From assembly GCA_014804245.1 (NCBI GenBank), contig JAAVAE010000054.1:1-62950 (forward strand): a DNA stretch of 62,950 nt. The letters run 5' to 3'. The position numbers and the translations under genes are program-made. The stretch comes from Lachnospiraceae bacterium. GTDB lineage: Bacteria; Bacillota; Clostridia; Lachnospirales; Lachnospiraceae. Numbering within the stretch: position 1 is the stretch's first letter; every line of letters begins with the position of its first letter. The notes below the pieces were generated by a model. It did no database searches, was not told the origin of the DNA, and saw only the letters and a program-made list of their open reading frames with translations. Below, one piece after another: positions 1 to 62,950 of the stretch.

Positions 1-81
1 AATACTTTTGCTGAAAAAAATAATATCAATTTCTCGAAACTTTTACAAGAAACTTTATTCTCAATGGCACAGGTAAAATGA
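1..81 (+). CDS. HicB-like antitoxin, C-terminal tail (partial)
   Basis: Only the last 26 codons are in the window, open from base 1 to TGA at 79-81. The tail (NINFSKLLQETL) resembles the closing helix of HicB antitoxins, which neutralise the HicA mRNA interferase and repress their own operon. HicA would lie outside the window to the left. The match is short, so the name is tentative; any other protein ending in a similar amphipathic helix is possible. Confidence 0.45.
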   Translation, partial: NTFAEKNNINFSKLLQETLFSMAQVK

Positions 82-87
82 ATATAG

Positions 88-113
88 GAAGCTACCCTTT
101 ATAGGGTAGCTTC
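88..113. terminator. Perfect 11-bp hairpin between convergent genes
   Basis: GAAGCTACCCT and its exact complement flank a TTAT loop, 6 bases after the stop of the HicB-like gene and before the 3' end of the minus-strand gene at 185. There is no clear T-run on either side, so it may be a weak or bidirectional terminator. Confidence 0.5.
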
Positions 114-184
114 TCATCGTATCATTACCAGATGGAAACGGCAGAAGGATCATATCATGTAAGCTCCTTTTTTCTATGTTACCG

Positions 185-946
185 TTATGAAACAGTTTCA
201 GTCCACGCATTTATTCTCTCATGATACAGAAATAGCTCTGCAGGGATTTTGAAGGTGTCCGGGGACACTGGCGTCTGTATCACACAGCCTTTCAGCGGAA
301 GACCGTGCGCTCCTGTCTCTTGATCGGGCTTTAAGCGCATCATAAGAAGATGGGAGCTGCCTTGATGTGTTTCGGGGCGCGATTTCAAATACTGCTTGGA
401 ATGGAATATTAGGTTATAATTTTTACTGCATTCATATTCTACGCCGATATAGAACATCCCCTTTGGGCAGCACTGCTCCAATGCGTCATAGCGGTGCTTT
501 ATTGCCTCTTCTAACTGTTCCGGTGAAAATTTTTCTGCCAGTTTGGGATTACTGAACTCTTCCTCTGTATTTTTCCACACATCTATTAGCGTTACATTAT
601 TGATGTAGCACTGCACTTTGTCCCCATAATCATCCAAGGAGTATTCCAAGGCGCCACCATTGCCGCCCTGTATCTGCAGCCTTTCACTGCCAAGATGGAA
701 GTCGCTGCAATGTAAATAGCTGCAGCTTCTTTCTTCGTGTTCTTTTAATATCTGTCTGTGGCTGCGGATGCCTTTTCTGGTTGTGAGTTCTTGCTTATCG
801 TATGGTTCGATGATGTACAGTTTTGCTTCATCAGATAAGGTCATGCCAATAATGTGGTATTTCTTCCCATCCCGCTCTATGGTTTTTCCGATTACGAGAA
901 CATCCAGCCATTTCTTATGGCGATATGATAAAATTGAAAAATTCAT
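185..946 (-). CDS. Hypothetical protein, 253 aa
   Basis: I do not recognise this protein. It is soluble-looking, rich in charged residues, with no signal peptide or membrane segment. The ATG at 946 (MNFSILSY...) is preferred because AGGAG lies 7 bases before it; an in-frame ATG at 1006 would add 20 residues and has a weaker AAGGAAAG site further away. Residues roughly 1-60 alternate short strands (LDVLVIGKT, YHIIGMTL) and the middle carries a conserved-looking His/Cys patch (CSYLHCSDFH). It stands alone on the minus strand, convergent with the HicB-like gene, in a region rich in mobile-element debris. Confidence 0.6.
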   Translation of the reverse strand: MNFSILSYRHKKWLDVLVIGKTIERDGKKYHIIGMTLSDEAKLYIIEPYDKQELTTRKGIRSHRQILKEHEERSCSYLHCSDFHLGSERLQIQGGNGGALEYSLDDYGDKVQCYINNVTLIDVWKNTEEEFSNPKLAEKFSPEQLEEAIKHRYDALEQCCPKGMFYIGVEYECSKNYNLIFHSKQYLKSRPETHQGSSHLLMMRLKPDQETGAHGLPLKGCVIQTPVSPDTFKIPAELFLYHERINAWTETVS

Positions 947-1230
947 GGTCGCACTCCTATAAAAATTCAGATTGTTAAAATACTCCCCAAATTTTTCTTC
1001 ATACATTTGTCTACCGCTTTCCTTGGTGGATTATTTTTCTTCCTTACTCATCTTTTTTTCAGTAATTGACGTGTGCTTTTTCCTTGCATATAATTTTAGT
1101 AGATAAGAAACCCGTTGTAAAGGAACAGATAAGAGTGAAAAAAGCATCTATAGGGAATCTGATTTCTGTTGTTTGCCCTTTGCAAACCTGGATTTGAAAA
1201 GAAGATTGTGGAAAAGAAGGAGAGATGATT

Positions 1231-1893
1231 ATGCAGGCAATTATGGAAACATTGTTTGATATTGTGTATTTAACTCTTGTTATTACCGTTGGACTCAGAA
1301 TGATGATTAAAGGGCGTAAAGAAAAGCAATACTTTCTTTTGGGGGTGATGGCAGTCATTCTTGGAACCGGCGACGCATTCCACCTTCTCCCCCGCGCCTA
1401 TGCACTATGCACGACCGGCCTGGAAAACTTCACTGCGGCGCTTGGTGTTGGAAAACTGGTTACTTCGGTCACTATGACGGTGTTCTATGTGCTGCTCTAT
1501 TATGTGTGGCGCATTCGTTACCATGTGAAGGGCGGAACTGGTTTGAGTGCCTGTATCTGCCTGCTGGCTGCTTCAAGGATCGTTCTGTGTCTGTTCCCGC
1601 AAAACGAATGGACATCCGCAGATGCGCCGTTGTCATGGGGAATATACAGAAATATTCCGTTTGTATTGCTTGGGGTGCTTATAATTGTTCTCTTTTACAA
1701 AAAGGCGCACGAAACTAACGATAGGGCATTCCGGTTTATGTGGCTGACGATTGTGTTAAGTTTCGGATTTTATATTCCTGTAGTGCTTTTTGCGGATGCA
1801 GTGCCTGTGATCGGTATGCTTATGATACCAAAAACCTGCGCCTATGTGTGGGCAGTTTTGACTGGATATTACGATATGAAAAGAAATCTGTAG
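1231..1893 (+). CDS. Multi-pass membrane protein of unknown function
   Basis: 220 residues with about seven hydrophobic stretches, including VMAVILGTGDAFHLLPR near residue 40, VTMTVFYVLLYYVWR near residue 90 and VLLGVLIIVLFYK near 150. The GDAFHLLPR motif in the loop after the second segment looks like a conserved functional patch, but I cannot assign it. The start at 1231 is chosen over ATG 1225 because AAGGAGAG is 8 bases upstream of 1231 and only 2 from 1225. It lies 47 bases before the aldo/keto reductase and is probably co-transcribed with it. Confidence 0.7.
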   Translation: MQAIMETLFDIVYLTLVITVGLRMMIKGRKEKQYFLLGVMAVILGTGDAFHLLPRAYALCTTGLENFTAALGVGKLVTSVTMTVFYVLLYYVWRIRYHVKGGTGLSACICLLAASRIVLCLFPQNEWTSADAPLSWGIYRNIPFVLLGVLIIVLFYKKAHETNDRAFRFMWLTIVLSFGFYIPVVLFADAVPVIGMLMIPKTCAYVWAVLTGYYDMKRNL

Positions 1894-1940
1894 ACGGAAG
1901 CTATTGACAATGTAAAAGCGAAAGTAGAGGAGATTTTGTG

Positions 1941-3164
1941 ATGTTCCATTATGACAATAAAACGGAAAATACCGGTAGGAAGGCAGGTATGAGATATAGA
2001 CCTGACCGATATGGCAGTCAGATTTCCCAGCTGGGTTATGGCTGCATGAGATTTAGCAGAAAAGGAAATGCCATCGACTACGAAAACGCGGAGAAGGAAG
2101 TCCTTCTTGCTATTGAAAAGGGTGTCAATTATTTTGATACCGCTTACATCTATCCTGGCAGCGAGGAATGCCTCGGCCGGATACTGGATGAAAACAAATG
2201 CCGTGACAGGGTCTATATTGCCACCAAGCTTCCGCAGTATATCATACGTTCTGCTACGGCAATCGATAAAACCTTTAATGAGGAACTTTCCCGTCTCCGC
2301 ACAGAACATATTGACTACTACCTGATGCATATGTTCACAGATTATGCGGAATGGGAGCATCTGAAGGCTTTGGGTATAGAGGGCTGGATTAAGCGACAGA
2401 AAGCAGAAGGCCGTATTCGCAACATCGGTTTTTCCTACCACGGTGATACGGAAATGTTCCTGAGAATTCTGGATGCTTACGACTGGGATTTCTGTCAGAT
2501 ACAGTATAACTATCTGGATGAGCATACCCAGGCAGGAAAGAGAGGTCTTCAGGCAGCAGCAGGGAAAGGCATTCCGGTTATTATTATGGAACCTCTTCGC
2601 GGCGGTAAACTGGTCAACCTTCCGGATAAAGCAAAGGAGGAACTTGCCTCTGGCGGCAAGGGCTATACGCCTGCCGAACTGGGGCTGCGCTGGCTGTGGA
2701 ACCAGCCGGAAGTGACCTGTGTGCTTTCCGGCATGAACTCTGAGGATATGGTAAATGAGAACATCCGTATCGCATCAGAGGCGGAGCCGGGACATTTTAC
2801 AAAAGCGGATATGGAAATTGTTGAGCGAATCAAGCAGATCATTCGTGAACGGGAAAAGGTGGGCTGTACGGGCTGCCGATATTGCATGCCCTGTCCCAAA
2901 GGAGTAGATATTCCGGGCAATTTCTATTATTACAATCTGATGTATATGGAGAAAAAGTCCTCCGCCCGCGTTGAGTTTGTCCAGAACATGGGGCTGCGCA
3001 AGGAACCCGGTTTTGCATCACAGTGTATTGGCTGCGGTAAATGTGAAAAACACTGCCCACAGCATATCAATATCCGTGAAAAACTAAAGGAAGCCGATCG
3101 CGACCTCAGACCCCTGCCCTATAAAATCGGCATTGGTGCGGCACGAAAAATCATGATTAAATAG
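1941..3164 (+). CDS. Aldo/keto reductase with C-terminal two [4Fe-4S] ferredoxin domain
   Basis: 407 residues. The N-terminal two thirds is an aldo/keto reductase barrel: LGYGCMRFS at about residue 32, the FDTAY active-site motif near 70 with catalytic Tyr, and KLPQY. The C-terminal part carries two cysteine clusters, CTGCRYCMPCPKG and CIGCGKCEKHCPQ, which bind [4Fe-4S] clusters. This is the COG1453 type of predicted iron-sulfur oxidoreductase; the substrate is unknown. GAGGAG precedes ATG 1941 by 8 bases; an alternative start is ATG 1989 at the beginning of the conserved barrel (MRYRPDRYG). Probably an operon with the upstream membrane protein. Confidence 0.9.
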   Translation: MFHYDNKTENTGRKAGMRYRPDRYGSQISQLGYGCMRFSRKGNAIDYENAEKEVLLAIEKGVNYFDTAYIYPGSEECLGRILDENKCRDRVYIATKLPQYIIRSATAIDKTFNEELSRLRTEHIDYYLMHMFTDYAEWEHLKALGIEGWIKRQKAEGRIRNIGFSYHGDTEMFLRILDAYDWDFCQIQYNYLDEHTQAGKRGLQAAAGKGIPVIIMEPLRGGKLVNLPDKAKEELASGGKGYTPAELGLRWLWNQPEVTCVLSGMNSEDMVNENIRIASEAEPGHFTKADMEIVERIKQIIREREKVGCTGCRYCMPCPKGVDIPGNFYYYNLMYMEKKSSARVEFVQNMGLRKEPGFASQCIGCGKCEKHCPQHINIREKLKEADRDLRPLPYKIGIGAARKIMIK

Positions 3165-3233
3165 ATAGTGCGGCGGTGTACTATAGAGATAGTGGCAAGC
3201 TTTGTATGCACTGCTTTATGAAGAGACAGGCAG

Positions 3234-3422
3234 GTGGCAGGGCGCGGGTTCTTCCATATCAATTCCCATGGCGGAGCAGAACCGTGCCAATTTTCGCCGT
3301 ATTCGGACATCAACGTAAAAAATACATCACTCCGTCAGGTACTGCGCTCACCATTGTTTATCTCTTTGCGCAATCAGGGTGTCCTCATGGAGGAACACAG
3401 CGGCGGATGTGTGCTGTTTTAG
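3234..3422 (+). pseudogene. Radical SAM protein, C-terminal remnant
   Basis: A 62-codon stretch encodes GRGFFHINSHGGAEPC, FSPYSDINVK and EEHSGGCVLF, which is the characteristic tail of a family of radical-SAM proteins (the segment after the SPASM-like cysteines, ending before TAG). The catalytic CxxxCxxC part and barrel are absent: the DNA just upstream does not encode them in any frame. It is therefore a truncated remnant, fused by deletion to the region downstream of the reductase. Confidence 0.7.
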
Positions 3423-3714
3423 TGGAACTTAATGATGGATAAAGTGTGATCGCCGCTATGGTTTAACTCCATATGCGGCGGTTTTCATTACAATAAGCTG
3501 ACTCGCGAAGCGCGGCAGCGTTTGTTTTTATAGGCAGATCGGACGGAAGGGGAAAACTTTAGACTTGATTCTATGTTTTTGTAAAAAGAAAAAAGATTTC
3601 ATTCCATTTCAAATAGGGTTCGTTCCATCTCGGCGAAATACGAAAATTATCTGCCGATATAAAATATAGAAAGAACTGAACTGTTTCAGCGAAGGGAGGT
3701 GCTGGTCATGAAGT
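3423..3714. other. Gene-free stretch after radical SAM remnant
   Basis: No convincing gene. It contains GCCGCTATGGTTTAACTCCATATGCGGCGG, an imperfect hairpin around 3450-3481 that may terminate transcription, and a short CTCGCGAAGCGCGGCAG element near 3493 whose core recurs elsewhere in the window. Confidence 0.4.
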
Positions 3715-3858
3715 TTGACAGGGGAAGTTAGAAAATGTACTTTTACTACTTATAACGTAATGAACTGCTCGGACTTTTTTGAGGGAGCAGAGGTGGTTCT
3801 GAACGACAGAGGAGCCACCATTAAAATATTTGATGACAATGGAGGAATTGAAAAATGA
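3708..3858 (+). pseudogene. Small frameshifted gene upstream of tandem family copy 1
   Basis: A good GGGAGG site precedes ATG 3708, but that frame stops after 7 codons (MKFDRGS). One T too many in AAGTTTGAC explains this: without it the frame would read MKLTGEVRK and continue for 49 codons to a TGA at 3856-3858 that overlaps the next ATG (ATGA). The second half (AEVVLNDRGATIKIF) recurs before copy 2 at 4,790, so this is a repeated small gene, here broken. Function unknown. Confidence 0.45.
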
Positions 3859-4691
3859 GCGTAAATGGAATTGATAATATTACTGGAATTAACTCGAATT
3901 ATATGACGGGTAAAAAGAGAGTTTTAGGCAAGAATTTTAATAATCAAATAGAAGATATAAACAGAGGAAGTAAAGTGAATGAACCTCCCCTGTCTTTTTC
4001 AAATCCAAAGACAGGGGAGAGCGCTTTAATACATCGTTCAGACATTTATTCGGATGATACGCCAATTTACATATTAAAGGGCAAGACCGCAGAGGGAGAA
4101 GAATTTGAAAGGATGCACCATGCATGGATTATAGATCCAAGAAATTGCAGCTATGCTGAACTTATGATGCTTAATCAGGAAACGGGAAATACATCTTTAG
4201 GAGATAAGCAGAGAGCAGATATTCTGTTTGAAAAGACAGGAGTGAAAACTTATTTAGATAAGGCAGACTACAGTACGGCGATAAAGGAGGTTATGGAGGA
4301 ATATAAAAGTTCCGGAAATTGGGACGCTTACCGTTCTATGGACAAGTGGCAGCAAAGTCTTAATGACTATACATCCGTGCCGGTGTATTTTGATCGCAGT
4401 ATTATGGGACAAAATACAATGGAACGAAATGGAGTGAAAGGTTCTTGCAGTTTTGCAACGGTTAAAACAGCAGAAGAAATACAAAAAGAAATTGATGATA
4501 GAGTTAAAGCGGCAGAGAAGAATGGGCCAACTTTACGAGAGGCATTAGCAAATGCTTTTCCAAATGCAGTAAATACTCTTTATAGTTTTGTGGGATCTTC
4601 TGTGGTTATGACATTTGATGAATATGTGAAAGCGATGGAAGAAATGTTAAGAAAATCCAATGAAGAAGCTAATGTTTCTTTAATAAAATAA
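3855..4691 (+). CDS. Tandem-family protein copy 1 (unknown function, 278 aa)
   Basis: Starts with the family N-terminus M-S-x-x-G-I (MSVNGIDNITGI) after GGAGG at the usual distance, and overlaps the preceding small gene by four bases. A central motif, DPRNCSYAELMMLN, aligns with DPKNCDTVEMYAY in copy 3 and PQNCNSFDMYAY in copy 2. No signal peptide or membrane helix is visible; the first 40 residues are polar and glycine/asparagine rich. The C-terminal half (residues 110-278) has no counterpart in the shorter copies. Such proteins occur in tandem arrays in Clostridia, but I know of no assigned role. Confidence 0.65.
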   Translation: MSVNGIDNITGINSNYMTGKKRVLGKNFNNQIEDINRGSKVNEPPLSFSNPKTGESALIHRSDIYSDDTPIYILKGKTAEGEEFERMHHAWIIDPRNCSYAELMMLNQETGNTSLGDKQRADILFEKTGVKTYLDKADYSTAIKEVMEEYKSSGNWDAYRSMDKWQQSLNDYTSVPVYFDRSIMGQNTMERNGVKGSCSFATVKTAEEIQKEIDDRVKAAEKNGPTLREALANAFPNAVNTLYSFVGSSVVMTFDEYVKAMEEMLRKSNEEANVSLIK

Positions 4692-4696
4692 AAATT

Positions 4697-4844
4697 TTGA
4701 CGCCCGATGGGAAGATCGGAGGATTGCCGAATAAGGCAGATAATCTGCTTAATAAGACAAAAGACAATGCTAACTGCTCGGACTTATTATGAGAGAGCAG
4801 ATGTGGCTCTGAATGACAGAGGAGCCGCAGAAAGGAGATTTTAG
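4697..4844 (+). pseudogene. Degenerate small gene upstream of copy 2
   Basis: From 4697 the frame reads TPDGKIGGLPNKADN and NANCSD, then stops at TGA 4790-4792. The adjoining frame continues as ERADVALNDRGAAERRF to TAG 4842-4844. NCSD...LNDRGA matches the small broken gene at 3,708-3,858, and a single inserted base at about 4,789 separates the two frames. It supplies the AAAGGAG site for copy 2. Confidence 0.45.
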
Positions 4845-4845
4845 A

Positions 4846-5331
4846 ATGAACATTGGAGCTATTGGGACATCAAATTACTATTCAGGATATCATAATGGCA
4901 GATCCGTTTAAAAGGCAGGGACAAAAAGTTTTGAGGACACTGTAGTAAACAATACTTCAAACATAGTGATACATGGTTTTATGGGTGAAAAGACCGAAGC
5001 GGGAGATACTGTTGTAGGTGCATGGGGAAATGCGATATCAGGCACATCAACAACAGTATATAAACCGCAAAATTGTAATTCTTTTGATATGTATGCTTAT
5101 TGTTGTTATGCCAATGATAGCGGGAAAAGTTCGTCTGCTATGACGAATTTCATGGGTTCTCATGCTTACTATCAAGGAGAGCAGGGAGGCGGTTCTGATT
5201 ATAAAGATTTATTCAAGCAGACAGATTGGTTAGCAGTAGTAAAAAATATTATGGATATGCAGTATCGGTTAGGCAATATGAAGGGATACATGGATTATAA
5301 AAGTTTCTTTGATTTTTTAAGCAGAAAATAG
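4846..5331 (+). pseudogene. Tandem-family protein copy 2, disrupted by in-frame TAA
   Basis: ATG 4846 follows AAAGGAG. The reading frame gives MNIGAIGTSNYYSGY, the family N-terminus, then TAA at 4909-4911, and then continues open to TAG at 5329-5331 with family features: SFEDT, VYKPQNCNSFDMYAY and the C-terminal YRLGNMKGYMDYKSF. A single substitution at codon 22 is enough to explain the stop. Internal GTG 4966 could still give a 121-residue product lacking the N-terminus. Shorter and more Cys-rich than copies 1 and 3. Confidence 0.7.
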
Positions 5332-5373
5332 AAAAATTATTGAATTTTTGAATAGCAATGGAGGATTTGAAAA

Positions 5374-5964
5374 ATGAGCATTAGTGGAATAGGAGCAGCA
5401 GGATATCCGACAGCAGGGTATGATACAAGAAAGACAGAGAGAAATGTGGCAGGAGGAAATTTTGCAAAGCAGGCGGCGGAAGCGTCACAGGCAGCAGGTA
5501 AGGCAACAGCCACCTTGCATGGAGCAGAGGAAGGCTCAGGGGATATTACAATATTCTCAGGGGCGGAGGTTGTGAGCGGTTCATCCTATTCTGTTTATAA
5601 GACACCGAACTTTGATTCGGAAAATCCTGTATATAAAGTGAAGATATGGGATAAGTCAGGAAATGTGACAGAGCGGATGGTGGACGTGTCGAAGGTAGAC
5701 CCGAAAAACTGTGATACGGTTGAAATGTATGCGTACACTGCCGATCTGAAAGAAAGCGGAAAAGGCAGTTTTGAGGATACGGTGCTGAAAGCCGTAGTAG
5801 CAAAATCTGTGAAAGATGCTGAAAGTAGATCTGGCACATGGAGTTTTTCAGAAAAGTTTGATTGGACAAAAATCGTGAATGATCTCATGCAGTCATCGTA
5901 TCACTATGGGGAATTGAAGGGGTATATGGAGTGGAAGAAGTTCTTAGGATTTCTGAATAAGTAA
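5374..5964 (+). CDS. Tandem-family protein copy 3 (unknown function, 196 aa)
   Basis: The intact, best-conserved member. MSISGIGAAGYPTAGY follows GGAGG by 8 bases. Residues 20-55 are Ala/Gly/Gln rich and probably flexible. The core runs from VYKTPNFDSENPVYK through VKIWDKSGN and VDVSKVDPKNCDT to EMYAYTADL; the C-terminus is YHYGELKGYMEWKKF followed by LGFLNK. No classical signal peptide. The three copies share orientation and similar leaders, pointing to local duplication. Function is unknown to me. Confidence 0.65.
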   Translation: MSISGIGAAGYPTAGYDTRKTERNVAGGNFAKQAAEASQAAGKATATLHGAEEGSGDITIFSGAEVVSGSSYSVYKTPNFDSENPVYKVKIWDKSGNVTERMVDVSKVDPKNCDTVEMYAYTADLKESGKGSFEDTVLKAVVAKSVKDAESRSGTWSFSEKFDWTKIVNDLMQSSYHYGELKGYMEWKKFLGFLNK

Positions 5965-5992
5965 ACTATGCCGGATTTATTACATAAGTGGC

Positions 5993-6478
5993 TCAATTTC
6001 CTGCCTTTAACTTTTTTTCCATTAGATGATAGATGCGATCAATGTCTGTGTAGAAAAGGGATATACCGCGTTTATGCAAGCGGAGATTGTAACTGAGATT
6101 ATCGGCAATCAGCTTTGCAGTGGAATTGTGCAGGGATAACGGAATGCCCTTGCTTGTATGTATATGATCGAAATAATCTGCTGTGGTCGGGAATGCGTTC
6201 TGTATAAGGAAAGCGGCATCCCAACCTCCGCATTTACCTAATACAATTTTAGTGCATTTTCTATATCGGGCAACCTGACGGTTGTAGATATTCTGGTATT
6301 TCTCAAACTTGGAACTTACAGGGACCATCCAGTAAATTCTGGGATTTTGAAAATCCTGAATGGCAAGGTAATGGGGACGGTAATTTCCGTCCTCCTTATT
6401 TGCCATTAGTGAGCCGTCCTGCACTTCCTCAAAAAATGTATCTTTGATGTGGTAATAAAATCCAGATTGTATATTCAT
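5993..6478 (-). CDS. Type III toxin (AbiQ/CptN/TenpN-like endoribonuclease)
   Basis: 161 residues, start fixed by AAGGAG 5 bases before ATG 6478. Motifs NKEDGNYRPHYLAI (residues 28-41), YWMVPVSSKFEKY and AFLIQNAFP match the ToxN/AbiQ superfamily of protein-RNA toxin-antitoxin systems, closest in feel to the CptN/TenpN branch. Such toxins cleave RNA and are held inactive by processed units of a repeat RNA. The upstream promoter, two 49-base repeats and terminator are the exact architecture expected. The open frame continues upstream through terminator and repeats by chance. Subfamily assignment is uncertain; superfamily assignment is firm. Confidence 0.87.
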   Translation of the reverse strand: MNIQSGFYYHIKDTFFEEVQDGSLMANKEDGNYRPHYLAIQDFQNPRIYWMVPVSSKFEKYQNIYNRQVARYRKCTKIVLGKCGGWDAAFLIQNAFPTTADYFDHIHTSKGIPLSLHNSTAKLIADNLSYNLRLHKRGISLFYTDIDRIYHLMEKKLKAGN

Positions 6479-6490
6479 GTTTCTCCTTAA

Positions 6491-6517
6491 TAAAAACCCC
6501 CACCACGAAGGGTGGGG
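6491..6517 (-). terminator. Attenuating terminator between antitoxin RNA and toxin
   Basis: On the minus strand CCCCACC-CTTCGT-GGTGGGG is followed by TTTTT. In type III systems this terminator lets most transcripts stop after the antitoxin and a fraction read through into the toxin. Confidence 0.85.
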
Positions 6518-6627
6518 ATAAATGTTCGTACCGAATAATTTATATCCCGCACCATCGGTAAGCGGGAACATTTGACGCACTGAATAATTTATACCCCGCA
6601 CCATCAGTAAGCGGCAACATTTTCTGT
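6518..6627 (-). ncRNA. Type III antitoxin RNA, two ~49-nt tandem repeats
   Basis: Two near-identical units occupy 6524-6573 and 6574-6622 (plus-strand GAATAATTTATA begins at 6533 and again at 6582, a period of 49), with a third, truncated unit running into the terminator. Each unit holds CCGC..GCGG inverted segments (CCGCACCATCGGTAAGCGG) that could form the hairpin or pseudoknot of a toxin-neutralising RNA. Expected to be cut into single units by the toxin. Confidence 0.83.
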
Positions 6628-6633
6628 ACTCTT

Positions 6634-6662
6634 ATTATACGCAGAAAATGGGAAAAGAGCAA
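6634..6662 (-). promoter_or_regulatory. Sigma-A promoter of type III antitoxin/toxin
   Basis: Minus strand TTGCTC, 17-base spacer, TATAAT. Start of transcription expected near 6627, immediately before the first repeat. Confidence 0.8.
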
Positions 6663-6704
6663 TGTTATTTTTGGAAATTTTAATCTGTATGATAAGGAAG
6701 TGAC

Positions 6705-6809
6705 CTATTCGTCAATCGGAAAATCTAAAATGACTTTGCAGCCTTTTTGTTCTCCAATATCCTTATTGTTAAAGCGGCTATCTGGTGTCCTGCTCCCTGC
6801 ATAATTTTA
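6705..6809 (-). pseudogene. Unidentified protein remnant
   Basis: A 34-codon minus-strand frame ending at 6705 encodes DIGEQKGCKVILDFP near its end. It looks like the C-terminus of a real protein rather than random sequence, but there is no start or ribosome site and I cannot name the family. Confidence 0.25.
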
Positions 6810-6928
6810 CGGTGGAATCTGGCACAGCGACATTTTCGCTGTTTCCCTTCCTGCCGGTTGCGGTACTGGTCTTTGCATTGGTATTTGCGGTTGCTGTAAT
6901 AAAATTTGGAAAAAAAGAAGTGAGGTAA
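6794..6928 (+). pseudogene. ABC permease (FtsX-like) C-terminal remnant
   Basis: The frame ending at TAA 6926-6928 encodes FTVESGTATFSLF, one hydrophobic helix (FLPVAVLVFALVFAV) and a short basic tail ending KKEVR. This is the shape of the last transmembrane helix of a MacB/FtsX-type permease. The rest of the gene is missing. Confidence 0.45.
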
Positions 6929-7020
6929 ATAATTGACCTAAATAATTAACATCCAAATGCAAAAGAGATATATTTATATCATTACAAGACAAATATATCT
7001 CTTTGCGGAGGATAGGTGTT

Positions 7021-7587
7021 ATGAAAAAGAATAAAATAAAGGAAATAGTTATACCGGGGATCATAGGTATAATCTTTTTGGCTACTTCAGTTTGGTATTC
7101 TGTGAGGTACAATGAATCACGTCTTGTAGTACCGACAGATTTTGAAACATATAAGTTCAGCCCAAAAGATATTCCCATGATTTGTTCGACTGTGCTGACA
7201 ATGGTGTATATCTGGTATTTGGTGGCTTGTATAATAAAGGCAGCTATTCAGGAGAAGAAGAATGCTCTCAAATCAAACAGAACCCGCAAACTTAACCCTA
7301 AATTGGGATTTCTTGGATTTTTCTATGAGGGTAAAATGTCTAATACATTAATGGATGAGAGGTTTAGGGAAAATAAAAATAAAGCACAGCTTATGGCATT
7401 TAAAGCAGCTTTTGCCGTCAACATAATTGCTTTAATCTTTCTTTCTGTAGGTGAGTCTTTTATGAGCATAGAATATTTGCTTATTGGGGTACAGATTTTG
7501 ATTGCATTATCAATTGCGCTTGCTGCTTTTCTTAGCGAGTATCTGCTATATCGTTATGACCAAGATGAATATGATATGAAGGAATAA
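7021..7587 (+). CDS. DUF3796-type membrane protein
   Basis: 188 residues from ATG 7021, which follows GCGGAGG. Helices: residues 9-27 (IVIPGIIGIIFLATSV), about 55-75 (MICSTVLTMVYIWYLVACI), about 127-145 and 153-175. Between helices 2 and 3 is the conserved-looking NPKLGFLGFFYEGK motif of this family. Its stop codon overlaps the ATG of a small XRE regulator by one base; DUF3796 proteins are often paired with such regulators, suggesting a membrane-linked regulatory pair of unknown signal. Confidence 0.75.
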   Translation: MKKNKIKEIVIPGIIGIIFLATSVWYSVRYNESRLVVPTDFETYKFSPKDIPMICSTVLTMVYIWYLVACIIKAAIQEKKNALKSNRTRKLNPKLGFLGFFYEGKMSNTLMDERFRENKNKAQLMAFKAAFAVNIIALIFLSVGESFMSIEYLLIGVQILIALSIALAAFLSEYLLYRYDQDEYDMKE

Positions 7588-7796
7588 TGGATATGGCAGA
7601 GTTTGAATGTAGATTGAAAAAGTATCGTCTGTTAAAAGAATTGACGCAAGAGCAGCTGGCAAATTTAGTAGGTGTCCGCAGAGAAACGATTATGCGGTTG
7701 GAAAAAGCACAGTACAATCCTTCATTGAAATTAGCAATAGACATATCCAGGGTCGTGGAAGTGCCAATTGAGGAAATATTTATCTTCTCGGAATGA
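7587..7796 (+). CDS. Small XRE/Cro-family transcriptional regulator
   Basis: 69 residues that are almost entirely a helix-turn-helix: RLLKELTQEQLANLV, then GVRRETIMRLEKAQY and a closing helix LKLAIDISRVVEVPIEEIF. Translationally coupled to the DUF3796 gene (TAATG). Likely autoregulates this two-gene unit. Confidence 0.85.
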   Translation: MDMAEFECRLKKYRLLKELTQEQLANLVGVRRETIMRLEKAQYNPSLKLAIDISRVVEVPIEEIFIFSE

Positions 7797-7820
7797 AGTT
7801 CGAGGGGAGCGAGAGTATCA

Positions 7821-7960
7821 TGCAGTGACATAACAAACGATATGCAATTGCATTTATGATTGCATTGCTGCTGATTGTACTAATACTTGTTTACTATTAT
7901 AGGGCAACAATCTATACAATCAAGAGAAATTTGACCAGAACCCTTAACAGCATTAGATAA
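7821..7960 (+). pseudogene. Sensor histidine kinase N-terminal remnant
   Basis: ATG 7821 follows GAGGGGAGC, but codon 3 is TGA. The frame then continues as RYAIAFMIALLLIVLILVYY, a membrane helix, and YTIKRNLTRTLNSI, like the juxtamembrane part of a VanS/BceS-type kinase, before TAA 7958-7960. Both a nonsense codon and a 3' truncation mark it as dead. Confidence 0.5.
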
Positions 7961-7981
7961 GGGATTTATTTCTGTTAAATG

Positions 7982-8533
7982 CTAATTCTTTTTCGTTTCA
8001 ATAAATTTATCATGCATCTGTTCGAGTAATGAAAAATCAACGGTGCTTTTCAGATATCCAATAGCAGGGCTGTTTTCTTTTTTCTGTTTATAAAGAATTT
8101 TTGCATTCTGGATGATTTTGTTTTTATTCTTACGGATAAAAAGCATTTCCTTATGTATGAGGGACTTATAGAGTAAGTCAGGTTCATGTTCTATATCATA
8201 CAGGGTTAATTCCGACGCAGGAACAGGAATCATATTGCTCAGTTTTAATGTTCCCTTTAATTCCAATTCCCCAGATGAGGATTGGGAAGTGATGCGGATG
8301 ATGGGAATTATGCTCCTGCGGATTTTTCGTATCCCATTTTCCATTCGGTAATCAGAATTTTTAGGGGAAGAAAGGGGGATGTAATAGTTATATCCATTAA
8401 TGCTGTATACAATGCCCAGATACTTCCTTGTATGATTCCGGTCATTCTCTTTTGCGGAAAAAACATTTTTTTCAACGGTACTGATATACGAAATGTATTC
8501 TTCGGATATTTCATGTAATTTTAATTCGTTCAT
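7982..8533 (-). CDS. toxN: Type III toxin ToxN/AbiQ family endoribonuclease
   Basis: 183 residues, ATG 8533 with AGGAG 7 bases upstream. It follows the ToxN fold in order: YLGIVYSINGYNYYIPLSSPK near residues 40-60, LKLSNMIPVPASEL near 110, YKSLIHKEMLFIRKN near 140 and DFSLLEQMHDKF at the C-terminus. Each has a clear counterpart in the Pectobacterium ToxN sequence. The enzyme is a sequence-specific endoRNase inhibited by a repeat RNA; these systems can cause abortive infection of phage. It is preceded by its own promoter, repeat RNA and terminator. It differs from the first toxin and so was acquired independently. Confidence 0.92.
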   Translation of the reverse strand: MNELKLHEISEEYISYISTVEKNVFSAKENDRNHTRKYLGIVYSINGYNYYIPLSSPKNSDYRMENGIRKIRRSIIPIIRITSQSSSGELELKGTLKLSNMIPVPASELTLYDIEHEPDLLYKSLIHKEMLFIRKNKNKIIQNAKILYKQKKENSPAIGYLKSTVDFSLLEQMHDKFIETKKN

Positions 8534-8550
8534 TAGTATCTCCTGCAAAG

Positions 8551-8575
8551 AAAAGGGCGATCATAGCGATCACCC
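8551..8575 (-). terminator. Attenuating terminator between antitoxin RNA and toxN
   Basis: Minus strand GGGTGATC-GCTAT-GATCGCCC with one G-U pair, followed by TTTT. It stands directly before the toxin ribosome site. Confidence 0.8.
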
Positions 8576-8675
8576 TTCGTTTTTAAAGTTTCCCACTGTC
8601 TGGCAGGGAATCTCCTGATTAATAAAGTTTTCCACTATGTGGCAGGAACTCTCCTGATGATGGTTTCCCATCTCT
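8576..8675 (-). ncRNA. Type III antitoxin RNA, 39-nt tandem repeats
   Basis: Two 39-base units at 8585-8623 and 8624-8662 (plus strand AAAGTTTYCCACT...GGCAGG...CTCCTGAT) and a partial unit at 8662-8678 next to the promoter. Unit length is in the range known for ToxI RNAs (about 34-39 nt). Unrelated in sequence to the 49-nt repeats of the first locus. Confidence 0.85.
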
Positions 8676-8681
8676 GATATT

Positions 8682-8710
8682 ATTATACGTTTCTATGAAA
8701 AATATGTCAA
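8682..8710 (-). promoter_or_regulatory. Consensus sigma-A promoter of toxI/toxN
   Basis: Perfect TTGACA, 17-base spacer and perfect TATAAT on the minus strand, consistent with the need for abundant antitoxin RNA. Confidence 0.88.
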
Positions 8711-8828
8711 TAAAAATGAAAAATCCTGGTAATGAAATTTGGTGACAAAATGTGTCTAAACTTTTATTTATGCTATAATGTAATAGATTGGTAACAGAGA
8801 AAGGAACAGTTGAAATCAGGAGGTGGCT

Positions 8829-9194
8829 ATGAAACTTAAAAAGTTGGATTACGCTTTGACTGCTTGCAAAGTTGCATCAGAAATTGATATTGATTTTAGT
8901 AAAGATTTCTATTTCATTGGAAAAACGGATGAGGAATATTCTTTAGTGTGCATTACCGAGGACACGCCAGCCAATACGCTTGAACGGGATGATGGGTGGA
9001 AGGGTTTACGGATACAGGGGATGTTGGATTTTTCAATGATTGGTGTTCTCTCAAAACTGTCCGGTGTGCTTGCAGAGAATAAAATCGGTATATTTGCCGT
9101 ATCGACTTTCAACACAGATTATATCCTTGTGAAAGAGGAAAACTTTGACAGGGCTTTAAAAATATTATCTTTGGCTGGATATGATATAGTTTGA
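8829..9194 (+). CDS. ACT domain-containing protein (COG3603 type)
   Basis: 121 residues; ATG 8829 follows AGGAGG by 5 bases. The N-terminal half (FYFIGKTDEEYSLVCIT) and the C-terminal half (GVLSKLSGVLAENKIGIFAVSTFNTDYILV) form two ACT-like units typical of small amino-acid-sensing CASTOR-like proteins. Stands before a decayed LysR regulator and a LysE-type exporter fragment, so the ancestral cluster may have sensed and exported an amino acid. Confidence 0.8.
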   Translation: MKLKKLDYALTACKVASEIDIDFSKDFYFIGKTDEEYSLVCITEDTPANTLERDDGWKGLRIQGMLDFSMIGVLSKLSGVLAENKIGIFAVSTFNTDYILVKEENFDRALKILSLAGYDIV

Positions 9195-9271
9195 TGAAGC
9201 TGGCTCTCTTGCAGGCTGCTTGAAAAGAATCGGGATATAAAGAAATTTGAAATGTTTGGGATGGAGGATAT

Positions 9272-9983
9272 ATGACATTACAACAATTAAAATATATGAT
9301 AATCGTTGCGGAAAGAGGATCTATTACAGAAGCGGCAAAAGAACTGTATATTTCCCAGCCGAGTCTTTCTGGTGCTGTCAAAGAAGTGGAGAAGGAATCT
9401 GGAATAACAATTTTTAATCGATGTCGGGCAGGTGTAGCGCTGACAAAGGAGGGGATGGAGTTTTTAGGATATGCAAGGCAGGTTGTCCAGCAGATGGAAC
9501 TCTTGGAATCAAAATATGTTGACAAAAAGCCTGCAAAACAGAGATTTTGTGTTTCCACCCAACATTATACCTTTACAACAAATGCGTTTGTGGAACTGAT
9601 ACAGCGGTTTGGTCAGCAAAGATCATCCGCTTGCAAAATGCACATCTGTCAGGCTGGATGATCTGAAGCCATATCCACGGCTTAGTTTTGTGCAGGGAAC
9701 TTATGAATCGTCCAATTTTTCTGAGGAACTTTTCAGCAACGAGCCTGCTGAAAGAAGTATCAAAGTCAGTGACCGTGCGGCTATCGTAAATTTGATGATC
9801 GGACTAAATGGGTATACGATTTCAAGTGGTATTTTCCCTAAATATCTGCAAGGGGATTCTATTGTCTCTATTCCTTTGAAAGAAGATGAGGTGATGCATA
9901 TTGGATACATACTGAATAAGGATAAAGAGTTATCAGAATTAGGGGAGATTTATATTGAAGCTTTGAAACAGTACCAAAAATAA
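9272..9983 (+). pseudogene. LysR-family regulator with internal deletion
   Basis: The first 112 codons encode a LysR winged helix (MTLQQLKYMIIVAERGS, SQPSLSGAVKEVEKE) and the start of the effector domain up to VELIQRFG at about 9608. The next recognisable segment, VSKDHPLAK, normally about 70 residues further on, follows at once in another frame and continues to TAA at 9983 (LNGYTISSGIFPKYL). A deletion of roughly 200 bases with loss of frame therefore removed the core of the effector domain. DNA binding could survive; ligand sensing could not. Confidence 0.8.
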
Positions 9984-10083
9984 GTAAAACATAGGATCAA
10001 CCTATGTAACAGCATAAAAAACAGATATTACCTATCACATGGCGTTCCGTGTTAAGCTATAGAAACGGAAAGGAGGCATAAAA

Positions 10084-11538
10084 ATGCCGGGTTATGTATT
10101 AGGTAATTTTTTTATCTATTCTGTTATCAATGCTTTTACGCCGGGACCGGGAAATATTTTAGCGTTGAATACAGTGACAAACTATGGATATAAAAAAGGG
10201 AGACCGCTTTTTTGGGGAATATTTGCAGGATATTATGTTGTACAGATTATATGCGCAGTTTTCGTATTTGGGGTGAGTACCCTTTTGCCGAATATGCTCG
10301 GTATGATGAAATACATAGGAGCTGCTTATATTTTATGGTTGGCGGTTCATATTGCGTTAAGTAAACCAGCTACAGATGATGTAGAAAAATCGGCATCATT
10401 TATGAAAGGATTTTTATTACAGTTTGTCAATGTAAAAATCTATTTATTTGGAATTACTGCATTGACAGGGTATGTCACAGATTATAGCGCCTCTTTATGG
10501 GTTTTGCTTTTGTTTGAAATTATCATAGCTACGATCGGAACGATGGCAACTCCTACCATGCATACGGAGGAGCAGCAGTATATTCAAAAGGCGTTTGAAA
10601 CAAACTGGATAGCACCGTTAGGACCAAATGTAGATGAATTTGAGGATAAAGTGGCAGCTTATGTGGGAGCATCTTCCTGCGCTGCACTTTCGTCTGGAAC
10701 AGCGGCGCTGCATCTGTCTGTTGTTTTAGCGGGTGTGAAAGAAAATGATATTGTGTTTGTTCCATCCTTGACCTTTGCGGCAAGTGTCAATCCGGTCAGA
10801 TATGAGAAGGCAATCCCCGTTTTTATCGATTCTGAGCGTGATACATGGAATATGGATGCCGCAGCATTAAGGAAAGCATTTGAAAAATATCCGCATCCGG
10901 CGGCTGTCATGGCTGTGCATTTATACGGCACATCGGCTAATATGGACGAAATATGCGCTATCTGCAGGGAACATAATGTTCCCTTAATTGAAGATGCGGC
11001 TGAATCGTTAGGTACAACATATAAAGGGAAAATGACAGGTACTTTTGGAGATTATGGAATTTACTCATTTAATGGAAATAAAATTATTACGACTTCGGGC
11101 GGAGGCATCCTTGTTGCAAAACAGGAAAAAGATGTGGATAAAGCCCGATTTTTATCAAAACAGACCCGCGACCCTGCCAGACATTATCAGCATTCTACAA
11201 TTGGTTACAATTACAGGATGTCAAATATTGTTGCCGGAATAGGGTGTGGGCAGATGCAACATCTTGATGAGCACATAGAAAGAAAACATAAGATTTATAA
11301 GATGTATAAAGAAGCCTTCTCTGATATAAAGGAAATAGAAATGAACCCGCTTAACAAGGAAGGGATTGATAATAATTGGCTTTCCTGCATGACGATTTCA
11401 CCGGACAGTGATGTGACGCCAACGCAGGTTATGGATGCCTTAGAAGCTGAAAATATTGAAACCAGACCAATATGGAAACCGATGCATTTGCAGCTTGCTG
11501 CGCAGATCTTCATGGATTTTCGCATAGGAGGTATTTAA
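10084..11538 (+). CDS. Chimera: LysE exporter N-terminus fused to DegT/DnrJ aminotransferase
   Basis: Residues 1 to about 153 are a LysE/RhtB translocator (INAFTPGPGNILALN motif, then three or four helices) lacking its last helices. From about residue 155 (ATPTMHTEEQQYI, NWIAPLGPNVDEFE) the protein is a DegT/DnrJ/EryC1/StrS PLP-dependent sugar aminotransferase, whose true start is missing. The PLP lysine region is present as FNGNKIITTSGGG. The C-terminus ends early (IFMDFRIGGI); a second frame continues as KRCECFFLPDTGEK, matching the usual family tail, so a frameshift lies near 11,530. One deletion and one frameshift explain the structure; activity is unlikely. Confidence 0.8.
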   Translation: MPGYVLGNFFIYSVINAFTPGPGNILALNTVTNYGYKKGRPLFWGIFAGYYVVQIICAVFVFGVSTLLPNMLGMMKYIGAAYILWLAVHIALSKPATDDVEKSASFMKGFLLQFVNVKIYLFGITALTGYVTDYSASLWVLLLFEIIIATIGTMATPTMHTEEQQYIQKAFETNWIAPLGPNVDEFEDKVAAYVGASSCAALSSGTAALHLSVVLAGVKENDIVFVPSLTFAASVNPVRYEKAIPVFIDSERDTWNMDAAALRKAFEKYPHPAAVMAVHLYGTSANMDEICAICREHNVPLIEDAAESLGTTYKGKMTGTFGDYGIYSFNGNKIITTSGGGILVAKQEKDVDKARFLSKQTRDPARHYQHSTIGYNYRMSNIVAGIGCGQMQHLDEHIERKHKIYKMYKEAFSDIKEIEMNPLNKEGIDNNWLSCMTISPDSDVTPTQVMDALEAENIETRPIWKPMHLQLAAQIFMDFRIGGI

Positions 11539-11783
11539 AACGCTGTGAATGTTTTTTCCTACCGGACACAGGGGAGAAGGCATAGGGTGGACCCCAATTA
11601 ATTTGACGAGAAAATCCGGTTCTAACGCATTACAAATCCGGTACAATGTAATCTCATTCAAAGGGCAGGGTGAGATTCCCGCAGAAATTTAGTTGTCTTT
11701 TCACGTTTAATAAAGTATATAATAGAAGCAAAAACAAATTTGGGGTTCAGAACACTGCCAAGTGATTAACGGAGGATAGTAGG

Positions 11784-12470
11784 ATGAAAAAAATTTTTCT
11801 GGTAGAAGATGATAAAACAATTTCTAAAAATCTGATGCTGCTGCTCCAGTCAGAGGGATTTGCAGTTAGCCTTGCTTCCACGCAGAAAGAAGCAGTCAGT
11901 ATGCTTGCAGAAGACAAATTTGACATGGCATTGGTAGATATTTCTTTGCCTGACGGAAATGGTTTTGCTGTTTGTACAGAAATCAAACAGACACAGAATA
12001 TTCCTGTTATCTTTCTGACAGCATCCGGTGATGAGGCCAGTGTTGTGACAGGGCTGAATATGGGGGCAGATGACTATATTACAAAACCATTCCGCCCGCG
12101 GGAACTGATTGCAAGGATTGGAGCCGCTTTACGGAAAACAGGCTGTTCGCCCGCTGTTTTTGATATAAACGGGCTTTCTGTTGATGCTGCCAGTGGTATT
12201 GTGAAAAAAAATGGCAAAGAGGTATTTCTTTCTGCGTTGGAATATCGTTTACTGCTGGTATTTATCAATAATCCCCAAAATATTCTTACTCGGGAACTGC
12301 TGTTAGATGAACTGTGGGATGCAGCAGGGGAATTTGTCAATAATAATACACTGACAGTCTATATTAAACGGCTGCGGGAAAAGATTGAGGATAATCCAGC
12401 GGAGCCAAAGATCATCCTGACAGTTCACGGAACGGGATACCGGCTGGGAGGCAGTTATGTTTCGGAATAA
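11784..12470 (+). CDS. OmpR-family response regulator
   Basis: 228 residues. Receiver domain with acidic pocket VEDD (8-10), phospho-acceptor Asp52 in ALVDISLPDG, Thr in FLTAS and Lys in ITKPFRP; then a winged-helix DNA-binding domain ending GTGYRLGGSYV. GGAGG precedes ATG. It overlaps the kinase gene by 14 bases. By context (kinase, ATPase, large permease downstream) it should control the adjacent transporter in response to cell-envelope stress or antimicrobial peptides. Confidence 0.93.
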   Translation: MKKIFLVEDDKTISKNLMLLLQSEGFAVSLASTQKEAVSMLAEDKFDMALVDISLPDGNGFAVCTEIKQTQNIPVIFLTASGDEASVVTGLNMGADDYITKPFRPRELIARIGAALRKTGCSPAVFDINGLSVDAASGIVKKNGKEVFLSALEYRLLLVFINNPQNILTRELLLDELWDAAGEFVNNNTLTVYIKRLREKIEDNPAEPKIILTVHGTGYRLGGSYVSE

Positions 12471-13446
12471 AGAGATCAGGCAGGCAGCCATATTATTTCT
12501 TATCATAACATTTATCTTTACAGTAGTGGGAATTATGCTCTGTCCGACGGCGGGAATACTGGAGTTTGTTTTGGCTGCAATATTAGGAACCGTATTTTAT
12601 ATATTCACAAAGAAACGCTATCAGAGTATTGCGCAGCTTTCAGAGCAGATTGACAAGGTGCTGCATAATACTGAACACTTATATATCAACGAAGAGGATG
12701 AGGGTGAACTAGCTATATTACGGAGCGAGATTGTTAAAATGACTTTGCGTATCCGAGAGCAAAATGATGCATTAAAAAACGAGAAAAAGCATCTTGCAGA
12801 TTCCCTTGCCGATATTTCCCATCAGCTCCGGACTCCGCTTACATCAGTGAATATTATCCTGTCACTGTTAGAAAAGAACACGGATAAAAAGGAACAGAAG
12901 GAAATGATAAGGGAAGCAGGGGAATTGTTTGGGCAGATGGATTTTTTGCTTACATCCCTGTTAAAGTTTTCCCGTCTGGATGCAGGTATTGTGGTTTTCA
13001 AAAAGGAGCAGATAGATATAAGCAATTTAGTATCGGTTTCGCTCCGTCCTTTCTTAATTTCAATGGAACTTCATAATATTCAGATACAAACTGACATACC
13101 GGAGAAAGCAAAAATTTCAGGTGATTTCAGGTGGCTGTCAGAAGCATTCCAAAATATTATTAAAAACAGTATAGAGAGTGTGGGGGATAACGGAAAAATT
13201 GAAATTGCGTGCGAGGACAATCTGATATTTACAGAAATAACATTCCATGATGATGGAACTGGATTTGAGAAAGAAGAGTTACCGCATTTATTTGAGCGTT
13301 TCTATCGCGGAAAGGAGGCAGGTGCTACGGGGTATGGAATTGGGCTTGCTCTTTGCAGAACCATTATTATGCAGCAGGGCGGAACCATTACTGCCAAAAA
13401 TCATCCTCAGGGAGGAGCCGTATTTTATATCCGTTTTTTAAAGTGA
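12457..13446 (+). CDS. Sensor histidine kinase, short-loop type
   Basis: 329 residues. Two membrane helices at about 11-29 and 33-50 are separated by only a few residues, so there is almost no extracellular sensor: this is the intramembrane-sensing (BceS-like) arrangement. Then come a HAMP-like coil, H-box DISHQLRTPLTS (His122), N-box NIIKNSIES, and G-boxes DDGTGFEKEEL and GYGIGLALC. Partner of the response regulator just upstream; such kinases usually sense through the neighbouring ABC transporter. Confidence 0.92.
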   Translation: MFRNKEIRQAAILFLIITFIFTVVGIMLCPTAGILEFVLAAILGTVFYIFTKKRYQSIAQLSEQIDKVLHNTEHLYINEEDEGELAILRSEIVKMTLRIREQNDALKNEKKHLADSLADISHQLRTPLTSVNIILSLLEKNTDKKEQKEMIREAGELFGQMDFLLTSLLKFSRLDAGIVVFKKEQIDISNLVSVSLRPFLISMELHNIQIQTDIPEKAKISGDFRWLSEAFQNIIKNSIESVGDNGKIEIACEDNLIFTEITFHDDGTGFEKEELPHLFERFYRGKEAGATGYGIGLALCRTIIMQQGGTITAKNHPQGGAVFYIRFLK

Positions 13447-13491
13447 CAGATCTCTCACAGAAATGTGACGGATCAGTCACCAAAAAGTCAC
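13442..13491 (+). promoter_or_regulatory. Phased TCAC repeats, probable response-regulator sites
   Basis: TCAC occurs at 13455, 13477 and 13488 (22 and 11 bases apart, that is on one DNA face), with an inverted GTGAC at 13465 forming TCACAGAAATGTGA. They lie just upstream of a -10-like TATGAT near 13513 without a good -35, as expected for an activator-dependent promoter of the transporter. Confidence 0.5.
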
Positions 13492-13550
13492 AGAAAAGTA
13501 AGTTCAAAGTCCTATGATATGGGTATAGCAAGTTAAAGGAGGCTCATAAA

Positions 13551-14240
13551 ATGGAATTTTTGAAAATTGAAAATTTGTCTAAAGTCTATGGTAAGGATGA
13601 AAATATGGTTACAGCATTAGACAATGTTTCTCTGACCATCGAGAAGGGAGATTTTACTGCTATCATAGGCACTTCTGGTTCCGGAAAATCTACACTGCTT
13701 CATGCGATTGCAGGCGTGGACGTTCCGACAAGCGGGAAGATTTACCTGGACGGACAGGACGTATATGCTCAAAACAGTGAAAAACTCGCCGTATTCCGCA
13801 GGCGGCAGGTGGGTCTGATTTATCAGTTCCACAATCTTATTCCTACGCTTAATGTGATAGAAAATATTACTCTGCCCATTCTCATGGATAAAAGGAAAGT
13901 CAACAAAGAGCGGCTGGATGATCTGCTGGAGCTGTTGGGGCTGCAGGAAAGAAAAACACATCTGCCCAACCAGCTTTCAGGCGGGCAGCAGCAGCGTGTT
14001 GCTATTGGACGTGCCTTAATGAATGCACCGGCAGTGATGTTGGCAGATGAACCTACAGGAAGTCTGGACAGCCGTAATGGACAGGAAATAATTCGTCTCC
14101 TGAAAGAAAGTCATCGTAAATATCACCAATCACTGATTATTGTCACGCATGATGAAAACATTGCCTTGCAGGCAGATCGCATTATCAGTATTGCAGATGG
14201 AAAAGTGGTAAGGGATGAAAGGCAGGTGGCGCAGTCATGA
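13551..14240 (+). CDS. ABC transporter ATPase (MacB/BceA-like)
   Basis: 229 residues with Walker [10 protein letters not shown] (40-48), signature LSGGQQQRV, Walker [13 protein letters not shown] and the switch His in VTHDE. The AGGAGG site is well placed. It overlaps the permease gene by four bases (ATGA). Belongs to the Lol/MacB/BceA subfamily, whose members pair with FtsX-type permeases in peptide resistance or lipoprotein export. Confidence 0.94.
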
Positions 14241-16768
14241 ATATATTTCACAAGGTTGCTCTGCAGGGGCTGAAAAAAAACCGCACCCGTACATTTGTGA
14301 CGGTAATCGGTGTGGCATTGTCGGCTACATTATTTACCACAGTTGCTACTTTTGGGACATCGCTTTTGCAATATCTGATCAACGGTTCGATAGCCAGATG
14401 TGGCAACTGGTACATTGATTTTGCGGATGTGGATTCAAGCTTTGTGCAGGAACGGATAAGCGATTCTCAGGTTACGGATACAGTGGTTTTTGAAAATATT
14501 GGTTATGCCTTGTTAAACGGGGCAAAAAGTGTTGAAAAACCTTATCTGTTTATTGCAGGTTTCACAGATGAGGCATTTGAGCAATTACCGGTTACACTTA
14601 TTTCCGGCAGACTTCCCCAAAATGATACGGAAGTCATAATTCCGAATCATGTTTCCATTAAAGCAGATGTACGGATTCCGGTAGGAGAGACGCTAAGGCT
14701 GTCAGTCGGCAGCCGCGCGGCAGATGGGAACATACTGACGCAGCATGATCCATACAACCCAGGTGAAATGTTGGATATTGTGGGAGAGAAAACCTATACT
14801 GTCGTAGGAACTTATGAAAGAGCCGGATTTGAAGAACATGATTCACCGGGCTATACGGTAATTACGAGAACAAATTTTTCCAATACGACAGGACGGTACA
14901 GCCTGTTTATTACACTGGATGGTCCGCAAAAAGTGAATGCATATGCGGATCGTTTTGCAGATTCGGTTCCTTTCGTTTTGAATGAAGACGTACTGCGTTT
15001 TTATGGCGTGTCGGAAAATACCCTGTTTAATGTCATTATGTTTGCAGTCGGGGGAATATTAACCGCAATTATTATGATCGGTTCAGTCTTCCTGATTTAT
15101 AATTCGTTCAATATTTCGCTGAATGAACGTGTTCACCAGTTTGGTATTCTTATGTCGGTAGGGGCAACTGCCAGACAGCTAAAAAGTTCTGTTTTGTTTG
15201 AAGGGCTTTGTATTGGCGTGCTTGGCATCCCGTTTGGTGTGGCAGCCGGCATTGGAAGCGTTGCTTTGGTGCTGCCGATTGTCGAAAAAAATTTTGCTAC
15301 CATTTCCGCCAGTAATGTACCGCTAGGTCTGTCTGTGTCTGTTCCAGCACTGGCAGCAGCCATAGCAGTCAGCATGATTACTATTTTAATTTCAGCGTAT
15401 ATTCCAGCGAGAAAAGCTGCTGCTGTCCCTGTCATGGATTGCATTCGCCAGACTGGTGAGATTAAGACCCAGGCAAAGGATGTCAAAACCTCCGGATTTG
15501 TCGGATGTGTTTATGGACTGGAGGGAATGCTGGCTCTAAAAAATTTCCGGAGGAACAAACGCCGTTACCGCAGTGTGATACTGTCCCTGACATTAAGCGT
15601 TGTGTTGTTTGTAACAGGCAATGCCTTTGGCAGTACCCTGAAAGGAATTGCAAAAGAACTGACTGTGGAAGCTGATGGTGATATTTCTCTTTATGCGCAG
15701 GAAATGTCCGGAGACGAATTGCTTACTTTGTACGACAGATTGAGAAACGTTGATGGGGTCAGCAAAGGCACATGGCAGGCAAATGTGCTTTATTCAGGCA
15801 CGGTGAGCGGGCTTTCTGATGATTTTGTAAGCGGATATCTTCAGAACGTTGATGGAGACAATGCGGGGGAAGTATTGGAAATACCAATATATGCCCAGTT
15901 TATTGAGGATACCGTTTATTATGATTTTATAGAAAGTCTGGAGGTTGATGAAAGAGAATATAGTGGACAGGATGCGAAAGTGCTTGCTCTTATTATTGAT
16001 ACATTAGAACATAAAACTTTCTTTATGGGGAAGGAGATGGAGGTTGCCATTTATTCTCCCACAGAAGAGCAGACAAAAACAGTCTGTACAACCGTGGTGG
16101 ATAATTACCCTTTAGATATGCTCCCGTTTGATTCCACACCGCAGTATTTATTTATGATGGTCATTCCGTGGTCAATGCATGCCGGTTTTGACGGATTAGG
16201 GGAAGCTTCAAAATCGGGGCTGACTTTTTGGACGGATACCCCCACGCAGACAATGGCGCGGATTCAGTCTGAGATTTTAGATTCAGGGCTTACCTGTGAT
16301 TATACACTTATCAACCTGTCTTCCGCATTTGAACTGTTACGTAGTTTAACTTTTGTTGTGGATGTGTTTACCTATGCATTTGTTGCTATGATTTCATTGA
16401 TTGCGGTTGCAAATGTATTCAATACAATTTCAACAAATATCCGGATCAGACGGCGGGAACTTGCCATGCTGCGCTCAATTGGAATGTCGGAGCGTGGGTT
16501 CAATCGGATGATGAATTTTGAGTGTTTCTTCTATGGGCTGCGTACATTTCTGTTCGGAGTACCTGTCGCAGGTATTCTTTCCTGGTTGATTTACAAAGGA
16601 ATGGCAGCCAGTGAACAGCTTGAGGGATTTGCGTATCATTTCCCGTGGAAAAGCATGACGGTCAGTATACTTGGCGTATTTTGCATCGTTTTTATTACGA
16701 TGTTGTATGCTACCAGTAAGGTCAGGAAGGAAAATATTATTGATGCACTTAGGGATGATATGGCTTAA
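14237..16768 (+). CDS. Large FtsX-family ABC permease
   Basis: 843 residues. An N-terminal helix near 18-40 is followed by a large extracytoplasmic domain (about 45-255), a three-helix FtsX unit (about 260-400, with GILMSVGATARQLKSSV), a second single helix near 445, a second outside domain and a final FtsX unit (about 700-840, with LAMLRSIGMSERGFNRM). This two-FtsX layout is that of large MacB/YxdM-like exporters of Firmicutes. Last gene of the two-component/transporter operon; likely substrate an antimicrobial peptide or lipid-linked compound. Confidence 0.9.
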   Translation: MNIFHKVALQGLKKNRTRTFVTVIGVALSATLFTTVATFGTSLLQYLINGSIARCGNWYIDFADVDSSFVQERISDSQVTDTVVFENIGYALLNGAKSVEKPYLFIAGFTDEAFEQLPVTLISGRLPQNDTEVIIPNHVSIKADVRIPVGETLRLSVGSRAADGNILTQHDPYNPGEMLDIVGEKTYTVVGTYERAGFEEHDSPGYTVITRTNFSNTTGRYSLFITLDGPQKVNAYADRFADSVPFVLNEDVLRFYGVSENTLFNVIMFAVGGILTAIIMIGSVFLIYNSFNISLNERVHQFGILMSVGATARQLKSSVLFEGLCIGVLGIPFGVAAGIGSVALVLPIVEKNFATISASNVPLGLSVSVPALAAAIAVSMITILISAYIPARKAAAVPVMDCIRQTGEIKTQAKDVKTSGFVGCVYGLEGMLALKNFRRNKRRYRSVILSLTLSVVLFVTGNAFGSTLKGIAKELTVEADGDISLYAQEMSGDELLTLYDRLRNVDGVSKGTWQANVLYSGTVSGLSDDFVSGYLQNVDGDNAGEVLEIPIYAQFIEDTVYYDFIESLEVDEREYSGQDAKVLALIIDTLEHKTFFMGKEMEVAIYSPTEEQTKTVCTTVVDNYPLDMLPFDSTPQYLFMMVIPWSMHAGFDGLGEASKSGLTFWTDTPTQTMARIQSEILDSGLTCDYTLINLSSAFELLRSLTFVVDVFTYAFVAMISLIAVANVFNTISTNIRIRRRELAMLRSIGMSERGFNRMMNFECFFYGLRTFLFGVPVAGILSWLIYKGMAASEQLEGFAYHFPWKSMTVSILGVFCIVFITMLYATSKVRKENIIDALRDDMA

Positions 16769-16790
16769 AAATAACATTGTTATTTGGAAC

Positions 16791-16892
16791 TTACAGAAAC
16801 CATCCAGTAAATAATAAAAATCCCCACCATGAAGGGTGGGGATAAATGTTCGCACCGAGTAATTTATATCCCGCACCCATCGGTAAGCGGCA
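16791..16892 (-). pseudogene. Wrecked third type III toxin-antitoxin locus
   Basis: TTGGAACTTACAG followed by CCATCCAGTAAAT at 16793-16812 matches the middle of the first toxin gene (around 6313-6341). It is joined directly to a copy of its terminator hairpin (CCCCACC...GGTGGGG, 16822-16841) and one antitoxin repeat (AATTTATATCCCGCACC ... CGGTAAGCGGC, to about 16892). The toxin start, most of the gene and the promoter are gone. It abuts the 3' end of the L,D-transpeptidase gene. Confidence 0.75.
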
Positions 16893-16901
16893 GCAACTTG
16901 C

Positions 16902-17708
16902 CTAATAAGAAACAGCAATTCTTCTTTCATCAATTCCAAAAGCAATATAATGTTCATATAAGGCATCTTTATCATAACCGAAAACATTTTTTAAATCCGG
17001 ATATCTGTCTGCATATGCCACATGATTAAATTCATCTTTGGTCCCGGTAAACGGGCGGTATTCTTCTTGTCCTGCTATCCATGGACTATTAATATCTGTA
17101 TCTGTTGGATCCCATACTCTATATGAAGAATTTTCATCTATTTGAATTGCTGCCGGCTTTCCAAGTTCTCCGGCTTCCTCAGCGTTGGAATATACAACTA
17201 CGGTAGTTCCCGGTTTACAGTTATCGTAAATCCACTTAGCATCTTTTACAGACATTCTGACACATCCTAAAGACGCATTCTGTCCCAGCTTATTATACTC
17301 TTCCCATTCTAAAGAGTCAGGCGACTCCTCGATATAAGGTACGGAATGAAAGAGAATCTTTCCATTAAAGCGCACTGCATATCTGCCATAAGTGCTATCT
17401 ACCATTTTACGCCATTCATAATAATCGGAGGTCCGAAATGTACCTTCCGGCGTTTCGGAACCTTCCCGTCCGCAGGAACAAACCATTGACTTGACTGGCA
17501 TCAGGGCGCCAGCCTCGTCCAGCTGCTTGATGGTAATGCAATTTAAAGCGCTGTTCACATAAATGACATAATCCGGTCGTATATCGACTACAGTATTTTC
17601 AATCTGCATATCTGACAGTTCCGCCGCATTAGCATGACTTCCCATGCCCCAAAATAGTAATATGCCCAAGCATACGATCCTCTTGATTAACTTACTTATT
17701 TTTTTCAT
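16902..17708 (-). CDS. L,D-transpeptidase (YkuD domain), secreted
   Basis: 268 residues. A signal peptide covers about 1-29 (IVCLGILLFWGMGSHANAA). The YkuD catalytic pattern is present: His in ILFHSVPY, then SLGCVRMS with the nucleophile Cys. Such enzymes make 3-3 peptidoglycan cross-links or attach proteins to the wall. The C-terminal 45 residues (YADRYPDLKNVFGYD, HYIAFGIDERR) form one short repeat seen in several clostridial surface proteins. GAGGAC precedes ATG 17708. Monocistronic. Confidence 0.92.
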   Translation of the reverse strand: MKKISKLIKRIVCLGILLFWGMGSHANAAELSDMQIENTVVDIRPDYVIYVNSALNCITIKQLDEAGALMPVKSMVCSCGREGSETPEGTFRTSDYYEWRKMVDSTYGRYAVRFNGKILFHSVPYIEESPDSLEWEEYNKLGQNASLGCVRMSVKDAKWIYDNCKPGTTVVVYSNAEEAGELGKPAAIQIDENSSYRVWDPTDTDINSPWIAGQEEYRPFTGTKDEFNHVAYADRYPDLKNVFGYDKDALYEHYIAFGIDERRIAVSY

Positions 17709-17795
17709 ACTTGTCCTCGTTTCTGTATTAATTTATTGCGCAAATTGCTACGGGGAAATTATAACATGTATTAAACTGGAATTTCAATTGTACAT

Positions 17796-19109
17796 TTATT
17801 CATCAGCCCGCAGCATGACATTGGCGAAGAACATACCGTTCCCGTAAAGAAAGCGGCTGTAACCGCCGTTCTTTTCCGCGATATGGCGGACGGACTGGAT
17901 GCCCACACCTTCGCCCCGGCGCTTAGATGACTGGAACACACCGTCTTTCTCCTTGATATCCCCGTCAAAGGCATTTTCCACAGCCAACAATACCATATGA
18001 CCGGAATGCAGATATGCCTGCATTTTAATCTTGCGCTTGGCGGGATTCGTCTTTAAACTGGCCTCCAGTGCGTTTTCGAGGAGATTGGACATTACAAGAC
18101 ACAAATCAATCTCCGGTATCGGAAGGCGGCAGGGCAGGTCGAGTCTAAAAGAAAAAGGGATGTCATACTTACGGTACAGCAGACCGTAATGGCTTGCGAC
18201 ACTGTCTGCGGCCGTATTTTCGCACAGGTTAAGCCCTGTATCCGGCAGGCTGTCCTGCACATCGGAAAGGTATTTCTCAAGGCTTTCCCACTCTTTCTGT
18301 CCGGCGAGGCTTAACAGAGTATTAAAATGGTGGCGCATATCGTGGCGTGCCTGGCGGGTTTGTGCAATAGCGGTGCGCAGGCTATCGTACCGTGCCTGCT
18401 GCATGGAGAGGAACTGGTTTTCCTGGAGGAGATGGTTATTGCGGTTCAGGCTGTGTGCCATGAGGTAAAAAAGCGCATAAAAGAGCAGGAGCAGAAGCAA
18501 CAAAGAAAGCCCAATGAGGATATACAGCGACCTGATCCGCCCCTGGTTTAAAATGTCTGGATTGACAGGAAGCATGGCAAGGTTCAGTCCGATAAACAGG
18601 ATCGGCAGAATCCAGAACACATACCATGTTTGTGCAAAGGCTTCATCCGCCAGAAGTTTCCTTGCAGCATGGGTGGCGGGATACCAGACAACCGCAACAA
18701 ATACGCAGCACATCAGCAACCAGGATGTGGCAGCGCTAAGTGAAAGCGGCAGGGTAGGATTTTTGGAGCTTAAGATGTCGCTTATTGCCACTGCCACGCT
18801 GCCCATGCAGGAAAAAGCACCGCATATTGCGAGGAAGACGCTGATAGATTTCCAACGTGTGATCTTGAGTGTGTGGACATAGAAAGTACAAGCTATGGCC
18901 GCAGTGGGAAAAAACAGCCAGGTGGGATTGACAGAGAAAAAGCAGCTTAGGGCGCCGGCAGCAAGGCAGAGAAATATTGTCAGCGGCAGCGTTAATATAG
19001 CCAGTCTGGCGGGGGGCATCCGCAGATATTGTTTCATGGGCAGGTAGGCAAGCAGCATACCGGGCAGAAGAATCATAAATTGCAGTGTGTGAGAAAGAAA
19101 TTCCGTCAT
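17796..19109 (-). CDS. GHKL-domain sensor kinase (AgrC-like), orphan
   Basis: 437 residues. Six or seven membrane helices fill residues 1-225; then a coiled linker, the H-box RQARHDMRHHFNTLL, N-box MSNLLENALEAS and a G-box GEGVGIQSVRHIAE. This is the AgrC/VirS-type kinase fold, which usually signals to a LytTR response regulator. No LytTR gene is adjacent on either side, so the partner is missing or elsewhere. Confidence 0.88.
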   Translation of the reverse strand: MTEFLSHTLQFMILLPGMLLAYLPMKQYLRMPPARLAILTLPLTIFLCLAAGALSCFFSVNPTWLFFPTAAIACTFYVHTLKITRWKSISVFLAICGAFSCMGSVAVAISDILSSKNPTLPLSLSAATSWLLMCCVFVAVVWYPATHAARKLLADEAFAQTWYVFWILPILFIGLNLAMLPVNPDILNQGRIRSLYILIGLSLLLLLLLFYALFYLMAHSLNRNNHLLQENQFLSMQQARYDSLRTAIAQTRQARHDMRHHFNTLLSLAGQKEWESLEKYLSDVQDSLPDTGLNLCENTAADSVASHYGLLYRKYDIPFSFRLDLPCRLPIPEIDLCLVMSNLLENALEASLKTNPAKRKIKMQAYLHSGHMVLLAVENAFDGDIKEKDGVFQSSKRRGEGVGIQSVRHIAEKNGGYSRFLYGNGMFFANVMLRADE

Positions 19110-19123
19110 AGCTGTATCCTCCG

Positions 19124-19456
19124 TTATAGTCTGTTCTGGTCACCCCATTCACACATTCCGTCCAGAATAGGCATAAGGGATTTTCCGCGCTCAGTAAGGC
19201 TGTACTCTACCTTGGGTGGAATCTGCGGATACTCTTCCCGATGAACCAGTCTGTCAGCTTCCAGTTCTTTTAGCGTGGCGCTCAAGGTTTTGTAGGAGAT
19301 GTTGCCGATATACTTTTTCATTTCATTGAAACGGACGATCTTAAATTCCATTAATGTATATAGAATGGTCATTTTATATTTCCCGTTGATTAGGGATAAG
19401 GTATAGCTGAAACCTGTGTCATTTAAGCATTCCTGTGATATACAGCGTTTTTCCAT
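19124..19456 (-). CDS. HxlR-family winged-helix regulator
   Basis: 110 residues with the HxlR signature: LINGKYKMTILYTLM (recognition of family start), FNEMKKYIGNISYKTLSATLKEL and YSLTERGKSLMPIL. AAGGAGAG precedes ATG. Divergent from the flavoprotein gene, with a probable operator in the shared promoter region; members often respond to reactive electrophiles or redox stress and control the adjacent reductase. Confidence 0.9.
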   Translation of the reverse strand: MEKRCISQECLNDTGFSYTLSLINGKYKMTILYTLMEFKIVRFNEMKKYIGNISYKTLSATLKELEADRLVHREEYPQIPPKVEYSLTERGKSLMPILDGMCEWGDQNRL

Positions 19457-19475
19457 TTTACACTCTCCTTTAGGT

Positions 19476-19502
19476 AAGTATCACACCTAAATGTGCGTAC
19501 TT
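19476..19502. promoter_or_regulatory. Probable HxlR operator in divergent promoter region
   Basis: AAGTA (19476-19480) and TACTT (19498-19502) form an inverted repeat with extra pairing CAC/GTG inside, between the two divergent genes. Confidence 0.4.
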
Positions 19503-19593
19503 GTAATTTATCTAGTTCGTGCTAATATCATAATATAGACTATAAAACAAGTCAAGGCAGTGAAAGACAAGAGAGCAAAGGAGAGCGCAGCAT

Positions 19594-20139
19594 ATGAGCA
19601 AAAAAATTGTTGTAATTACGGGAAGTCCAAGAAAAAATGGGAACAGTTTTGCGATGACGGAAGCATTTATTAAGGCAGCCGAAGACAAAGGACATACGGT
19701 TGTCCGTTTTGATGCCGCCATGAAAAAGGTGGGAGGATGCCGTGCCTGTGAAACCTGCTTTAAGACAGGAAAAGCCTGTTCTTTTGACGATGACTTCAAT
19801 GAAATTGCCCCGAATATTTTAGAAGCGGACGCAGTAGTATTTACCATGCCGGTCTACTGGTATTCAATTCCGGCGCAGGTAAAGGGCGTGATTGACAGGC
19901 TGTTTTCATTCTGCGTTGCGGGAAAGGATTTGGCAGGGAAGGAGTGCGCACTGATTACCTGCTGTGAAGAGGATGATATGTCTGTTACGGATGGAGTCCG
20001 AATTCCGGTAGAACGTTCAGCCGCACTGCTTAAATGGAAAATGGTGGGAGAAGTGCTTGTCCCAGGGGTTTTGAATGTCGGTGATATTGAAAAAACGGAC
20101 GGTTGTAATCAGGCAGCAGCATTGGCAGACAAATTCTGA
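19594..20139 (+). CDS. NAD(P)H-dependent FMN reductase / flavodoxin-fold protein
   Basis: 181 residues. VVITGSPRKNGNSFAM at the N-terminus is the FMN phosphate loop of the WrbA/iron-sulfur-flavoprotein group; VFTMPVYWYSIPAQVKGVIDR is the second flavin-binding segment. Cysteines in CRACETC and TGKACSF sit where related proteins bind an iron-sulfur cluster. Probably regulated by the divergent HxlR protein. Confidence 0.88.
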   Translation: MSKKIVVITGSPRKNGNSFAMTEAFIKAAEDKGHTVVRFDAAMKKVGGCRACETCFKTGKACSFDDDFNEIAPNILEADAVVFTMPVYWYSIPAQVKGVIDRLFSFCVAGKDLAGKECALITCCEEDDMSVTDGVRIPVERSAALLKWKMVGEVLVPGVLNVGDIEKTDGCNQAAALADKF

Positions 20140-20161
20140 AATATAGAATAATGGTGTTCCT

Positions 20162-20204
20162 CTTTGCGCCTGTCTACAAAATGCAGACAGGCGCAAAGGG
20201 GAAT
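20162..20204. terminator. Strong bidirectional-type terminator
   Basis: A perfect 14-bp stem (CTTTGCGCCTGTCT with AGACAGGCGCAAAG) and 9-base loop, followed on the plus strand by GGGAATTTTTT. It ends the flavoprotein transcript. Confidence 0.85.
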
Positions 20205-20207
20205 TTT

Positions 20208-20396
20208 TTAATGGCTGTGATGCTGCCTGCCGCTGCGACCATGTCTGGAAGCAGTCTTGTTGGAAGTCGTTTCGCAGGAATGGTCACAATAACCATCAGC
20301 ATGATTGCATGATACCATATTCTCTTCAAGAAACAGTTCTTCATAAATGTCATTGAAAGAGGCAGAACGTAGGGCAGGCTTGCCGTAGAGACACAA
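20208..20396 (-). CDS. Possible small Cys/His-rich protein
   Basis: A 62-codon frame with TTG start whose second half is crowded with Cys and His (NMVSCNHADGYCDHSC, RQHHSH), suggesting metal binding. It is preceded in frame by a TAA and has no clear ribosome site, so it may be a remnant or not a gene. It converges on the shared hairpin at 20162-20198. Confidence 0.2.
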   Translation of the reverse strand: MCLYGKPALRSASFNDIYEELFLEENMVSCNHADGYCDHSCETTSNKTASRHGRSGRQHHSH

Positions 20397-20417
20397 AGAA
20401 AATTACTTTTGCGGCTA

Positions 20418-20446
20418 TTGACATAATAGTATGTGTGCAGTATACT
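20418..20446 (+). promoter_or_regulatory. Promoter of second ABC/FtsX operon
   Basis: TTGACA, 17-base spacer, TATACT. The leader of about 140 bases includes a GCGGC/GCCGC hairpin (about 20460-20484). Confidence 0.75.
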
Positions 20447-20502
20447 AAAAAATGAGTTAGCGGCTACTAACCAAATGGTGGCCGCATATATAAAACACAA
20501 TG

Positions 20503-20518
20503 GTTAGTTTAAACTAAC
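20503..20518 (+). promoter_or_regulatory. 16-bp perfect palindrome in leader
   Basis: GTTAGTTTAAACTAAC is fully self-complementary and lies between promoter and ATPase gene; a dimeric repressor site is likely. The regulator is not evident. Confidence 0.5.
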
Positions 20519-20595
20519 ATACAGAAGGAATAGAGTAAGTGTCATTTTGTGACATATGCTGAAACGGTAGCAGGAATCGAAAATGGAGGTATAAC

Positions 20596-21312
20596 ATGTC
20601 AGAGGAAGAAAGAAATTTTTTGGAAATCGTAGATTTGAAGAAAGGATTCGGCAGTGGGGAAACTCGTCAGGAAGTGCTCCGCGGAATGACCTTTTCAGTT
20701 GCAAAAGGAGAATTTTGTGTACTTCTGGGACCCTCTGGTTCAGGAAAGTCCACGCTGCTGAACATAATCGGCGGAATAGACAGCGCTGATTCAGGGTATA
20801 TATCCATAAATGGAGATAAACTGAAGGATTTAGGTGAAAAAAGGTTGACTCAGTACCGCAGGAAACATCTTGGCTATGTTTTCCAGATGTATAATCTGAT
20901 TGGCAATCTGAATGTGAAGGAAAATATTGAAGTTGGAGCATATCTGTCGGATGATCCGCTTGATATTAATGAACTTTTAAATACCCTTGGGCTTTATGAC
21001 CACAGGTATAAGCTTCCCAACCAGTTGTCGGGAGGACAACAGCAACGCGTCTCTATTGGCCGCGCAATCGTCAAAAACCCGGATATCTTACTTTGTGACG
21101 AGCCTACAGGTGCGCTGGATTATAATACATCAAAAGGGATATTGAGGCTGATTGAAGAGGTCAATGTGAAGTACGGGAATACCATTATTATGGTTACACA
21201 TAATGAAGCGATTAAGAATATGGCAGATCATGTGATAAAACTTCATGATGGAAATATCCGTCGTAATGAAATCAATGCAAACAAAATTCCGGCTGCGGAT
21301 CTGGAGTGGTAA
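20596..21312 (+). CDS. ABC transporter ATPase (MacB-like)
   Basis: 238 residues, ATG after GGAGG. Walker [10 protein letters not shown] (about 45-53), signature LSGGQQQRV, Walker [12 protein letters not shown] and switch VTHNE are all intact. Pairs with the FtsX permease that starts 22 bases later. Same subfamily as the ATPase at 13551 but clearly a different pair. Confidence 0.93.
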
Positions 21313-21334
21313 GGGGAAAGGCATAGGTATAAAA

Positions 21335-23716
21335 ATGAAAAAATGTGAGAAGAAAGTGCGCAATCCGCTTTTGAAGAGAGTTCCCAGAGAACTTGTGTGC
21401 GACTGGAGAAAGTATCTTGTGGTAAGTCTGTTCTTAATTCTTACTATCGGATTTGTGTCCGGAATGTATGTTGCAAATGAAAGCATGATGACGGCAGCAG
21501 ACGAGGGCGTGTCCAGATACAAGCTGGAACACGGACATTTTGAACTCAGCAGCCAGGCGGATGGGGAACTGCTTTCGGCAATTGAGTCAGGGGAAAAGGC
21601 GGATGTTAAGCAGTATTACCTTGATGATCCTGGATTTAAATCCACTCCGGTACAGATATATGAAAACTTTTACAGAAATGAGGAAGAAGACAACAACAAT
21701 GACGGTATATCCGACGGAACTGTCAGAGTTTATAAAAAAATGGAAGAAGTAAATCTGGCTTGTCTTATGGAGGGAAGCTTTCCCACGACAGAAGAGGAAA
21801 TTGCGATTGACCGCATGCATGCAGATAATGCTGGAATTAAAGTGGGAGATAACATTACCGTCGGCGGACAGTCATTTAAAGTCGTCGGACTGATTGCTTA
21901 TGTAAATTATTCTACCCTTCATGAGAAAAATACGGATCTTATCTTTGATGCTTTGAAGTTTGATGTGGCAATGGTGACGGAGAGCGGTTTTGATCGTCTG
22001 GATCAAGTCATCCATTATACATATGCATGGAAGTATGAAAAGGAGCCGGAGGATGAAAAGGAAGAAAAGAACTATTCGGACGATTTCTTAAAGGTGCTGC
22101 TTACACAGACAGTTACAGGTGAGAATGAAATTGAAGATTATATTCCACGATATGCGAATTCAGCAATTAATTTTGCGACGGATGATATGGGATCTGATGA
22201 AGCAATGGGCGGAGTTCTTCTTGATATTTTGATTGTTATCATCGCCTTCATCTTTGCAGTTACCATAAGCAATACCATAACAAAGGAGTCACAGACAATC
22301 GGTACACTTCGCGCCTCCGGATACAGTAAGGGGGAATTGATCCAGCATTATCTTTCTATGCCGGTGATTGTGACACTGATTGCAGCATGTATTGGAAATA
22401 TTCTCGGATATTCTGTGTTCAAAAACGTAGTGGCATCTATGTATTATAACAGTTACAGTCTTCCTGCCTATGAAACCATATGGAATCCGGATGCGTTTTT
22501 TAAAACGACTCTGATCCCGGTAATGCTTATGTTTGCCGTAAACCTGGCAGTTATTATTAAAATGATGCAGCATACGCCTTTGCAGTTCTTAAGGCATGAT
22601 TTAAAGAAAACGAAGCGCAAGAAAGCTATGCGCCTTCCGAAATGGAAGTTTTTCGGCAGATTCCGCCTGCGTATCATATTCCAGAATATTCCTAATTACC
22701 TCATTCTTTTTGCCGGTATTTTCTTCATAATGGTAATGCTTGCCATGGCAGTAGGGATGCCTGATACTCTTGAATTTTATAAAGAAAATGCTGAGGATAT
22801 GATGTTTGCAAAGTACCAGTATGTGTTGAAGTCATGCGAAGATGAAGAGGGAAATAAGCTTGCCTCAAAAAATCATGATGCTGAAAAGTTTATCATGAAG
22901 TCCCTGCAAAAAAAGAGTGATGCATTGGATGAAGAGATTTCGGTATATGGAATTTCGGATGACAGCAGATATGTAAGAATCGCTGATTTGAAATTGCTTA
23001 AAGAAGGTGAAGTTTATATTTCGGAATCTTTCGGGGATAAATACAATCTGGAAGTGGGAGATACCATTTCTCTGGATGAAAAGTATGAGAACAGGCAGTA
23101 TCAGTTTGAAGTCGCGGGAATTTATGACAAGTGCCAAAGTATTGCTGTTTTCATGCCAATACAAAATTACTGCGCAATATTTGATTTGGATGAGGGGGAG
23201 TTTGGCGGCTATATGTCTGATTCGGAAATTACAGATATTGGGGAAGAAAACATCGCAACTGTCATTACAAAGCGGGATATTACTAAAATGTGTGACCAAC
23301 TGGATCATTCCATGGGATCTTATATGGATTATTTTCAGTTCCTGTGTATTTTATTATCAGCAGTGCTGATTTACCTTCTTACTAAAATCATTATTGAGAA
23401 GAATGAAAATGCCATATCCATGACTAAAATATTGGGATATGAGAATCGAGAAATAGCAAACTTGTATCTTCTTTCGACTACCATGATTCTGATTATTGCA
23501 GATGTCATCAGCGTTTTTCTGGGGGCACTTGTCATGAACGAGGCATGGAAAGAGATTATGTTTAGTTACAACGGATGGTTTACATTTGTAATTGAACCGT
23601 CAGGATATGTTAAAATGTTTGCGTTTGTCATGATTGGATATCTGATTGTCATGTTTTTTGACTTTAGGAGAATCAAGAAGATACCGATGGATAAAGCGTT
23701 GAAGAATGTGGAGTAG
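21335..23716 (+). CDS. FtsX-family ABC permease, 793 aa
   Basis: ATG 21335 (MKKCEKKVRNPLLKR) gives a basic cytoplasmic tail before the first helix (LVVSLFLILTIGFVSGM, about 30-47). A large extracytoplasmic domain follows, then FtsX unit 1 (about 300-440, with IGTLRASGYSKGEL), a second outside domain and FtsX unit 2 at the C-terminus (about 670-790, with ISMTKILGYENREI). The ribosome site AAAGG is somewhat distant. Forms an exporter with the upstream ATPase; substrate unknown. Confidence 0.88.
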   Translation: MKKCEKKVRNPLLKRVPRELVCDWRKYLVVSLFLILTIGFVSGMYVANESMMTAADEGVSRYKLEHGHFELSSQADGELLSAIESGEKADVKQYYLDDPGFKSTPVQIYENFYRNEEEDNNNDGISDGTVRVYKKMEEVNLACLMEGSFPTTEEEIAIDRMHADNAGIKVGDNITVGGQSFKVVGLIAYVNYSTLHEKNTDLIFDALKFDVAMVTESGFDRLDQVIHYTYAWKYEKEPEDEKEEKNYSDDFLKVLLTQTVTGENEIEDYIPRYANSAINFATDDMGSDEAMGGVLLDILIVIIAFIFAVTISNTITKESQTIGTLRASGYSKGELIQHYLSMPVIVTLIAACIGNILGYSVFKNVVASMYYNSYSLPAYETIWNPDAFFKTTLIPVMLMFAVNLAVIIKMMQHTPLQFLRHDLKKTKRKKAMRLPKWKFFGRFRLRIIFQNIPNYLILFAGIFFIMVMLAMAVGMPDTLEFYKENAEDMMFAKYQYVLKSCEDEEGNKLASKNHDAEKFIMKSLQKKSDALDEEISVYGISDDSRYVRIADLKLLKEGEVYISESFGDKYNLEVGDTISLDEKYENRQYQFEVAGIYDKCQSIAVFMPIQNYCAIFDLDEGEFGGYMSDSEITDIGEENIATVITKRDITKMCDQLDHSMGSYMDYFQFLCILLSAVLIYLLTKIIIEKNENAISMTKILGYENREIANLYLLSTTMILIIADVISVFLGALVMNEAWKEIMFSYNGWFTFVIEPSGYVKMFAFVMIGYLIVMFFDFRRIKKIPMDKALKNVE

Positions 23717-23751
23717 CTTTTAGGCAGAGATGTGAAGGGAGAGAAATATTT

Positions 23752-24234
23752 ATGGAAGCAGCAAATTGCATGATGGAAAAATATGATGAAAATAATGTAT
23801 ATGATTTTGGAAGCTATCAGCGGACTCAGATGCAGAAGAAAATGATTATTCAGAAATTGAAAGACAGAGGCAGCAGGATGACCAGACAGCGCTTGATGCT
23901 TTTGGATATTATTTTGGAGGATGAGTGCTCCTGCTGTAAAGAGATTTACTACAGAGCATCGCGCAGAAATGAAAAAATAGGTATGGCGACTGTTTACCGT
24001 ATGGTCAATACGCTGGAAGAAATAGGAGCAATCAGCAGAAAAGATATGTATAAAGTAGTCTGCAGCGAGGAATGTGAGCGTCCAGACGCTTATATAGCAG
24101 AGTTTGAGGATGGAACAGTTCTGCAGCTGTCATCAAAAAACTGGTATCAGGTGGTCTGTGCTGGGCTGAGGGAATGTGGCTATATGCAGGACAAAGAGTT
24201 GTATAGGGTGAGAGCGAGAAGGTGTAGTTGTTAA
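23752..24234 (+). CDS. Fur-family-like regulator with divergent C-terminus
   Basis: 160 residues. The Fur/Zur/PerR winged helix is clear: RMTRQRLMLLDIILE, EIYYRASRRNEKIGMATVYRMVNTLEEIG. The C-terminal dimerisation and metal domain does not show the usual HHH/CxxC pattern; instead there are CSCCKE, VCSEECE and a CSC tail. It may bind metal differently or sense something else. 35 bases after the permease gene, so probably the last gene of that operon. Confidence 0.78.
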   Translation: MEAANCMMEKYDENNVYDFGSYQRTQMQKKMIIQKLKDRGSRMTRQRLMLLDIILEDECSCCKEIYYRASRRNEKIGMATVYRMVNTLEEIGAISRKDMYKVVCSEECERPDAYIAEFEDGTVLQLSSKNWYQVVCAGLRECGYMQDKELYRVRARRCSC

Positions 24235-24345
24235 ATTAGTTATAATTTACAAGTAGGATAAAGACATGAAATATGATATTATGATGTATGAGAAAAATGT
24301 GTTTGCGCCGTATAGTTGCAGGCAAAGTAAGAATGAGGGATTCAT

Positions 24346-25059
24346 ATGTATCATATTATCATTTGCGATGATGAAAAAGCGTTTGTATCAGAGGTAAAGG
24401 AAAGTCTGGAGCGTTATGCGAAGGAAAAGGGCTTGGATTTTCAAATTCAAGTATATTATGATGGGAAGGACTTAATCGATCATTATGAAGTGAAATTCGA
24501 TCTTATTTTCATGGATATCAAGATGGAAAGAGTGGACGGATTAAAGGCAGCGGAGGAAATTCGTAAGCGCGATAAAGAAGTAGGGCTTATTTTCCTTACA
24601 TCCGTTGCGGAGCATGTCTTTAGAGGATATGAATTTGGGGCAGTCAATTATCTGCTAAAGCCTCTTAAGTATGAACGGCTGGAAATGGAATTGGACAGAT
24701 TCTTTTCAACATATTCAGGGAAAAAAGAGCGCCTTTTTGTTGTCGATAATCATAACACGATGTTTAGCGTACCATATAAGAAGATACGTTATATCGAGGT
24801 AGAAAAGAGAAATGTGTTGATGCACTATGAAAAACAGCAGCAGATTATTCACAAAAGTATGAAGGAAATGGCTCAATTGTTTAAAAGTGAGACAGCGTTT
24901 GCGCGGTGCCACGCGAGTTTTCTGGTAAATTTGTCTTATGTGACAGGTGTGGAGGGGATGGAAGCCGTGTTATCCACTGGTGAAAGAATACCGATCAGTC
25001 ATCCCAAAAAGAGGGAATTTATGTTGCGTCTTGCAGAGTACTGGGGAAGTATGGTGTAG
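24346..25059 (+). CDS. LytTR-family response regulator (AgrA-like)
   Basis: 237 residues. Receiver domain: ICDDEKAF acidic pocket, phospho-Asp in LIFMDIKMERVDG (about 57), Lys in LLKPL. LytTR DNA-binding domain from about 125 (LFVVDNHNTMFSVPY, FARCHASFLVNLSYV). Lies immediately before its GHKL kinase (12-base gap to the preferred start). Confidence 0.93.
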   Translation: MYHIIICDDEKAFVSEVKESLERYAKEKGLDFQIQVYYDGKDLIDHYEVKFDLIFMDIKMERVDGLKAAEEIRKRDKEVGLIFLTSVAEHVFRGYEFGAVNYLLKPLKYERLEMELDRFFSTYSGKKERLFVVDNHNTMFSVPYKKIRYIEVEKRNVLMHYEKQQQIIHKSMKEMAQLFKSETAFARCHASFLVNLSYVTGVEGMEAVLSTGERIPISHPKKREFMLRLAEYWGSMV

Positions 25060-25071
25060 GGGGTGGACAAG

Positions 25072-26367
25072 ATGGAAATTATGATCAGGTTCTTAGATCT
25101 GTGCAACACTCTGCTGGAGGGACTGATGCTGTATGCCTGTGCGGAAATCATATGTAAAGAAAATAGACAGGCTGGGATGCGCAGGTGCATTCCGTATATC
25201 GGAATATTTCTTGTAAGCTATTTGACTACCTGGGTTGTCCCCTTAGATACAAGCAAAATTATAATAGAAATGATAGTATGGTGCCTGCTGATGAAAGTAA
25301 CTACAGGAGATAAATGGAGAAATTTCATTACCGCCTTCTTGATTTACTTTTATATCTTTGCAGCGGTATCGTTTTTTGAGATGACTACCTGTCACTTAGT
25401 ATTGGGCACGAATACTATGGTGATTGGAGAACAGATATTTCTCAGCTGGTGGGATTACGTTTTTGCAGCTATAATAAAGATTCTTGTGTCAGTAGGGCTT
25501 CTGGTGTACAGGAAAAATTTTCAATATGAGATTCAAATAAAAGATACAGTATTGATTGGGGCTGTGACTCTTATTTTCTATATGATTTGTTTTTCTATCA
25601 GCGTTGGATTTTTTGCAGGAAATAAAGAATGGTATGATGTGACCAGTGCAACAGGTACAATGCTTTTTAGCTTGTGTTTTCTGTTGCTGCTGCTTTTTTA
25701 TAAGAACAATATATATCTAAAGGAGCAGAATCAGGAGGCAAACAGGCAGGCAAAAGAGGCACAGATGCGTTACCAATATTATCTGGAAAAGGAAAAACAG
25801 GAGGAAAAGGTACGCAGTATTTATCATGATATGAAAAATCATCTGTTAATATTGGAGAGCGGGCAGATGTCGGATGAGGCTCGTCAGATGGCGGAAAGAC
25901 TCAGAAAAGAATTATCTGATTATGAAAGTTATATCCAGAGCGGAAATAGATTTCTGGATATCATATTAGGCGACAAAGCGCAGAAGGCGAAGGACGGGCA
26001 GATTGAATTTTCAACTTTTATAGATTTCTCAGAGATCACGTTCATAGATCCGTTGGATATTAGTACGATTTTTGGAAACGGAATTGATAATGCGTTAGAG
26101 GCATGTGAAAAACTGCCGCCGGAAAAGCGGATTGTTGTCGTAAAGGGATGCAAAAAAGAAAAGTTCGTTCTTATTTTTATAGAGAATAACTATGCGGAAA
26201 ATGGAGATGTGAGTAAGCGGAAAACCATCAAAGAAGATACATATATGCATGGTTTTGGGATTCCCAATATAGAGAAAGCCGTTCAGAAATATGAGGGTGA
26301 ATGTAAGATAATGAAAAAGAATGGGAGGTTTACTTTGACGATTATTATTCCTTTTCCGGCAGCTTAA
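25072..26367 (+). CDS. GHKL-domain sensor histidine kinase (AgrC-like)
   Basis: About 431 residues. Six helices occupy 1-210; a coil rich in K/Q/E then leads to the H-box SIYHDMKNHLLIL, the N-box GNGIDNALEACEKL and G-box HGFGIPNIEKAV. ATG 25072 follows AGGGGGTGG; a GTG nine bases earlier is possible. Forms a peptide- or envelope-sensing pair with the LytTR regulator. No AgrD/AgrB-like genes are next to it. Confidence 0.9.
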   Translation: MEIMIRFLDLCNTLLEGLMLYACAEIICKENRQAGMRRCIPYIGIFLVSYLTTWVVPLDTSKIIIEMIVWCLLMKVTTGDKWRNFITAFLIYFYIFAAVSFFEMTTCHLVLGTNTMVIGEQIFLSWWDYVFAAIIKILVSVGLLVYRKNFQYEIQIKDTVLIGAVTLIFYMICFSISVGFFAGNKEWYDVTSATGTMLFSLCFLLLLLFYKNNIYLKEQNQEANRQAKEAQMRYQYYLEKEKQEEKVRSIYHDMKNHLLILESGQMSDEARQMAERLRKELSDYESYIQSGNRFLDIILGDKAQKAKDGQIEFSTFIDFSEITFIDPLDISTIFGNGIDNALEACEKLPPEKRIVVVKGCKKEKFVLIFIENNYAENGDVSKRKTIKEDTYMHGFGIPNIEKAVQKYEGECKIMKKNGRFTLTIIIPFPAA

Positions 26368-26384
26368 TTTTTCTGATTCATGCT

Positions 26385-26413
26385 TTGACAAAGAAGAAGA
26401 ATTTATTTATAAT
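26385..26413 (+). promoter_or_regulatory. Consensus sigma-A promoter before MATE gene
   Basis: TTGACA, 17-base spacer, TATAAT, both hexamers perfect. Expected transcription start near 26420. Confidence 0.85.
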
Positions 26414-26430
26414 AGTTTGGTCGAGTGGCG

Positions 26431-26468
26431 AAAAGCGTAAATCCAGATGTAGGGTTTATGCTTTTTTT
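26431..26468 (+). terminator. Terminator/attenuator directly after the promoter
   Basis: AAAAGCGTAAATCC pairs with GGGTTTATGCTTTT around a 7-base loop and is followed by T7. It begins only about 11 bases after the expected transcription start, so most transcripts from the promoter would be about 50 nt long unless it is relieved. Confidence 0.75.
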
Positions 26469-26631
26469 ATTTAACATAAGATTGTCTCGCGAAGAGTGGC
26501 ATTCGTTGTTTAATGAGCCGGCTCGCAAAAATATGGTTATGGCAGCTTTCCGAAAAAGTCTCCTGAGAGATTCCGCGGTAGGTTATCCCAAAGCAGAGGA
26601 TGGCAGGTTTCTCAAAAGAAACGGAGGAAAA

Positions 26632-28032
26632 TTGAGTAAAGAAGTAACAGCAAACAAAATGGGGACGGGAGCCGTCTCAAAAGTGATGTTAAGTATGGGT
26701 ATACCCATAGTTCTATCAATGGTATTACAGGCTTGTTACAATATTGTGGACAGTATGTTCGTGGCAAGGATGCCGGATACGGGCGGCATCACCAATGCCG
26801 GTGAGTATGCAGTAAATGCGCTGACGCTTGCTTTTCCCGTACAGATGCTGATTGTGGCATTTGGAATCGGAACAGGTGTGGGTGTGAATGCACTGCTTGC
26901 AAAAAGTCTGGGGCAGCGGGATGAGGAAAAGGTAGCAAAAGCGGCGGGAAATGGGATATCTTTAGCCCTCATCATTTATGCTGTGTTTTTAGTGTTTGGT
27001 TTGTTTGGCGTGAAAGTCTATATTGGAAGCCAGACGAAGGATGAAGTGATTCTCGCGATGGGAAGTTCTTATCTTTCTATATGCTCAGTTGCTTCAATTG
27101 GAATTGTGATGTTTTCTATATATGAAAAGCTTCTGCAGTCAACAGGTAAGACTATGTATTCCACCATTGCGCAGGTATCTGGAGCGGTTGTCAATATCAT
27201 TCTTGATCCGATTATGATTTTCGGTTATTTTGGACTGCCGGAAATGGGGATTCGCGGTGCGGCTTATGCCACTGTAATCGGACAGATCGTATCCATGCTG
27301 ATAGCGATGTATTTCCACTATAAGAAAAACACGGAGGTAAAATCGGGCAGGAAGTACCTTAAGTTGGAAGGTTCCATTGTGAAAGAAATCTATGTGATTG
27401 GGCTTCCGGCAATTATCATGCAGGCGCTGATGTCATTTATGACTTATGGGATTAACATTATTTTCGGTACAGTATCCCAAGCAACGGTAACGGCATATGG
27501 CATTTTTTACAAGATCCAGCAGTTCATTTTCTTCGCAGGGTTTGGGCTCAGGGATGCCATTACCCCGATAGTATCCTTTAATTATGGGATGGGGGATAAG
27601 AAGAGAGTAAAGCAAGGTGTCTTTTATGGCATCCTGTATATTGAAATAATTATGCTGGTTGGATTGATAGGACTGGAACTTTTTGCAAATCCCCTGATTG
27701 GGTTATTTGCCATGTCTAAGGAGACGGAAGCGTTATGTGTTATGGCTGCTAAGATTATTGCATTTGGCTTTCTGTTTGCCGGAGGTAACATTGCAATACA
27801 GGGAGTGTTTCAGGCATTGGGCTGCGGCATGGATTCCCTGATTGTTTCATTGCTCCGTCTGTGTATTGTTGTGCTGCCATTGGCATGGCTGTTTGCAAAG
27901 CTTGAAAATGCAAATGTTATGATATGGTGGTCATTCCCAATCGCAGAACTGGTGGCTTTTGCAGCCGCAGTCTTATTCATGCTGCGGGCAGAGAAGAGGA
28001 TTATTAAACCGATGAAAGGAAGGGAATCATAA
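26632..28032 (+). CDS. MATE-family multidrug/sodium antiporter
   Basis: 466 residues from TTG 26632, chosen because GGAGG is 4 bases upstream and because the MATE fold begins here (KMGTGAVSKVMLSMGIPIVLSM); the open frame upstream is leader. Twelve helices; family features VLQACYNIVDSMFVARM, GIGTGVGVNALLAKSLGQ and the repeat in the second half (GFGLRDAITPIVSFNYG). Exports drugs or metabolites against Na+ or H+. A small hairpin GTTTCT-CAAA-AGAAAC just before the ribosome site could affect translation. Overlaps the next gene by one base. Confidence 0.9.
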   Translation: MSKEVTANKMGTGAVSKVMLSMGIPIVLSMVLQACYNIVDSMFVARMPDTGGITNAGEYAVNALTLAFPVQMLIVAFGIGTGVGVNALLAKSLGQRDEEKVAKAAGNGISLALIIYAVFLVFGLFGVKVYIGSQTKDEVILAMGSSYLSICSVASIGIVMFSIYEKLLQSTGKTMYSTIAQVSGAVVNIILDPIMIFGYFGLPEMGIRGAAYATVIGQIVSMLIAMYFHYKKNTEVKSGRKYLKLEGSIVKEIYVIGLPAIIMQALMSFMTYGINIIFGTVSQATVTAYGIFYKIQQFIFFAGFGLRDAITPIVSFNYGMGDKKRVKQGVFYGILYIEIIMLVGLIGLELFANPLIGLFAMSKETEALCVMAAKIIAFGFLFAGGNIAIQGVFQALGCGMDSLIVSLLRLCIVVLPLAWLFAKLENANVMIWWSFPIAELVAFAAAVLFMLRAEKRIIKPMKGRES

Positions 28033-28619
28033 TGAAAAAAGTAATTACAATCAGTCGTGAGTTCGGCAGCGGCGGAAGAACAATTGGAAGAGACGTAGCC
28101 GAGAATTTAGGGTATGCATTTTATGACAAGGAATTGATTGAGAGGATTGCGGAGGAATCGGGGCTTTCAAAAGAGTATATTGAAGAGCATGGAGAAAGTT
28201 CGCCGGGCAGGAATTATTTTGGATATGCATTTGTGGGAAGAGATACATCCGGCAATTCTGTGGGGGATTATCTCTGGAGAGTGCAGAGGAACATTATTGA
28301 GGAGCTTGCAGAAAAAGGAAATTGTGTGATTGTAGGACGATGTGCCGATTATATCCTCCGGAAAAGGACGGATTGTCTGCATGTATTTATTCATGCAGAT
28401 ATGGAGAAGGAAAAAGAAAGAATCGTAAATCTTTATGGAGAGACAAGTGCATCACCGGAGAAAAGACTTCGTGAAAAAAATAAGACAAGAGCTATGAACT
28501 ATAAGTATTATACGGACAGGACATGGGGCATGGCAGAAAATTACCATTTGTCGTTGGATAGCGGTGTGTTAGGGGAGAAAAAATGTGTGGAACTGATCAC
28601 TGGACTGGCAAAAGAATGA
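28032..28619 (+). CDS. Cytidylate kinase-like family protein
   Basis: 195 residues. The P-loop variant ISREFGSGGRTIGRDVAE at the N-terminus and GNCVIVGRCADYIL mark the AAA_26/cytidylate-kinase-like family, which is common next to transport genes in Clostridia. It lacks a full CMP kinase domain; the substrate is unknown. Translationally coupled to the MATE gene (TAATG). Confidence 0.87.
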   Translation: MKKVITISREFGSGGRTIGRDVAENLGYAFYDKELIERIAEESGLSKEYIEEHGESSPGRNYFGYAFVGRDTSGNSVGDYLWRVQRNIIEELAEKGNCVIVGRCADYILRKRTDCLHVFIHADMEKEKERIVNLYGETSASPEKRLREKNKTRAMNYKYYTDRTWGMAENYHLSLDSGVLGEKKCVELITGLAKE

Positions 28620-28782
28620 CAGAGCAGCATCATCAAAGCGGGGAGAGAAATGAGTAGCTGGTCAGCGTCAGCCTGAAAGTTGCTTTTCTTTCTTGTCCCG
28701 ATATGCTAGAATACACTTTGGATGAAAAGGCAGATATATTTCCGGTGATTTTATCCAGATTACGAAGGAAGGGAAGAAAGAA

Positions 28783-29256
28783 ATGTCAATAGAAAGAGTA
28801 AAAGCATATTTTGGGAAATATGGAATAGAAGAAAGAGTTCAGGAATTGGATGTATCCAGCGCGACGGTAGAACTTGCTGCCGCAGCATTGCACTGTGAGC
28901 CGCAGAGGATAGCGAAGACGCTTTCCTTTATGGTGGATGGTCATGCGATATTGGTGGTGGCAGCAGGGGATGCAAAAATTGACAATTCCAAATACAAAGC
29001 GCAGTTTACCACGAAAGCAAAGATGCTTTCGCCGGAAGAGGTGGAGACGTTGGTCGGTCATGCCGTAGGCGGCGTATGCCCATTTGCGGTCAATGAGGGC
29101 GTGAATACTTATCTGGATGTATCTTTGAAACGATTTGACACCGTTTTTCCTGCCTGTGGAAGTTCTAACAGTGCAATTGAACTTACAATCCCTGAACTGG
29201 AGGAGTATTCCGGATATGTAGGCTGGGTGGATGTCTGCAAAGGGTATGAAAGCTGA
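28783..29256 (+). CDS. YbaK/EbsC-family aminoacyl-tRNA deacylase
   Basis: 157 residues, full length for the family. RIAKTLSFMVDGHAILVVAAGDAKID contains the conserved Lys that positions the substrate; GGVCPFAVNEGVNTYLDVSLKRFD is the second signature. Such proteins hydrolyse mischarged tRNA (for example Cys- or Ala-tRNAPro). Own ribosome site GGAAGGGAAG; probably monocistronic or leading the lipoprotein gene 40 bases downstream. Confidence 0.9.
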   Translation: MSIERVKAYFGKYGIEERVQELDVSSATVELAAAALHCEPQRIAKTLSFMVDGHAILVVAAGDAKIDNSKYKAQFTTKAKMLSPEEVETLVGHAVGGVCPFAVNEGVNTYLDVSLKRFDTVFPACGSSNSAIELTIPELEEYSGYVGWVDVCKGYES

Positions 29257-29296
29257 ATCGTAAGGAAAAGATCGGATTTGGGAGAACAGGAAACAG

Positions 29297-30607
29297 ATGG
29301 AAAAGCAAATTGATTACACGTTTGATGGAAATAAGAAAAAGAAGGGAACATTCAGCATTGCCATGACTGGCGTAGTTATTTTAGCGGTCAGTATGCTTGT
29401 TTCATGCGGATATAAGCCAGGTGAGTCAGAGAAATCCGGCTCACCTGTTTTAGAAGATGGTGAGTCGTCAGATGTATCCCTTGCAGATGGTTCTGAAATA
29501 TCGGAGGAGTATGAGATAGCTGGAACTTCAGAGGAGGAGAACTTGGATCAGACACAGCAGGTTTTTGATTATAATCATGAGTATAATGAAATGATCCGCT
29601 GCTACGAAGGAGATGTCTATCTGGCAAGGGAGGACGGAATCTATCGCATAAAAGGGGGAGAAGGGGAAGAAGAACTTCTTTATGAAAATTTCTATAAGGC
29701 AAGGCGGGGGATGGAGCTGTATGAGGATTTCCTTTATTTTTGCGGCTCCGCACCAAGAGGAGAAGAGCAGGCGGCGACTATCTACCGGATGGATTTGGAG
29801 ACCCTTGAGGTGAAGGATACGCTTGCCGCTTTTAGCCAGAAGTTTGATATTTTGTACGGCATATCCATTTACGAGAGCAGATTGTATGTGTCGATGGGAT
29901 ATGGAGAGAAAATTGGTTTTGAACTGGATCAGGATGGTGAGATTGCAGGTCAGCTGGATGAAACGGCAGATGATTTTCTCTATAGAGAGTACAATGATTA
30001 TATGGAACTGGAACTGCAGAGATGGAATGCGCAATCTGAAGAGGAATACTGGAAGTTCACAGAGGAAACAGGAAAGAGATATCAGGCGGTGATAGATGTT
30101 GCTTCCTGTAAGAAAATGCTGCAGGGAAAGCAGGTGGTCAGCCAGTATAAAGATGAATTATTAAGCAGTGTTTTTTTGGAAGATGAGAGTGGGAACTATG
30201 AGCATTTATGCGATGTTGCGGGCAATCCGCTCATTGTAACGGAAACGGGAATTTATTATGCGGCGAATGAAGCGGGGGATATCTGGTATGTGGATTATGA
30301 AACAAAGCTTCCCCAGCCCTTTTTTGAAAAAGACCCGGAGGAATGGGAAGAAATTCTTCTGGCAAATTATGATGCCGATTATATTTATCTGCTAAGAAGC
30401 AGACGTACTGACATGGACGAACAGGAGAATCCTGTGATTGAACGGTGCCTGATCCGTGTTTCAAGACAGAACGGTGAAGGAGAAGAGGTTTACCGGTTTG
30501 AAGATGGACTGAATATTTTTGGACCGATCGGACTGTATAGACATTGCGGAGTATATGGCAGTAACATGTACTTTGAAAATTATGATACGATAAATCTTAA
30601 CCAGTGA
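29297..30607 (+). CDS. Lipoprotein with propeller-like domain (DUF5050-like)
   Basis: 436 residues. A basic start (GNKKKK) precedes one hydrophobic segment and the lipobox SMLVSC with Cys37, so it should be lipid-anchored outside. An acidic linker (about 40-95) is followed by repeated strands typical of DUF5050 or other propellers (DVYLAREDGIYRIKG, YEDFLYFCGS, ESRLYVSMGYG, ETGIYYAANEAGDIW). No catalytic motif seen. Function unknown. Confidence 0.7.
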   Translation: MEKQIDYTFDGNKKKKGTFSIAMTGVVILAVSMLVSCGYKPGESEKSGSPVLEDGESSDVSLADGSEISEEYEIAGTSEEENLDQTQQVFDYNHEYNEMIRCYEGDVYLAREDGIYRIKGGEGEEELLYENFYKARRGMELYEDFLYFCGSAPRGEEQAATIYRMDLETLEVKDTLAAFSQKFDILYGISIYESRLYVSMGYGEKIGFELDQDGEIAGQLDETADDFLYREYNDYMELELQRWNAQSEEEYWKFTEETGKRYQAVIDVASCKKMLQGKQVVSQYKDELLSSVFLEDESGNYEHLCDVAGNPLIVTETGIYYAANEAGDIWYVDYETKLPQPFFEKDPEEWEEILLANYDADYIYLLRSRRTDMDEQENPVIERCLIRVSRQNGEGEEVYRFEDGLNIFGPIGLYRHCGVYGSNMYFENYDTINLNQ

Positions 30608-30628
30608 TATTCTATGACGATTCTCGCC

Positions 30629-30686
30629 CCTTTATCCTGCAGGACCAGACTGATGCGGCAGCAAGGAGAGCAGGATAAAGGTTTTT
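30629..30686 (+). terminator. Terminator after lipoprotein gene
   Basis: CCTTTATCCTGC and its exact complement GCAGGATAAAGG enclose a 29-base loop and are followed by TTTTTG. Confidence 0.75.
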
Positions 30687-30718
30687 GTCATGATTTAGGC
30701 GAGGAAGGAGTGTAGTTT

Positions 30719-31924
30719 ATGAATGTAAAGTATCAGAAAACAATGTATGCCTGTTTTATAGGGTATATCGTGCAGGCGATTGTGAACAATTTTGTCCCCT
30801 TATTGTTCTTGACTTTTGAAAGCGCTTATCATATTCCGCTTAGGCAGATTACAATGCTGATTACAATCAATTTTGGGATTCAGCTGCTGGTTGATTTGCT
30901 GTCTGCTGGGTTTGTTGACAAAATCGGGTACAGGGTTTCAGTCATAATTGCCCATTTTTTTTCGGCGTTTGGATTACTTGGATTGGTAGTATTGCCAGAA
31001 ATTTTGCCGAGTGCATATGCAGGACTTTTGATTTCGGTTACGATATACGCGATTGGAGGCGGACTGATTGAGGTGCTCATTAGTCCGATTATGGAAAGCT
31101 GTCCTACGGATAACAAGGAAAGAGCAATGAGTCTGCTGCATTCGTTCTATTGTTGGGGACATGTGGGAGTCGTATTATTGTCCACTTTGTTTTTTAGGCT
31201 TTTTGGAATAGAAAACTGGAAGATATTGACCTGTATATGGATTATTGTACCTGTTTTCAATGCGTTTATCTTTTTCAGGACACCAATGGCGCCGTTGGTG
31301 GAAGAAGGGGAAAAGGGAATGTCCATGATTGATTTATGCAAGAACAAGGTTTTCTGGGTGCTTATGCTTATGATGTTATGCGCCGGTGCAAGTGAACAGT
31401 CGGTCAGTCAGTGGGCATCGACCTTTGCCGAAAGAGGGCTGGGTGTAAGCAAGACGTTAGGGGATCTTGCTGGACCGATGGCATTTGCCGTACTTATGGG
31501 CGGTGCCAGAGCATTCTATGGAAAATTTGGAGACAGAATTGATTTGGACCAGTTTATGATGGGGAGTGGTATATTGTGCATGATGTCATATTTTTGTATT
31601 TCCTTAGCACCGTCGCCCTTTTTGTCTCTCATAGGCTGCGGAATCTGCGGACTGTCCGTGGGGATTATGTGGCCGGGAAGTTTCAGTAAGGCATCGGCAT
31701 CCATCAAAAATGGAGGGACGGCATTGTTTGCCTTGCTGGCGCTGGCGGGAGATCTGGGGTGCTCCGGCGGACCTACGCTGGTGGGATATATTTCAAGCTT
31801 GGCGGGGGATGATTTGAAAAAAGGAATTTTGGCGGCGATTATGTTTCCGGTTTTATTGGTGGTGGGAATAATTTTGCTTAAGTCGCTCAAAATAGCTGGG
31901 AATGAGCGGCGGCATTCAGATTAA
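30719..31924 (+). CDS. Major facilitator superfamily transporter
   Basis: 401 residues and twelve hydrophobic segments. The MFS loop-2 motif appears as GFVDKIGYRVSV, and a related element, GKFGDRIDLDQF, in the second half. Resembles the FucP-like sugar/nucleoside MFS group found in Lachnospiraceae (GGGLIEVLISPIMESCP). Substrate unknown. AAGGAG precedes ATG. Confidence 0.88.
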   Translation: MNVKYQKTMYACFIGYIVQAIVNNFVPLLFLTFESAYHIPLRQITMLITINFGIQLLVDLLSAGFVDKIGYRVSVIIAHFFSAFGLLGLVVLPEILPSAYAGLLISVTIYAIGGGLIEVLISPIMESCPTDNKERAMSLLHSFYCWGHVGVVLLSTLFFRLFGIENWKILTCIWIIVPVFNAFIFFRTPMAPLVEEGEKGMSMIDLCKNKVFWVLMLMMLCAGASEQSVSQWASTFAERGLGVSKTLGDLAGPMAFAVLMGGARAFYGKFGDRIDLDQFMMGSGILCMMSYFCISLAPSPFLSLIGCGICGLSVGIMWPGSFSKASASIKNGGTALFALLALAGDLGCSGGPTLVGYISSLAGDDLKKGILAAIMFPVLLVVGIILLKSLKIAGNERRHSD

Positions 31925-31984
31925 GTGGAAGGGATTGTACTGTTCAGAGCACAGGATAGGTAAAAAAATGAGAATGAGTCATTG

Positions 31985-32037
31985 TTGACAAAAAAGAGCA
32001 AATATCATATTATAAGTAAAGACAGAACATTTGTTCT
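31985..32037 (+). promoter_or_regulatory. Promoter and LexA-like box of osmolyte transporter operon
   Basis: TTGACA (31985), 17-base spacer and TATTAT (32008) are followed at 32024-32037 by AGAACATTTGTTCT. The palindrome fits the Gram-positive SOS box core GAAC-N4-GTTC and covers about +4 to +17 of the expected transcript, a good repressor position. Other palindrome-binding repressors cannot be excluded. Confidence 0.55.
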
Positions 32038-32063
32038 AAATACATACAAAAGAGGTACATAGT

Positions 32064-32699
32064 ATGGAGCTCGTGCAGATACTTTGGGACAGAAGGGAAT
32101 TTTTCCTGACCTGCTTATTGGAACACATCAGAATATCCCTGACGGCGGTGGTTTGTGCAGGTGTGCTGGGAATTTTGTCAGGCATTCTGATCAGCAGACA
32201 TAAAAAGGCGGCAGGCATTGTTCTGGGTATCATTAACGTGATTTATACGGTGCCATCCATTTCTCTTCTGGGATTTTTGATTCCCTTTACAGGAATCGGC
32301 AACAAGACAGCCATTATTGCACTGACTGTGTATGGGCTATTGCCGATTGTCAGGAATACTTACACAGGGCTGACAAATGTGGATACAAGTATTCTGGAGG
32401 TAGCAGAAGGGCTTGGAGCAGACAAGAGGCAGGTACTTTCTAAAGTGCAGTTTCCCCTCGCACTTCCCGTTATCATAAGCGGTTTCCGCAACATGGTGGT
32501 CATGATTATTGCCATGAGCGGTATTGCCTCCTTTATTGGGGCAGGGGGGCTTGGAGTTGCTATTTACAGGGGAATTACCACTTACAATATGACATTGACA
32601 GCAGCAGGGTCTTTACTGATTGCATTGCTTGCCCTGTTTAGTGACTATCTGCTCTCGAAAGTGGAAAAGGCGGTAAGCAGGAGGTACGGCATTGAGTGA
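32064..32699 (+). CDS. Glycine betaine/choline-type ABC permease (OpuCB-like)
   Basis: 211 residues and five or six helices. GLGADKRQVLSKVQFPLALPVIISG is the EAA loop that contacts the ATPase; GLGVAIYRGI follows. Matches OpuCB/OpuCD in length. Its stop overlaps the TTG start of the ATPase. Only one permease gene is present, whereas Bacillus opuC has two, so a homodimer is likely. Confidence 0.9.
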   Translation: MELVQILWDRREFFLTCLLEHIRISLTAVVCAGVLGILSGILISRHKKAAGIVLGIINVIYTVPSISLLGFLIPFTGIGNKTAIIALTVYGLLPIVRNTYTGLTNVDTSILEVAEGLGADKRQVLSKVQFPLALPVIISGFRNMVVMIIAMSGIASFIGAGGLGVAIYRGITTYNMTLTAAGSLLIALLALFSDYLLSKVEKAVSRRYGIE

Positions 32700-33417
32700 A
32701 GCAATAAAAATACAAGACTGTACAGGTTCCTATGGAGAAAAAGAAGTTCTGCGCCACGTTTCCCTGACGGTGGAAAAGGGAGAATTTGTAGTAATCATAG
32801 GACCTTCGGGCTGTGGAAAAACAACACTTTTGAAAATGATAAACGGACTCGTGGTACCTTCGGAAGGCAAAGTGGCGGTCAATGGAGAACTGCTGACAGA
32901 GTGTAATCTGGCAGCTATGCGAAGGCGCATTGGATATGCAGTACAGGGAGCAAAGTTGTTTCCCCACATGACTGTGGAAGGAAATATCTGCTATGTTCCC
33001 GGACTGGAAAGGAAAATAACAAAAGAGGAAAAGAAGACCCTGACCCGGAAAATGCTTAAAATGGTGGAACTCCCCGAAGAACTGGCAGCGAGGTTCCCTG
33101 GACAACTTTCCGGAGGGCAGAAGCAAAGAGTGGGGATTGCAAGGGCAATGGCATCAGATCCCGATATCCTGCTGATGGATGAGCCTTTTGGGGCTGTAGA
33201 TGAAATTACCCGGAAAGGGCTGCAGGAGGAACTTCTTGCCCTGTGGCAGAAGACGGGGATTACGATTGTGTTCATCACTCATGATATAGGTGAAGCTTTT
33301 AAACTGGGGAGCCGTATCCTGATTATGAAAGAGGGCGGAATCTGGCAGGAAGGAACGAAAGAAGAATTGATGGAAAATCCCAGGGATGAATTTGTGAGAC
33401 GGTTGATCAGCAGATGA
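32692..33417 (+). CDS. Glycine betaine/choline-type ABC ATPase (OpuCA-like, no CBS domains)
   Basis: 241 residues from TTG 32692, preceded by AGGAGG at 7 bases and overlapping the permease stop. Walker A GPSGCGKTT, signature LSGGQKQRVG, Walker B ILLMDEPFGAVD, switch THDIGEA. The C-terminal tandem CBS domains that sense ionic strength in OpuCA are absent, so activity control must differ. Confidence 0.9.
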   Translation: MSEAIKIQDCTGSYGEKEVLRHVSLTVEKGEFVVIIGPSGCGKTTLLKMINGLVVPSEGKVAVNGELLTECNLAAMRRRIGYAVQGAKLFPHMTVEGNICYVPGLERKITKEEKKTLTRKMLKMVELPEELAARFPGQLSGGQKQRVGIARAMASDPDILLMDEPFGAVDEITRKGLQEELLALWQKTGITIVFITHDIGEAFKLGSRILIMKEGGIWQEGTKEELMENPRDEFVRRLISR

Positions 33418-33447
33418 AATTCCAGGATAATTTTATAAACTGAAAGG

Positions 33448-34353
33448 ATGAAGAGTATGAAATACATGAAGAGAGGAATTACATTATTATTATTGGCAGG
33501 CATGATCTTGGGGATATGTGCCTGCGGGAAAAAGGAATCTATCAAAATTGCTTCCAAACCTATGACGGAACAGTATATTCTCACGGAAATCATTGCACAG
33601 CTGATTGAGGAAGAGACGGATTATGAGGTAGAAATCACAAAGGGAATCGGCGGAGGCACGACCAACATCCATCCTGCGCTTGTAAAGGGAGAGTTTGATC
33701 TGTATCCGGAATATACCAGAACAGCGTGGTTGAACGTCCTGAAAAAAGAAGAGATGGAGAAGGATGATGCGCTCCTGTATGATCAGCTTCTTGCCGAGTA
33801 TGACCAAATAGGACTGACTTGGACAGGTCTGTATGGATTCTCCAATACCTATGGACTGGCAGTGAGAAAGGAGACTGCAGAGCAGTACGGACTTTCTACC
33901 TACTCAGATCTGGCTGCAGCTTCAGGCGAACTGATTTTTGGAGGAAATCCTGATTATATTGAGCTGGAGACAGGATACAGCAGACTCTGCACAGCCTATA
34001 ATATGGAATTCAAGGATACCAAGCAGATGGAAATCGCATTGAAATATGAGGCGCTCATAAATGGTGAGGTGGATGTGATCAATGCCTTTACTACAGACGC
34101 CCAGCTTGCAGCAAATGATCTGGTGTTGCTTACCGATGACGGCGGCTTCTTTGAGACTTTCTTGGCAGGTACGGTTGTCAGAAAAGATACTCTTGAAAAA
34201 TATCCCGAGTTACAAGGAGTATTGGAAAAACTAAATGGGATGATTTCTGAGGAAGAGATGCAGCAGATGAACTATGAAGTGGAAGTAAATGGAAAAGAAG
34301 ATAAAGAAGTGGCAAGACAATTTTTGGAATCTAAAGGATTTTTGAATCAGTAG
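33448..34353 (+). CDS. Glycine betaine/choline-type substrate-binding lipoprotein (OpuCC-like)
   Basis: 301 residues. Signal with lipobox: LLLLAGMILGICACG, lipid-modified Cys near 26. The mature part has the QAT-domain pattern of this family (SKPMTEQYILTEIIAQLIEE, GGTTNIHPALVKGEFDLYPEYT, where the repeated EYT/TYR region lines the betaine cage). Completes a three-gene uptake system for a compatible solute. Confidence 0.9.
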   Translation: MKSMKYMKRGITLLLLAGMILGICACGKKESIKIASKPMTEQYILTEIIAQLIEEETDYEVEITKGIGGGTTNIHPALVKGEFDLYPEYTRTAWLNVLKKEEMEKDDALLYDQLLAEYDQIGLTWTGLYGFSNTYGLAVRKETAEQYGLSTYSDLAAASGELIFGGNPDYIELETGYSRLCTAYNMEFKDTKQMEIALKYEALINGEVDVINAFTTDAQLAANDLVLLTDDGGFFETFLAGTVVRKDTLEKYPELQGVLEKLNGMISEEEMQQMNYEVEVNGKEDKEVARQFLESKGFLNQ

Positions 34354-34372
34354 TGACAGAAATGGAGGAAAA

Positions 34373-35002
34373 ATGAAGTATAAACAAATCGTTTTTGACA
34401 TTGACGGAACACTAATAGACAACGAGAAGGCAATCATTTATTCCCTGCAGGATACATTACTTAAGGAAACCGGAAAGCAATTTTCCTATGAACAGCTGAC
34501 ATTTGCTTTAGGAATTCCCGGGGAAGATGCCTTAGAAAGACTTGCTGTTGAACATATTCCAGAGACCATACAGGTATGGATAGAGAAGATGCAGCAGTAC
34601 GAAGATACGGTGTCCGTTTATGAAGGAATAGAGGAACTATTAAAACAGCTTTCAGAAGCAGGATACGGACTTGGCATTGTATCATCGCGGACAAGAGAAA
34701 TGTATGAACAGGATTTCTGCAGATTGGACATCAGCAGGTATTTTACTACCGTAGTCTGTGCCGATGATACGATAGGACACAAACCAACTGCGGATCCGCT
34801 TTTAAAATACATGGAATTGTCGAAGGCGGCTAAACATGAAGTTATCTATGTAGGAGACAGCATTCATGACAGTCAGTGCGCACAGAATGTGGGGGTCGAT
34901 TTTGCACTGGCAGTCTGGGGCAGCCACACGGAAGATAAACAGGCAGATTATTATTTGCAAAAGCCCGTAGACTTACTTTCTGTCATTGCTGATGAAAAAT
35001 AG
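34373..35002 (+). CDS. HAD-superfamily hydrolase (phosphoglycolate-phosphatase-like)
   Basis: 209 residues. Motif I VFDIDGTLIDN near residues 7-17, a helical cap domain, motif II SSR, and motif III/IV GHKPTADPLL and VYVGDSIHDSQCA. Small-molecule phosphatase of unknown substrate, with GGAGG 5 bases upstream. Near but separate from the transporter genes. Confidence 0.88.
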   Translation: MKYKQIVFDIDGTLIDNEKAIIYSLQDTLLKETGKQFSYEQLTFALGIPGEDALERLAVEHIPETIQVWIEKMQQYEDTVSVYEGIEELLKQLSEAGYGLGIVSSRTREMYEQDFCRLDISRYFTTVVCADDTIGHKPTADPLLKYMELSKAAKHEVIYVGDSIHDSQCAQNVGVDFALAVWGSHTEDKQADYYLQKPVDLLSVIADEK

Positions 35003-35071
35003 CGTTGCTATTCTATGTTATTTTTAGTAAAATGAAATGCTAAGAATAGTATATGGCAGAAAGGAGCACTT

Positions 35072-35599
35072 ATGCTGGAAAGGTTTTATCCTGATATTTA
35101 TTTGAACTCTGCATATAGTATAGATTTTGGAAAATATTATAAAGCAGGTTATCGGGGAATTATTTTTGATATAGACAACACATTGGTCCCCCATGGTGCA
35201 CCGGCAGACGATAGAAGTATAGCGCTGATTCAAAATCTGAAGAATCTGGGCTTTTCAGTTCTTTTTTTATCAAATAATAAAGAGCCAAGAGTGAAAATGT
35301 TCAATGATGCGGTGAATGCCCAGTATATCTTTAAAGGAGGAAAGCCGGACAGGAAGGGATATCTGCGGGCTATGGAGATGCTCGGAACGGACAGGTCATC
35401 CACTCTTTTTGTAGGAGATCAATTGTTCACGGATGTGTGGGGAGCCAGAAATGCAGGAATTTTTTCTATTTTGGTAAAGCCCATTGATAAGAAAGAAGAA
35501 ATACAGATTGTACTTAAGCGCTATCTGGAAAAAATTGTACTCGCGTTTTACAAGCGTAAATGTAAAAAAGACGGTAAAGAGTATTTAGTATCAGCTTAA
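35072..35599 (+). CDS. YqeG-family HAD phosphatase
   Basis: 175 residues. GIIFDIDNTLVPHG carries the catalytic aspartates and TLFVGDQLFTDVWGARNAG the metal-binding end; there is no cap domain (type IIIA). Position directly before aroE is the common clostridial arrangement; in Bacillus, yqeG also precedes aroE. Confidence 0.92.
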   Translation: MLERFYPDIYLNSAYSIDFGKYYKAGYRGIIFDIDNTLVPHGAPADDRSIALIQNLKNLGFSVLFLSNNKEPRVKMFNDAVNAQYIFKGGKPDRKGYLRAMEMLGTDRSSTLFVGDQLFTDVWGARNAGIFSILVKPIDKKEEIQIVLKRYLEKIVLAFYKRKCKKDGKEYLVSA

Positions 35600-35621
35600 G
35601 ATACGCGGGAATGGAGGAAAA

Positions 35622-36488
35622 ATGACGATCGACGGATATACGAGAACCTGCGGACTGATAGGAAATCCGGTGGAGCATACTTTGTCACCGTTTATTCATA
35701 ATACATTGGCAGAGAAGCTTTCCCACAATCTTGTGTATGTACCTTTTCATGTGGAAGAGGGACAGATTTTACCAGCAATAAGCGGAGCATATGCCCTGAA
35801 TCTTTTGGGGCTTAATGTCACAGTTCCATATAAAAGCCAGGTGATGGATGGACTGATTCAGATAGATGAGCTGGCGGAAAAAATAGGCGCAGTAAATTCG
35901 TTGGTGCGTATGGAGGGCGGCTTTAAGGGATACAACACGGACATGCCGGGGCTGTATCGGGCGATGAGCAGCGAAGGAATACAGATAGAAGGACAGGAGA
36001 TTATTTTGCTTGGAGCTGGCGGTGCGGCGAGAGCGGTTGCATTTCTGTGTGCTTCTAAAAATGCTTCCAGAGTCTATCTGCTGAACCGTTCTTTGGAAAA
36101 GGCGGAGGCGGTTGCCGGGGAAGTAAATGAAAAGACTGGAAAAGAAGTGATTTATCCTATGGCACTGTCGGACTATCATCGCCTTCCGGATCAGAAGTTC
36201 CTGGCGATTCAGGCTACCAGTGTCGGTTTATATCCCGATGTAGATAAGGCAGTTATAGAGGACGAAGCATTTTACCGGAAGATCCATACCGGCTATGATT
36301 TGATTTATAAACCTTCTGATACCAGATTCATGCAGTTGGTAAGAGGGCAGGGGGGAAAAGCATTTCATGGTCTGAAAATGCTTTTATATCAGGGAATCAT
36401 TGCCTATGAACTCTGGAATGATTTATCTGTTCCGGAAGAAATGGCTTTAGAGATATACGAAGTACTGAAAGAGAAAATGGGAATCTAA
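35622..36488 (+). CDS. aroE: Shikimate dehydrogenase
   Basis: 288 residues, normal length. Reduces 3-dehydroshikimate to shikimate with NADPH. Substrate domain: GLIGNPVEHTLSPFIHN, NVTVPYKSQVMD with catalytic Lys, NTDMPGL. Cofactor domain: LLGAGGAARAVAF dinucleotide loop and LNRSLEKA. Followed 4 bases later by aroK. Confidence 0.95.
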   Translation: MTIDGYTRTCGLIGNPVEHTLSPFIHNTLAEKLSHNLVYVPFHVEEGQILPAISGAYALNLLGLNVTVPYKSQVMDGLIQIDELAEKIGAVNSLVRMEGGFKGYNTDMPGLYRAMSSEGIQIEGQEIILLGAGGAARAVAFLCASKNASRVYLLNRSLEKAEAVAGEVNEKTGKEVIYPMALSDYHRLPDQKFLAIQATSVGLYPDVDKAVIEDEAFYRKIHTGYDLIYKPSDTRFMQLVRGQGGKAFHGLKMLLYQGIIAYELWNDLSVPEEMALEIYEVLKEKMGI

Positions 36489-36492
36489 AAGT

Positions 36493-37068
36493 ATGAAGGA
36501 TAATATTATTTTAATCGGCTTTATGGGCAGCGGAAAGACCAGTGTGGGCATCCGGCTGTCTTATCAGTTAAAGCGGACCATGATCGACACGGATAAATGG
36601 ATCGAACAGAAGCAGAAGAGGACGGTGTCGGAGATTTTTGCACAGAGCGGGGAAGAGGCTTTTCGGATGATGGAAACGGATTGCTTAAAGGAACTGGTCC
36701 GGACAGCAGATAAACAGATTATCTCTGTAGGCGGCGGTCTGCCTATGAAGGAGGAAAATCATGCCCTCCTTAGAGAGCTGGGGACAGTGTTTTATTTAAG
36801 TGCAACACCGGAGACCGTGTATGAAAGGTTAAAGACAGACACCACAAGACCCCTCCTGCAGGTAGAAGATCCAGAAGAAAGAATCAGGACGCTGCTAAAG
36901 CAGCGCGCACCTGTTTATGAAGCCTGTGCAGATGTGGTTCTGGATGTTTCAGACCGGTCTTTTGATGAAATCTTAGAACAGATAGGGAAGGAATTAAGGT
37001 TGAATAAATTGCTTGATAGCAATTTGTTCAACCAAGAATTTGTGCCGAAGCGTCACAAATTCTTTTGA
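36493..37068 (+). CDS. aroK: Shikimate kinase with replaced C-terminal tail
   Basis: 191 residues. P-loop GFMGSGKTSVG (8-18), shikimate-binding Asp in MIDTDKW, SVGGGLPM and lid RPLLQ are intact. The last 22 residues after GKELR (LNKLLDSNLFNQ, EFVPKRHKFF) are not kinase-like: they are encoded by two perfect inverted repeats, so a palindromic element has probably extended the gene past its old stop. Catalysis should be unaffected. Confidence 0.93.
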   Translation: MKDNIILIGFMGSGKTSVGIRLSYQLKRTMIDTDKWIEQKQKRTVSEIFAQSGEEAFRMMETDCLKELVRTADKQIISVGGGLPMKEENHALLRELGTVFYLSATPETVYERLKTDTTRPLLQVEDPEERIRTLLKQRAPVYEACADVVLDVSDRSFDEILEQIGKELRLNKLLDSNLFNQEFVPKRHKFF

Positions 37069-37127
37069 TCGCAGAGCAGAATTGGAGATTCTGCTCGCGT
37101 TCCTCAGCGTAAAACGCTTCGGAATGG
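37006..37127. repeat. Cluster of four palindromes overlapping the 3' end of aroK
   Basis: Successive hairpins: AAATTGCT-TGAT-AGCAATTT (37006-37025), an 11-bp stem AAGAATTTGTG with 9-base loop (37034-37064), GAGCAGAAT-TGGAG-ATTCTGCTC (37074-37096) and TTCCTCAGCG/CGCTTCGGAA (about 37100-37125). The first two lie inside the aroK frame. It looks like a mobile palindromic repeat unit; the last hairpin could also act as a weak terminator or processing site before aroQ. Confidence 0.65.
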
Positions 37128-37139
37128 AGGAAAAAAAGA

Positions 37140-37574
37140 ATGAAATTATTAGTGATTAACGGACCAAATATAAATTTCCTCGGAATCAGGGAAAAAAGTG
37201 TATACGGAACCCAGGACTATGATGCACTATTAAAAATGATCGGTGAAAAGGGAGAAGCCTGCGGGATTTCTATAGAGGTTTTTCAGAGCAATCATGAGGG
37301 CGCTTTGATCGACAGAATCCAGGATGCGTATTTTGACGGGACAGAAGGGATCGTCATCAATCCGGGCGCCTATACCCATTACAGCTACGCCATCCGGGAT
37401 GCCCTTGCCAGTATTTCCATGCCAAAGGTGGAGATACATATTTCGGACATCACAAAACGGGAAGAGTTCCGTAAAAACTCTGTCACTGCACCGGTCTGTG
37501 ACAAGCAGATTTACGGGCATGGGTTGAATGGTTACCTTGAAGCCATTGATTTCATCATAGAAATGAAAAAGTAG
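37140..37574 (+). CDS. aroQ: Type II 3-dehydroquinate dehydratase
   Basis: 144 residues, dodecamer-type enzyme. NGPNINFLGIREKSVYG holds the catalytic Tyr and lid Arg; INPGAYTHYSYAIRDAL and VEIHISDITKREEFR carry the active-site His and substrate residues. Third consecutive shikimate-pathway gene; GGAGG well placed after the palindrome cluster. Confidence 0.95.
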   Translation: MKLLVINGPNINFLGIREKSVYGTQDYDALLKMIGEKGEACGISIEVFQSNHEGALIDRIQDAYFDGTEGIVINPGAYTHYSYAIRDALASISMPKVEIHISDITKREEFRKNSVTAPVCDKQIYGHGLNGYLEAIDFIIEMKK

Positions 37575-37644
37575 TTGAAAAATATCAGTTTTTATATTAA
37601 ACTGGTAAAGAATTATAACGTGAAAAATTTAGGAGGAGTATTTT

Positions 37645-38202
37645 ATGATTTCTGCAGGTGATTTCAGAAATGGTATTACAATTGAGTTAGATAATAACGT
37701 TTACCAGATTATTGAGTTCCAACATGTTAAACCCGGTAAGGGGGCAGCATTTGTCAGAACGAAACTGAAGAATATCAAGAGCGGCGGCGTAGTGGAGAAA
37801 ACTTTCAGACCTACTGAAAAATGTCCACAGGCACGTATTGATAGAAAAGATATGCAGTACTTATATGCAGACGGAGAACTGTATAACTTTATGGATGTTG
37901 AAACATATGATCAGATTGCATTAAATGCTGAAACTGTCGGCGATGCACTCAAATTTGTAAAAGAAAACGAAATGGTTAAGATCTGTTCCCATAACGGCAG
38001 CGTATTTTCAGTAGAACCTCCGCTGTTCGTGGAACTGGAGATTATTGATACCGAGCCGGGATTCAAAGGAGATACAGCAACAGGAGCTACGAAACCTGCT
38101 ACTGTAGAAACCGGAGCTAACGTAAACGTTCCTTTATTTGTTGAGATGCATGATGTAATCAAGATTGATACCAGAACAGGTGAATACCTTTCCAGAGTAT
38201 AA
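37645..38202 (+). CDS. efp: Elongation factor P
   Basis: 185 residues, three-domain EF-P. The tip loop that is modified in some bacteria is present ([16 protein letters not shown]). Relieves ribosome stalling at polyproline. The aroQ-efp neighbourhood is widespread in Firmicutes. AGGAGG 7 bases before ATG. Confidence 0.96.
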
Positions 38203-38236
38203 GTCAGCAGGGAATCCTATCAATAAAAACAGCTTG

Positions 38237-38269
38237 AAAGACAATGATCAAAAGTCATTGTCTTTTTTT
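38237..38269 (+). terminator. efp terminator
   Basis: AAAGACAATGA-TCAAAAG-TCATTGTCTTT followed by T-run. Confidence 0.9.
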
Positions 38270-38323
38270 GGCATTTTTTCGGACACGAACACATTAAAAC
38301 AGTTTTGAAAGAATGAGGTATTT

Positions 38324-39289
38324 ATGAACGACACATCTATGGAATTCACATCATTTACACAATCAATTCTAAAAGAACTCCGAAGGAAACTTGGAGATAA
38401 TTATTCTGTATTTTCCCATCATGTCAAGAAGAATAACGGTGTTGAACTTACCGGAATTGTGGCAAAAAGAAAGGGATGCAATACTTCCCCCACCTTCTAT
38501 ATTAATGATCTTTACAGGTCAGACATTACCAAGGAGGAGATTAGAAAAATATCGGATATGCTATATGATCATTTTCAGGCAGTGGAATTTGAAGACGATC
38601 TTGATTTGTCACAATTCATTGAATTTGATAAGGCAAAAGAAAAGCTTGCTTTTAAACTTGTTCATGCAGAAAAAAATAAGGAATTACTCAAGCAGGTTCC
38701 GCATAAATTGTTTCACAACCTTGCCATAGTGTTTTATTATACAGTTCAGGAAGCTCCGTTTTATGGAAAGGGGGCGATTTTGGTTCACGACAGCCATATG
38801 AAACACTGGGAAGTTGGTCCGGATACACTTTATCAGACAGCATTTAGGAATACCCCGGTTCTTTTTCCGAGTATAATAGAAAATATGCAGGAGGTCATGC
38901 GCAGCATCCTCATGGATGGTATTGAGAATGATGGTTTGTGCGGAAAGGAAACAGAAGAGTTATTAGATGAAGTCTGTATGCAGGAACTGACACAGACGAA
39001 GATGCCTATGTATGTACTTACAAATAAACAGAAGCTTTACGGCGCAGCATGTATGCTTTATCCTGGAGTGTTAAAAACATTTGCAGAGAAGATACAGAGA
39101 GATTTTTATATACTGCCCAGTTCCATCCACGAAGTGATTCTTGTGCCGGCTGATGCAGATACTGACAAAGAAGCACTTCATGAGATCGTGACAGAAATCA
39201 ATAGGACACAGGTGGCAGAAGAGGAAGTACTGGCAGATTCTGTCTATTTTTACAGCAAAAATAAGGACAAAGTGCTGTGGATTTCATAA
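38324..39289 (+). CDS. DUF5688-family protein
   Basis: 321 residues, cytoplasmic. Family features: VKKNNGVELTGIVAKRKGCNTSPTFYI shortened here as a typical opening, LFHNLAIVFYYTV near 130 and MYVLTNKQKLYGAACMLYP in the last third. Found widely in Lachnospiraceae as an uncharacterised single gene. Function unknown. Confidence 0.75.
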   Translation: MNDTSMEFTSFTQSILKELRRKLGDNYSVFSHHVKKNNGVELTGIVAKRKGCNTSPTFYINDLYRSDITKEEIRKISDMLYDHFQAVEFEDDLDLSQFIEFDKAKEKLAFKLVHAEKNKELLKQVPHKLFHNLAIVFYYTVQEAPFYGKGAILVHDSHMKHWEVGPDTLYQTAFRNTPVLFPSIIENMQEVMRSILMDGIENDGLCGKETEELLDEVCMQELTQTKMPMYVLTNKQKLYGAACMLYPGVLKTFAEKIQRDFYILPSSIHEVILVPADADTDKEALHEIVTEINRTQVAEEEVLADSVYFYSKNKDKVLWIS

Positions 39290-39338
39290 AAATAACAAAT
39301 AAAACAATTTTTTCACATTTTTTTTACAATTGACAGAC

Positions 39339-39367
39339 TAGACAATCTGAAAGTCATATGTTATTAT
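39339..39367 (+). promoter_or_regulatory. Promoter of tRNA-Arg
   Basis: TAGACA, 17-base spacer, TATTAT, ending about 40 bases before the tRNA. A TTGACA at 39330 lacks a correctly spaced -10. Confidence 0.5.
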
Positions 39368-39407
39368 ATTCAAGGTGATGTAACAAATTTGTAATATTTT
39401 ATGATAT

Positions 39408-39479
39408 GCACCCGTAGTCTAACGGATAGAACGAAGGCCTCCGACGCCTTTAATGCAGGTTCGATTCCTGTCGGGTGCA
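39408..39479 (+). tRNA. tRNA-Arg (anticodon CCG)
   Basis: 72 bases. Acceptor arms GCACCCG/CGGGTGC, discriminator A, anticodon stem AAGGC/GCCTT with loop CTCCGAC (anticodon CCG), T-loop GGTTCGATTCC. CCA is not encoded. A perfect 10-bp inverted repeat (CAAGGTGATG at 39371, CATCACCTTG at 39484) flanks it. Confidence 0.95.
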
Positions 39480-39518
39480 TTTGCATCACCTTGGATATAA
39501 AATAAAGAAAGGAAAGCT

Positions 39519-40817
39519 ATGAATCATTCAAATCAGAACAAAATGCATATGCTAAAGGAAAAATTCATGATAGCCAGGGACTGGGTCATGGATCATAGTA
39601 AGATTGTAATGCCTCTTGTTCTAGTTGCTTGCGTGCTTCTTACAGTTGTGATAGCAGTGAATGCCAATCATAGAGAGGCTCTGGAAAACGAGGCAAAGGA
39701 GGCTGCAATGGCAGTTTCAGCCGAGGAATCAGGCTCCACAGTGGAGGGGCTGGAAGCGCCTGTCTTTGAATTGGAAGAAAATGCACATCCGGAAATAAAT
39801 AACTTGATCCGCACTTACTATGATGCTCAGGCATCAGGAGATATTGAAACGATATCCTCTTTAAATACGTATTTAAATGAGATTGAGACCATACGTGTGG
39901 AGGAATTAAGTAAGTATATTGATTCTTATCCAGTACTGGATGTCTACACAAAGCCGGGTATGACAGAAAATACCTATGTGGCGTACGTGTATTCAGAGGT
40001 GCAGTTTACAGACATGGATCAACCTCTTCCGGGAATGCAGACCTACTATATCGGTATGGATGAAGACGGAAATTACTTTATTAATGATGGTACCTATGAT
40101 GATGCAATCTGGAACTACATTAAGGAAGTTACCTTGCAGGATGATGTGGTAGATTTGAACAATAAGGTTGTAGTGGAATACAATGAACTGCTTGCGGAAG
40201 ATGCAGAGTTAAATGAATTTATTGCTTATCTGAAAGAAAAGATCAATGAAGAGGTAGGCGAGATTCTGGCTCAGGCAGAGGTGCCGGAAGCAGGCGAGAT
40301 ACCGGAGGAAATACCGGAATCGGAAGAAGAAGAGGCTTCACAGGAAACTCCGCCGGTGATTACGATGGTACGTGCTACAGATGTGGTTAATATCAGAAGT
40401 TCAGACAGTGAAGAAGCAGACAGAATTGATAAAGCGCAGATTGGTCAGGAATTTACACTGCTTGAGCAAAGAGGTAATGGCTGGAGTAAAGTAGCGTATA
40501 ACGGAGGCGAGGCATTTATCAAGAGTGATTATCTTGAGGAAGTGCCGGAAGAAGTATCAGATACGCAGGTTGCACAGACGCAGCAGCCGGAGGAAGATGC
40601 GGAAGCAGCTGTGACAAGCAGCAATGAAACGAGCATGGGAACAGTTACGGTGATCGAGAGTGTCAAGGTCCGTAAAAGTGCCAGCACCAGCGCAGAATCA
40701 CTTGGAACTGCTTATACAGGAGAAGTACTGGAGTTGCTCATGAAACAGGCTGACGGGTGGAGCCGGGTCAGATATAATGGGCAGACAGCGTACGTCAAGT
40801 CAGAATATGTGGAATAA
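39519..40817 (+). CDS. Membrane-anchored protein with two bacterial SH3 domains
   Basis: 432 residues. One helix near 28-48 (IVMPLVLVACVLLTVVIA) anchors it with the bulk outside. Residues 70-230 form a globular domain (YYDAQASGDIETISSLN, YVAYVYSEVQF); an acidic hinge (about 245-285) leads to SH3 domain 1 (VNIRSSDSEEADRI, about 290-350) and SH3 domain 2 (VKVRKSASTSAESLG, about 370-432). Such SH3 domains bind cell-wall peptides. Probably wall-associated; exact role unknown. Confidence 0.85.
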   Translation: MNHSNQNKMHMLKEKFMIARDWVMDHSKIVMPLVLVACVLLTVVIAVNANHREALENEAKEAAMAVSAEESGSTVEGLEAPVFELEENAHPEINNLIRTYYDAQASGDIETISSLNTYLNEIETIRVEELSKYIDSYPVLDVYTKPGMTENTYVAYVYSEVQFTDMDQPLPGMQTYYIGMDEDGNYFINDGTYDDAIWNYIKEVTLQDDVVDLNNKVVVEYNELLAEDAELNEFIAYLKEKINEEVGEILAQAEVPEAGEIPEEIPESEEEEASQETPPVITMVRATDVVNIRSSDSEEADRIDKAQIGQEFTLLEQRGNGWSKVAYNGGEAFIKSDYLEEVPEEVSDTQVAQTQQPEEDAEAAVTSSNETSMGTVTVIESVKVRKSASTSAESLGTAYTGEVLELLMKQADGWSRVRYNGQTAYVKSEYVE

Positions 40818-40874
40818 ACGTGAAATAGCAGCAGATCAAATTGTTGCGAATAAGATCATATAAGAGCAGAAAAG

Positions 40875-40926
40875 CATTTTACTTTGTGGGAAATTGTAGT
40901 ATACTTACAAAGTAAAATGTTTTTTA
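40875..40926 (+). terminator. Terminator after SH3 gene
   Basis: 13-bp perfect stem CATTTTACTTTGT/ACAAAGTAAAATG with 19-base loop, followed by T7. Confidence 0.85.
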
Positions 40927-41006
40927 TTTTTTATGAGCGTATTTAGCGAAGCGCAGCAGCACTTGTCTGAAAAGCATGAGAAGGTTATATGGGAGGGGGA
41001 TGTGAA

Positions 41007-42062
41007 ATGTTGGGAAAGTTTCAAATAGGAATCATAGGAACAGGGAATATTGCATCTGTCATGGCTGATACTGTTAACAAGATGAAGAATGCTAAGCTTT
41101 ATGCTGTAGCATCCAGAGAAAAGGTAAAGGCCGACGTTTTTGCAGGAAAGTATGGATGCAAAAAGGCATATGGTTCCTATGAAGAACTGGCTTCGGACAA
41201 TAAAGTGGATTTGATCTATATTGCAACGCCTCATTCTGAGCATTTTACAAATGCTAAAATGTGTATAGAGCATGGCAAGCCGGTATTGTGCGAAAAGGCT
41301 TTCACAGCCAATGCCGCCCAGACAGAAGAACTGATCCGGTTGTCGGAAGAAAAAGGTGTATTTCTTGCGGAAGCAATGTGGACACGCTATATGCCTATGC
41401 TGACCACAATACGTGAAGTGATCGGAAGCGGCGTGATAGGTGAGCCGAAAACACTTACGGCAAATCTGGGATATGTCCTTAATCATGTTGAGCGGCTTAA
41501 AGATCCCAGTTTGGCAGGCGGAGCACTATTGGATTTAGGTATATATCCATTGAACTTTGCATTCATGCTGTTTGGATACAATATAGCCAAGATAAGTTCA
41601 TCTTGTACTTATACAGATACTGGCGTGGATGAGCAGGACAGCATAACTCTTGAGTACATAGATGGAAGGGTGGCGCATTTAAATTGCTCTATGGTCTCCT
41701 TAAGTGACCGAAAGGGAATTATCTATGGAACAAAAGGTTTCATCATAGTTGAAAACATTAACAACTTTGAGAGCATAGCAGTTTATGATTCTCTTTACAA
41801 AAAGGTTGGATTATATAAATGTCCTAAGCAGATTTCGGGTTATGAATATGAAGTGGAGGCAAGCATCAAAGCAATCCGAAGCCGTCAGAATGAATGCGTA
41901 GAGATGCCTCATGCAGAAACGCTCCGTGTTATGAAGATCATGGATAGTATCAGAAAAGAGTGGGGAATCGTATATCCATTTGAAAAGCCGGAACCAACCA
42001 CATCAGATAAAGAGGAAACATCAGAATCAGAAAGTTCAGAACAGGCGGAAAATCAGGAATAG
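41007..42062 (+). CDS. Gfo/Idh/MocA-family oxidoreductase
   Basis: 351 residues from ATG 41007, which follows GGAGGGGG. Rossmann motif IGIIGTGNIASVMAD; catalytic-dyad region VLCEKAFTAN with conserved Lys; second domain typical of sugar-alcohol dehydrogenases (LLDLGIYPLNFAFML). The last 25 residues are a Ser/Glu-rich tail (KEETSESESSEQAE) not typical of the family. Substrate unknown. Confidence 0.9.
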   Translation: MLGKFQIGIIGTGNIASVMADTVNKMKNAKLYAVASREKVKADVFAGKYGCKKAYGSYEELASDNKVDLIYIATPHSEHFTNAKMCIEHGKPVLCEKAFTANAAQTEELIRLSEEKGVFLAEAMWTRYMPMLTTIREVIGSGVIGEPKTLTANLGYVLNHVERLKDPSLAGGALLDLGIYPLNFAFMLFGYNIAKISSSCTYTDTGVDEQDSITLEYIDGRVAHLNCSMVSLSDRKGIIYGTKGFIIVENINNFESIAVYDSLYKKVGLYKCPKQISGYEYEVEASIKAIRSRQNECVEMPHAETLRVMKIMDSIRKEWGIVYPFEKPEPTTSDKEETSESESSEQAENQE

Positions 42063-42081
42063 AAATTTAATATCAGGAAAT

Positions 42082-42124
42082 AATAAAGCAAAGCGGACGA
42101 TAGAATCTGCTTTGCTTTATTTTA
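42082..42124 (+). terminator. Terminator after oxidoreductase gene
   Basis: AATAAAGCAAAGC/GCTTTGCTTTATT perfect 13-bp stem followed by TTT. Confidence 0.8.
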
Positions 42125-42168
42125 CAATAAGCTGGTTCAAATGCTGCAGACAGAAAGGAAAAGGAAAA

Positions 42169-42600
42169 ATGAAAAGCGATGATGTAAAGGTACTTCAGGA
42201 AGTGCAAAGAAATACCAAGATGGCAATGAAAGCCATTGATGCGATAAGCAGCAAAATATATGATGATGATTTATCCATGCAGGTTGCCAGAGAATCCATG
42301 AAGTATGCAGATATTTACAATCAGGCAACGAACAGACTTCTTGATGGAAATGCTTCCAGCTATAAAGAGACAGGCTTTGAGGACATCATGCTTAAAGGGG
42401 GAGTGCGTGCCAACACGATGCTCAATACCAGCACAAGTCATATTGCGGAGGTAATGATACAAGGATCAAACAGAGGGCTGACCAGTATGTGGAAAGCAAT
42501 CAATCATCACGAAAATGCAGGAAATGTTTCCATGGAAATAGCAAAAGAGCTGATGGACTTTGAAGAAAAAAATATTGAAAGATTAAAGCAATACCTATAA
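42169..42600 (+). CDS. Small helical protein of unknown function, 143 aa
   Basis: Almost wholly predicted helical, in four segments (VLQEVQRNTKMAMKAID, QVARESMKYADIYNQ, ITS-poor middle with HIAEVMIQGSN, and EIAKELMDFEEKNIERL), like a ferritin-like or DUF2383-type bundle but without its metal ligands. GAAAGGAAAAGGAA precedes ATG 42169. No operon partner; found as a single gene. Confidence 0.65.
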   Translation: MKSDDVKVLQEVQRNTKMAMKAIDAISSKIYDDDLSMQVARESMKYADIYNQATNRLLDGNASSYKETGFEDIMLKGGVRANTMLNTSTSHIAEVMIQGSNRGLTSMWKAINHHENAGNVSMEIAKELMDFEEKNIERLKQYL

Positions 42601-42646
42601 GTAAAAAAATTTTTTAAACTTTTACAATTTAATTGCTTAAAGTGTC

Positions 42647-42675
42647 TTGAGATTTTTGGAAGCACGTTATATAAT
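42647..42675 (+). promoter_or_regulatory. gdhA promoter
   Basis: TTGAGA, 17-base spacer, TATAAT, giving a leader of about 95 bases that contains the small hairpin TTGTATACAA near 42719. Confidence 0.7.
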
Positions 42676-42759
42676 ACGATATGGAATCAAGGTCTGCAAT
42701 GGTGAATTGATGTCATTATTGTATACAATGATACTGTACTACAATAATACTAAACTTAA

Positions 42760-44109
<1,350 letters not shown>

Positions 44110-44129
44110 TAAAAATAGAAAAACGGCTA

Positions 44130-44165
44130 AACTCCCACAAACACTGGATTTGTGGGAGTTTTTTC
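44130..44165 (+). terminator. gdhA terminator
   Basis: AACTCCCACAAA-CACTGGA-TTTGTGGGAGTT followed by TTTTTT region. Confidence 0.9.
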
Positions 44166-44217
44166 TATTCTCCGAAAGAGAGATAGATGCAGATAAATTC
44201 ACTTACTTTCAGTTAAC

Positions 44218-44290
44218 AATATACATATAATATACAAGTAATATACGCATAATATACAAATCATTTTTGCATAATATACGCATAATACAC
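44218..44290. other. 11-bp-phased AATATAC array (probable integrase/excisionase arm sites, left attachment region)
   Basis: AATATAC starts at 44218, 44229, 44240, 44251 and 44273, and the variant AATACAC at 44284: all intervals are 11 or 22 bases, with one empty slot at 44262. This gives identical sites on one face of the helix, between the gdhA terminator and the integrase gene, where arm-type sites of a tyrosine recombinase are expected. The core attachment sequence cannot be fixed because the right end is outside the window. Confidence 0.6.
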
Positions 44291-44320
44291 AAAGTTTTTG
44301 ATATATTTATGCAATAAGAA

Positions 44321-44340
44321 AAAGGAGATTTCTCTCCTTT
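44321..44340 (-). terminator. Integrase gene terminator
   Basis: Minus strand AAAGGAGA-GAAA-TCTCCTTT then TTCTT, overlapping the last bases of the stop codon region. Confidence 0.7.
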
Positions 44341-45403
44341 ATATCTTATTGACTTCTGCTAAAAGCTGTTCTTTTGTTTTGTGAGTGTAAGTTCCTTTGG
44401 TAACATCATTTTTCATGGAATGACCCATTATGAGCTTTACACATACATCATTGGCACCAATATCATCCATCAGCGAGGCGAATGTATGTCTGCCATCATG
44501 AGGAAGGTGTTGCATGTGCAGTCTGTTCATTACAGTGTTGAAATTAGCACTCACATACGAACCATATGTGTAGTGATTCCCGTATCGGTTGTTTACCAAA
44601 TACCTACGGTTCGGATCATATCTATTTTTTATGAGAGGAAGTATCTTATCTGCAATCGGTATGATGCGGTCAATACCGGCGGATGTCTTAATACCTCCTA
44701 CCATGTACTGCTCATCGATATGCACATTATCAGTTGTGATTTCCAATAGCTCAGTTGGACGCAGACCTGTATATATAGTTATGAGTATGAGGTCTACATT
44801 ATTGATAATATATAAGTTCGCCCAAAGCACTTCGATTTCTTCATTGGTGTACCGGCTGTGAATTTGTTCCTCCGGCTCTGACCATGAGTACACAAAAAAA
44901 GTCGATAAATCCTTATCTCTCTCTATATAATTGTTCATCATTGCGTATTTGTAAAGATTATTCAATACAGTTCTTATACAAGAAACGGTTGAACTTGATT
45001 TGCAAGTCCATTTATTGATGCAGGCTTGCACTTCCTCAGTTCTGAGAGCGTTAAATTTTTTGTGGTGCAAATCCGACAGGTGGTTGCACGCAATATCATA
45101 ATTTCTCCATGTTTTTTCAGAAATCTTATCTGGCAGTGCTTTTCGATATTTCTTCCACTTGTCGTACATTTCCTTAAAGGTTGGAGTTTCAGTAAATTTG
45201 ATATGCTCTGAAATTAGACCAGAGTTATTCAATTCGGCAAGGTAGGCATAGGCATGTTCGGCTTTCTCAAAGTATTCGTGGTACTTAAATTTCTGTATAA
45301 AACGCCCATCTTCTTCTACGACACAGGATGTTCGAACCGCATACGGTTTTCGCCGTTTTCCCGATAGCTTAATTACACTACCGTAACCATTTGGCATACG
45401 CAT
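44339..45403 (-). CDS. int: Tyrosine-type phage integrase
   Basis: 354 residues from ATG 45403 (MRMPNGYGSVIKL; GGGGG lies about 12 bases upstream). Layout: N-terminal arm-binding domain, SAM-like core-binding domain (about 75-165), catalytic domain with Arg in YTGLRPTELLE, HDGRHTFASLM (H-x-x-R), GHS and nucleophile Tyr in GTYTHKT. Family Tn916/phi-LC3-like. Oriented toward gdhA, at the left end of the prophage. Confidence 0.93.
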   Translation of the reverse strand: MRMPNGYGSVIKLSGKRRKPYAVRTSCVVEEDGRFIQKFKYHEYFEKAEHAYAYLAELNNSGLISEHIKFTETPTFKEMYDKWKKYRKALPDKISEKTWRNYDIACNHLSDLHHKKFNALRTEEVQACINKWTCKSSSTVSCIRTVLNNLYKYAMMNNYIERDKDLSTFFVYSWSEPEEQIHSRYTNEEIEVLWANLYIINNVDLILITIYTGLRPTELLEITTDNVHIDEQYMVGGIKTSAGIDRIIPIADKILPLIKNRYDPNRRYLVNNRYGNHYTYGSYVSANFNTVMNRLHMQHLPHDGRHTFASLMDDIGANDVCVKLIMGHSMKNDVTKGTYTHKTKEQLLAEVNKI

Positions 45404-45562
45404 TATATCATCTTTCCCCCTTTCGATTTTTGGGCGCAAAAATACCCGGTCACTTGCATTTCTACCGGGAAAGTGATACAATATGCTTGTCTAGGGCGTT
45501 CGTATCAATTCGGTATGTACGCAAGTGAAAGCCATTCTGATTTATTCAGGATGGTTTTTTAT

Positions 45563-45787
45563 TTATACAAAAACTCTATGTGCCTCACGTTCAATAGTAT
45601 CAACATCTGCATTTTTATCAAAATCCCCATTCTTAATATGTGAGATTGCATGATTGTACGCTTTCATTCTCCGCTCTGGGGAAAGGCAATCGTTTATAAA
45701 GACACTAAACGTACCATCAGGATTTGCAACCACATGTTCTTTTACCAATGGATCCATCGCGATTATGTATACGAAAATATCATCCAT
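45563..45787 (-). CDS. Small ImmA/IrrE-like prophage protein
   Basis: 74 residues. NPDGTFSVFINDCLSPERRMKAYNHAISHIKNGDF, quoted in part as RRMKAYNHAISHI, resembles the zinc-peptidase helix of ImmA/IrrE proteins, but the catalytic Glu of HExxH is replaced (HAISH), so it may be a non-catalytic derivative. Downstream of the repressor gene on the same strand, the usual ImmR-ImmA position; it could help lift repression. Confidence 0.55.
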   Translation of the reverse strand: MDDIFVYIIAMDPLVKEHVVANPDGTFSVFINDCLSPERRMKAYNHAISHIKNGDFDKNADVDTIEREAHRVFV

Positions 45788-45798
45788 GAAAATTCCTC

Positions 45799-46188
45799 CT
45801 ACGTTTCGGAATCTTGCAATTTTTTCATAAATTCCAAATGAGCTTTCAGACGTTCTGGTGACATCTTACTGCTCATATCAAAAAGTGAACGCATATCTGG
45901 GTTATCATAAATTGCTTGTGCAATCTTCTTTGTTTCCTCATTCAGATAATAACCTTCTTCCTGTTCTTTAGATGTATCAGTAAGCAGGTCAGCCATTTCA
46001 ATGTGAAACCATAAGCATATTTCGTTGACGGTGTTTACTCTCGGCATTTTTTGACCAGCGCACCATGCAGAAACCAAGCCTGTGCTACATCCTAAATATT
46101 TAGCCAAATCTACCTGTTTCTTCTGGTTTAAGTCCATAAAATATTTCAAATTCTTTGCAAATATTTTCTTAGCCGCATCCTCTGACAT
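45799..46188 (-). CDS. Prophage XRE-family repressor (CI-like)
   Basis: 129 residues; ATG 46188 follows GGAGG by 8 bases. Helix-turn-helix at about 12-60 (KKQVDLAKYLGCSTGLVSAW), then a C-terminal helical part (MSPERLKAHLEFMKKL). Divergent from the cro-like gene and presumably binds the ACTCTC-N4-GAGAGT sites in both promoters to keep the prophage silent. Confidence 0.85.
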   Translation of the reverse strand: MSEDAAKKIFAKNLKYFMDLNQKKQVDLAKYLGCSTGLVSAWCAGQKMPRVNTVNEICLWFHIEMADLLTDTSKEQEEGYYLNEETKKIAQAIYDNPDMRSLFDMSSKMSPERLKAHLEFMKKLQDSET

Positions 46189-46220
46189 ATAACCCACCTC
46201 CGTATGCGTTGTATATGCTA

Positions 46221-46249
46221 ATTATACTCTAAAAGAAAGGTTATCGCAA
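46221..46249 (-). promoter_or_regulatory. Repressor-maintenance promoter with half operator
   Basis: Minus strand TTGCGA, 17-base spacer, TATAAT. The spacer holds an imperfect operator (plus strand ACTCTAAAAGAAAG, 46226-46239). Confidence 0.75.
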
Positions 46250-46279
46250 CAAAAAAATAAAATAAATTCACTTTTAGTA

Positions 46280-46307
46280 TTGACAACTCTCCAAAAGAGA
46301 GTATAAT
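46280..46307 (+). promoter_or_regulatory. Early lytic promoter with operator between -35 and -10
   Basis: TTGACA and TATAAT flank a 16-base spacer that is itself the operator ACTCTCCAAAAGAGAG (46286-46301). Binding would block polymerase directly. Confidence 0.85.
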
Positions 46308-46363
46308 ACAAGACATGGACGTGTAATCAGAGAACATGAGCCGGAAAAGAAAAGGAGTGTAAA

Positions 46364-46585
46364 ATGAAAAAATTACGACTTGCGGGATTGAGGGTAAATG
46401 CAGAATTAACGCAAGAAGATGTAGCCAATGCGCTTCATGTAAGCAAAAGCACTGTAGGAAAGTGGGAAAATTACATAACTTCCCCTACAGCAACTCAGCT
46501 ACAGCAGTTATGCAATCTGTATCATTGCACATTGAACGATGTTTTTATACCCTCAAAACTCTCAAAGGAGAGTTTGAAAAAGTAA
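46364..46585 (+). CDS. Cro-like XRE regulator
   Basis: 73 residues, nearly all helix-turn-helix: ELTQEDVANALHVSKSTVGKW, LQQLCNLYHCTLNDVF. First gene of the rightward early transcript; AAGGAG upstream. Its own 3' end contains an operator-like palindrome (46556-46575). Confidence 0.87.
   Translation: MKKLRLAGLRVNAELTQEDVANALHVSKSTVGKWENYITSPTATQLQQLCNLYHCTLNDVFIPSKLSKESLKK
46556..46575. promoter_or_regulatory. Operator-like palindrome inside cro-like gene
   Basis: AAACTCTCAAAGGAGAGTTT, 8-bp arms, same core as the operators at 46286 and 62618. Confidence 0.6.
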
Positions 46586-46612
46586 AAAAGAGAGTATTTT
46601 AGGAGAAACACA

Positions 46613-47377
46613 ATGGATGGCATCACAATCTTTAATTCAACTGATTTTGGATCTGTAAGAACGATGGAAAAGGATGGAGAGCCGTACTTCTGTCTGAGCG
46701 ATATATGTCGGTGTTTGGATATTAAGAATGTTTCAGATTGTAAAACACGGTTGAAACCAGATGGGGCAATCATATCTGATGTGCAGACTAATGGAGGTAT
46801 ACAGAAAGCTACATTTGTAAACGAGGGAAATCTTTACCGTGTCATATTCCAAAGCAAGAAGCCGGAGGCTGAGAAGTTCACTGACTGGATTACAGAAATA
46901 GTTATACCGTCAATTCGCAAAAACGGCATTTTTTCGGTAAACCAGAACCTGAGTCCTCAGTTACAGCTTATGCAGTATATGGTAAACCAAATGGCGCAGC
47001 AGGAATTTGAAATCAGAAAAGCAAATGAGAAGTCTGATAAGGCGTTAGAAACCGTTTCAAAAATGAAAGACGAAATCCTTGCGCCACTTGGAGATTGGAG
47101 AAAAGACGTAAGTGAAAGGGTACGTACAATCGCTTATTATTGCAATATTCCATACCAGAGTTTATTTAATGAGATGTACAGTCAGTTGGAAATCAAAGCA
47201 CACTGCAATTTGGAAATTTTGAAGAAAAATAAGGTGGCACGGTTGGAAAAAGCCGGACAGACAAAATCCTATATCAAAAGTGAAACAACAAAACTGGCAG
47301 TAATTGAGGGCAAGGATAGGCTTAAAGAGATATTTTCGTCTATCGTGCGAGAGTATTCTGCAAAATATTTGGTATAG
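46613..47377 (+). CDS. Phage antirepressor (BRO-N domain)
   Basis: 254 residues. The BRO-N fold is at 1-110 (IFNSTDFGSVRTMEKDGEPYF, quoted in part as GSVRTMEKDGEPYF; CLDIKNVSDCKTRL; TEIVIPSIRKNG). A coiled segment follows and then an ORF6C-like C-terminal domain (about 160-250). Phage antirepressors of this type bind and inactivate the CI-type repressor. Confidence 0.88.
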   Translation: MDGITIFNSTDFGSVRTMEKDGEPYFCLSDICRCLDIKNVSDCKTRLKPDGAIISDVQTNGGIQKATFVNEGNLYRVIFQSKKPEAEKFTDWITEIVIPSIRKNGIFSVNQNLSPQLQLMQYMVNQMAQQEFEIRKANEKSDKALETVSKMKDEILAPLGDWRKDVSERVRTIAYYCNIPYQSLFNEMYSQLEIKAHCNLEILKKNKVARLEKAGQTKSYIKSETTKLAVIEGKDRLKEIFSSIVREYSAKYLV

Positions 47378-47389
47378 GAGGGTGCGTAC

Positions 47390-47593
47390 ATGGAACAAAG
47401 GGTAACAGTTAAACAGGCAGCGAGTGAACTTCAAATGGGAGTTTTAACAGTCCAATGCCTTATGAAAGAGGGGCGGCTGCCAATCGGCTATGCACAGAAA
47501 AAAGAGGGATGTTCCCGGTATTCATTTTACATATATCGGCATCTGCTTGATGAGCACAAGCGATATTTAGGACTTGATAAGCACAGCCATTAG
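47390..47593 (+). CDS. Excisionase-like / MerR-type small DNA-binding protein
   Basis: 67 residues. MEQRVTVKQAASELQMGVLTVQ and LMKEGRLPIGYAQKK fit a winged helix of the Xis/HTH_17 class. AGGAGGG upstream. It could direct integrase to excision or regulate early genes; small size prevents a firm choice. Confidence 0.65.
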   Translation: MEQRVTVKQAASELQMGVLTVQCLMKEGRLPIGYAQKKEGCSRYSFYIYRHLLDEHKRYLGLDKHSH

Positions 47594-47638
47594 GCTTGTT
47601 TATAGACAATTCAATCAAAGAAAGGATGAACAAAGAAG

Positions 47639-47839
47639 ATGGAAAGAGGCACAGTGAAATGGTTCAATGCACAGAAAGGTTATGGATTTATTACGGCAGC
47701 GGACGGAACGGATGTTTTCGTTCACTATTCGGGCATCAGCATGGACGGCTTTAAAACGCTGATGGAAGGACAGGAAGTAACTTATGATGTGCAGAACGGA
47801 TCAAAAGGCGCACAGGCGGTCAATGTAACCGTTGCGTAA
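47639..47839 (+). CDS. Cold-shock protein (CspA family)
   Basis: 66 residues with RNP1 KGYGFI and RNP2 VFVHYS motifs and [11 protein letters not shown] opening. Single-stranded nucleic-acid chaperone. A phage-borne copy of a common host gene. Confidence 0.95.
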
Positions 47840-47878
47840 GTGAACGCTACGGGTTTCCGTAGCAAGAAAGGAAATCAA

Positions 47879-48154
47879 ATGAAAACCATTATTGCCGGAA
47901 TTGGGTTTGTCCTGACGATGGTAGGGGCATCATGCGATATTGATAAAAGCGATATAAAGGTAGTTGCCGCTGTAGTGCTTATAGGATGCTTCTTTATGTG
48001 GATTGGAGGTAAAGATTATGAGTGCGAAGCAGAGGCACAGGAAAAGGAAAATGGAGTTCATAGGGAGTTGGATATTGGTTGTTACTTTCCTGCTCCTTTT
48101 GATAGGCTTTGTATTCCTTTTTCTAAAGCCGGATGTTGCAACAGAAAACGATGA
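47879..48154 (+). CDS. Small membrane protein overlapping the lytic-transglycosylase gene
   Basis: Start ATG 47879 after AAAGGAAA. Two helices (IIAGIGFVLTMVG and VVAAVVLIGCFFMWIGG) take up the first 40 codons. After that the frame overlaps the next gene by about 137 bases and the residues (CEAEAQEKENG...) look like out-of-frame translation, so the original stop was probably lost. Supplies the GGAGG site for the next gene. Confidence 0.5.
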   Translation: MKTIIAGIGFVLTMVGASCDIDKSDIKVVAAVVLIGCFFMWIGGKDYECEAEAQEKENGVHRELDIGCYFPAPFDRLCIPFSKAGCCNRKR

Positions 48155-48737
48155 GGAAATTGAAACCGTAGAAATTTGTGTTATACAGCCAGAAAGTATT
48201 GAGCTGGAAGAATGTGTTGAGGAAAAGTCGCAGGTTGTGATTGAATCCGTGGAACCATTCGGCACAATAGATTTTATCCCTATTGATGCGGAGGACACCT
48301 ACATATCAGATGAAATCCAGACACTTTGCATTGAAATAGGGGAACAGACAAGGTATTGTCCTGAATTTCTTATGTCAATCATAGAATCGGAATCAAGCGG
48401 TAGGAAATACGCTGAGAATGGTCCGTGCAAAGGTGTTATGCAAATCAACACAGATTGGCCGGAAATAGCTGAGTACATGGAGCAACATGGATATACGGAT
48501 ATATACGATTACGAAACAAATATCAGGCTTGGGTGTTATGTACTCGATTTGAAACGGGAGATATACGGAGATGATATTTACGCTGTACTCATGGGTTACA
48601 ACGGTTCATCAGATGTCATTGAGAGAGTGGAAAACGGCAACTACACAGATTATGCCATCAATGTAGTTAATAGAACATGGGAGTTAGAAAGGCTGCATGA
48701 AAAAACTCAGCGGCGGTTTTCAAATGATTTTATATAA
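48018..48737 (+). CDS. Membrane-anchored lytic transglycosylase-like protein
   Basis: 239 residues from ATG 48018 (GGAGG 8 bases before). Basic cytoplasmic end (SAKQRHRKRK), one helix (SWILVVTFLLLLIGFVFLF, about 19-37), acidic linker to about 100, then an SLT fold: EFLMSIIESESSG with catalytic Glu, GVMQIN, and VLMGYNGSSDVIE. Common in integrative elements for local wall opening; in a prophage early region its role is unclear. Confidence 0.85.
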   Translation: MSAKQRHRKRKMEFIGSWILVVTFLLLLIGFVFLFLKPDVATENDEEIETVEICVIQPESIELEECVEEKSQVVIESVEPFGTIDFIPIDAEDTYISDEIQTLCIEIGEQTRYCPEFLMSIIESESSGRKYAENGPCKGVMQINTDWPEIAEYMEQHGYTDIYDYETNIRLGCYVLDLKREIYGDDIYAVLMGYNGSSDVIERVENGNYTDYAINVVNRTWELERLHEKTQRRFSNDFI

Positions 48738-48749
48738 AAGGAGGTAAAA

Positions 48750-50180
48750 GTGAAAATTTCAAGAATTAAAATTAAAAATTTGTTCGGTATTTGTGAGTAC
48801 GAAACGGATGGTAAGAATCTTGAACTTACCGGAACAAACGGCGTTGGAAAGACAAGCATCTTGGACGCTATCAAATATGCACTCACAAACCGTTCTGACC
48901 GCAAGTACATAGTCCGAGACGGAGAAACTGAGGGAGAAATCATCATAGAAACAGATACCGGTCTCGTCATTGATCGGAAATCTCGTATCGGACAGACAGA
49001 TTATAAGTCCGTCAAACAAAACGGAATGACGGTAAATTCCCCGGAAGCGTTTCTGAAAGATATTATCACGCCGTTGCAGCTTTCTCCGGTGGAGTTTATG
49101 GCTATGGACGAAAAGGCGCAAAATGCCCTCATACTGAATATGCTTGACTATCCGTGGAATATGGAAACCATCAAGGGTTGGTTTGGGGAGATACCGCAGG
49201 ATGTCAATTACGATCAGAACATCCTTGCTGTTCTTAATGACATTCAGGCTGAGAATGGTACATATTACATGACACGGCAGGATATTAACCGCGATATTCG
49301 CTCAAAACGTGCCATTATTGAGGAAATCGGAACCTCTCTTCCAACTGATTATGACGGCGCACGGTGGGAGAAAGAAAACCTTTCGGAACTTTACACAAAG
49401 ATTGAGAGAATCCGCAAGGATAATGAAACCATCGAAAAGGCAAAACGCCTCAAAGAAAGCCGCGATAACAAGATCCGTTCGTTTGAGGCTGATAAGGAAA
49501 TTGCATTAGCGGCACTTGATCGGGAAATGTCCGCAAGAAAGACTGATTTAGAGAGCGAATTATCCTCTCTGAAAGAACGCATTTTGGCATTGGAAAAAGA
49601 AAAAGACGGACTTTCGGAGATTAAAAAGGATAAGGAGTCTGTCATTAACAGTGAGTACGAAAAGAAAGTAGCTCAGTATGATTCTGAGATTGCTGCCTAT
49701 GAGGAATATGCGGATAAGGAAACGAAGCCAATTAATGATCTCATAACAAAAGCAACCGAAACTGAAAAAATGAAATCCCATGTAAATGAATGGAAGAGGA
49801 TGCTGACTTTGGAAGAAGAGGTTGGGGAACTTGCGAAGAAATCCTCATCACTCACAGAGAAGATTGAGAAAGCCCGGACACTTCCCGGAGAAATACTCGA
49901 AACAGCAAAAATCCCGATCGCAGGTCTTTCTGTAAAGAATGGCATACCGCTTATAAACGGACTTCCGGTAAGCAATTTGTCTGAGGGAGAGAAACTGGAT
50001 CTCTGTATTGATGTTACGATTCAGAATCCGGCAGGATTACAGATTATCCTCATAGACGGCATAGAAAAGCTGTCTACCAATATGAGAGAGCGGTTATACA
50101 GCAAGTGCAAGGAAAAGGGAATACAGTTTATTTCCACCAGAACAACAGACAGTGAAGATTTAACGATTGTAGAAGTGTAG
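48750..50180 (+). CDS. SMC/Rad50-like AAA ATPase
   Basis: 476 residues from GTG 48750 preceded by AGGAGG. N-terminal ATP-binding half with LTGTNGVGKTSILDAIKY (Walker A, about 28-45); long coiled coil about 195-370; C-terminal half with signature LSEGEKLDL and Walker B IILIDGIEKL. SbcC/RecF-like phage DNA-repair or recombination protein acting with RecT and its nuclease in the same operon. Confidence 0.87.
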   Translation: MKISRIKIKNLFGICEYETDGKNLELTGTNGVGKTSILDAIKYALTNRSDRKYIVRDGETEGEIIIETDTGLVIDRKSRIGQTDYKSVKQNGMTVNSPEAFLKDIITPLQLSPVEFMAMDEKAQNALILNMLDYPWNMETIKGWFGEIPQDVNYDQNILAVLNDIQAENGTYYMTRQDINRDIRSKRAIIEEIGTSLPTDYDGARWEKENLSELYTKIERIRKDNETIEKAKRLKESRDNKIRSFEADKEIALAALDREMSARKTDLESELSSLKERILALEKEKDGLSEIKKDKESVINSEYEKKVAQYDSEIAAYEEYADKETKPINDLITKATETEKMKSHVNEWKRMLTLEEEVGELAKKSSSLTEKIEKARTLPGEILETAKIPIAGLSVKNGIPLINGLPVSNLSEGEKLDLCIDVTIQNPAGLQIILIDGIEKLSTNMRERLYSKCKEKGIQFISTRTTDSEDLTIVEV

Positions 50181-50192
50181 GAGGATAACGCG

Positions 50193-50546
50193 ATGGCAGA
50201 TAACAGCAGATTAGATTCCTTGATGATGCTCATGGCATTAAAGACAATGGAGAGTGATTTAAAAGGCAAATCCATAACGCCTTTTACGGTAAGCATAGAA
50301 GTTTCAGCTACATCCGTTTCATGCCACACAAGGGGAAACAGAAAGCTCATAGAGGATGTTGACGGACTGGAGTGGTTTAAGGAAACACAGGAGCGTATCG
50401 AACCAATCATGTCTGAGCAGACAACCAAGTTTGCAGAACTCTTGCAAAAGAAATTCGGGCTTTCTTTTGCGAAAGAACCCAAAACAGACGGACCTTCGTT
50501 TGAAGATCTTTTAAAACAGTTGTTTTCGGGGGGGACTGAAGGTTAG
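50193..50546 (+). CDS. Hypothetical phage protein, 117 aa
   Basis: GGAGG before ATG. No recognisable domain; a Met-rich amphipathic start (LDSLMMLMALKTME), a strand-rich middle and a helical end (FEDLLKQLFSGGTEG). The last codons contain a run of seven G (50528-50534), so slippage would alter only the tail. Lies between the ATPase and recT. Confidence 0.6.
   Translation: MADNSRLDSLMMLMALKTMESDLKGKSITPFTVSIEVSATSVSCHTRGNRKLIEDVDGLEWFKETQERIEPIMSEQTTKFAELLQKKFGLSFAKEPKTDGPSFEDLLKQLFSGGTEG
50528..50534 (+). repeat. Poly-G tract 5 (G7) near recT
   Basis: Seven G followed by ACTGAAGG at the end of the 117-residue protein gene. Confidence 0.9.
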
Positions 50547-50627
50547 GTGTTTAGCCTAACCTCACTCGTTGCCAATATTTAATGCCGCAAGGGGTATAAC
50601 CCCAACTAAAAAAGGAGGATATGCGGC

Positions 50628-51416
50628 ATGGCAACAAATGACAAGAATTATCTCGTTGAGGTTAATTCGCAACTTGGGGCGGCTCTTGACAAACAGGTAG
50701 CTGCTCTGCCTGACAAATTCAACAAACAAAGATTTATGCAAAACTGCATGACGGTTCTGCAGGACGGTCAGGCTGATTTTTCAAAGGTTGAGGCAAAAAC
50801 CGTAGTAAGAACTCTTCTGAAAGGTGCGTTCTTAGGACTGGACTTCTTCAATGGAGAGTGCTACGCAATTCCCTATGGTACTCAGTGTAATTTCCAGACG
50901 GACTACAAGGGAGAAATCAAACTCTGCAAACGGTACTCAAAGAACCCTATCAAGGACATCTATGCAAAGGTGGTTAAAGAAGGGGATTACTTCGAGGAAG
51001 TTATCGAAAACGGCAAGCAGACCGTGAATTTCAAGCCAAAATCGTTCAACGATGGAGAGATTATTGGTGCATTTGCAATCGTTCTGTATCAGGACGGCTC
51101 TATGATGTACGATACCATGAGCAAAGCTGAGATTGAACATACTCGCCAGGTGTTTTCAAAGGCGAAAGACAGCAAGGCTTGGAAAGAAAGCTACGGAGAA
51201 ATGTGCAAAAAGACCGTTCTCCGTCGTCTTTGCAAATTGATTGATCTTGACTTTGATACGGCTGAACAGTGTCAGGCTTTCGAGGACGGATCAGAGTTTG
51301 ATGTAAAGGAGCAGCCAAAAGAGAAATATCAGGCACAGGATGTATACGCTAACAATGGCAAAGAAGTCATTGACGGCGAATTTAAGGAATTAAACGGGGG
51401 TGGTGCAGATGAGTAA
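50628..51416 (+). CDS. recT: RecT-family single-strand annealing recombinase
   Basis: 262 residues. Family motifs: RTLLKGAFLGLDFFNGECYAIPYG (cited in part as LGLDFFNGECYAIPYG), CNFQTDYKGEIKLCKRYS, WKESYGEMCKKTVLRRL. Anneals complementary single strands during phage recombination; the partner exonuclease gene overlaps its 3' end. Confidence 0.95.
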   Translation: MATNDKNYLVEVNSQLGAALDKQVAALPDKFNKQRFMQNCMTVLQDGQADFSKVEAKTVVRTLLKGAFLGLDFFNGECYAIPYGTQCNFQTDYKGEIKLCKRYSKNPIKDIYAKVVKEGDYFEEVIENGKQTVNFKPKSFNDGEIIGAFAIVLYQDGSMMYDTMSKAEIEHTRQVFSKAKDSKAWKESYGEMCKKTVLRRLCKLIDLDFDTAEQCQAFEDGSEFDVKEQPKEKYQAQDVYANNGKEVIDGEFKELNGGGADE

Positions 51417-52278
51417 CCAAATCGCACCGGAAAGCGCGGCGGAGAAAACTCTGCCCGTGCTTACCCCGGAAAATTATTATTCCGTGGAAAGCAATATCGC
51501 CTATGTGTCGGTTAGCCAGTACAAGGATTTTATCGGAACAACAGGACAGATGGGATGTGAAGCGGCAGCGTTGGCAAGAATGCGCGGGGAGTTGCCGGAG
51601 GAAAAGACTACAGCATTATTGGTTGGTTCCTATGTGGATGCTTATTTTGAGGGTACGCTGCCTACTTTTATCGCACAAAACCCGGAAGTGATTTCAACCA
51701 GAGGGGCAACCGCCGGACAGTTAAAATCCGAATTTCGTCAGGCTGAGATTATGATACAGCGTGCAGAGAGAGACGAAACTTTCATGAAATATATGAAAGG
51801 CGATAAACAGGTAATTATGACCGGGGAGATTGAGGGTGTTCCGGTCAAAATCAAGATTGACAGTGCGGATGGCATGAGAATTACTGACCTTAAAACGGTG
51901 CGCTCCATAACAGAAACGTTCTATGCAAAAGACCTGAATCAGCGTCTTAATTTCTGCGAATGGTGGGGATATGACCTACAAGGTGCTGTTTACAGAGAGA
52001 TTTACAGGCAGAATACGGGAGATTTGTTACCGTTCTATATCTGCGCAGTCAGCAAGGATAAGACTGGAACGGTATGCCATCCGAGGATTAAGGTTATCGA
52101 AGTTCCACCTATCAAGATGGATGAGAAGTTAATAGAGGTTAAATCCCAGATTGTCAAAATCCAGGATTTGAAAGAAGGTCTGTATGAACCTATCAGATGT
52201 GAGATTTGTGATTATTGCGCCGACACTGAGGTTCTGGAAGGACCTGTGTCTATGGATATGCTTATGGGGGAAATCTGA
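51409..52278 (+). CDS. PD-(D/E)XK exonuclease (RecE-like, DUF3799)
   Basis: 289 residues; ATG 51409 follows GGGGGTGG and overlaps recT. VSQYKDFIG opening, VGSYVDAYFEG with catalytic-site Asp, GVPVKIKIDSADGMRITDLKTVRS holding the D...DxK core, and LQGAVYREIY. C-terminal CEICDYC may bind an Fe-S cluster as in related AddB/Cas4-like nucleases. Generates the single strands for RecT. Confidence 0.9.
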   Translation: MSNQIAPESAAEKTLPVLTPENYYSVESNIAYVSVSQYKDFIGTTGQMGCEAAALARMRGELPEEKTTALLVGSYVDAYFEGTLPTFIAQNPEVISTRGATAGQLKSEFRQAEIMIQRAERDETFMKYMKGDKQVIMTGEIEGVPVKIKIDSADGMRITDLKTVRSITETFYAKDLNQRLNFCEWWGYDLQGAVYREIYRQNTGDLLPFYICAVSKDKTGTVCHPRIKVIEVPPIKMDEKLIEVKSQIVKIQDLKEGLYEPIRCEICDYCADTEVLEGPVSMDMLMGEI

Positions 52279-52592
52279 TGAAAGACTCAATCGTAATTGA
52301 TATGAAATATGCGGACTACGATCTGATTGACGGGACTCCATCGGTAGAGAGGCATCACATATTTGGCGGTCCTAACCGCAAAAAGGCAGATGATGATGGG
52401 TTGTGGGTTCCTTTGACCTACGCCCATCATCAGGGCAATATGAGTGTTCATAACAATAAAGAAATGAAAGCCCTCATGCACATTATAGGGCAGCTTGCAT
52501 ACGAACTGGAATTATTGTCTACCGGCGAAGCAAAAACCAAAGAAGAGGCAAAAGAAATGTTCCGGCGCAGATATGGGAAGAGCTTTTTGTGA
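52278..52592 (+). CDS. HNH-like phage nuclease
   Basis: 104 residues. VERHHIFGGPNRKKADDDGLW gives the first His pair; PLTYAHHQGNMSVHNNKE completes the HNH beta-beta-alpha metal finger. Often found beside RecT in Firmicutes phages. ATG overlaps the stop of the exonuclease gene. Confidence 0.8.
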   Translation: MKDSIVIDMKYADYDLIDGTPSVERHHIFGGPNRKKADDDGLWVPLTYAHHQGNMSVHNNKEMKALMHIIGQLAYELELLSTGEAKTKEEAKEMFRRRYGKSFL

Positions 52593-52648
52593 TAATCAAC
52601 CGGCAACGGTGGTTATATATTCTTATCTCTGAAAGGAAGTGATGAAAA

Positions 52649-53125
52649 TTGGCAAAAGAGATATTAACATTAGCCTCTATGTGTGGAGGCGGCGTTCAGG
52701 AAAGAATCAATCGCGCCCTTGCGAAGATTTCTGATAACATCTTGGATCCCAACACAGAGGCAAAGAAAAAGCGTGTTCTTACGGTTAAGATCGAACTTAC
52801 TCCGAGCGAGGACGACAGGGAGGACGTTGTAGTAGACGTATCAACCGCCTATAAACTCGCACCGGAGGTTGGTCTGAAAACTCAGCTCTTTATCAACAAA
52901 GACTTTAAAACAGGGGAAATCAGCATTACAGAACACGCAAAAGGTCAGATTAAAGGGCAGCTTACTCTTGATGATTATGGAATGTCTACGGATCAGGAAG
53001 AGAAACAGTCCAGAGAAGAACTTGCAAAAGAACTTGGCTGCGATCCTGATACCGGGGAGTTATTGGAACATCAGGAAGAACAGCAAGGAAAAGTGGTTAA
53101 TCTGAGAAAGGTTCAGAATGGATAG
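52649..53125 (+). CDS. Phage protein annotated elsewhere as replication terminator protein
   Basis: 158 residues from TTG 52649 (GGAAGTG upstream). LASMCGGGVQERINRALAKISDNILDPNT, quoted in part as GGVQERINRALAKI, and KKRVLTVKIELTP resemble a common phage protein of the recombination/replication block. The name is historical; no experimental role is known to me. Confidence 0.7.
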   Translation: MAKEILTLASMCGGGVQERINRALAKISDNILDPNTEAKKKRVLTVKIELTPSEDDREDVVVDVSTAYKLAPEVGLKTQLFINKDFKTGEISITEHAKGQIKGQLTLDDYGMSTDQEEKQSREELAKELGCDPDTGELLEHQEEQQGKVVNLRKVQNG

Positions 53126-53133
53126 GAGGAAAT

Positions 53134-53862
53134 ATGATTAAATCAGCAATAGACAGGATTTTGGAGCTTGCGGTTCCGAATGTAAAAACAATTAACGGAA
53201 GAAATTTTTCTGACAAGGATCTCGAACCGATAGATGCAGAACTTAGGGCGAGTAGTATTTCCATGAACACACTTACCGGTCTTATCGACTACATTAAATG
53301 CCAGAAGGATTTCAAGGAAATTCCTTACATCGTACAGATCGTATCTCCTACAGAGGTTCGGTTGATTTCGAGTTTGGATAAGGACAGAAAAAGGGAAGTT
53401 TTGGCTGAGGTTAAGGCGGAAATTCCTGATTTCAGTTACGGCAGATTTATCGAAAATGAGTCGTTTATCATCGGAGTGCAGTCAAAGTTTCTTGATGGAA
53501 ACGCAGAGAAGAACGACAAGCCGGTTGTGTTGCAGTTTGCCGGGAATGTTAAGGCTGGCACTGTGACCGAATATGGAGATACCGGTGTAGGACAGAAAGC
53601 GACTATTAAGAAAGGCACGGTTTCTATGGTTGAGGCAGAAGTGCCGAGTCCTTGCTTCCTCATGCCTTACAGAACCTTTACAGAGGTCGAGCAACCTATG
53701 AGCAGCTTTATATTCCGCGTGAAAGATAATGAACGTCTCGGCGTGGAATTTGCTTTATTTGAAGCAGATGGCGGCGCATGGAAGAATGAGGCGAAAGCCA
53801 ATATCAAAAGGTATCTGGCGGATGCTTTAAAAGATTATGAGAACATAACAGTAATATCGTAA
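53134..53862 (+). CDS. DUF2303 (YfdQ-like) phage protein
   Basis: 242 residues. The family tail is clear: YGDTGVGQKATIKKGT, PCFLMPYRTFTEVEQP, EFALFEADGGAWKNEA. GGAGG before ATG. Always near phage recombination genes; function unknown. Confidence 0.82.
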   Translation: MIKSAIDRILELAVPNVKTINGRNFSDKDLEPIDAELRASSISMNTLTGLIDYIKCQKDFKEIPYIVQIVSPTEVRLISSLDKDRKREVLAEVKAEIPDFSYGRFIENESFIIGVQSKFLDGNAEKNDKPVVLQFAGNVKAGTVTEYGDTGVGQKATIKKGTVSMVEAEVPSPCFLMPYRTFTEVEQPMSSFIFRVKDNERLGVEFALFEADGGAWKNEAKANIKRYLADALKDYENITVIS

Positions 53863-53913
53863 CAGCAGTATTTATCTCCGAAGATTGGTCTCTGAGGAAA
53901 AATATCACGGATG

Positions 53914-53935
53914 GGAGCTGCCTTTTGGCGGCTCC
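53914..53935 (+). terminator. Hairpin between DUF2303 and rusA-like genes
   Basis: GGAGCTGCC-TTTT-GGCGGCTCC with few following T, so a weak terminator or processing site. Confidence 0.4.
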
Positions 53936-53961
53936 TAAATAAAAAGTAAAGGTGTGATAGA

Positions 53962-54372
53962 ATGGCACAATATAAATTTGTGATTAAAGGTATATATTAC
54001 AACAAAAATCGAACTTTTCCTGATCTCAACGACTATCTACATGAGTGTGGCCGGCATCCGCAGCTTGGCGGAAAGCTAAAACGCGACTATCAAATAATAG
54101 CCGTAAATGCGATTAGAAAGCAGTTAGGCAGAGCAAAGGCAGAAAAGCCTATCCAGATACATTATGCGTTCTATGAGGCAGATATGGGGCGTGACAAGGG
54201 TAATATTTTTTCGTTTGCCGACAAAGTAATTGAGGATGCCCTGCAGAAAGCCGGTTTCTTAAAAAACGATAATTGGGTATGGATTGACCGCATTCTTTCT
54301 CCTGATTTTTATGTTGATAAAAACAATCCACGCATAGAGGTTACACTGACAGAAACAGATTGGGAGGTTTAG
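53962..54372 (+). CDS. RusA-family Holliday-junction resolvase
   Basis: 136 residues. The acidic catalytic positions of RusA are seen in FYEADMGRDKGNIFSFADKVIEDAL (cited in part as DKGNIFSFADKVIEDAL) and the end WVWIDRILSPDFYV. Resolves recombination intermediates before packaging. Confidence 0.87.
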   Translation: MAQYKFVIKGIYYNKNRTFPDLNDYLHECGRHPQLGGKLKRDYQIIAVNAIRKQLGRAKAEKPIQIHYAFYEADMGRDKGNIFSFADKVIEDALQKAGFLKNDNWVWIDRILSPDFYVDKNNPRIEVTLTETDWEV

Positions 54373-54373
54373 T

Positions 54374-55210
54374 ATGGCTGAGAAGAGAATGTTTGCAAAG
54401 CAGATTATTGATTCAGATGCGTTCTTAGATATGCCTTTATCTACACAGGCGTTGTATTTTCATTTGTCTATGAGGGCAGATGATGACGGATTTGTTGATA
54501 ACCCTAAAAAGATTCAGAGAATGATTGGTGCAAGTACAGATGATTTAAAGCTGCTCATAGCAAAGCGGTATGTGCTTACGTTTGAAAGTGGCGTGATTGT
54601 CATAAAACATTGGCGTATGCACAATACAATTCAAAAAGACAGGTATAAGGAAACCGTCTATTTGGAAGAAAAATCTCATTTGGTTATCAAAGGAAATAAA
54701 TCATATACTGAAAAAGACCGTATTTTAGGTGATTCAGTTGTTTTGGAAACAAAATGTTTCCAAAATGGAAACAATATGGAAACGCAGATTAGATTAGATA
54801 AGAATAGATTAGATAAGAATAATAAAGATATTGCCGGAAAACCCCCGGCAGATCCTCCGTATAAAGAGATTATTGACTATCTGAATGAGAAAACACACTC
54901 GCATTACAGACATACCACAAAGGCAACGCAACGGATAATCAATGGACGGCTTTCTGATAACTTCACAGTAGATGACTTTAAGAGAGTTATCGACATAAAA
55001 ACGGAACAATGGCTTAATGATAAAAAAATGTCCGCATACCTCAGACCAGAAACGCTTTTTGCAGCATCACATTTTGAAAGTTATCTGAATGAGGCAAGGC
55101 AAACGATCAAGCCTGAATCAAAATACCCCGGCATAAGTGAAAAGATGGCGATGGAAACAGCGTCTAAGATTGGAGATGCGGAAAGTTATGGGAATGAAGA
55201 ATTTGAGTAA
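54374..55210 (+). CDS. Phage replisome organizer (winged helix plus phage C-terminal domain)
   Basis: 278 residues. N-terminal winged helix: MFAKQIIDSDAFLDMPLSTQALYFHL, in part LPLSTQ-like DMPLSTQALYFHLSMRADDDG. A low-complexity middle (RLDKNRLDKNNK) is followed by the conserved phage C-terminal domain (EIIDYLNEKTHSHYR, RPETLFAASHFESYLN). Binds the origin, often inside its own gene, and recruits the DnaC-like loader encoded next. Confidence 0.85.
   Translation: MAEKRMFAKQIIDSDAFLDMPLSTQALYFHLSMRADDDGFVDNPKKIQRMIGASTDDLKLLIAKRYVLTFESGVIVIKHWRMHNTIQKDRYKETVYLEEKSHLVIKGNKSYTEKDRILGDSVVLETKCFQNGNNMETQIRLDKNRLDKNNKDIAGKPPADPPYKEIIDYLNEKTHSHYRHTTKATQRIINGRLSDNFTVDDFKRVIDIKTEQWLNDKKMSAYLRPETLFAASHFESYLNEARQTIKPESKYPGISEKMAMETASKIGDAESYGNEEFE
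54735..54832 (+). other. Candidate prophage origin inside organizer gene
   Basis: GGAAAC or its complement GTTTCC occurs four times in about 45 bases (54747-54785), followed by an A/T-rich tract with a 15-base direct repeat (AGATTAGATAAGAAT, twice). Iterons next to a melting tract within a replisome-organizer gene is the usual arrangement. Confidence 0.5.
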
Positions 55211-55223
55211 GGAGATCGGATAA

Positions 55224-55934
55224 GTGAACGAAGAAAATAAAGAGGTATGTCCTAACTGTGGAGGATCCGGTTATATAGAGTATGAGAAAGACGGATATAC
55301 ATTCGTAAGGGATTGTGCGTGTAAGGAAGTGCAGCAAGCTAAAGAACGCTTGGAACGCAGTGGTATTTCGGAAGAGTTTCAGAAAAAGGGTTTCAAGAAT
55401 TTTAATGATAGAGGAATGGATCTTTTGAAAAAGGCGAAAGCGATGGCGATTGACTATTGCAAAGCGTTCCCAGATATAAGGAATACAAGATATAATTCTG
55501 TGCTGTTTCAAGGTCAAGTTGGTTCTGGGAAAACGCATTTATCAATGGCTATCTGCAACGCCATTATGACGAATTATAAGACTGGTGTTTTGTATATGCC
55601 ATACCGTGAGGAAATTACGAAATTAAAGCAATGCATGAGGGATGAAATAAATTACAATAATGCAATCAGCCGCTATAAAAACGCCCCAGTTCTCATGATT
55701 GACGACTTGCTGAAAGGTAAAAACAGTGAGGCGGATGTAAACATTCTTTTTGAGATTATAAACCATAGATACTTCAAAAATATGCCTATGGTAATATCTA
55801 CCGAAAAAGGGATTGATGAACTGCTTGATTTTGATGAGGGAACAATGTCAAGGGTTATTGAAATGGCGAGAGGACACCAGATTGAGATCGTTGGTAGAGA
55901 ATATAATTACCGTCTGTATGGAGAAATGGGGTAA
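55224..55934 (+). CDS. DnaC/DnaI-like helicase loader ATPase
   Basis: 236 residues from GTG 55224 after GGAGATCGG. Zinc-binding start CPNCGGSG...CACKE, Walker A GQVGSGKTHLS, Walker B VLMIDDLLKG, sensor 1 MVISTEKG. Loads the replicative helicase at the phage origin. Confidence 0.92.
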   Translation: MNEENKEVCPNCGGSGYIEYEKDGYTFVRDCACKEVQQAKERLERSGISEEFQKKGFKNFNDRGMDLLKKAKAMAIDYCKAFPDIRNTRYNSVLFQGQVGSGKTHLSMAICNAIMTNYKTGVLYMPYREEITKLKQCMRDEINYNNAISRYKNAPVLMIDDLLKGKNSEADVNILFEIINHRYFKNMPMVISTEKGIDELLDFDEGTMSRVIEMARGHQIEIVGREYNYRLYGEMG

Positions 55935-55946
55935 GTTGACTGGATT

Positions 55947-56555
55947 ATGACGGATAAAGAAAGGTATCAGGATTTAAAAGAACGTGGGATTTGTGTTTAT
56001 TGCAAAACAGCTCCGGCAGAGGATGGGAAAACAACTTGCCGTGTATGCCGTGAAAAGTATAGAAAACAGACCGCAGAAAAAAGAGCGGTGTTGAGGGAAC
56101 TTGGAATCTGTACGGAGTGTGGCAGCAGACGTGTATACGGTGATGAAAAAATATGCCTTGAGTGCTCAGCAAGAAAATATGCTTTAAATCTCAAACAGAA
56201 GCGGAATCCTGAAAAAGAAAGACAATATCAAAAGGACAGGCGGCAGAAACTTAAAGAAATGGGAATTTGTGTGAAATGCGCAAAGCGGAAAGCTGAGAAC
56301 GGAAAAACACGATGCGGAATATGCAATGCGGCAGAACGCCAAAGGGCAAAGAAATCTAGAGGGCAGGAAATAGATAGGTCGGAAAGACCGTCATACGAAA
56401 TGTGCTATTTTTGCGGAAATTACATATCAAGTGGAAAGATATGTCCTAAATGTTCTGAGAGAGTCGCTAAAAATCTTCCAGAGGAAAGCGATAATAAGTT
56501 GTGGCGAATGTATGAAAGTGCAAGGATTTTACAGGTAACGGCAAACAAACGCTAA
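55947..56555 (+). CDS. Phage zinc-knuckle protein (four CxxC pairs)
   Basis: 202 residues, strongly basic. Four similar knuckles: CVYCKTAPAEDGKTTCRVC, GICTECGSRRVYGDEKICLEC, GICVKCAKRKAENGKTRCGIC and CYFCGNYISSGKICPKC, joined by helical KR-rich linkers. Looks like an internally repeated nucleic-acid-binding protein. No enzyme motif; function unknown. Ribosome site is weak, so translation may be coupled to the loader gene. Confidence 0.75.
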   Translation: MTDKERYQDLKERGICVYCKTAPAEDGKTTCRVCREKYRKQTAEKRAVLRELGICTECGSRRVYGDEKICLECSARKYALNLKQKRNPEKERQYQKDRRQKLKEMGICVKCAKRKAENGKTRCGICNAAERQRAKKSRGQEIDRSERPSYEMCYFCGNYISSGKICPKCSERVAKNLPEESDNKLWRMYESARILQVTANKR

Positions 56556-56632
56556 TTTTTTTGAAACAGATTCTCTCTGAAAGAGTGTTTTTGTGAAACA
56601 CCAATATAACAAAAGAGGGAAAAAAAGAGGAA

Positions 56633-57181
56633 ATGAATGAGGTTTGGAAATCGATAAGTGGTTATGAAGGCAGATATGAGGTTAGCAATCTTGGCAGAGT
56701 AAGGTCGATTCCTAGATATGTTGATAATCACACAGGGAAAAAATTGATAAAAGAGAAAATTGTAAGTCAACACATAAATGACAGAGGATATGTGATTGTT
56801 TCGCTCAATAAGGAAACAAAAAGAAAAACTTATAAAGTTCATAGACTCGTTGCAGAAGCGTTTATTGAAAATCATTTTAATAAGCCACAAGTAAACCATA
56901 TTGATGGAGATAAAACAAATAACCGAGTAGAGAATCTTGAATGGAATGATAATTCCGAAAATCAGCGGCATGCATACAGAACAGGGTTAAATAAACCATC
57001 TGGAAAGTCTGGAAAACCTAAAAGAGGGGTTATGCAGCTTGATGTACATGGAAATGAGATAGGTAGGTTTGATTCTATAGCAAGGGCATCGGTTGAAACG
57101 ACAACCTCTGCTTCTAATATTGGCGAATGTTGTAGGGGCAAAAGAAAGAGCGCAAATGGCTATAAATGGAGATATGGATAG
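56633..57181 (+). CDS. HNH homing-type endonuclease with NUMOD4
   Basis: 182 residues. NUMOD4 start (WKSISGYEGRYEVSNLGRVRS), HNH core (VHRLVAEAFI, VNHIDGDKTNNRVENLEW) and a NUMOD1-like helix-turn-helix end (IARASVETTTSASNI). A free-standing homing endonuclease. A/T-rich codon use differs from its neighbours, consistent with recent insertion directly before the methylase gene. Confidence 0.9.
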   Translation: MNEVWKSISGYEGRYEVSNLGRVRSIPRYVDNHTGKKLIKEKIVSQHINDRGYVIVSLNKETKRKTYKVHRLVAEAFIENHFNKPQVNHIDGDKTNNRVENLEWNDNSENQRHAYRTGLNKPSGKSGKPKRGVMQLDVHGNEIGRFDSIARASVETTTSASNIGECCRGKRKSANGYKWRYG

Positions 57182-57195
57182 AAAGGAATAGATAA

Positions 57196-58314
57196 ATGGA
57201 ACAAATTACAATGTTTGACATAATGTACCCAACATTCAAAATAGATAAGCCAATTAGATTGATTGAGCTTTTTAGTGGTGTTAGTTCACAGGCTATGGCC
57301 TTGCGGGATTTAGGTGCAGAATTTGAGCATTATCTCACTTGTGAATGGGAAGTGAATGCAGTTGCTTCATGTAAGGCGATACATTTTGGAAATGACAACA
57401 CTGATTATTCTGCTGAGTATTCAGAAAATGAGTTGATAGATATTCTGTTTGGAATGGGAATATCAGCAAATGGTAAAAATGCGCTTACGAGGGAACAGAT
57501 AAGCAAACACCAGAACCGCAGCGTATGGTTAAGGGAAACTTACAATAACATCAAGGCAACCCATAACCTTGTGAACATTATGGCAGTAAAGGGGAATGAC
57601 TTAGGTATTGTTGATACTGATAAATACATATATCTTCTCACATACTCATTTCCATGCCAGGACTTGTCACTTGCCGGAAAGAGAAAGGGTATGGCAAAAG
57701 GCGGCGGAACACGATCAGGACTACTATGGGAAGTTGAACGGCTGCTGAATGAGGTTGAACATCTTCCACAGATACTTCTCATGGAGAACGTGCCGCAGGT
57801 AGTAAGCGAAGAGAATATTGATGACTTTCAGGATTGGATGAGGTTTCTTGAAAGCAAAGGATATAAGAATTACGGGGAAATCCTCAATGCCAAAGATTAC
57901 GGTGTGGCACAGAACCGGGAGCGGTATTTCATGGTATCAGTTCTGGGAGATTATAATTATAAGTTTCCGCAACCTATTGAGCTGACAAGCACTATGAAAG
58001 ACTACTTAGAACCGGAAGTTGCAGAAAACTACTACATTAACTCGCAAAAGGCATTGGATTTAATAGCCAATCTGGTTAATAGCGGACAACTCACTGATAA
58101 GAGAACGTCAAATACGGTTCGGGGGCAGAGGCTCAATAGACCGGCATCAGTGGGATGCAGTAGTGGAGAAAAAGTAATACCAGCACGTATGAATTACAAC
58201 CGTATTGATAGTATCAATGATGACACAGCAAAAGCAATTATGGCGAGAGATTATAAAGGGTTCGGAACATCAGTTGAAACACAGAATGGAGTAAGAGATG
58301 AGCAACCAGATTGA
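57196..58314 (+). CDS. C5-cytosine DNA methyltransferase, catalytic N-terminal part
   Basis: 372 residues. Motif I LIELFSGVSSQAMAL, catalytic motif IV YSFPCQDLSLAG with Cys, motif VI LLMENVPQV, motif VIII VAQNRERYFMV. The frame ends at TGA 58312-58314 in the middle of the variable (target recognition) region, overlapping the next short ORF. Motifs IX and X are not here but are found at 59,780-59,930. It could act with that ORF as a split enzyme, as known for M.AquI, or be one part of a gene interrupted by frame changes. Confidence 0.88.
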   Translation: MEQITMFDIMYPTFKIDKPIRLIELFSGVSSQAMALRDLGAEFEHYLTCEWEVNAVASCKAIHFGNDNTDYSAEYSENELIDILFGMGISANGKNALTREQISKHQNRSVWLRETYNNIKATHNLVNIMAVKGNDLGIVDTDKYIYLLTYSFPCQDLSLAGKRKGMAKGGGTRSGLLWEVERLLNEVEHLPQILLMENVPQVVSEENIDDFQDWMRFLESKGYKNYGEILNAKDYGVAQNRERYFMVSVLGDYNYKFPQPIELTSTMKDYLEPEVAENYYINSQKALDLIANLVNSGQLTDKRTSNTVRGQRLNRPASVGCSSGEKVIPARMNYNRIDSINDDTAKAIMARDYKGFGTSVETQNGVRDEQPD

Positions 58315-58483
58315 AGTGATTGGATCACTTAATCCTGAGAAAGAGTGTCAGGATAGGGTCCGTGTTCTTTCGGGGGGGGGTATTTGTCAAGCGTTACGAG
58401 CCACGGATTACAAGGATCCTCCGAAAGTATTAGTTCTTGATAGAGGTAAATCAGATGCAAAAGGAAGTAAAGCAGATAGGTAA
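58298..58483 (+). CDS. Methylase variable-region module A (G9 tract inside)
   Basis: 61 codons. ATG 58298 with GGAG 7 bases before and a 17-base overlap with the methylase ORF. Content: IGSLNPEKECQDRVRVLS, glycines from the G9 run, ICQALRATDYKDPPKVLV. This is the repeating element of phage C5-methylase target regions (IG-N..., RVY..GI.PAL.A..., PKVLV). In frame through the tract at the present length. Confidence 0.6.
   Translation: MSNQIEVIGSLNPEKECQDRVRVLSGGGICQALRATDYKDPPKVLVLDRGKSDAKGSKADR
58372..58380 (+). repeat. Poly-G tract 1 (G9)
   Basis: Nine G followed by TATTTG, inside module A. Confidence 0.95.
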
Positions 58484-58643
58484 TATATATGGTTTCGATG
58501 GTGGGAATTATGCAGGTAATGTCTATGAAAAAGAGGGGTTGTGTCCGGCAATAAGAGCAAATAGCGGTGGAAATACGCAACCAATGATAATTGTGCCTGA
58601 ACCTGCGGGGGGGGGTACTGCGAATGTTTATCAGGACAAATAA
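58455..58643 (+). CDS. Methylase variable-region module B (G8 tract near 3' end)
   Basis: 62 codons. ATG 58455 with GAGG 8 bases before. Repeats the pattern of module A: IGNIYGFDGGNYAGNVYEKEG, in part NVYEKEGLCPAIRANSGG, then PMIIVPEPA and glycines from a G8 tract. After the tract the frame runs into TAA 58641-58643. One more G would instead continue it in frame into module C. Confidence 0.6.
   Translation: MQKEVKQIGNIYGFDGGNYAGNVYEKEGLCPAIRANSGGNTQPMIIVPEPAGGGTANVYQDK
58608..58615 (+). repeat. Poly-G tract 2 (G8)
   Basis: Eight G followed by TACTGCGAA; the length decides whether modules B and C are joined. Confidence 0.95.
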
Positions 58644-58735
58644 TATGCGAGCAGCGTAGTGATGAAGGAATACGATTCTTCCAAGACGGATGCTGCGGAA
58701 CCATACGAACAACAGACGGAGGTGGGGATAAGAGA

Positions 58736-58921
58736 GTGATTGAGCAGATTATTGTTGCAAGCCGCGGAAGAAACCCAAACAATCCATCGGACAGAACTAC
58801 CGGCGCACCTACTGAGCAGAGATTAGAACCAAATCTTGACGGAGTAAGCAATACGATTACTACCGTCCAAAAGGATAATTATGTGTTGGAGATAAGAAAC
58901 GGAGTAGACGCTGATGAATGA
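58736..58921 (+). CDS. Methylase variable-region module C
   Basis: GTG 58736 with GGAGGTGGGG 8 bases before. Content: QIIVASRGRNPNNPSDR, EPNLDGVSNTITTVQKDNY. The same frame is open upstream to the G8 tract and encodes ICEQRSDEGIRFFQDG and GTIRTTDGGGDKR, which belong to the same repeat type, so module C truly begins at the tract and is cut off from module B only by tract length. Confidence 0.58.
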   Translation: MIEQIIVASRGRNPNNPSDRTTGAPTEQRLEPNLDGVSNTITTVQKDNYVLEIRNGVDADE

Positions 58922-59114
58922 ACAAATAATGCCTAAATTGGTTGGAGGAATAGGGGAAATAAACTTCGGAAAGCAGTATAGGCAGGGGAATAGAGTGTAT
59001 GATTCTAATTCAATAGCAATGTGCTTACTATCTCAACCGGTAGGAAACACTGGTGGATATTCATATTTGTATCTTGTTGAGGAAAAAGAAAGGAAAGAGA
59101 TAACAGATGGGTAA
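58914..59114 (+). CDS. Methylase variable-region module D
   Basis: 66 codons. ATG 58914 overlaps the stop of module C and has GGAG 9 bases before. Content: PKLVGGIGEINFGKQYRQGN, RVYDSNSIAMCLLSQPVG, YLYLVEE: again the IG...RVY... repeat. Confidence 0.58.
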   Translation: MNEQIMPKLVGGIGEINFGKQYRQGNRVYDSNSIAMCLLSQPVGNTGGYSYLYLVEEKERKEITDG

Positions 59115-60009
59115 GTGTGTGTGGATTTTCAGAAAGGTCAGAAATGAATACGGAAAACAGATACGAAAGGCTTATGAAAGCCATGAGGTATCTGAAAAGC
59201 GTTCAAACATGATCGAACTGGAAATCAGACCAGACGGTGTATCAAATACAATCACAACGGTTCAAAAATACAATCTGTTATTGGAGCGATTGATTATGGA
59301 AAAAGTTAAGATACGGCAAGCTACAAAGAAAGGCTATATAGAGTGCGAGGTTGGTGGCGTTGCAGACTTTTCCTATCCTACAAGTGAGTTGCGGCGCGGT
59401 AGAGTGCAGGGCGGAGGTAATATATGCCCTACGATAACGGCGCAAAGTATGGGGATTTGCCGTATTGAAAAAGTTATCGGGGGGGGGTACTGCGATATGC
59501 GAGAAAATTGCAATATGGATAATAACCCTGTTGCATGGGGAGGACTGCAAGAACATCAGCACCCAAGGTTAGACGGGATATCCCCGGCATTAACGGCGGC
59601 AATGGGGATGGGCGGAGGTCAAACACCAATATTTACAGAAAGGAGAGATGAAGATATGGCTAAAATAGGGCAAATATCAAATGAGGGAAGCCAATGCGGA
59701 TCCGTATTTTCTGACAATGACAGTATGGCAACGCTAACAGCCGGAACACATGGTTATGCCAATCCTCATATCTGTACTAAGTACAGAATTAGAAAACTCA
59801 CACCGTTGGAATGTTGGCGGCTTATGGGATTTTCTGATGAGGATTTCCGTAAGGCAGAGGAAGTAAACAGTAATACACAGCTTTATAAGCAGGCTGGCAA
59901 CAGTATAGTTGAGAATGTCCTTGTGGCAATATTCGGCCAAATGCTTCCGGGGAAAGAAACGGCATATACGGAACTCGGCAACAAAAACTATAACAAAGAA
60001 AAGGAGTAA
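59107..60009 (+). CDS. C5-methyltransferase C-terminal part with further modules (G9 tract inside)
   Basis: 300 codons. ATG 59107 overlaps the stop of module D. Starts with a segment like other methylase linkers (YGKQIRKAYESHEVSEKR, RPDGVSNTITTVQKYN, a copy of the module C end), then more repeats (RRGRVQGGGNICPTITAQS, IGGGYCDMRENC from G9, HPRLDGISPALTAAM, IGQISNEGSQCGSVFSDN). It ends with motif IX/X: RIRKLTPLECWRLMGF and NTQLYKQAGNSIVENVL, which complete a C5 methyltransferase. Confidence 0.78.
   Translation: MGKCVWIFRKVRNEYGKQIRKAYESHEVSEKRSNMIELEIRPDGVSNTITTVQKYNLLLERLIMEKVKIRQATKKGYIECEVGGVADFSYPTSELRRGRVQGGGNICPTITAQSMGICRIEKVIGGGYCDMRENCNMDNNPVAWGGLQEHQHPRLDGISPALTAAMGMGGGQTPIFTERRDEDMAKIGQISNEGSQCGSVFSDNDSMATLTAGTHGYANPHICTKYRIRKLTPLECWRLMGFSDEDFRKAEEVNSNTQLYKQAGNSIVENVLVAIFGQMLPGKETAYTELGNKNYNKEKE
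59479..59487 (+). repeat. Poly-G tract 3 (G9)
   Basis: Nine G followed by TACTGCGAT, nearly the same context as tract 2. In frame at this length. Confidence 0.95.
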
Positions 60010-60015
60010 AAACAG

Positions 60016-60723
60016 ATGCTGATAACACAGGATAGAAATAATTTTTGGATGCTGAATTGGTTGGATGAATTTATGATCGGTCATAAAGGGTTTATCTGCG
60101 GAGGCTGCTTTAAAAATATCTTCAATCGTGAAAAGGTTAAGGATTTAGATATTTTCTTTGAATCTGAATCGGATTTTGAAGAAGCAGTTACATATTTTGA
60201 CAGCCAGACGCCGGGATATGACGGAGATGATATAAGAGATGAAGCCTATATTTTCTGTTATGAGAACAAGAATGTCAAGGCATATAAGCATATCAAAACA
60301 GGAATCAGGATTGAACTTTGCTGCAAGATATACGGAAAGGCGGTGGAAATTCTGGATAAGTTCGATTTCACAATCGCTAAATTCGCCTATTGCAAGGTAG
60401 CAGTCGAGGACGAAACAGGAGTGGAGTATGACGGATTTTCAATGGAACTCAATGCTGAAACTTTGGGATATGAGAAACCGAAGACCCATATTGAGTACAG
60501 AATCCTTATGGATGACAAGTTTTTTGAACATTTACACATGAAACGTCTTGTCACGGATAAAGACATCTTATATCCAATGAGTACGTTTGAACGGATGTTC
60601 CGGTATGCAAAATATGGGTATTTCCCTTGTAAGGAAACAAAAATGAAAATAATTCAGGCATTACGAGAATTATCAGATGAACAGGTAGAGTTGTCAGAGA
60701 GTCTTTATGATGGGATGGACTGA
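60016..60723 (+). CDS. Phage nucleotidyltransferase-like protein
   Basis: 235 residues. KGFICGGCFKNIFNREKVKDLDIFFE (in part GGCFKNIFNREKVKDLDIFF) fits the GG...D-x-D core of minimal Pol-beta nucleotidyltransferases; IELCCKIYG would supply the third acidic strand position. Substrate unknown. AAGGAG upstream. Confidence 0.7.
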   Translation: MLITQDRNNFWMLNWLDEFMIGHKGFICGGCFKNIFNREKVKDLDIFFESESDFEEAVTYFDSQTPGYDGDDIRDEAYIFCYENKNVKAYKHIKTGIRIELCCKIYGKAVEILDKFDFTIAKFAYCKVAVEDETGVEYDGFSMELNAETLGYEKPKTHIEYRILMDDKFFEHLHMKRLVTDKDILYPMSTFERMFRYAKYGYFPCKETKMKIIQALRELSDEQVELSESLYDGMD

Positions 60724-60736
60724 ATAGGAGGGAGTC

Positions 60737-60907
60737 GTGTTAAAAAATGAAAGTGAAATAAGGGCAGGCATGATCCAGACATTAAAGGCGCAAATCGAGG
60801 CGGTTGAAACGGACGATGAATTTCAGTATATCGTAAATAACGCAAAGCAACAAGTGTATGCCTATGTTTTGTGCATGAATGAGTATGGGAGAGATTTAAA
60901 AAAATAG
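60737..60907 (+). CDS. Short phage protein, 56 aa
   Basis: GTG 60737 preceded by AGGAGGGAG. Encodes a helical, acidic product (MIQTLKAQIEAVETDDEF, NNAKQQVYAYVLCMNEYG) ending TAG 60905-60907, 10 bases before the next gene. No family recognised. Confidence 0.55.
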   Translation: MLKNESEIRAGMIQTLKAQIEAVETDDEFQYIVNNAKQQVYAYVLCMNEYGRDLKK

Positions 60908-60917
60908 GAGGTTGACT

Positions 60918-61202
60918 ATGGCAAAGAAAAGAAGTTGTAGACGAACGGAAACAGAGGACAAGATTCACGACAAAGCGGTTAAAATGCGCAAGATGACGGA
61001 TGAACAGTTGGTAAATTACGTCAATAATCGGGTGGAGAAAGCTGAAAACGATGGATTTAATCGAGGCAAGTGTTTCGGCGGCGGTAAATCAATCAGTGAT
61101 TTTGTCAAGGAACTTTCGGAACTGCGAGGTATCGGAGCAGCAACGGTAAGCAAAATCAAGGCATATGCGGAAGAAATGGGATATATGGAGGGCAATGTAT
61201 GA
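60918..61202 (+). CDS. Small helix-hairpin-helix protein
   Basis: 94 residues; ATG 60918 after GGAGG. Basic N-terminus (KKRSCRRTETEDK), then at the C-terminus ELRGIGAATVSKIKAYAEE, a helix-hairpin-helix DNA-backbone-binding motif. Overlaps the next gene by four bases (ATGA). Confidence 0.65.
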   Translation: MAKKRSCRRTETEDKIHDKAVKMRKMTDEQLVNYVNNRVEKAENDGFNRGKCFGGGKSISDFVKELSELRGIGAATVSKIKAYAEEMGYMEGNV

Positions 61203-61792
61203 GCATAAGACCTTACATAGACAATAAGATGCTGAAAATTGATGGCAGAATGATCCCTTATCCATTGACAACAGCAGCAGATTATCTTGAAGCAAAACAT
61301 GGAATGTCAGATAAGGAAATAGAGGATTTTATTGATAACCATTATGAACAGTATTCTATGCTCAATGCCATAATTGCAATGAAGCAGAGCTGTTTTCTTC
61401 TTAGACACACGGAATATAGCTGTGGGAGTTTATCAAACAGCCTCTATACACATAAAAACGAGATGATAGTCAAATACAATGAAACCTACGATAAGCCGTT
61501 TGATGAGGATTTCTACGAGAATTACAGAAAAAATTTATCAAAGGTGGTGGAACATCTCAAAGATGTGGATTTATCTGATCTGAAAAGACCGATTGCCGTT
61601 ATATATGATAAACCATTGGACTTCCCAGACAAATTTGTAATAAGGATTTTTGATATGGAGAATCCAACAAATATTGTTGCGCTAACCGACAGCATGAGAG
61701 AGTGCCATATGGAATGTATAGATGCGGGATTTAGAACCAGAATTGCAAGAAGTAAGGATGACGATTGGCCCATCGTAGAGAGTTGGATATAG
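61199..61792 (+). CDS. Hypothetical phage protein, 197 aa
   Basis: No recognised domain. Mixed alpha/beta, moderately acidic; segments PLTTAADYLEAKHGMSDKE and RPIAVIYDKPLDFPDKFVIR look structured. Coupled to the upstream helix-hairpin-helix gene. Confidence 0.6.
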   Translation: MSIRPYIDNKMLKIDGRMIPYPLTTAADYLEAKHGMSDKEIEDFIDNHYEQYSMLNAIIAMKQSCFLLRHTEYSCGSLSNSLYTHKNEMIVKYNETYDKPFDEDFYENYRKNLSKVVEHLKDVDLSDLKRPIAVIYDKPLDFPDKFVIRIFDMENPTNIVALTDSMRECHMECIDAGFRTRIARSKDDDWPIVESWI

Positions 61793-61803
61793 GGAGGAAT
61801 TGT

Positions 61804-62091
61804 ATGAAAATATCAATTTCAATGAATTTACAAATAACAGCAAAACCGAAAAACAATCATTATGAGGATCTGAATGTTGGGGAGGGTTATCCGGTTAAGA
61901 TGATTAACATGGGGCAGTCGAGTATGTCCGTACTTCTGGAAGATAAGAGAGAAAGTTACAATTCTGTTCATTTTGACTTTTATCTAGGAGAAAAGGAGAT
62001 TGACATATACAAGAGCGGCCTCATAAACGGGTACAGAACTTTGCATCTTCCGGGAATCTGGTATGTGGATGGAAAGGATGGAAGATTATGA
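61804..62091 (+). CDS. Hypothetical phage protein, 95 aa
   Basis: ATG 61804 after GGAGG. Strand-rich (KISISMNLQITAKP, SSMSVLLEDK, HFDFYLGEKEIDIY, LHLPGIWYVDG). No family recognised. Overlaps the adenine methylase start by four bases. Confidence 0.6.
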   Translation: MKISISMNLQITAKPKNNHYEDLNVGEGYPVKMINMGQSSMSVLLEDKRESYNSVHFDFYLGEKEIDIYKSGLINGYRTLHLPGIWYVDGKDGRL

Positions 62092-62604
62092 AAATGGATT
62101 TAGTAGCCAACAGCGGCAATGATGAGTTCTATACGCCTGAGTATGCGATTGAACCAATTATGAAGCATATTCCGGTAGGAAGTAAGATATGGTGTCCGTT
62201 TGATACCAGAGATAGCCTGTTTGTGCGAAAATTCTCTGGGGGGGTATAGCGTAACCGCTACCCACATATCCAACGGAGAGGACTTTTTTAGCTTGGAAGT
62301 TCCTGAGTGTGACTACATAATCAGCAATCCACCGTACAGCGTCAAAGGGAACGTCCTGCAGAGATTGTTTGAGATTGGAAAGCCTTTTGCAATGCTCGTA
62401 GGAGTTGTGGGGTTATTTGAGAGCCAGAAGCGGTTTGAGATGTTCCGGGAAAATGAGTTTGAAATTATGTACCTAAACAAGAGGGTGTCATATTTCAAAA
62501 GCTATGAAGAACAGAAACCCTCATTAAATCCACCATTTAGCAGCGTGTATGTGTGCCATGGTATTTTGCCAAAGCAGATATGGTTTGAAGAAATACATAA
62601 ATAA
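62088..62604 (+). pseudogene. DNA adenine-type methyltransferase, frame broken at G7 tract (possible phase-off)
   Basis: ATG 62088 opens LVANSGNDEFYTPEYAIEPI and IWCPFDTRDSLFVRKFS, the usual start of phage Dam-like enzymes, and stops at TAG 62247 just after G7. The next frame carries the rest: YSVTATHISNGEDFF, catalytic CDYIISNPPYSVKG, AMLVGVVGLFESQKRF, PPFSSVYVCHG to TAA 62602-62604. With six or nine G the two halves would read as one protein of about 170 residues. Either a slippage-controlled gene in the off state or a plain frameshift. Confidence 0.78.
62238..62244 (+). repeat. Poly-G tract 4 (G7)
   Basis: Seven G followed by TATAGCGTAA in the adenine methylase gene; present length is out of frame. 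Confidence 0.95.
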
Positions 62605-62617
62605 TTTTACCTTTAAA

Positions 62618-62633
62618 ACTCTCTTTTGAGAGC
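62618..62633. promoter_or_regulatory. Operator-like site upstream of last gene
   Basis: ACTCTC-TTTT-GAGAGC matches the operators of the repressor/cro region 16 kb away, so the same repressor may control a second transcription unit here. Confidence 0.5.
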
Positions 62634-62725
62634 ATAGCGAGCCTTAATGGAGGTGGATATGAAATGATTAAATGATTGTGGAATGAAAAAAGTAACAAGT
62701 AAAGAGATTAAAGGAGGAAAAGAAG

Positions 62726-62950
62726 ATGAGCAAAGAACTTGAACAGGCAAGAGAACTTGTAAGGATGTTGGAGGAAAAGGAGAAAGCAAGCACAATTCAG
62801 CTTTGCACAGCGGAGAGAGGACAGCGGATTATCGGAAAATCTGGGCGTGTGTATATCGCGCTCAAGCAGATGGAGGCTCAGGGGCAGACAGTAGTAATCG
62901 TGGACGATTTTATGGCGGAGGATGTGGTGTTCGATGAAGATACAACGAAC
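62726..62950 (+). CDS. Phage protein, N-terminal 75 residues (partial)
   Basis: ATG 62726 with AGGAGG 8 bases before; open to the right edge. A helical start (LEQARELVRMLEEKEKA) is followed by a strand-rich part (VYIALKQMEAQGQTVVIVDDF). No family recognised from this fragment. Confidence 0.6.
   Translation, partial: MSKELEQARELVRMLEEKEKASTIQLCTAERGQRIIGKSGRVYIALKQMEAQGQTVVIVDDFMAEDVVFDEDTTN

What the first reader, a model, noticed from the sequence alone, without database searches (positions are those of the whole stretch)
57196..60009. C5-methyltransferase split around a region of overlapping short repeat modules, each with its own ribosome site
Seen: motifs I-VIII end at 58314; motifs IX-X are at about 59780-59930. 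Between lie modules A-D (58298, 58455, 58736, 58914) and the start of E (59107), each with ATG/GTG and a good Shine-Dalgarno, mostly overlapping the previous stop, in frames 1,2,0,2,0,1. The modules repeat the same protein pattern (IG.N..., RVY..GI.PAL.A). Known: M.AquI is a natural two-subunit C5 methylase split in the same region. Inference: either a multi-subunit methylase with interchangeable target-recognition pieces, or a phase-variable gene with many switch points. Neither is an arrangement I know to be described.
Basis: partly seen in the sequence, partly recalled or inferred. Interest (0 to 1): 0.9.

Follow-up and report, generated by a model that had tools for sequence, protein, structure and literature searches.

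The report
Phage methylase with slippage-switched target modules
A prophage in a gut-type bacterium carries a DNA-methylating enzyme that appears to be made in two pieces, with its DNA-target-reading parts coded in different reading frames beside slippery runs of G, so the phage may reshuffle which DNA sites it marks, which could help it escape bacterial defences.

Summary
In detail: motifs I-VIII lie in ORF 57196-58314, motifs IX-X in ORF 59107-60009, and between them are ~40-aa target-recognition (TRD) modules in frames 1,2,0,2,0,1.

It does not look like an error or a decaying gene. Of 117 distinct loci with both halves found (window included), 60 are split and 57 continuous. Frame-breaking repeats lie in the TRD region of 49/60 split but 4/57 continuous loci. 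Contigs otherwise identical over about 3.5 kb differ only in tract length ((GA)16/18; G7/G8). Modules compared are under purifying selection.

Where two adjacent modules (S, K) lie in different frames, K is +1 to S and its frame is open through S (15/15; 0.6 expected). So an upstream tract could select S, K or neither.

Best reading: a phase-variable, two-subunit, multi-specific phage C5-methylase whose TRDs are chosen by reading frame. Tract-driven specificity switching, split methylases and TRD arrays are each known; their combination in phages, with dual-frame TRD cassettes, I did not find described (ten searches). Methylation was not tested.

The parts
57196..58314 (+). alpha ORF: C5-methylase motifs I-VIII plus TRD module K in the same frame (372 aa); motif I is degenerate (FSGVS)
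58112..58174 (+). module-like stretch RGSIDRHQWD in frame 2, out of frame inside alpha; alpha's frame is open across it (layout like S/K in relatives)
   Evidence: ends approximate
58183..58302 (+). TRD module K (KGFG type), ends NGVRDE; its DNA GGAGTAAGAGATG is also the start signal of ORF A
58298..58483 (+). ORF A, TRD module DYKD (58310-58435), overlaps alpha's stop
58372..58380 (+). G9 tract 1, inside module DYKD
58455..58643 (+). ORF B, TRD module GN (58470-58595), overlaps A's stop
58607..58615 (+). G9 tract 2, between module GN (frame 0) and module EQR (frame 2)
58640..58747 (+). TRD module EQR in frame 2; no ATG/GTG/TTG before 58736 in this frame as sequenced, yet dN/dS about 0.05 against L045
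58736..58921 (+). ORF C (GTG start), TRD module GRNP (58751-58891)
58914..59114 (+). ORF D, TRD module GGIG (58932-59078), overlaps C's stop by 8 nt
59107..60009 (+). ORF E = beta: modules RKVR (59122-59286), RQATK (59305-59469), WGGL (59521-59634), GQIS (59662-59778), then motifs IX-X (59782-59946)
59479..59487 (+). G9 tract 3, inside beta upstream of motifs IX-X; shares the 18-nt CGGGGGGGGGTACTGCGA with tract 2

Best explanation
A prophage-encoded, multi-specific cytosine-C5 DNA methyltransferase, naturally split into alpha (motifs I-VIII plus one TRD) and beta (further TRDs plus motifs IX-X). Its TRD array is a contingency locus: simple-sequence tracts whose unit is not a multiple of three lie at module borders and inside modules, and slipped-strand replication changes their length and so the frame in which the following modules are read. 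In several relatives a tract after motif VIII can select TRD S, TRD K (by reading through S in its +1 frame, which is free of stops) or neither; the end of K then often carries a Shine-Dalgarno plus start in another frame for the next ORF. In the window alpha ends with K; tracts 1 and 2 lie where they would decide which middle modules (DYKD, GN, EQR, GRNP) are read and joined, and tract 3 whether beta reaches motifs IX-X. The likely result is a phage population that differs in methylation specificity or on/off state, protecting phage DNA against varied host restriction enzymes. SHOWN: the architecture, the tracts, their enrichment and their length variation in relatives, purifying selection on the modules compared, conserved dual-frame openness of S/K. 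INFERRED: that alpha and beta assemble, that specificity changes, the anti-restriction role, and tract variation in the window's own phage.
For: (1) G9 three times in 2.93 Mb, all here. (2) 49 of 60 split but 4 of 57 continuous loci have non-triplet repeats in the TRD region (Fisher p 2.6e-17). G/C runs of 8 or more: 66 in 54.0 kb of split TRD, 0 in 28.7 kb of continuous TRD, 18 in 472 kb and 4 in 505 kb of flanks. (3) Unit sizes, all of 1-8 nt scanned: split TRDs 97 non-triplet, 1 hexa, 0 tri; flanks 112 against 30 (p 7e-7). (4) Length variation: one contig with (GA)18, five with (GA)16; against three of the five, 3667 bp with 0 mismatches and one 4-nt gap (the other two have 2 and 3 mismatches); G8 (L195, L198) against G7 (L196, L199, L200), 0 mismatches over 3453-3555 bp. 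In L195 the G8 leaves beta intact; in L196 the G7 ends it before motif IX. (5) S/K offset +1 and K-frame open across S in 15 of 15 adjacent pairs in different frames (0.6 expected from synonymous recoding); +2 frame open in 0 of 15. (6) Strong SD plus start beside the alpha stop: 15 of 60 split loci, 2 of 114 control stops; at K ends 18 of 29, all 18 in another frame. (7) Purifying selection on modules in the small ORFs. (8) L154: one ORF that reads past out-of-frame S and two non-triplet repeats to motif X, a natural fused phase. [quoted passage not shown]
Against: No methylation, protein or read-level evidence. The window's own tracts could not be shown to vary. 11 of 60 split loci have no such tract in the TRD region, and streptococcal prophages are split without tracts, so splitting and slippage can be separate. 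Two adjacent S-K pairs (L074, L185) have offset 0, and the K hit in L053 is weak (2e-05; its module is of another type). Without the Shine-Dalgarno requirement, starts near the alpha stop are no commoner than in controls (46 of 60 against 89 of 114); for K ends there was only one continuous locus to compare. Motif I of the window is degenerate (FSGVS). Only 36 of 60 split loci pass my simple patterns for all six motifs; some misses are phases or pattern limits, some may be dead copies. The 15 S/K loci are related, so the combined probability is overstated. The window's module borders were drawn by eye and its modules served as seeds, so their match to the window is by construction. The dN/dS rests on one pair of loci plus one module of another pair, with saturated synonymous sites. 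Free TRD peptides A-D as working pieces have no support.
Confidence: 0.75

Rival explanations
1. Plain on/off phase variation: tracts only switch the methylase on or off, and the different modules have no alternate-specificity role.
For: The G7/G8 pair truncates beta before motifs IX-X; L186 breaks at the (TTAC)4 that encodes motif IV; tract 3 in the window sits upstream of motifs IX-X.
Against: The K-frame is open across S in 15 of 15 loci while the +2 frame is open in 0 of 15, which on/off switching alone does not need; modules in several frames are conserved; many tracts lie in one array.
Confidence: 0.15
2. Degenerating methylase (pseudogene) or frameshift errors of assembly.
For: The window lies in a 59.7%-complete genome; a second broken methylase-like gene lies at 62088-62604; 24 of 60 split copies miss a motif by my simple patterns.
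Against: The same breaks in identical contigs from different metagenomes (L046/L047, L120/L122/L123); split alpha/beta also in the annotated phage records Javan129 and Javan179; purifying selection on each module compared; breaks with conserved offsets and start signals.
Confidence: 0.05
3. A stable multi-subunit methylase in which A-D are free TRD peptides that assemble with alpha and beta; the tracts are incidental.
For: Separate starts for A-D, mostly overlapping the previous ORF; the ORF that starts at the end of K is 125-300 aa in five relatives (L118, L147, L181, L185, L202), long enough to be beta (for L147 it holds motifs IX-X); streptococcal prophages have alpha/beta without tracts.
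Against: Tract enrichment and length variation are too strong to be incidental; module EQR has no start of its own as sequenced but is conserved.
Confidence: 0.05

Closest known systems
NgoAV Type I system of Neisseria gonorrhoeae (PMC9577141, passages seen)
   Same: A poly-G tract in a specificity gene; loss of one G fuses two genes and changes the methylated sequence.
   Different: Bacterial Type I system with HsdS, one tract. Here a phage C5 enzyme with up to five tracts per array (L045: one GA, four G8), many TRDs and dual-frame cassettes.
H. pylori Type IIG enzymes JHP1272 / HP1353-HP1354 (PMC3936762, passages seen)
   Same: Two homopolymer tracts; one switches on/off, the other changes recognition by adding a C-terminal recognition domain.
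   Different: Bacterial Type IIG, single polypeptide, another enzyme family.
Multispecific C5-methylases of Bacillus temperate phages (PMC12707154, one passage seen; module size of about 40 aa recalled)
   Same: Phage-encoded methylase with several TRDs arrayed; protects against many restriction systems.
   Different: One polypeptide; no slippage tracts known to me.
M.AquI (recalled; PMC3404938 names it) and artificially split M.SssI (PMC3404938, abstract and passages)
   Same: Enzyme in two pieces divided after motif VIII.
   Different: No TRD array, no tracts, no overlap-coded alternative TRDs known to me.

Membership tests
C5-cytosine DNA methyltransferase (PF00145) | Motifs I-VIII and IX-X with catalytic PCQ, ENV, QxRxR, GNS | tested here: met
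   PF00145 in two ORFs; PCQ, ENV, QNRER; RKLTP and GNS; motif I degenerate (FSGVS)
C5-cytosine DNA methyltransferase (PF00145) | Methylates cytosine C5 | not testable with these tools
   needs a methylome
Two-subunit (M.AquI-like) C5-methylase | Motifs I-VIII and IX-X in two separate ORFs with start signals | tested here: met
   window, L195, Javan129/Javan179; translation itself not tested
Two-subunit (M.AquI-like) C5-methylase | Subunits assemble into active enzyme | not testable with these tools
   precedent only (PMC3404938)
Multispecific phage C5-methylase | Tandem ~40-aa modules between motifs VIII and IX | tested here: met
   ten modules in the window (borders by eye), RGSID besides; continuous relatives with module series
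Multispecific phage C5-methylase | Each module recognises its own target | not testable with these tools
   no methylation data
Slippage-driven phase-variable locus | Simple-sequence tract in the coding region, unit not a multiple of 3 | tested here: met
Slippage-driven phase-variable locus | Tract length varies between otherwise identical relatives | tested here: met
   (GA)16/18 and G7/G8
Slippage-driven phase-variable locus | Tract length varies in the window's own phage | not testable with these tools
   no reads; no near-identical copy found
Specificity-switching phase-variable methylase (NgoAV-like in effect) | Tract alleles give different methylated motifs | not testable with these tools
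   inferred from alternative frames

The most novel reading that the evidence does not exclude
A phage enzyme in which alternative target-recognition domains are written in overlapping reading frames, like alternative exons: DNA coding for TRD S in one frame is also a stop-free linker leading to TRD K in the +1 frame, and a slippery repeat of changing unit size chooses between them. With several tracts per array, one phage genome could give rise to many methylation specificities during replication.
Probability: 0.55. Interest if true: 0.92.

Novelty: new variant of a known kind. Interest (0 to 1): 0.82.

Why it matters
It would be a phage counterpart of the bacterial phasevarion: a virus that gambles on its own DNA-methylation pattern to meet hosts with varied restriction systems. 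It gives a mechanism for rapid specificity change without recombination, a natural source of modular split C5-methylases, and predictions that can be tested from tract length alone. It also warns that phage methylases annotated as fragments may be working switches.

Tried and rejected
Single-protein queries with ORF1 against viral contigs and genome contigs gave no confirmed relative; alignment queries were needed.

Site-specific inversion or shuffling: the only inverted repeat of 14 nt or more in 57196-60009 is a weak palindrome (76%) in the methylase core; two of the three direct-repeat families are the G tracts with their borders, the third a 14-nt pair. Not supported.

The (GACA)14/25/29 difference downstream in L045/L046/L047 is not counted as polymorphism: the L045 and L046 loci end within or just after the tract.

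Module mapping with whole continuous TRDs was too coarse and was replaced by single-module seeds. The scan for the tract before S looked only at units of 1, 2, 4, 5 and 7 nt; the absence of triplet units rests.

Mycoplasma phage methylase MW353172: one short (AAAT)3 only. Paper PMC10477858 held none of five terms searched in it, among them phase variation, frameshift and homopolymer. PMC4081073 gave only reference-list entries on multispecific methylases, and PMC12003011 passages on H. pylori host systems.

Not in print, as far as searched: ten full-text searches of an open-licence library; no preprints, most subscription journals missing; only the listed best papers were seen.

Rows dropped: of 189 loci with an N-part, 127 were distinct by the last 450 nt of the N-part; 10 of these had no C-part found, leaving 117. 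The two big scans kept only the best 80 of 513 and of 504 related stretches.
Full report
WHAT IS THERE. The window is a whole contig (C54, 62,950 b) of a 2.93 Mb, 59.7% complete genome. Its right part is a prophage: of ten proteins given to PHROGs, eight matched, among them integrase, repressor, anti-repressor, RecT, exonuclease and DnaC-like loader. The finding lies in it. ORF 57196-58314 has C5-methylase motifs I-VIII and ORF 59107-60009 motifs IX-X; the best PF00145 stretches are 33-250 and 269-322 of 324 positions. The module map (names mine, borders drawn by eye, the window's own modules among the seeds) is: K (in alpha), DYKD (A), GN (B), EQR, GRNP (C), GGIG (D), then RKVR, RQATK, WGGL, GQIS and motifs IX-X in E. 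A further module-like stretch, RGSIDRHQWD, lies out of frame inside alpha. Dulem virus 39 has one 527-aa ORF with GRNP and GGIG in the same order before motif IX, so these are pieces of the variable region between motifs VIII and IX, where C5-methylases carry target recognition (established knowledge, recalled).

THE MISSED FEATURE. Three G9 tracts lie in the array (58372, 58607, 59479). GGGGGGGGG occurs nowhere else in the genome on either strand, and a scan for G7 shows no other run of 8 or more.

RELATIVES. Alignment queries brought in viral contigs (only the best 80 of 513 and of 504 kept), a protein query and a DNA pattern more of one group, and genome searches some others. Of 189 loci with an N-part, 127 were distinct; 10 had no C-part found; 57 are continuous and 60 split. 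Non-triplet repeats lie in the TRD region of 49 of 60 split and 4 of 57 continuous loci (p 2.6e-17). Three of those four are short repeats ((CAAA)3, (AT)5, (GT)5); the fourth, L154, is informative (below). In split TRDs the repeats are 66 G/C runs, 6 di-, 10 tetra-, 13 penta-, 2 hepta- and 1 hexanucleotide repeats and no trinucleotide repeat in 54.0 kb; in flanks, units of 3 or 6 are 30 of 142. Eleven split loci have no such tract. A tree of 117 N-parts needs 17 changes between split and continuous (at least 10 forced by well-supported branches; 39.5 for shuffled labels; bootstrap not settled), so the state has changed often but is clustered; the window's sister is L047 at 77% identity.

DIRECT SIGNS OF SLIPPAGE. 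In one group of six contigs the (GA)n tract after motif VIII is 18 units in one and 16 in five. Against three of the five, 3667 bp were identical apart from that 4-nt gap; the other two have 2 and 3 mismatches. With 18 units alpha reads on into K; with 16 it stops just after the tract. In another group G8 (L195, L198) alternates with G7 (L196, L199, L200) with no other difference over 3453-3555 bp; G8 leaves beta intact, G7 ends it before motif IX. Upstream of the methylase, L049 and L050 differ over 3976 bp only in G7/G11, at the end of a gene with a sub-threshold match to D12-class adenine methylases. Told against this: other indels were seen too. They are T7/T8 and a lone T downstream of the gene, A8/A7 upstream, two compensating single-base gaps upstream in L135/L160, a G8/G5 difference upstream in the less similar pair L203/L206 (94.8%), and four gaps with substitutions just behind the N-part in L105/L106 (99.0%).

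THE S/K CASSETTE. Behind the upstream tract, split loci often carry module S then module K. Where S and K are adjacent and in different frames the offset is +1 in all 15, the K-frame has no stop across S in 15 of 15, and the S-frame meets 2-6 stops up to the end of K. Recoding S with synonymous codons predicts 0.6 of 15 open; the +2 frame is open in 0 of 15, 0.14 expected. Two further adjacent pairs (L074, L185) have offset 0, and the K hit of L053 is weak. In continuous loci 1 of 5 S modules is open in +1, and that one (L154) is a single ORF that runs through S out of frame, past an (ACAG)8 and an 8-nt repeat of 8 units, to motif X: a natural fused phase. A repeat with a unit of 1, 2, 4, 5 or 7 nt (the units scanned there) precedes S in 20 of 24 split loci with S first. 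By frame relative to the N-part, 8 of the 15 have K in frame, 6 neither and 1 S; in some, alpha stops earlier for other reasons (L085, L099, L186). In the window S was not found; RGSIDRHQWD sits in its place, out of frame, with only a G5 run, and alpha reads across it into K.

START SIGNALS. K modules end in NGV, often written GGAGTN. In 18 of 29 K modules carrying that motif, GGAG is followed by ATG or GTG, always in another frame, and K's own frame ends 7-13 codons on. Only one of the 29 is in a continuous locus, so there is no control for this count. In the window it is GGAGTAAGAGATG, the start of ORF A. Strong Shine-Dalgarno plus start beside the alpha stop: 15 of 60 split loci, 2 of 114 out-of-frame stops in continuous loci (p 2e-6); any start without that requirement: 46 of 60 and 89 of 114, no difference.

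FUNCTIONAL CONSTRAINT. Window against L045: pN/pS 0.07/0.84 and 0.02/0.83 for the two halves of DYKD; dN/dS 0.05 for EQR, 0.11 for GRNP, 0.10 for GQIS, 0.18 for K; synonymous sites are near saturation. GGIG against L044: pN/pS 0.12/0.81. EQR has no standard start before its end in its frame as sequenced, yet is conserved, which fits a module read only in some tract phases.

NOT AN ARTEFACT, PROBABLY. The same breaks occur in identical contigs from different metagenomes, and the annotated streptococcal prophage records Javan129 and Javan179 have alpha and beta as separate genes without tracts. So splitting also exists apart from slippage. Only 36 of 60 split loci pass simple patterns for all six motifs, so some copies may be dead.

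MECHANISM. Shown: split halves, conserved modules, tracts, variation in relatives, dual-frame openness. [quoted passage not shown] tract phase sets which TRDs are joined; the result is altered specificity, as reported for NgoAV (PMC9577141, passages) and H. pylori Type IIG enzymes (PMC3936762, passages); and the role is escape from restriction, as for Bacillus phage TRD arrays (PMC12707154, one passage).

NOVELTY. Each element is known, but I found no description of the combination in ten searches of an open-licence library. I file it as a new variant of a known kind. The dual-frame TRD cassette is the boldest part.

Noticed in passing
window 62088-62604: A second methylase-like gene (sub-threshold EcoRI_methylase/Dam matches, phrog_799) changes frame at a G7 tract (62238-62244); possibly another switch in the same prophage.
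   Followed up: partly
window 50528-50534: A G7 tract at the very end of ORF 50193-50546, which has no Pfam match.
   Followed up: no
L047 about 9024-9900: Just downstream of the methylase, a gene with an SGGKDS motif (sulfate-reductase-like by recall, not searched) carries (GACA)29, read as TDRQ repeats, in its open frame.
   Followed up: partly
L049 1588 and the same place in L050: G7 against G11 at the end of a gene with a sub-threshold match to D12-class adenine methylase, in contigs otherwise identical over 3976 bp.
   Followed up: partly
16 related loci, e.g. L186 5281, L160 3650: The codons of motif IV (YLLTYS) are written as (TTAC)4-5; in L186 the N-part ORF breaks there, and its kin L085 has a further, slightly changed unit.
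   Followed up: partly
window 56633-57181: A free-standing NUMOD4/HNH homing-type endonuclease lies directly upstream of the methylase.
   Followed up: no
L143 2-1876: An N-part in one long ORF whose first and second parts are separated by more than 300 aa of extra sequence.
   Followed up: no
L226, L227 (Streptococcus phages Javan129, Javan179): C5-methylase in two annotated genes about 100 nt apart, without slippage tracts; by eye Javan179's alpha ends in an S-like module.
   Followed up: partly
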